A stretch of 10,205 bases of DNA from an uncultured Kineosporia sp. Lineage in GTDB: Bacteria > Actinomycetota > Actinomycetes > Actinomycetales > Kineosporiaceae. Under the pieces are notes generated by a model that saw nothing but the letters and a program-made list of their open reading frames with translations, searched no databases and was not told the DNA's origin. Position numbers and translations under genes: made by a program. The number at the start of each line of letters is the position of its first letter. Positions within the stretch are counted from its first letter, which is position 1. Positions 1-10,205 of this stretch are shown here, piece by piece. The DNA lies in NCBI GenBank assembly GCA_937859855.1, contig CALMAR010000489.1, forward strand, positions 3,488-13,692. Direction: 5' to 3'.

Positions 1-13
1 AGTCAGGCGCCCG

Positions 14-814
14 GTGGCGCCGTCGTCCGGACGACTGACCGGCGGGGCGACGCTTGGCCTCGGGGTGGGGGTGCTCTGGCTCAGCATCATCGTGCTGCTG
101 CCGATCTGCGCGATCGTGATCACCTCGTTCCAGGACGGCTGGGCGACGTTCTGGTCCAGCATCAGCAATCAGGAGGCGATCTCGGCAATCCGGCTCACCG
201 TGGTGGCCTCGGTTCTGATCACGGTGGTCAATGCCGTGCTGGGCACCCTGGTCGCCTGGGTACTGGTCCGGGACGACTTCCCGGGCAGGCGGCTGGTCGA
301 AGTGGTGATCGATATTCCGTTCGCGCTGCCCACCATCGTGGCCGGGCTGGTGCTGATCTCGCTCTACGGCCCCGACGGCCCGTTCGGGGTCAACCTGATC
401 GGGACCAGGACCGGGATCACGGTGGCGCTGCTGTTCGTCACCCTGCCGTTCGTGGTCCGATCGGTGCAGCCGGTGCTGATCGAGATGGACCAGGACGTCG
501 AGGAGGCCGCGGCCTCCCTAGGCGCCAGCGGATTCACCACCTTCCGGCGGGTGATCCTGCCCGCACTGGCTCCGGCGATCCTGGCCGGTTCGGCGCTCTC
601 GTTCGCCCGGGCGCTGGGCGAGTTCGGCTCGGTCACCCTGATCTCGGCGGGGCTGATCGGCAAGACCGAGGTGACCTCGGCCTACATGTTCAAGCTGATC
701 GAGTCCAACGACACGATCGGGGCCGCGGCGGTGGCCACCCTGCTTCTGGTCGTGGCCGTGCTGGTGCTGTTGCTGCTGGACGCATTGCAGAGATGGGCGG
801 CCCGCCGTGACTGA
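14..814 (+). CDS. cysT: Sulfate/thiosulfate ABC transporter permease CysT (5' end uncertain)
   Basis: This is an inner-membrane permease subunit of the sulfate/thiosulfate importer, pairing with CysW and driven by CysA. The 266 residues contain about six hydrophobic segments (roughly 13-37, 62-84, 100-118, 136-156, 186-206, 236-256). The EAA loop that docks the ATPase lies at about residues 163-183 (EEAAASLGAS, then LP). The segment IDIPFALPTIVAGL at about 99-112 is typical of CysT. Length is close to the usual 270-280. The annotated start is a GTG at 14, but the frame stays open back to the window edge, so the true start may lie upstream. The 3' end overlaps cysW by 8 bp, which indicates translational coupling. 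A periplasmic sulfate-binding protein gene is expected just upstream but is not in view. The family call is firm; sulfate versus thiosulfate preference cannot be told from sequence. Confidence 0.9.
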   Translation: MAPSSGRLTGGATLGLGVGVLWLSIIVLLPICAIVITSFQDGWATFWSSISNQEAISAIRLTVVASVLITVVNAVLGTLVAWVLVRDDFPGRRLVEVVIDIPFALPTIVAGLVLISLYGPDGPFGVNLIGTRTGITVALLFVTLPFVVRSVQPVLIEMDQDVEEAAASLGASGFTTFRRVILPALAPAILAGSALSFARALGEFGSVTLISAGLIGKTEVTSAYMFKLIESNDTIGAAAVATLLLVVAVLVLLLLDALQRWAARRD

Positions 815-1721
815 CGTGATCAGCGCACCCGCTTCAGCGCGATCCGGCCCGGCCTCGCCGGGCGAGGCCGAACCGCCGAAAAAGATCGTCCGCCGCTTGC
901 ACTCGCCCCGGCGGCAATCGCCCGCCACGCGCTGGCTGCTGCGGATCGTCGCCGTCGGCTACGTGATGCTGCTGGTGGCCCTGCCGGTGGTCACGGTGGT
1001 CCAGCACACCTTCTCCAGCGGCATCCAGCCGGTGGTCGACGCGCTGACCTCGCCGGACTTCATCGCTGCGATCAAGCTGACGGCCAAGGTCGCGGGCATC
1101 GCCGTCCTGGTGAACACCGTGTTCGGGGTCGGGATGGCGATCCTGCTGGTGCGCTACCGATTCTGGGGGCGCCGGCTGATCAACGCGGTGATCGACATCC
1201 CAATCTCGATCTCGCCGGTCGTCGGCGGGATCGCCCTGACCCTGGTCTCCGGCCATTCCGGCGGGTTCGGGCCGGCCCTCGAGCGGGCCGGCTTCCAGAT
1301 CATCTTCGCCACCCCGGGGATGGTGCTGGCGACCGTGATCGTCGCTCTGCCGCTGGTGGTGCGCGAAGTCATCCCGGTACTGGAAGAGGCCGGCACCGAA
1401 CAGGATCAGGCCGCCCAGTCGCTGGGAGCCAGTGCGATGCAACGGTTCTGGCGGATCACCCTGCCGACCATCCGCTGGGCACTGGCCTACGGGGTGGTGC
1501 TCAGCCTGGCCCGGTCGCTGGGTGAGTTCGGCGCCGTCCGGGTGGTCAGCGGCAGCGTCTCGGGCCAGTCCCAGACCGTCACCCTGTTCGTCAACGACCG
1601 CTACAACGAGTTCGGGCCGACCGCCCAGCTGGAATCGTTCGCCGCCGCCTTCGTGCTGATGGTGATCGCCGTCTTCTGCATCGTCGTGATCGCAGTGCTG
1701 CGCCCCAAGGAGAACCAGTGA
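807..1721 (+). CDS. cysW: Sulfate/thiosulfate ABC transporter permease CysW
   Basis: This is the second permease of the sulfate/thiosulfate importer, forming the membrane channel with CysT. It has 304 residues against about 290 in enterobacterial CysW; the excess is a hydrophilic basic N-terminal tail (about residues 1-42) before the first membrane segment at about 44-66. Other hydrophobic segments lie at about 93-115, 130-147, 170-190, 222-245 and 277-298. The EAA loop at about 199-220 (QAAQSLGAS, then ITLP) is the CysA docking site, and [12 protein letters not shown] follows as in CysT. The GTG start at 807 lies inside the end of cysT (8-bp overlap). The long tail leaves open a later start, but no better ribosome-binding site was noticed. 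The stop overlaps cysA as GTGA. Confidence 0.9.
1707..1712 (+). promoter_or_regulatory. Ribosome-binding site of cysA
   Basis: AAGGAG lies 5 nt before the GTG at 1718, inside the last codons of cysW. It supports the overlapping GTGA start and independent ribosome loading on cysA. Confidence 0.7.
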
Positions 1722-2689
1722 GCATCGTCGTCTCCGGCATCAACAAGAACTTCGGCGACTTCGTCGCGCTCCAGAACATCGACCTGGAGGTGCCCACCGG
1801 CCGGTTGACCGCCCTGCTCGGGCCCAGCGGCGGCGGAAAGTCGACCCTGCTGAGGATCATCGCCGGGCTGGAGTACGCCGACTCGGGCCGGGTCGAGATC
1901 GAAGGGGTGGACGCCACCTGGCTGCCGCCCCAGCGCCGCAGCGTGGGCTTCGTGTTCCAGCACTACGCCGCCTTCCGGCACATGAGCGTGTTCCGGAACG
2001 TGGCCTTCGGCCTGGAGATTCGCAAGCGTCCCAAAGCCGAGATCCGCAAGCGGGTGCACGAGCTGCTCGAGTTGGTGCACCTGGAGCAGTTCGCGGACCG
2101 GCTACCGGCCCAGCTCTCCGGCGGTCAGCGGCAGCGGATGGCGCTGGCCCGGGCGCTGGCCGTGCAACCGGAGGTGCTGCTGCTGGACGAGCCTTTCGGC
2201 GCTCTGGACGCCAAGGTGCGCAAGGAACTGCGCGACTGGCTGCGCAACCTGCACGACGAGATGAACGTGACCACCATCTTCGTCACTCACGACCAGGAAG
2301 AGGCGCTGGAGGTTTCGGACGAGTTGGTGGTGATCAACAACGGTCAGATCGAGCAGGTCGGGTCCCCGACCGATCTCTACGACCACCCGGCCAACGACTT
2401 CGTGATGAGCTTCCTCGGGCCGGTCACCCATCTACAGGGCCGGATGGTCCGCCCGCACGACATCGAGGTGCTCGGCAGCCCGGCGGAGGGGTCGGTCGAA
2501 GCCTCCGTCGTGCGGCTGTTGCGAGTGGGGTTCGAGGTGCGAGCCGAGGTGCGGCCCGTCGATGCTCAGGGCGGTTCCCAGACCACCTGGGTGCAGCTGA
2601 CCCGGGGGCAGTCGGACGCGCTGAACCTGGCCGGCGGCCGGAGGGTGTGGCTGGTCGCTGCGCCGTCGGCCGCGCTCGTGTCGTCGTGA
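1718..2689 (+). CDS. cysA: Sulfate/thiosulfate ABC transporter ATP-binding protein CysA
   Basis: This is the cytoplasmic ATPase that powers the CysT/CysW importer. All ABC motifs are present: Walker [10 protein letters not shown] (35-43), Q-loop Q81, signature LSGGQ (133-137), Walker B VLLLDEP with Glu158, D-loop GALD (161-164) and switch His191. The stretch from [13 protein letters not shown] through [16 protein letters not shown] closely follows the CysA subfamily rather than MalK or PotA. A C-terminal regulatory (TOBE-like) portion starts near VRPHDIEVL (245-252). At 323 residues it is shorter than enterobacterial CysA (about 365), with the shortfall in the C-terminal domain. The start is GTG, overlapping the cysW stop by 4 bp and preceded by AAGGAG. 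It is the last gene of the transporter operon; a GC hairpin follows at 2707-2741. Confidence 0.94.
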
Positions 2690-2706
2690 CTGCTGCCTCC
2701 CTCCAT

Positions 2707-2741
2707 GCCGTCCGGCCGGGTGGCACTGCCCGGCCGACGGC
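2707..2741 (+). terminator. GC-rich hairpin after cysA, possible terminator
   Basis: The left arm (2707-2720) and right arm CCCGGCCGACGGC (2729-2741) form a 13-bp stem with one bulged C and the 8-nt loop TGGCACTG. No U-run follows, which is common for terminators in high-GC actinobacteria. The right arm ends in the first base of the -10-like CATAAT of the next gene, so the hairpin could instead be an operator or attenuating element. Confidence 0.5.
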
Positions 2742-2752
2742 ATAATCGGCTT
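2733..2752 (+). promoter_or_regulatory. Leaderless promoter (-10) of the first rrf2 gene, with dyad
   Basis: CATAAT at 2741-2746 is followed by 6 nt and then the GTG at 2753. Initiation at the usual distance would therefore fall on or beside the start codon, giving a leaderless mRNA; no Shine-Dalgarno sequence is visible. A perfect 5-bp dyad, GCCGA (2733-2737) and TCGGC (2746-2750), flanks the -10 and could be an autoregulatory operator. No convincing -35 box was found. Confidence 0.5.
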
Positions 2753-3202
2753 GTGGAGATCCTGGCCAAGACCGACTACGCGGTCCGGGCCATGTTGGAG
2801 CTGGCCGCCCAGGCTCCGCATCTGGTCAAGATCGACGCCTTGATACGGGAGCAGAAGATGCCCCGGAAGTTCCTTGAGTCGATCCTGGTCGACCTGCGCC
2901 GGGCGGGGCTGGTGCGCAGCCAGCGCGGTGCTGAGGGCGGCTATGCGCTGGCCGTTCCGGCTGACCAGGTCACCGTCGCGGCGATCATCCGGGCGGTGGA
3001 TGGCCCGCTGGCCGAGGTGCGGGGGCAGCGGCCCGAGCAGACTATTTACTCCGGAGTGGCCGAGCATCTGCCCGAGGTCTGGGTCGCGGTCCGGGCCAGT
3101 CTGCGCCGGGTGCTGGATGAGACGACGCTCCAGCAGGTGCTGGACGGCGAGCTGCCGGCCCACGTGCAGGAAATGCTGAAGCCGGCCGCGGCCTGGCGCT
3201 GA
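2753..3202 (+). CDS. Rrf2-family transcriptional regulator (first of tandem pair)
   Basis: This is a predicted DNA-binding winged-helix protein of 149 residues. The start is set at GTG 2753 (MEILAKTDYAVRAM), because Rrf2 proteins begin with this M-x-I-x-AKTDYA pattern; a start at 2705 would add 16 unrelated residues. The helix-turn-helix covers about residues 18-58 and the wing reads SQRGAEGGYALA. The C-terminal half (AIIRAVDGPLAEV, then PEVWVAVRASLRRVL) forms the dimerisation and sensor part. There is no cysteine at all, so it cannot bind an Fe-S cluster through the three cysteines used by IscR or NsrR. In this it resembles cysteine-free Rrf2 members such as CymR, a regulator of sulfur metabolism. 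The position 63 bp after cysA supports, but does not prove, a role in sulfate uptake. It ends in the 10-bp repeat array. Family call firm; target inferred. Confidence 0.88.
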   Translation: MEILAKTDYAVRAMLELAAQAPHLVKIDALIREQKMPRKFLESILVDLRRAGLVRSQRGAEGGYALAVPADQVTVAAIIRAVDGPLAEVRGQRPEQTIYSGVAEHLPEVWVAVRASLRRVLDETTLQQVLDGELPAHVQEMLKPAAAWR

Positions 3203-3257
3203 CCCGCGCTGACCCGCGCTGACCCGCGCTGACCCGCGCTGACCCGCGCTGACCCGC
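3195..3257 (+). repeat. Tandem 10-bp repeat (GACCCGCGCT)n between the rrf2 genes
   Basis: Five perfect head-to-tail copies of GACCCGCGCT occupy 3201-3250, followed by a 7-base partial copy (3251-3257) and preceded by a GCGCT remnant (3196-3200) that forms the last codons of the upstream gene. Each unit junction contains CGCTGACCC, the same bases as the natural stop context of the upstream gene, so the array looks like slippage expansion from the gene's 3' end. The 10-bp unit is not a multiple of three and is close to one helical turn. Confidence 0.95.
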
Positions 3258-3271
3258 TGGATGCTCGGGAC

Positions 3272-3306
3272 GTGACGACAAGGCCGTGCACGGCATGATG
3301 TGCCGG
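3272..3306 (+). promoter_or_regulatory. Leaderless promoter of the second rrf2 gene, with palindrome over -10
   Basis: GTGACG (3272-3277) and CATGAT (3294-3299) are spaced 16 bp, and the GTG start follows 7 nt after the -10, consistent with leaderless initiation. A palindrome CGGCA-TGATG-TGCCG (3291-3305) covers the -10. CGGCATGAT matches CGGCATAAT in front of the first paralogue in 8 of 9 positions, suggesting a shared promoter or operator. Confidence 0.5.
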
Positions 3307-3768
3307 GTGCGAATCTCCGCCAAGACCGACTACGCGCTGCGGGCCGCGCTGGAGCTGGCGGCGGCCCCGCCGGGTGCCTGGATCAAGACCGAGGCGGTAG
3401 CCGAGCGGCAGGCCATCCCGCTGCCGTTTCTGCTGAACATCCTCTCCGAGCTGCGCACTGCCGGCCTGGTGGAAAGCAGGCGTGGGGCTGAGGGCGGTTA
3501 CCGGCTGGCCCGGCCCCCGTCCTCGATCGTGCTGGCCGAAGTGATCCGGGCGGTCGACGGCCCGCTGGCCAACATCGCTGGTGAGGTTCCGGAGAACGTC
3601 GAATACGGCGGCGCGGCCGTGGCGCTGCGCGAGGTCTGGATCGCTCTTCGGGCGCGGATGCGGACCGTACTGGAGGGGATCACCCTGTCCGAGGCCGCGG
3701 ACGGCGTTCTGCCTGAGCAGGTGACCCAGATCCTGGAGGACCGGGACGTCTGGCAGGTCCGGCGCTGA
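3307..3768 (+). CDS. Rrf2-family transcriptional regulator (second of tandem pair)
   Basis: This is a predicted winged-helix regulator of 153 residues, paralogous to the gene just upstream. The start is placed at GTG 3307 (MRISAKTDYALRAALELA), which matches the family N-terminus exactly; a start at 3286 would only add an unsupported leader. Shared blocks with its neighbour are AKTDYA.RA, ELR.AGLV.S.RGAEGGY, VIRAVDGPLA, REVWIALRA and TL, then LPEQV. No cysteine is present, so classical Fe-S sensing is unlikely. The pair may have arisen by gene duplication, and the two proteins could form homo- or heterodimers. The gene ends 6 bp before the stop of the convergent bcp gene, leaving no room for a separate terminator. 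Regulatory target unknown; sulfate uptake is the contextual guess. Confidence 0.88.
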   Translation: MRISAKTDYALRAALELAAAPPGAWIKTEAVAERQAIPLPFLLNILSELRTAGLVESRRGAEGGYRLARPPSSIVLAEVIRAVDGPLANIAGEVPENVEYGGAAVALREVWIALRARMRTVLEGITLSEAADGVLPEQVTQILEDRDVWQVRR

Positions 3769-3774
3769 GAACGG

Positions 3775-4230
3775 TCAGAGGTTCAGATTGAGCACCTTGA
3801 GCGCCTCGTTGGCGTGCTTGCTCATGTTCAGCTCGCTGCTGATCACATCCATGATCGCTCCGTCGCTGCCGATCACGAAGGTGGCTCGCTTCACCGGGAC
3901 CGGCCCGAACCGCCGCTTCACCCCGAAGGCCTCGGCCACCCGGCGATCACTGTCAGCCACGAGCGGATAGTCGAAACCGTTGGTGTCGGAGAACTGCTTC
4001 TGCTTCTGCACGCCGTCCGCGCTGATTCCCAGCCGTTGCGCCCCGGCCTGGCTGAACTCGGCGCCCAGGTCGCGAAAGGTGCAGGCCTCAGCCGTGCAAC
4101 CCGAGGTCATGGCCGCCGGGTAGAAGAACAGCACCACCGGGCCGTTGGCCAGCATCCGGCTGAGCGTGACCGGTTCGCCGAACTGGTCGGGCAGGGTGAA
4201 ATCGGGTGCGCGATCACCGGCCTTGAGCAT
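3775..4230 (-). CDS. bcp: Thioredoxin-dependent thiol peroxidase, Bcp/PrxQ type
   Basis: This is a cytoplasmic peroxiredoxin that reduces hydrogen peroxide and organic hydroperoxides using thioredoxin-like donors. It has 151 residues, the usual Bcp length. The peroxidatic Cys45 lies in AAMTSGCTAEAC and the resolving Cys50 is five residues later, exactly the Bcp/PrxQ spacing. APDFTLPDQFGEPVTLS near the N-terminus and the conserved arginine in VKRATFVIG complete the active-site signature. The ATG at 4230 is chosen because AGGAGG sits 9 nt upstream and MLKAGDRAPDF matches the family start; an in-frame extension to 4320 adds unrelated sequence. It lies 95 bp downstream of hisG on the same strand and may be read with it or from its own promoter. 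No signal peptide is seen. Confidence 0.93.
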   Translation of the reverse strand: MLKAGDRAPDFTLPDQFGEPVTLSRMLANGPVVLFFYPAAMTSGCTAEACTFRDLGAEFSQAGAQRLGISADGVQKQKQFSDTNGFDYPLVADSDRRVAEAFGVKRRFGPVPVKRATFVIGSDGAIMDVISSELNMSKHANEALKVLNLNL

Positions 4231-4239
4231 GTGCGCCGT

Positions 4240-4245
4240 CCTCCT
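4240..4245 (-). promoter_or_regulatory. Ribosome-binding site of bcp
   Basis: On the minus strand AGGAGG lies 9 nt before the ATG at 4230. It decides the start against the longer in-frame alternative at 4320. Confidence 0.8.
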
Positions 4246-4325
4246 CGATGTGGATACTTCATGGAACTCGACGACGTCCGCCTGGATTCCGGCCTGCGGA
4301 GCCGAAAGCAGCGGCACCAATCGGC

Positions 4326-5324
4326 TCAGAACGGGGGCGGCGCCAGCGGCAGGCTGAGCCGGCCGTTGCGCGCCTCGGTACGAGCGCGAGCCACTTCGTC
4401 GTCCGAGTCGCTGTAGTAGATGGCCATCGCTGAGACCCAGGCATCGGAGGCACCGGCCCCGATCACCGCAGGCAGCGCCTGCGGTACGTACGCCCGTGGC
4501 AACGTGACCACCGCCGTGAACCCTTGGCCCTCAGCCAGTTCGGCCGAGCTGACCAGCCGGGCCTGAGTGCCGAGGATCTGCCCGTAATCGAGCTTGTGCG
4601 GCGTCACCACCCGCATCTCGACGAAGTCATTGGCCCGCAGCGCTCCCCGGATCAGATGGCAGATTCCATCCAGTTTCCGCCGCTTCCAGTCGTTATCGCG
4701 GTAGATCCGGCGATTGACGAAGAACTGGTTGATCGAGGTGAAGACGTCGGCGATCTCCCGCAGGTGGTTGGCCCGCAGCGACGCGCCGGTCTCGGTACCC
4801 TCGATGATCGCGTCGGCGAAGTACTCGGCCTTGGCCTCAGTTGCGCCCCAGGAGAACTCGACATGCGCATCGACACCTTGGCGGGCCAGCCACATCCGTG
4901 AGATCCGGGTCAGCTCGGTCGAGATCACGAACGGATCACCGGTGTCGCGGCGGCGGTCACATTCAGTCCGCAGATCTTCGGTCGTCCTGATCGGTGAGGA
5001 CTCGGGCACTGCCAGCACCCAGCGGATGGGGAGGCTTGTCTGCCGGGAGAACGGCAGCTCGGCCTTCACCGCGATGTGGTCCCGGACGTCCTGCTCAACG
5101 ATCCAGTCCCGCCCGGACAGCCCGGCGTCCAGCCGCCCGGAGCGGACGTAGATCGGGATCTCCTGCGGCTTCAGCAGCACCGGCACGATCTCGGGGTCAT
5201 TCGAGTTCAGCCACAGGCTGCGGGACGCGCCGGTGAACTGCAGCCCGACCCGTTCGAAGATCGCCAGCGTGGACGCCTCCAGGCTGCCCTTCGGGATGCC
5301 GAGGGTGAGCTGCGGGTGGGTCAC
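4326..5324 (-). CDS. hisG: ATP phosphoribosyltransferase, long form, atypical for actinobacteria
   Basis: HisG joins ATP and PRPP in the first, feedback-controlled step of histidine synthesis. At 332 residues it is longer than usual long-form HisG (about 285-300). Visible landmarks are LGIPKGSLE (8-16), the repeated sensor motif LDAGLSGRDWI (65-75), RWVLAVPESSP (101-111), FSWGATEAKAEYFADAI (157-173) and the PRPP-binding region EGTETGASLRAN (175-186). Residues about 236-305 (GFTAVVTLPRAYVPQALPAVIGAGA) look like a divergent ACT-like regulatory domain, so no HisZ partner should be needed. The WGATEAK, ETG.SLRAN and RWVLAVPE blocks recall, from memory, HisG of deltaproteobacteria and other non-actinobacterial phyla more than the mycobacterial enzyme. 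The GTG start overlaps the hisS stop as GTGA. The Ser/Asp-rich segment (305-310) and Pro-rich end (326-331) are unusual. Confidence 0.9.
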   Translation of the reverse strand: MTHPQLTLGIPKGSLEASTLAIFERVGLQFTGASRSLWLNSNDPEIVPVLLKPQEIPIYVRSGRLDAGLSGRDWIVEQDVRDHIAVKAELPFSRQTSLPIRWVLAVPESSPIRTTEDLRTECDRRRDTGDPFVISTELTRISRMWLARQGVDAHVEFSWGATEAKAEYFADAIIEGTETGASLRANHLREIADVFTSINQFFVNRRIYRDNDWKRRKLDGICHLIRGALRANDFVEMRVVTPHKLDYGQILGTQARLVSSAELAEGQGFTAVVTLPRAYVPQALPAVIGAGASDAWVSAMAIYYSDSDDEVARARTEARNGRLSLPLAPPPF

Positions 5325-6802
5325 GATCCGGCGCTCATGCCGGACAGGATGCTTATCACCGTGGGCACCAGCTCGGCCCGGGCAACCGTCTGCTGCCCGG
5401 CCGACCCTGCGGCCCGGAACTCCCGGTTGTCTTCGATCCCGGCTCGGGCCTGGCTGCCCGCGCTCAGATCCTTGACCGTCACCGTGCCGTCCCGCACCTC
5501 GTGGGTACCGATCATCAGGGCCGCACTGAAGCCACGGGCGTTGGCATAGGCCAGCTGCCTGCCCACCTTGCCGGCGGCATCTCCGACGTACAGCTCGCTG
5601 GCCACCCCAGCCCCCCGCAACTGATGCGCGGCCGCGCTGGCCACCACCGGATCGGTGCCGGGCATCATCAGGACCAGCACCTTGGCGGTGAGTGCGGCCT
5701 CCCCCAGCTCCAGACCCAGATTTCGGACGCCGGTGATCAGCCGGTCCAGGCCGATCGAAGCTCCCACGGCGGGCACCGGCTCATCGCTGAACCGGCTGAC
5801 CAGGCCGTCGTAACGCCCCCCGCCGAGCACCGATCCGACCCCGGCGCCGGTCAGGGTGCCCTCGTACACGGTGCCGGTGTAATAGGCCAGGCCACGGGCC
5901 AGGCTGGGATCCAGACGGGCTGCGGCCTCGCTCACGCCGAGCGCATCCAAGTGCCCCAGCAACTGCCTGATTTGCTCGAACGCGGCCTCCGCGAGAGCGC
6001 TGGGGGCGATCCGCCGGGCCAGCGCATCAGCGATCCCGGCCCGGCTGTCACCGGTCACGGCGGCAAAATCGAGCACCGCGTCGATGATCGCGGCGCTCAA
6101 TCCGACTCCGGGGATCCGGTCGCCGGAAACGTCGTGGCGGCCCGGGCCGAGCTCGGCCCGCAGTTGCGCCGGTGTGATCTTGTCGGCCTTGTCGAGCACC
6201 CGGAGCACGTGCTGCGCCACGGACGGATCGACCAGGCCGAGACCGGCCAGGAAGGCGTCCACCAGCTGGCGGTTGTTGAACCGGATGAAGTAGCCGGGAG
6301 CCGAGCCGTCCAGCCGGGCCGGGGTCAGCCCGAGGCTCTCGAAGGCCGCGCTCATCACCGCGACGATCTCCGCGTCCGCGGCGATCGACGAGGTCCCGGC
6401 GATGTCGATGTCGAGCTGAGTGAATTGCCGGAACCGGCCCTGCTCGGGCTGGGGGTCGTCCGCCCGGAAAACCGGCCCGAGGTGGTAGCGCCGGAACGGC
6501 AACCGGATCTCCTGCGGATGGTGCGCAGCGATGAACCGGGCGAACGGGACGGTCAGGTCGAAACGCATCCCGGCCGGATCATCGGCTGAGATGTTGACCG
6601 TGAACATCAACTTGTCGGTCTCGTCTCCGCCGGTTCCGGTCAGGGTCACCAGGGATTCCAGCACCGGGGTATCCATCGGCAGATAACCGAACGACTCGTA
6701 CACGCGGCGGATCCGCTCGACCACCTGATTGAAGACGACCATCTCGCCGGGCAGCACATCCCGGAACCCGCGCAGTGTCTGGGGGCGCACTAAGCGGCTC
6801 AT
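5321..6802 (-). CDS. hisS: Histidyl-tRNA synthetase, eukaryote/alphaproteobacteria-like type
   Basis: This class II synthetase charges tRNA-His with histidine. It has 493 residues: a catalytic core to about 365 and an anticodon-binding domain at about 373-490. Landmarks are motif 1 with TPVLE (45-49), FDLTVPFARF (81-90), motif 2 with RRYHLGPVFRADDP (104-117), GRFRQFTQLDIDIAG (122-136), histidine A motif RGLAYYTG (303-310), GGGRYDGL (327-334) and motif 3 with GASIGLDRL (347-355). DLTVPFAR, RRYH and QFTQLDIDIAG follow human/yeast-type HisRS; common bacterial HisRS have GRYRQFHQ-GCEVFG-like sequence instead. RGLDYY is altered to RGLAYY. It is not HisZ, because the histidine-binding motifs are largely intact and hisG is long-form. 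The ATG start has AAGGA 9 nt upstream. It lies 45 bp after tRNA-His and overlaps hisG. Confidence 0.93.
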   Translation of the reverse strand: MSRLVRPQTLRGFRDVLPGEMVVFNQVVERIRRVYESFGYLPMDTPVLESLVTLTGTGGDETDKLMFTVNISADDPAGMRFDLTVPFARFIAAHHPQEIRLPFRRYHLGPVFRADDPQPEQGRFRQFTQLDIDIAGTSSIAADAEIVAVMSAAFESLGLTPARLDGSAPGYFIRFNNRQLVDAFLAGLGLVDPSVAQHVLRVLDKADKITPAQLRAELGPGRHDVSGDRIPGVGLSAAIIDAVLDFAAVTGDSRAGIADALARRIAPSALAEAAFEQIRQLLGHLDALGVSEAAARLDPSLARGLAYYTGTVYEGTLTGAGVGSVLGGGRYDGLVSRFSDEPVPAVGASIGLDRLITGVRNLGLELGEAALTAKVLVLMMPGTDPVVASAAAHQLRGAGVASELYVGDAAGKVGRQLAYANARGFSAALMIGTHEVRDGTVTVKDLSAGSQARAGIEDNREFRAAGSAGQQTVARAELVPTVISILSGMSAGS

Positions 6803-6811
6803 CTGAAGGTG

Positions 6812-6816
6812 TCCTT
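6812..6816 (-). promoter_or_regulatory. Ribosome-binding site of hisS
   Basis: On the minus strand AAGGA lies 9 nt before the hisS ATG, in the 45-nt gap after tRNA-His. No promoter was recognised in this gap, so processing of the tRNA 3' end could create the hisS mRNA 5' end. Confidence 0.65.
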
Positions 6817-6847
6817 AGGCACGGGCGTCGAGAACTGGAGCGTGCGG

Positions 6848-6918
6848 TACCGGGAACGGGTATCGAACCCGTGCCTCCTGATCCACAATCAGGTGCTCTA
6901 CCACTGAGCTATCCCGGC
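6848..6918 (-). tRNA. tRNA-His (anticodon GTG), lacking encoded G-1, with U72 and A73
   Basis: It folds as a full cloverleaf on the minus strand. Acceptor GCCGGGA pairs with TCCCGGT; D arm is GCTC-AGTGGTA-GAGC; anticodon arm CCTGA-TTGTGGA-TCAGG has GTG in the loop; variable loop is AGGC; T arm is ACGGG-TTCGATA-CCCGT. Fixing U8-A9 before the D stem places G at position 1, opposite U72 (a G-U pair), with discriminator A73 at 6848. The base at -1 is A. Ordinary bacterial tRNA-His encodes G-1 paired with C73, so this gene lacks the canonical histidine identity element. CCA is not encoded (ACCG). The D loop is short, with no 20a base. It sits 45 bp upstream of hisS on the same strand. Confidence 0.95.
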
Positions 6919-6946
6919 TGATAGTGCCGTCTGGCCGCGCGCCAAC

Positions 6947-6955
6947 ACCTTAGCA
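6947..6955 (-). promoter_or_regulatory. Possible extended -10 promoter for tRNA-His/hisS
   Basis: On the minus strand TGCTAAGGT fits an extended -10 (TGnTAnnnT) about 28 nt before the tRNA 5' end, in the 40-bp gap after the M15-family gene. No good -35 was found, so this is tentative. Confidence 0.35.
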
Positions 6956-6958
6956 GAG

Positions 6959-7681
6959 TCACAGCCGCAACTCATGGGGATCCACTTTCTGGGCATCCGC
7001 GAGAGACACCTGTGCATAGAGTGCGCCGGGCTTGCGATGATAGCGGGCCCATTCTTTGTCGCCGTAAGAGAAATGCCACCACTCGCCATCGTACGGCGCG
7101 AATCCAGCCGCCATCATCGCTCGCCGCAGCAATTGGCGGTTCTCCCATGCCGCTCGGGATATGAATGGTGAGAAGGTGAACGAGTCCCGGGACGCCGCCA
7201 GTACCCGGCTGCCCATATCGACCGGCTCACCCTCACTGAGCAGGTCCACTCCGACCGCTCCGCCGGTCGGGCGCCCGGCCACCGACGGCACTGCGATGTG
7301 CCGATGAGCAGCCTCGGTGCGCTCCTCCTCGTCCGGGAACTCTTCTAGCAGACTGTTTTTGGCGGCCTCGAAGAGCTTGGCCTGCAGTTCCAGGGCGCGG
7401 AAGCCATAGATCACCCGCAGGGTCAGCGAGCGGTCGAGGTTCTTCAGTTCCTGTCCAGCCCAATAGAGCAGGTCGACCAGCGGACGGCGGACGTAGATGG
7501 TGCCGCCGGTGAGTGCGGCCATGTCCGGATCGAGCTGAGCCACCTGCAGGACGCCTTGCGAACGGAGCGCCTCGAAAAGCACCGGCTCTTCGGCCGGAAT
7601 GACCTCGACTCCGGCATAGTCGGAATACTTGAGCATCTTCTCCTCGAGCCGCTGATAAACGACGTCCTCGATTTCCGTCAT
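6959..7681 (-). CDS. VanX-like M15 family protein with substituted zinc ligands
   Basis: The fold resembles D-Ala-D-Ala dipeptidases (VanX/DdpX, family M15), zinc enzymes that split the dipeptide. In the 240 residues, VIYGFRALELQ carries the conserved Arg (95), VDMGS (154-158) matches the family's DMGT, and EWWHF supplies the catalytic Glu200 and third zinc ligand His203. The first two zinc ligands, expected in a HPTGGAVD-type motif, are replaced: the sequence reads GRPTGGAVGVDL (136-147), with Arg137 for His and Gly144 for Asp. An Asp at 146 is shifted by two. It may be inactive as a dipeptidase or bind metal differently. No signal peptide is seen. The ATG at 7681 is preferred over a TTG at 7726, although neither has a strong ribosome-binding site. 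GC is lower (hand-counted lines 52-60%) than in flanking genes, which hints at transfer. Confidence 0.75.
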   Translation of the reverse strand: MTEIEDVVYQRLEEKMLKYSDYAGVEVIPAEEPVLFEALRSQGVLQVAQLDPDMAALTGGTIYVRRPLVDLLYWAGQELKNLDRSLTLRVIYGFRALELQAKLFEAAKNSLLEEFPDEEERTEAAHRHIAVPSVAGRPTGGAVGVDLLSEGEPVDMGSRVLAASRDSFTFSPFISRAAWENRQLLRRAMMAAGFAPYDGEWWHFSYGDKEWARYHRKPGALYAQVSLADAQKVDPHELRL

Positions 7682-7743
7682 GCCCCGCCCACTTCTTCCG
7701 ATCTGCCGATGGCCGTACTCGAACAATGCCGACTCGCGGTCAT

Positions 7744-7811
7744 GATGAATTCGGCCGATTCCGAAGCGGGCCGAATTCTGCGCAGCACGACGAATTCATC
7801 GGATCGTGCTG
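7744..7811. repeat. Nested inverted repeats built around three GAATTC sites
   Basis: GAATTC occurs at 7747-7752, 7773-7778 and 7792-7797. GAATTCGGCC (7747-7756) is a perfect inverted copy of GGCCGAATTC (7769-7778). GATGAATTCG (7744-7753) is a perfect inverted copy of CGAATTCATC (7791-7800). CAGCACGA (7783-7790) pairs with TCGTGCTG (7804-7811) around the third site. The first arm can pair with either partner, so the folds are mutually exclusive. The region lies 60-130 bp upstream of the M15-family start and could be an operator cluster or a structured leader. Confidence 0.85.
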
Positions 7812-7826
7812 ACCGCTGAATGTCGT

Positions 7827-7841
7827 CCGGGCCTGGCCCGG
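7827..7841. repeat. Perfect 6-bp hairpin, possible second terminator stem
   Basis: CCGGGC (7827-7832) and GCCCGG (7836-7841) flank the loop CTG. It lies directly after the U-tract of the minus-strand terminator and may act as a back-up stem. Confidence 0.5.
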
Positions 7842-7877
7842 TCAAGAAAAGGGGCGCCAGCCGATGCCAGCGCCCTT
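7842..7877 (-). terminator. Rho-independent terminator on the minus strand
   Basis: On the minus strand a stem GGGCGC/GCGCCC (7870-7875 with 7852-7857), extended by a G-U and an A-T pair, with a 12-nt loop, is followed by CTTTTCTTGA. A T-rich tail is rare in this GC-rich window. It lies 29 bp after the stop of the 37-codon ORF at 7907-8020, the only visible minus-strand unit it could terminate. Confidence 0.65.
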
Positions 7878-7906
7878 GCCTCACGTCGCGATGACGGTGG
7901 CCGGAA

Positions 7907-8020
7907 CTACCCAGCATCCACTGGCGATGTATGGCCATGATGCGCGCCGCTGATCTGGCTCAGCGCAGGCCAGACACCGGGACCGGAGGCTCCGGTCAGG
8001 TCGCTGATGTTCGCGGTCAT
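7907..8020 (-). CDS. Small unrecognised ORF (37 aa) with its own promoter and terminator
   Basis: This is a candidate microprotein or small-RNA gene. It begins MTANISDLTG and ends in HTSPVDAG, with a Gly/Ser/Pro-rich middle and HHGH at 27-30. I recognise no family, signal peptide or membrane segment. Support comes from its surroundings. A minus-strand promoter (-35 TTGACC, 17-bp spacer, -10 TACGGT) ends 9 nt before the ATG, which fits a nearly leaderless mRNA, and a U-tailed hairpin follows the TAG by 29 bp. The predicted transcript, about 180 nt, lies in the gap between the M15-family gene and the divergent phosphoribosyltransferase gene. Coding is less certain than transcription: the unit could be a non-coding RNA. 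The frame stays open upstream through 8275, but that stretch overlaps the neighbouring gene and lies beyond the promoter. Confidence 0.45.
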   Translation of the reverse strand: MTANISDLTGASGPGVWPALSQISGAHHGHTSPVDAG

Positions 8021-8029
8021 GGTGCCTGG

Positions 8030-8058
8030 ACCGTAACCCCGCTCCCACAGCCGGTCAA
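8030..8058 (-). promoter_or_regulatory. Sigma-70-type promoter on the minus strand
   Basis: TTGACC (8053-8058) and TACGGT (8030-8035) are separated by exactly 17 bp. Initiation is predicted around 8022-8024, just before the ATG at 8020. It is divergent from the -10 box of the phosphoribosyltransferase gene, about 20 bp away. Confidence 0.6.
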
Positions 8059-8078
8059 ATTGCTTGTGGAGCATTCCG

Positions 8079-8084
8079 TACCCT
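8079..8084 (+). promoter_or_regulatory. Leaderless -10 box of the phosphoribosyltransferase gene
   Basis: TACCCT fits TAnnnT and lies 7 nt before the GTG at 8092, the same layout as at the two rrf2 genes. No -35 at a good distance and no Shine-Dalgarno sequence are visible. Confidence 0.45.
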
Positions 8085-8091
8085 GAGCGGC

Positions 8092-8577
8092 GTGGATGGC
8101 GACACGGACGGCCGGGAAGTGCTCTGCTGGGAGACCTTCGGGCTGGCCGCCCGGGAACTGGCCCAGCTGGTGGTAGCCAGCTACGACGTGGATCTGGTGA
8201 TCGCAGTGGCCCGGGGCGGGCTGGTGCCGGGCGGGGCGGTGGCCTACGCGCTGGGAGTGAAGGCGGTCGGCACACTCAACGTGGAGTTCTACACCGACAT
8301 CGCCACCACCCTGCCGGACCCGGTAGTGCTACCCCCGCTGCTGGACACCGACGCGCTGAGTGGCCAGCGGGCCCTGGTGGTGGACGACGTGGCCGATTCC
8401 GGGCGCACGCTGGCGCTGGTTCTGGACCTGGTTCGCTCCTATGGTGGCGAAGCTCGCTCGGCCGTGCTCTACGCCAAACCCACGTCGGTGGTTGAACCGG
8501 ACTTCGTGTGGCGCCGGACCAGCCTGTGGATCAATTTCCCCTGGTCCGCCCAGCAGCCGGTCACCGCTCAGGCTTGA
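8092..8577 (+). CDS. Purine phosphoribosyltransferase, Gpt-like
   Basis: This is predicted to transfer the phosphoribosyl group from PRPP to a purine base (xanthine, guanine or hypoxanthine) in salvage. The 161 residues match the type I PRT fold of the bacterial Gpt group. IAVARGGLVPG (37-47) supplies the first PRPP loop, ALVVDDVADSGRTL (94-107) is the PRPP signature with Asp98-Asp99, VLYAKP (125-130) follows, and WINFPW (146-151) corresponds to the Gpt end segment WIEQPW that stacks on the base. The start is GTG 8092, with a -10 box 7 nt before it, suggesting a leaderless mRNA. It stands alone between two minus-strand units. Base specificity cannot be read from the sequence. GC returns to the high level of the rest of the window. 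Confidence 0.85.
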   Translation: MDGDTDGREVLCWETFGLAARELAQLVVASYDVDLVIAVARGGLVPGGAVAYALGVKAVGTLNVEFYTDIATTLPDPVVLPPLLDTDALSGQRALVVDDVADSGRTLALVLDLVRSYGGEARSAVLYAKPTSVVEPDFVWRRTSLWINFPWSAQQPVTAQA

Positions 8578-8697
8578 GCGCTTCGCTCCGCCCTGCGGTG
8601 CGGCGCGCCGACGGGGAGGATCAGCAGGCCTGTCAGTTCCTGATCAGCTCATTCGGCCGACTTACTCCTCCCGGTGGGAGCGGCCAACCGGACCGCT
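8576..8697. terminator. Short hairpins between convergent genes
   Basis: GAGCG-CTT-CGCTC (8576-8588) overlaps the phosphoribosyltransferase stop, CTCCC-GGT-GGGAG spans 8668-8680, and AGCGG/CCGCT (8679-8683 with 8693-8697) follows. All are 5-bp stems without U-runs. They could form bidirectional termination for the convergent genes ending at 8577 and 8703, but each is weak alone. Confidence 0.35.
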
Positions 8698-8702
8698 GGT
8701 GC

Positions 8703-9164
8703 TCAGGTGGTGGTGATCCGGAACACCGGGAAGCCAGGCGCGGCCGCCTGCAACTGCTCATCGGAAGAGTTCTTGTCCAGTCCTTCGAAGAACTGCCCGA
8801 GCTCCCAGCTCCACCTGCGCAGGTACTCGCGCAGGACCGGGAGCTTGGCCTCATCGGCCAGCTCCTGCGCGCTGAACACCGTCGTCCGCCGTCCCACCCG
8901 CAGTTCGCCGGTACCCGAGGCGCGCAGATTGCGCACCCACTGGGTGACCCCGCGCGGCGCAACCAGATAGCGCTGGCCGCCGACGGTCAGCTGGTTGACC
9001 GGAGTCGACCGCCATTCCCCGCTCTTGCGCCCGCGCACCCGCAGCTCGGCCGACCCATACACGCTCAACCCCAGCCGGATCAGGGCGCGGACCAGCCGAT
9101 TCATCAGGTTGCGGGTGAGCCAGCCCGGCTCGAGATAACGGTGGCCGGAATCAGGATCAGGCAT
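8703..9164 (-). CDS. F420-dependent nitroreductase/quinone reductase family protein (Ddn-like)
   Basis: This belongs to the deazaflavin (F420H2)-dependent reductase family that includes mycobacterial Ddn and is concentrated in actinobacteria. The 153 residues show the family pattern: LRVRGRKSGEWRSTPVN (41-57) with the conserved GRKSG, GGQRYLVAPRG (62-72) and WVRNLRASG (76-84), which together form the split beta-barrel cofactor site. There is no clear membrane segment or lipobox; residues 19-36 form a mildly hydrophobic helix. The ATG overlaps the stop of the upstream aminotransferase by one base (TGATG), with AAAGG about 11 nt upstream, so translation is probably coupled. Substrate unknown: quinones, nitro compounds or other electrophiles are possible. 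A functional link to the aminotransferase is not evident beyond co-transcription. Confidence 0.85.
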   Translation of the reverse strand: MPDPDSGHRYLEPGWLTRNLMNRLVRALIRLGLSVYGSAELRVRGRKSGEWRSTPVNQLTVGGQRYLVAPRGVTQWVRNLRASGTGELRVGRRTTVFSAQELADEAKLPVLREYLRRWSWELGQFFEGLDKNSSDEQLQAAAPGFPVFRITTT

Positions 9165-10205
9165 CAGCTGGCCAGCCTTTCAATTGCCTCGCGCAGCACG
9201 CTCTCGCGCTTGCAGAAGGTGAACCGGACCTCCGAGCGGGCAGCGCCGGGATCGGAGTAAAGCACCTGGGCCGGGATCGCGGCCACTCCCCGCGACCGAG
9301 GCAGGTTCAGGCACCAGGCGAGCGCGTCATCCGAGCTGACCGCCGAGATGTCGGCCATCAGGAAGAAGCTGCCGTGCGGATCGTTCAGCCTGAAGCCGGC
9401 CCGGGCCAGCCCCCCGGACAGCAGATCACGCCGGCGCTGGAGATCGGGCGCCAGCTCCAGCCAGAACGGATCCGGCCGATCCAGCGCATCAGCGATCGCG
9501 TACTGCAGCGGAGTACCCGAGGCGAATGACAGGAACTGCTTGACCCCGGCGACCGCGCGAACCAGCTCGGGCGGCCCGGTAGCCCAGCCGATCTTCCAGC
9601 CCGTGACCGAAAGGCTCTTGCCCGCTGAGCTGATGCTGATGGTCCGGTCGAACAGCCCTCCGACGCTGGCGGGCGCGACGTGCGCCACCCCGTCGTAGGT
9701 CAGGTGCTCGTAGACCTCGTCGGTGATCACGAGCAGATCGTGCTCTTCGGCCAGCCGGGCGACCCCTTCCAGATCGGCTCGGCTGAGCATGGTGCCGGTC
9801 GGGTTGTGCGGTGTGTTCAGCAGCAGCACGGTGCTTCTGGGGGTGATCGCGGCTTCCAGAGCGGCCAGGTCGAAGGCGTAATCCGGCGCGGGCAACCGTA
9901 CCGGCACCAGCACTCCCCCGGCCAGGGTGGCTGCGGCCGGGTACAGGTCGAAGTACGGCTCCAGGGTCAGCACTTCGTCGCCGGGCTGCACCAGGGCGAT
10001 CAGAGCAGCGGTCAGCGCCTCCGATGCGCCAGTGGTGACCACGACGCTGGACGCCGGGTCGAGTTCGATGCCGTAGTGCCGTTCCTGGTGCCGAGCGATG
10101 GCCTGACGCAGCTCCGGCACCCCGGCTGCTGGCGGGTACTGGTTGCGGCCGCCCCGCAGGGCCAGAACGGCGGTCTGGATCAGATAGTCCGGGCCACTGT
10201 CATCG
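9164..10205 (-). CDS. dapC: Class I/II aminotransferase, probably N-succinyldiaminopimelate aminotransferase (5' truncated by window)
   Basis: This PLP-dependent aminotransferase probably converts N-succinyl-2-amino-6-ketopimelate to N-succinyl-LL-diaminopimelate in lysine and peptidoglycan precursor synthesis. About 346 codons are visible and the frame is open to the window edge, so the N-terminus is missing; a GTG at 10120 is internal, because NQYPPAAG, a conserved family block, lies before it. Landmarks are PHNPTG, VITDEVYEHL (Asp for the pyridine nitrogen), SSAGKSLSVTGWKIGW (PLP lysine in AGK) and EVRFTFCKR (carboxylate-binding Arg). From memory, NQYPP, ITDEVYEHL and VRFTFCKR closely follow the mycobacterial DapC. 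Kynurenine or methionine aminotransferases are related alternatives. The next gene starts within its stop codon. Confidence 0.85.
   Translation of the reverse strand, partial: DDSGPDYLIQTAVLALRGGRNQYPPAAGVPELRQAIARHQERHYGIELDPASSVVVTTGASEALTAALIALVQPGDEVLTLEPYFDLYPAAATLAGGVLVPVRLPAPDYAFDLAALEAAITPRSTVLLLNTPHNPTGTMLSRADLEGVARLAEEHDLLVITDEVYEHLTYDGVAHVAPASVGGLFDRTISISSAGKSLSVTGWKIGWATGPPELVRAVAGVKQFLSFASGTPLQYAIADALDRPDPFWLELAPDLQRRRDLLSGGLARAGFRLNDPHGSFFLMADISAVSSDDALAWCLNLPRSRGVAAIPAQVLYSDPGAARSEVRFTFCKRESVLREAIERLAS

What the first reader, a model, noticed from the sequence alone, without database searches (positions are those of the whole stretch)
5321..6918. A divergent, probably orthogonal tRNA-His/HisRS pair encoded side by side in an actinobacterium-like genome
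Seen: the tRNA-His gene has no encoded G-1 (the base is A), carries G1-U72 and A73, and sits 45 bp upstream of a HisRS with eukaryote-like motifs (DLTVPFAR, RRYH, QFTQLDIDIAG). Known: nearly all bacteria need G-1:C73 for histidylation. A group of alphaproteobacteria including Caulobacter lost G-1 and uses the anticodon, A73 and U72, read by a divergent HisRS. Inference: the same identity switch occurs here, with synthetase and tRNA linked in one probable transcript, so both halves could have moved together. I do not know of this being described for actinobacteria.
Basis: partly seen in the sequence, partly recalled or inferred. Interest (0 to 1): 0.9.

Follow-up and report, generated by a model that had tools for sequence, protein, structure and literature searches.

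The report
Foreign histidine tRNA-synthetase cassette in actinobacteria
This stretch of actinobacterium-like DNA carries, side by side, a histidine tRNA gene without its usual extra 5' G, a matching unusual enzyme that should load it, and a histidine-making gene; the pair belongs to a lineage known so far mainly from alphaproteobacteria and looks to have been acquired from outside the actinobacteria.

Summary
The tRNA-His (6848-6918, -) has A at -1, G1:U72 and A73, and lies 45 bp upstream of hisS (5321-6802, -), which overlaps hisG by 4 bp. The HisRS is not ordinary actinobacterial: in a 75-sequence tree it joins Kineosporia sequences in a fully supported clade, inside a larger clade with Hydrogenedentota, Planctomycetota, some Acidobacteriota and G-1-less alphaproteobacteria; joining it with canonical actinobacterial HisRS is rejected (p-AU 1.25e-5). 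In relatives the tRNA follows the HisRS type: 87 of 88 genomes read have A73 (one G73), 86 U72; 20 of 20 with other HisRS have G-1 and C73. 39 of 39 tested have one hisS over the cut-off. tRNA-His is directly upstream of hisS in 17 such genomes; hisS and hisG share contigs in Kineosporia. Best reading: a G-1-independent histidine identity system acquired as a linked cassette. The kind is known from alphaproteobacteria; its presence in Actinomycetota, the longer motif-2 loop and the tRNA-hisS-hisG linkage were not found in the papers searched. The window's own genome is not held, so a second canonical pair, the mature 5' end and charging are untested.

The parts
6848..6918 (-). tRNA-His(GUG), G1 to A73; A at -1 (6919), G1:U72, A73; CC encoded at the 3' end, then G
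6803..6847 (-). 45-bp spacer between tRNA A73 and hisS ATG; no terminator-like site on this strand
5321..6802 (-). hisS: divergent histidyl-tRNA synthetase, 493 aa
   Evidence: TIGR00442 324 bits; tree
6422..6466 (-). HisRS motif-2 loop RADDPQPEQGRFRQF (residues 113-127), two residues longer than in E. coli, alphaproteobacterial and most related enzymes
5342..5428 (-). HisRS C-terminal tail (DNREFRAAGSAGQQTVARAELV...), shared by A73-type enzymes and absent from the canonical ones aligned
4326..5324 (-). hisG: ATP phosphoribosyltransferase, 332 aa, starts inside the end of hisS (GTGA overlap)
   Evidence: TIGR00070 126 bits, PF01634; same-contig partner of this hisS
3775..4320 (-). peroxiredoxin (Bcp/PrxQ-like) gene 5 bp after hisG, possibly co-transcribed; not shown to be part of the system

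Best explanation
A complete alternative histidine identity system. The HisRS charges a tRNA-His that does not carry G-1; instead of the G-1:C73 pair it reads the G1:U72 wobble pair and A73 at the acceptor end, plus the GUG anticodon. The enzyme lineage is shared with Hydrogenedentota, Planctomycetota, some Acidobacteriota and the G-1-less alphaproteobacteria. An ancestor of a Kineosporia-like actinobacterial group acquired it horizontally, probably as one linked stretch (tRNA-His, hisS, hisG), and it replaced the resident G-1/C73 pair; because tRNA and enzyme arrive together the recipient need not pass through a state in which its tRNA is uncharged. Shown: gene arrangement, tRNA gene sequence, HisRS phylogeny, association of HisRS type and tRNA type in relatives, single hisS in relatives. 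Inferred: absence of N-1 in the mature tRNA, use of U72/A73 for charging, replacement in this genome, one-block transfer.
For: tRNA features. Tree of 75 HisRS: window in an 18-row clade with Kineosporia (100/100), inside a 54-row A73-type clade (97/92); the 7 canonical actinobacterial rows lie outside it. AU test rejects the 18 rows plus 6 canonical actinobacterial rows as one clade, p 1.25e-5; one change of tRNA type on the tree. Covariation: first set, 31 A73-type genomes all U72 with A73 (30) or G73 (1), and 8 others all G-1/C73; Hydrogenedentota, 51 more genomes all A73, 49 with U72; Acidobacteriota, 6 more U72/A73 and 12 canonical G-1/C73 in one phylum. tRNA-His directly upstream of hisS: 4 of 31 in the first set, 10 Hydrogenedentota genomes, 3 more Acidobacteriota. 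One hisS over the cut-off in 39 of 39. Thg1 in 1 of 38 relatives. The hisS and hisG lists share 24 exact contig lengths, 0 or 1 in ten shifted controls, among them Kineosporia sp. J2-2 and K. mesophila. Role of G1:U72/A73 for an alphaproteobacterial HisRS: PMC7590224, passages.
Against: The window's genome is not held, so a second hisS or tRNA-His is not excluded there. No actinobacterial genome could be searched, so within this clade the tRNA itself is seen in the window alone. The actinobacterial host rests on named Kineosporia HisRS/HisG and weak plasmid matches of flanking genes. No convincing hisG beside hisS in the 30 Hydrogenedentota loci read (about 1.5 kb flanks), so the three-gene block is not shown for the whole clade. 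The motif-2 loop lacks the Gly reported for alphaproteobacteria, and no single loop residue predicts the tRNA type. 11 of 88 A73-type genomes have G at the -1 DNA position and 2 have C72. In 8 A73-type genomes no tRNA-His was found in what was fetched. The tRNA model was built from 6 A73 genes and 1 C73 gene, so its ranking favours A73. Some deeper branches of the tree are weak or long.
Confidence: 0.82

Rival explanations
1. A supernumerary pair: the organism keeps a canonical HisRS and G-1/C73 tRNA-His, and this pair is an extra, for example tolerant of a HisRS inhibitor or dedicated to a special use.
For: Own genome not held. Extra hisS genes do occur on plasmids: 100 PLSDB records match, e.g. 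hdcA-hdcB-hisS in Tetragenococcus.
Against: 39 of 39 genomes with this HisRS type have only one hisS above the curated cut-off. Five named Kineosporia isolates carry the orthologue, as expected of a stable, essential gene.
Confidence: 0.1
2. Eukaryote-like maturation: G-1 is added after transcription opposite A73 by a Thg1-like enzyme (or RNase P leaves A-1), and the HisRS needs this extra base.
For: A73, and a motif-2 loop of the same length as the human one (DNPAMTRGR); eukaryotic tRNA-His has added G-1 (PMC9976931, section).
Against: Thg1 (PF04446) found in 1 of 38 relatives searched, 1 of 32 with the A73-type HisRS. The same acceptor end works without G-1 in alphaproteobacteria (PMC9976931; PMC7590224). 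Not testable in the window's genome.
Confidence: 0.06
3. Independent (convergent) identity switch inside actinobacteria, with vertical descent of HisRS.
For: The clade-specific two-residue loop insertion shows local evolution at the recognition site.
Against: AU test p 1.25e-5 against joining with canonical actinobacterial HisRS; tRNA closest, among those compared, to tRNAs of other phyla with the same HisRS type (67 of 75 columns to one from the Acidobacteriota set; best canonical tRNA-His 54 of 75; no canonical actinobacterial tRNA-His was available).
Confidence: 0.03
4. Contaminant or chimeric contig: the segment is not actinobacterial at all.
For: Host lineage not directly shown; no genome held.
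Against: Orthologues at 63-67% in named Kineosporia isolates on contigs up to 8.07 Mb (P0049), their HisG at 78%; even GC of 63-71% over the window.
Confidence: 0.04

Closest known systems
G-1-less tRNA-His/HisRS pair of alphaproteobacteria (Caulobacter crescentus, 'RRCH clade'; Ardell & Andersson 2006, Wang et al. 2007, Yuan et al. 2011, known here only through passages of PMC9976931, PMC3937112, PMC5370408 and PMC7590224 and from recall)
   Same: No encoded G-1, G1:U72, A73; HisRS in the same supported clade; C-terminal tail shared
   Different: Different phylum; HisRS outside the alphaproteobacterial clade (which is 100/99 and branches among Planctomycetota sequences); motif-2 loop PQPEQGR instead of KPGPGR; tRNA, hisS and hisG adjacent
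Eukaryotic cytosolic tRNA-His/HisRS
   Same: A73; motif-2 loop of the same length as the human enzyme
   Different: Eukaryotes add G-1 with Thg1, found in 1 of 38 relatives searched here; eukaryotes were not in the tree
Canonical bacterial tRNA-His/HisRS (E. coli; Nonomuraea for the enzyme)
   Same: GUG anticodon; HisRS family
   Different: G-1, C72 and C73 in the tRNA; PQxGRYRQ loop; no C-terminal tail; far apart in the tree
G-1-independent HisRS of Trypanosoma brucei and Acanthamoeba castellanii (Rao & Jackman 2015, as cited in PMC9976931)
   Same: tRNA-His without G-1 charged by an unusual HisRS
   Different: Eukaryotic; sequences not compared here

Membership tests
G-1-less tRNA-His/HisRS pair (alphaproteobacterial kind) | tRNA-His gene does not encode G-1 | tested here: met
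   Base -1 is A
G-1-less tRNA-His/HisRS pair (alphaproteobacterial kind) | A73 and G1:U72 in the acceptor end | tested here: met
G-1-less tRNA-His/HisRS pair (alphaproteobacterial kind) | HisRS of the lineage that goes with A73 | tested here: met
   54-row clade 97/92; tRNA type follows HisRS type in 88 + 20 genomes read
G-1-less tRNA-His/HisRS pair (alphaproteobacterial kind) | Gly in place of Gln in the motif-2 loop (PMC3937112, legend of Figure S1) | tested here: not met
   The window has a longer loop with Glu-Gln before Gly-Arg. The paper gives the Gly as a mark of the alphaproteobacterial clade; other A73-type enzymes also vary here
G-1-less tRNA-His/HisRS pair (alphaproteobacterial kind) | Mature tRNA lacks N-1 and is charged through U72/A73/anticodon | not testable with these tools
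   Needs RNA sequencing and charging assays
G-1-less tRNA-His/HisRS pair (alphaproteobacterial kind) | Only HisRS/tRNA-His of the genome | tested here: inconclusive
   Own genome not held; 39 of 39 relatives have one hisS over the cut-off
Canonical bacterial tRNA-His/HisRS | G-1:C73 | tested here: not met
   A-1, A73; the E. coli control gives G-1, C73
Canonical actinobacterial HisRS | Groups with actinobacterial HisRS; PQxGRYRQ loop | tested here: not met
   loop present in 120 of 120 listed relatives of Nonomuraea HisRS, absent here
Eukaryotic-type tRNA-His maturation | Thg1 adds G-1 | tested here: inconclusive
   Own genome not searchable; Thg1 in 1 of 38 relatives

The most novel reading that the evidence does not exclude
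Histidine tRNA identity can be replaced wholesale by a travelling cassette: tRNA-His(U72/A73), its HisRS and sometimes hisG form a self-sufficient unit of an old bacterial lineage (widespread in Hydrogenedentota, present in Planctomycetota, sporadic in Acidobacteriota) that displaced the G-1/C73 system in a Kineosporia-like actinobacterial group and, separately, in the ancestor of the G-1-less alphaproteobacteria. The alphaproteobacterial trait, described as having arisen once in bacteria, would then be one recipient of a widespread second rule for histidine rather than its origin.
Probability: 0.55. Interest if true: 0.82.

Novelty: new variant of a known kind. Interest (0 to 1): 0.7.

Why it matters
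[quoted passage not shown] If a second rule set for histidine exists in five phyla (by record titles: Hydrogenedentota, Planctomycetota, Acidobacteriota, Pseudomonadota and, through Kineosporia, Actinomycetota) and moves as a linked pair, it shows how a tRNA identity rule can be swapped by gene transfer, gives a testable bacterial source for the alphaproteobacterial enzyme, and supplies many new HisRS/tRNA pairs, including ones from cultured Kineosporia, that may be orthogonal to E. coli for code engineering.

Tried and rejected
Phage origin: one scan of viral contigs with the HisRS found no relative. Plasmid origin: tblastn of PLSDB gave 100 records, all under 60% identity; the best ones are alphaproteobacterial. 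HisZ instead of HisRS: rejected, the hisZ model scores 163.6 bits (its cut-off is 271.65) against 324.4 for hisS. Motif-2 'PQ' as sole predictor of the tRNA type: rejected; Acidobacteriota enzymes with PARGR or PGRGR loops still go with G-1/C73, and some A73-type enzymes have KPDKGR. AlphaFold2 model (mean pLDDT 78.6): pLDDT under 50 at residues 113-125, the loop in question, so no structural claim is made and no fold search was run. The first automatic reading of the acceptor register was off by one in several tRNAs and was replaced. In one search the row L148 is a neighbouring E. coli tRNA-Arg, not its tRNA-His. Rows left out of the counts: no tRNA-His in what was fetched for G006, G033, G036 (first set), G264, G283 (Acidobacteriota) and G046, G065, G068, G075, G100, G105, G107 (Hydrogenedentota); G054, G069, G106 (A73) and G096 (G73) have the tRNA but no HisRS match; L217 was skipped by the script because it ends at the contig end and was read by eye from the printed line (U72, A73).
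Full report
What is there. The tRNA-His gene (6848-6918, minus strand) has A at -1, G1:U72 and A73. hisS starts 45 bp downstream (5321-6802, 493 aa; TIGR00442 324.4 bits, cut-off 286.75), overlaps hisG (4326-5324) by GTGA, and a peroxiredoxin gene follows 5 bp after hisG. In 6500-7300 no terminator-like site was found on this strand, and no promoter-like site with a sigma-70 consensus scan, which may suit actinobacteria poorly.

Relatives of the enzyme. A protein search (120 best listed of 5713 with E up to 1e-20 among 7997 scored candidates) gives unnamed sequences at up to 81%, five named Kineosporia isolates at 63-67% (P0038, P0042, P0043, P0049, P0051), a Kineosporiaceae MAG (P0025, 69%) and a Pseudonocardiaceae MAG (P0040, 65%); at about 48-53% come further sequences, a few of them named Verrucomicrobiae, Omnitrophica, Planctomycetes and Abditibacteriaceae. 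Flanking genes match plasmid records loosely (aminotransferase 58.5% Streptomyces, CysA 59.3% Tsukamurella, M15 peptidase 41% Mesorhizobium with Streptomyces next), so the actinobacterial host is likely but not proven.

Tree. 75 HisRS sequences (IQ-TREE, LG+C20+F+G4 by PMSF): the window lies with P0002 and P0005, then with the Kineosporia group, in an 18-row clade at 100/100; with Hydrogenedentota and the roughly 50% set in a 31-row clade at 100/100; and in a 54-row clade at 97/92 that also has Planctomycetota, Acidobacteriota and 13 alphaproteobacteria (100/99, branching among Planctomycetota sequences in an 18-row clade at 100/100). Seven canonical actinobacterial rows lie outside (group branch 97/97; one of them, L139, is a long branch). 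Forcing the 18 rows and six canonical actinobacterial rows (without L139) into one clade costs 123.4 log units, p-AU 1.25e-5. Four long branches are flagged, and the branch joining the alphaproteobacterial and actinobacterial parts to the exclusion of L008 is only 87/91.

Covariation. A tRNA-His covariance model (R1, from 6 A73 genes and 1 C73 gene, so its ranking favours A73) was run on 42 relatives' genomes (one of 43 requested was not held) and again on unread ones. tRNA-His could be read in 39 of 42: all 31 with the divergent HisRS have G1:U72 and A73 (30) or G73 (1, a Phenylobacterium MAG), -1 base T 22, C 4, G 3, A 2; all 8 with canonical HisRS have G-1 and C73, as has the E. coli control. 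In the phylum group of G001 (Hydrogenedentota) 60 of 68 genomes match the window HisRS at E 1e-60; motif-2 loops were read in 28 of the 30 loci fetched, all of the A73 kind (one more), the other genomes are classed by match score alone. tRNA-His was read in 53 of these 60 (two already counted): the 51 new ones all have A73, 49 with U72 and 2 with C72. In Acidobacteriota 39 of 247 genomes sampled had a match at E 1e-50; of the 30 loci read, 7 are of the divergent type and 23 canonical. Among 20 of these genomes searched for tRNA, 6 of 6 divergent ones (G003 being already counted) have U72/A73, and 12 of 14 canonical ones, those with a readable tRNA-His, have G-1/C73. Total: 88 genomes of one type (87 A73, 1 G73; 86 U72, 2 C72) and 20 of the other (all G-1 and C73); no genome read mixes the types. 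G at the -1 DNA position occurs in 11 of the 88.

What distinguishes the enzyme. All 120 listed relatives of Nonomuraea HisRS have PQxGRYRQ in motif 2. Among the 120 relatives of the window enzyme, those at 53% or less mostly have KPGPGR-like loops, while those above have a loop two residues longer, PQPEQGR in most, the length of the human loop. The A73-type enzymes aligned also have a C-terminal tail (xxGQxTVxRxxLV) that canonical ones lack. No single loop residue predicts the tRNA type: Acidobacteriota HisRS with PARGR go with C73, and KPDKGR occurs with A73.

Linkage. tRNA-His lies directly upstream of hisS (under 400 bp), same strand, in G003, G008, G009 and G012 (4 of 31 in the first set), in ten Hydrogenedentota genomes (G047, G048, G058, G059, G088, G089, G090, G091, G103, G104), of which G088 and G089 hold the two best HisRS matches of that phylum, and in three more Acidobacteriota (G137, G179, G182). 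Of 30 Acidobacteriota loci, 4 of 7 divergent and 0 of 23 canonical hisS have tRNA-His within about 1.5 kb (at least one canonical locus, L240, has no upstream sequence). In most genomes of the lineage the two genes are apart or on separate contigs. hisG: the two protein lists (119 entries each besides the window) share 24 exact contig lengths, ten shifted controls give 0 or 1, so hisS and hisG very probably lie on the same contig in Kineosporia and other members of the clade, and in two more distant cases (P0085/P0306, P0107/P0315). In the 30 Hydrogenedentota loci (about 1.5 kb flanks) only one weak 25% hisG match appears, and in 22 alphaproteobacterial loci a hisG lies about 1-1.5 kb beyond hisS. 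Thus tRNA-hisS linkage recurs across the lineage, while close hisG linkage is seen mainly in the actinobacterial part.

Is it the only system? 39 of 39 genomes with this HisRS have exactly one hisS over the cut-off; four have a second, weaker match below it. Thg1 was found in 1 of 38 (G010). For the window itself neither can be tested.

Comparison with print. The 2023 review reports bacterial divergence in some alphaproteobacteria only, besides some protists (PMC9976931, section 24 and passages). [quoted passage not shown] PMC5370408 (passages) says a later study did not support a eukaryotic source. PMC7590224 (passages) shows in vivo that an alphaproteobacterial HisRS relies on G1:U72 and A73. 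PMC3875453 and PMC7609411 were seen in passages. Eight searches of the open-licence library (listings and abstract starts seen, only 15 of 3862) showed no report for actinobacteria, Planctomycetota, Acidobacteriota or Hydrogenedentota; the three founding papers are not held, so what they say beyond these citations I have not seen.

Verdict. Charging, mature 5' end and single-copy status in this organism are still open.

Noticed in passing
window 3196-3257: Perfect 10-bp tandem repeat (GCGCTGACCC, 6.2 copies) at the end of the first of two adjacent Rrf2-family regulator genes (2705-3202 and 3286-3768, +) downstream of sulfate-transport genes with cysA at 1718-2689.
   Followed up: no
P0272, P0275: Two Nocardia isolates (NPDC057440, NPDC050697) carry the cassette-type HisG (73%, 69%) although no Nocardia HisRS is among the 120 listed.
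   Followed up: no
L002 / G002: A contig titled Nitrospiraceae MAG lies in the same phylum group as the Hydrogenedentota genome G001, so its title is probably wrong.
   Followed up: partly
alphaproteobacterial rows of the tree: The G-1-less alphaproteobacterial HisRS branch among Planctomycetota sequences, suggesting a bacterial source of that enzyme; eukaryotes were not in the tree.
   Followed up: partly
L118 (G013, Phenylobacterium MAG); L321 (G096): tRNA-His with U72 but G73 instead of A73; no HisRS match was found for G096.
   Followed up: no
L228, L230 (G047, G048, Hydrogenedentota): tRNA-His with A73 but G1:C72, so U72 is not invariant in this lineage.
   Followed up: no
G010, L232: A Planctomycetota genome with an A73-type HisRS also has a Thg1-family gene.
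   Followed up: no
L142 (Tetragenococcus plasmid pHDC-RI): hdcA-hdcB-hisS cluster on a mobilizable plasmid: a hisS that groups with E. coli in the tree stands next to histidine decarboxylase genes.
   Followed up: no
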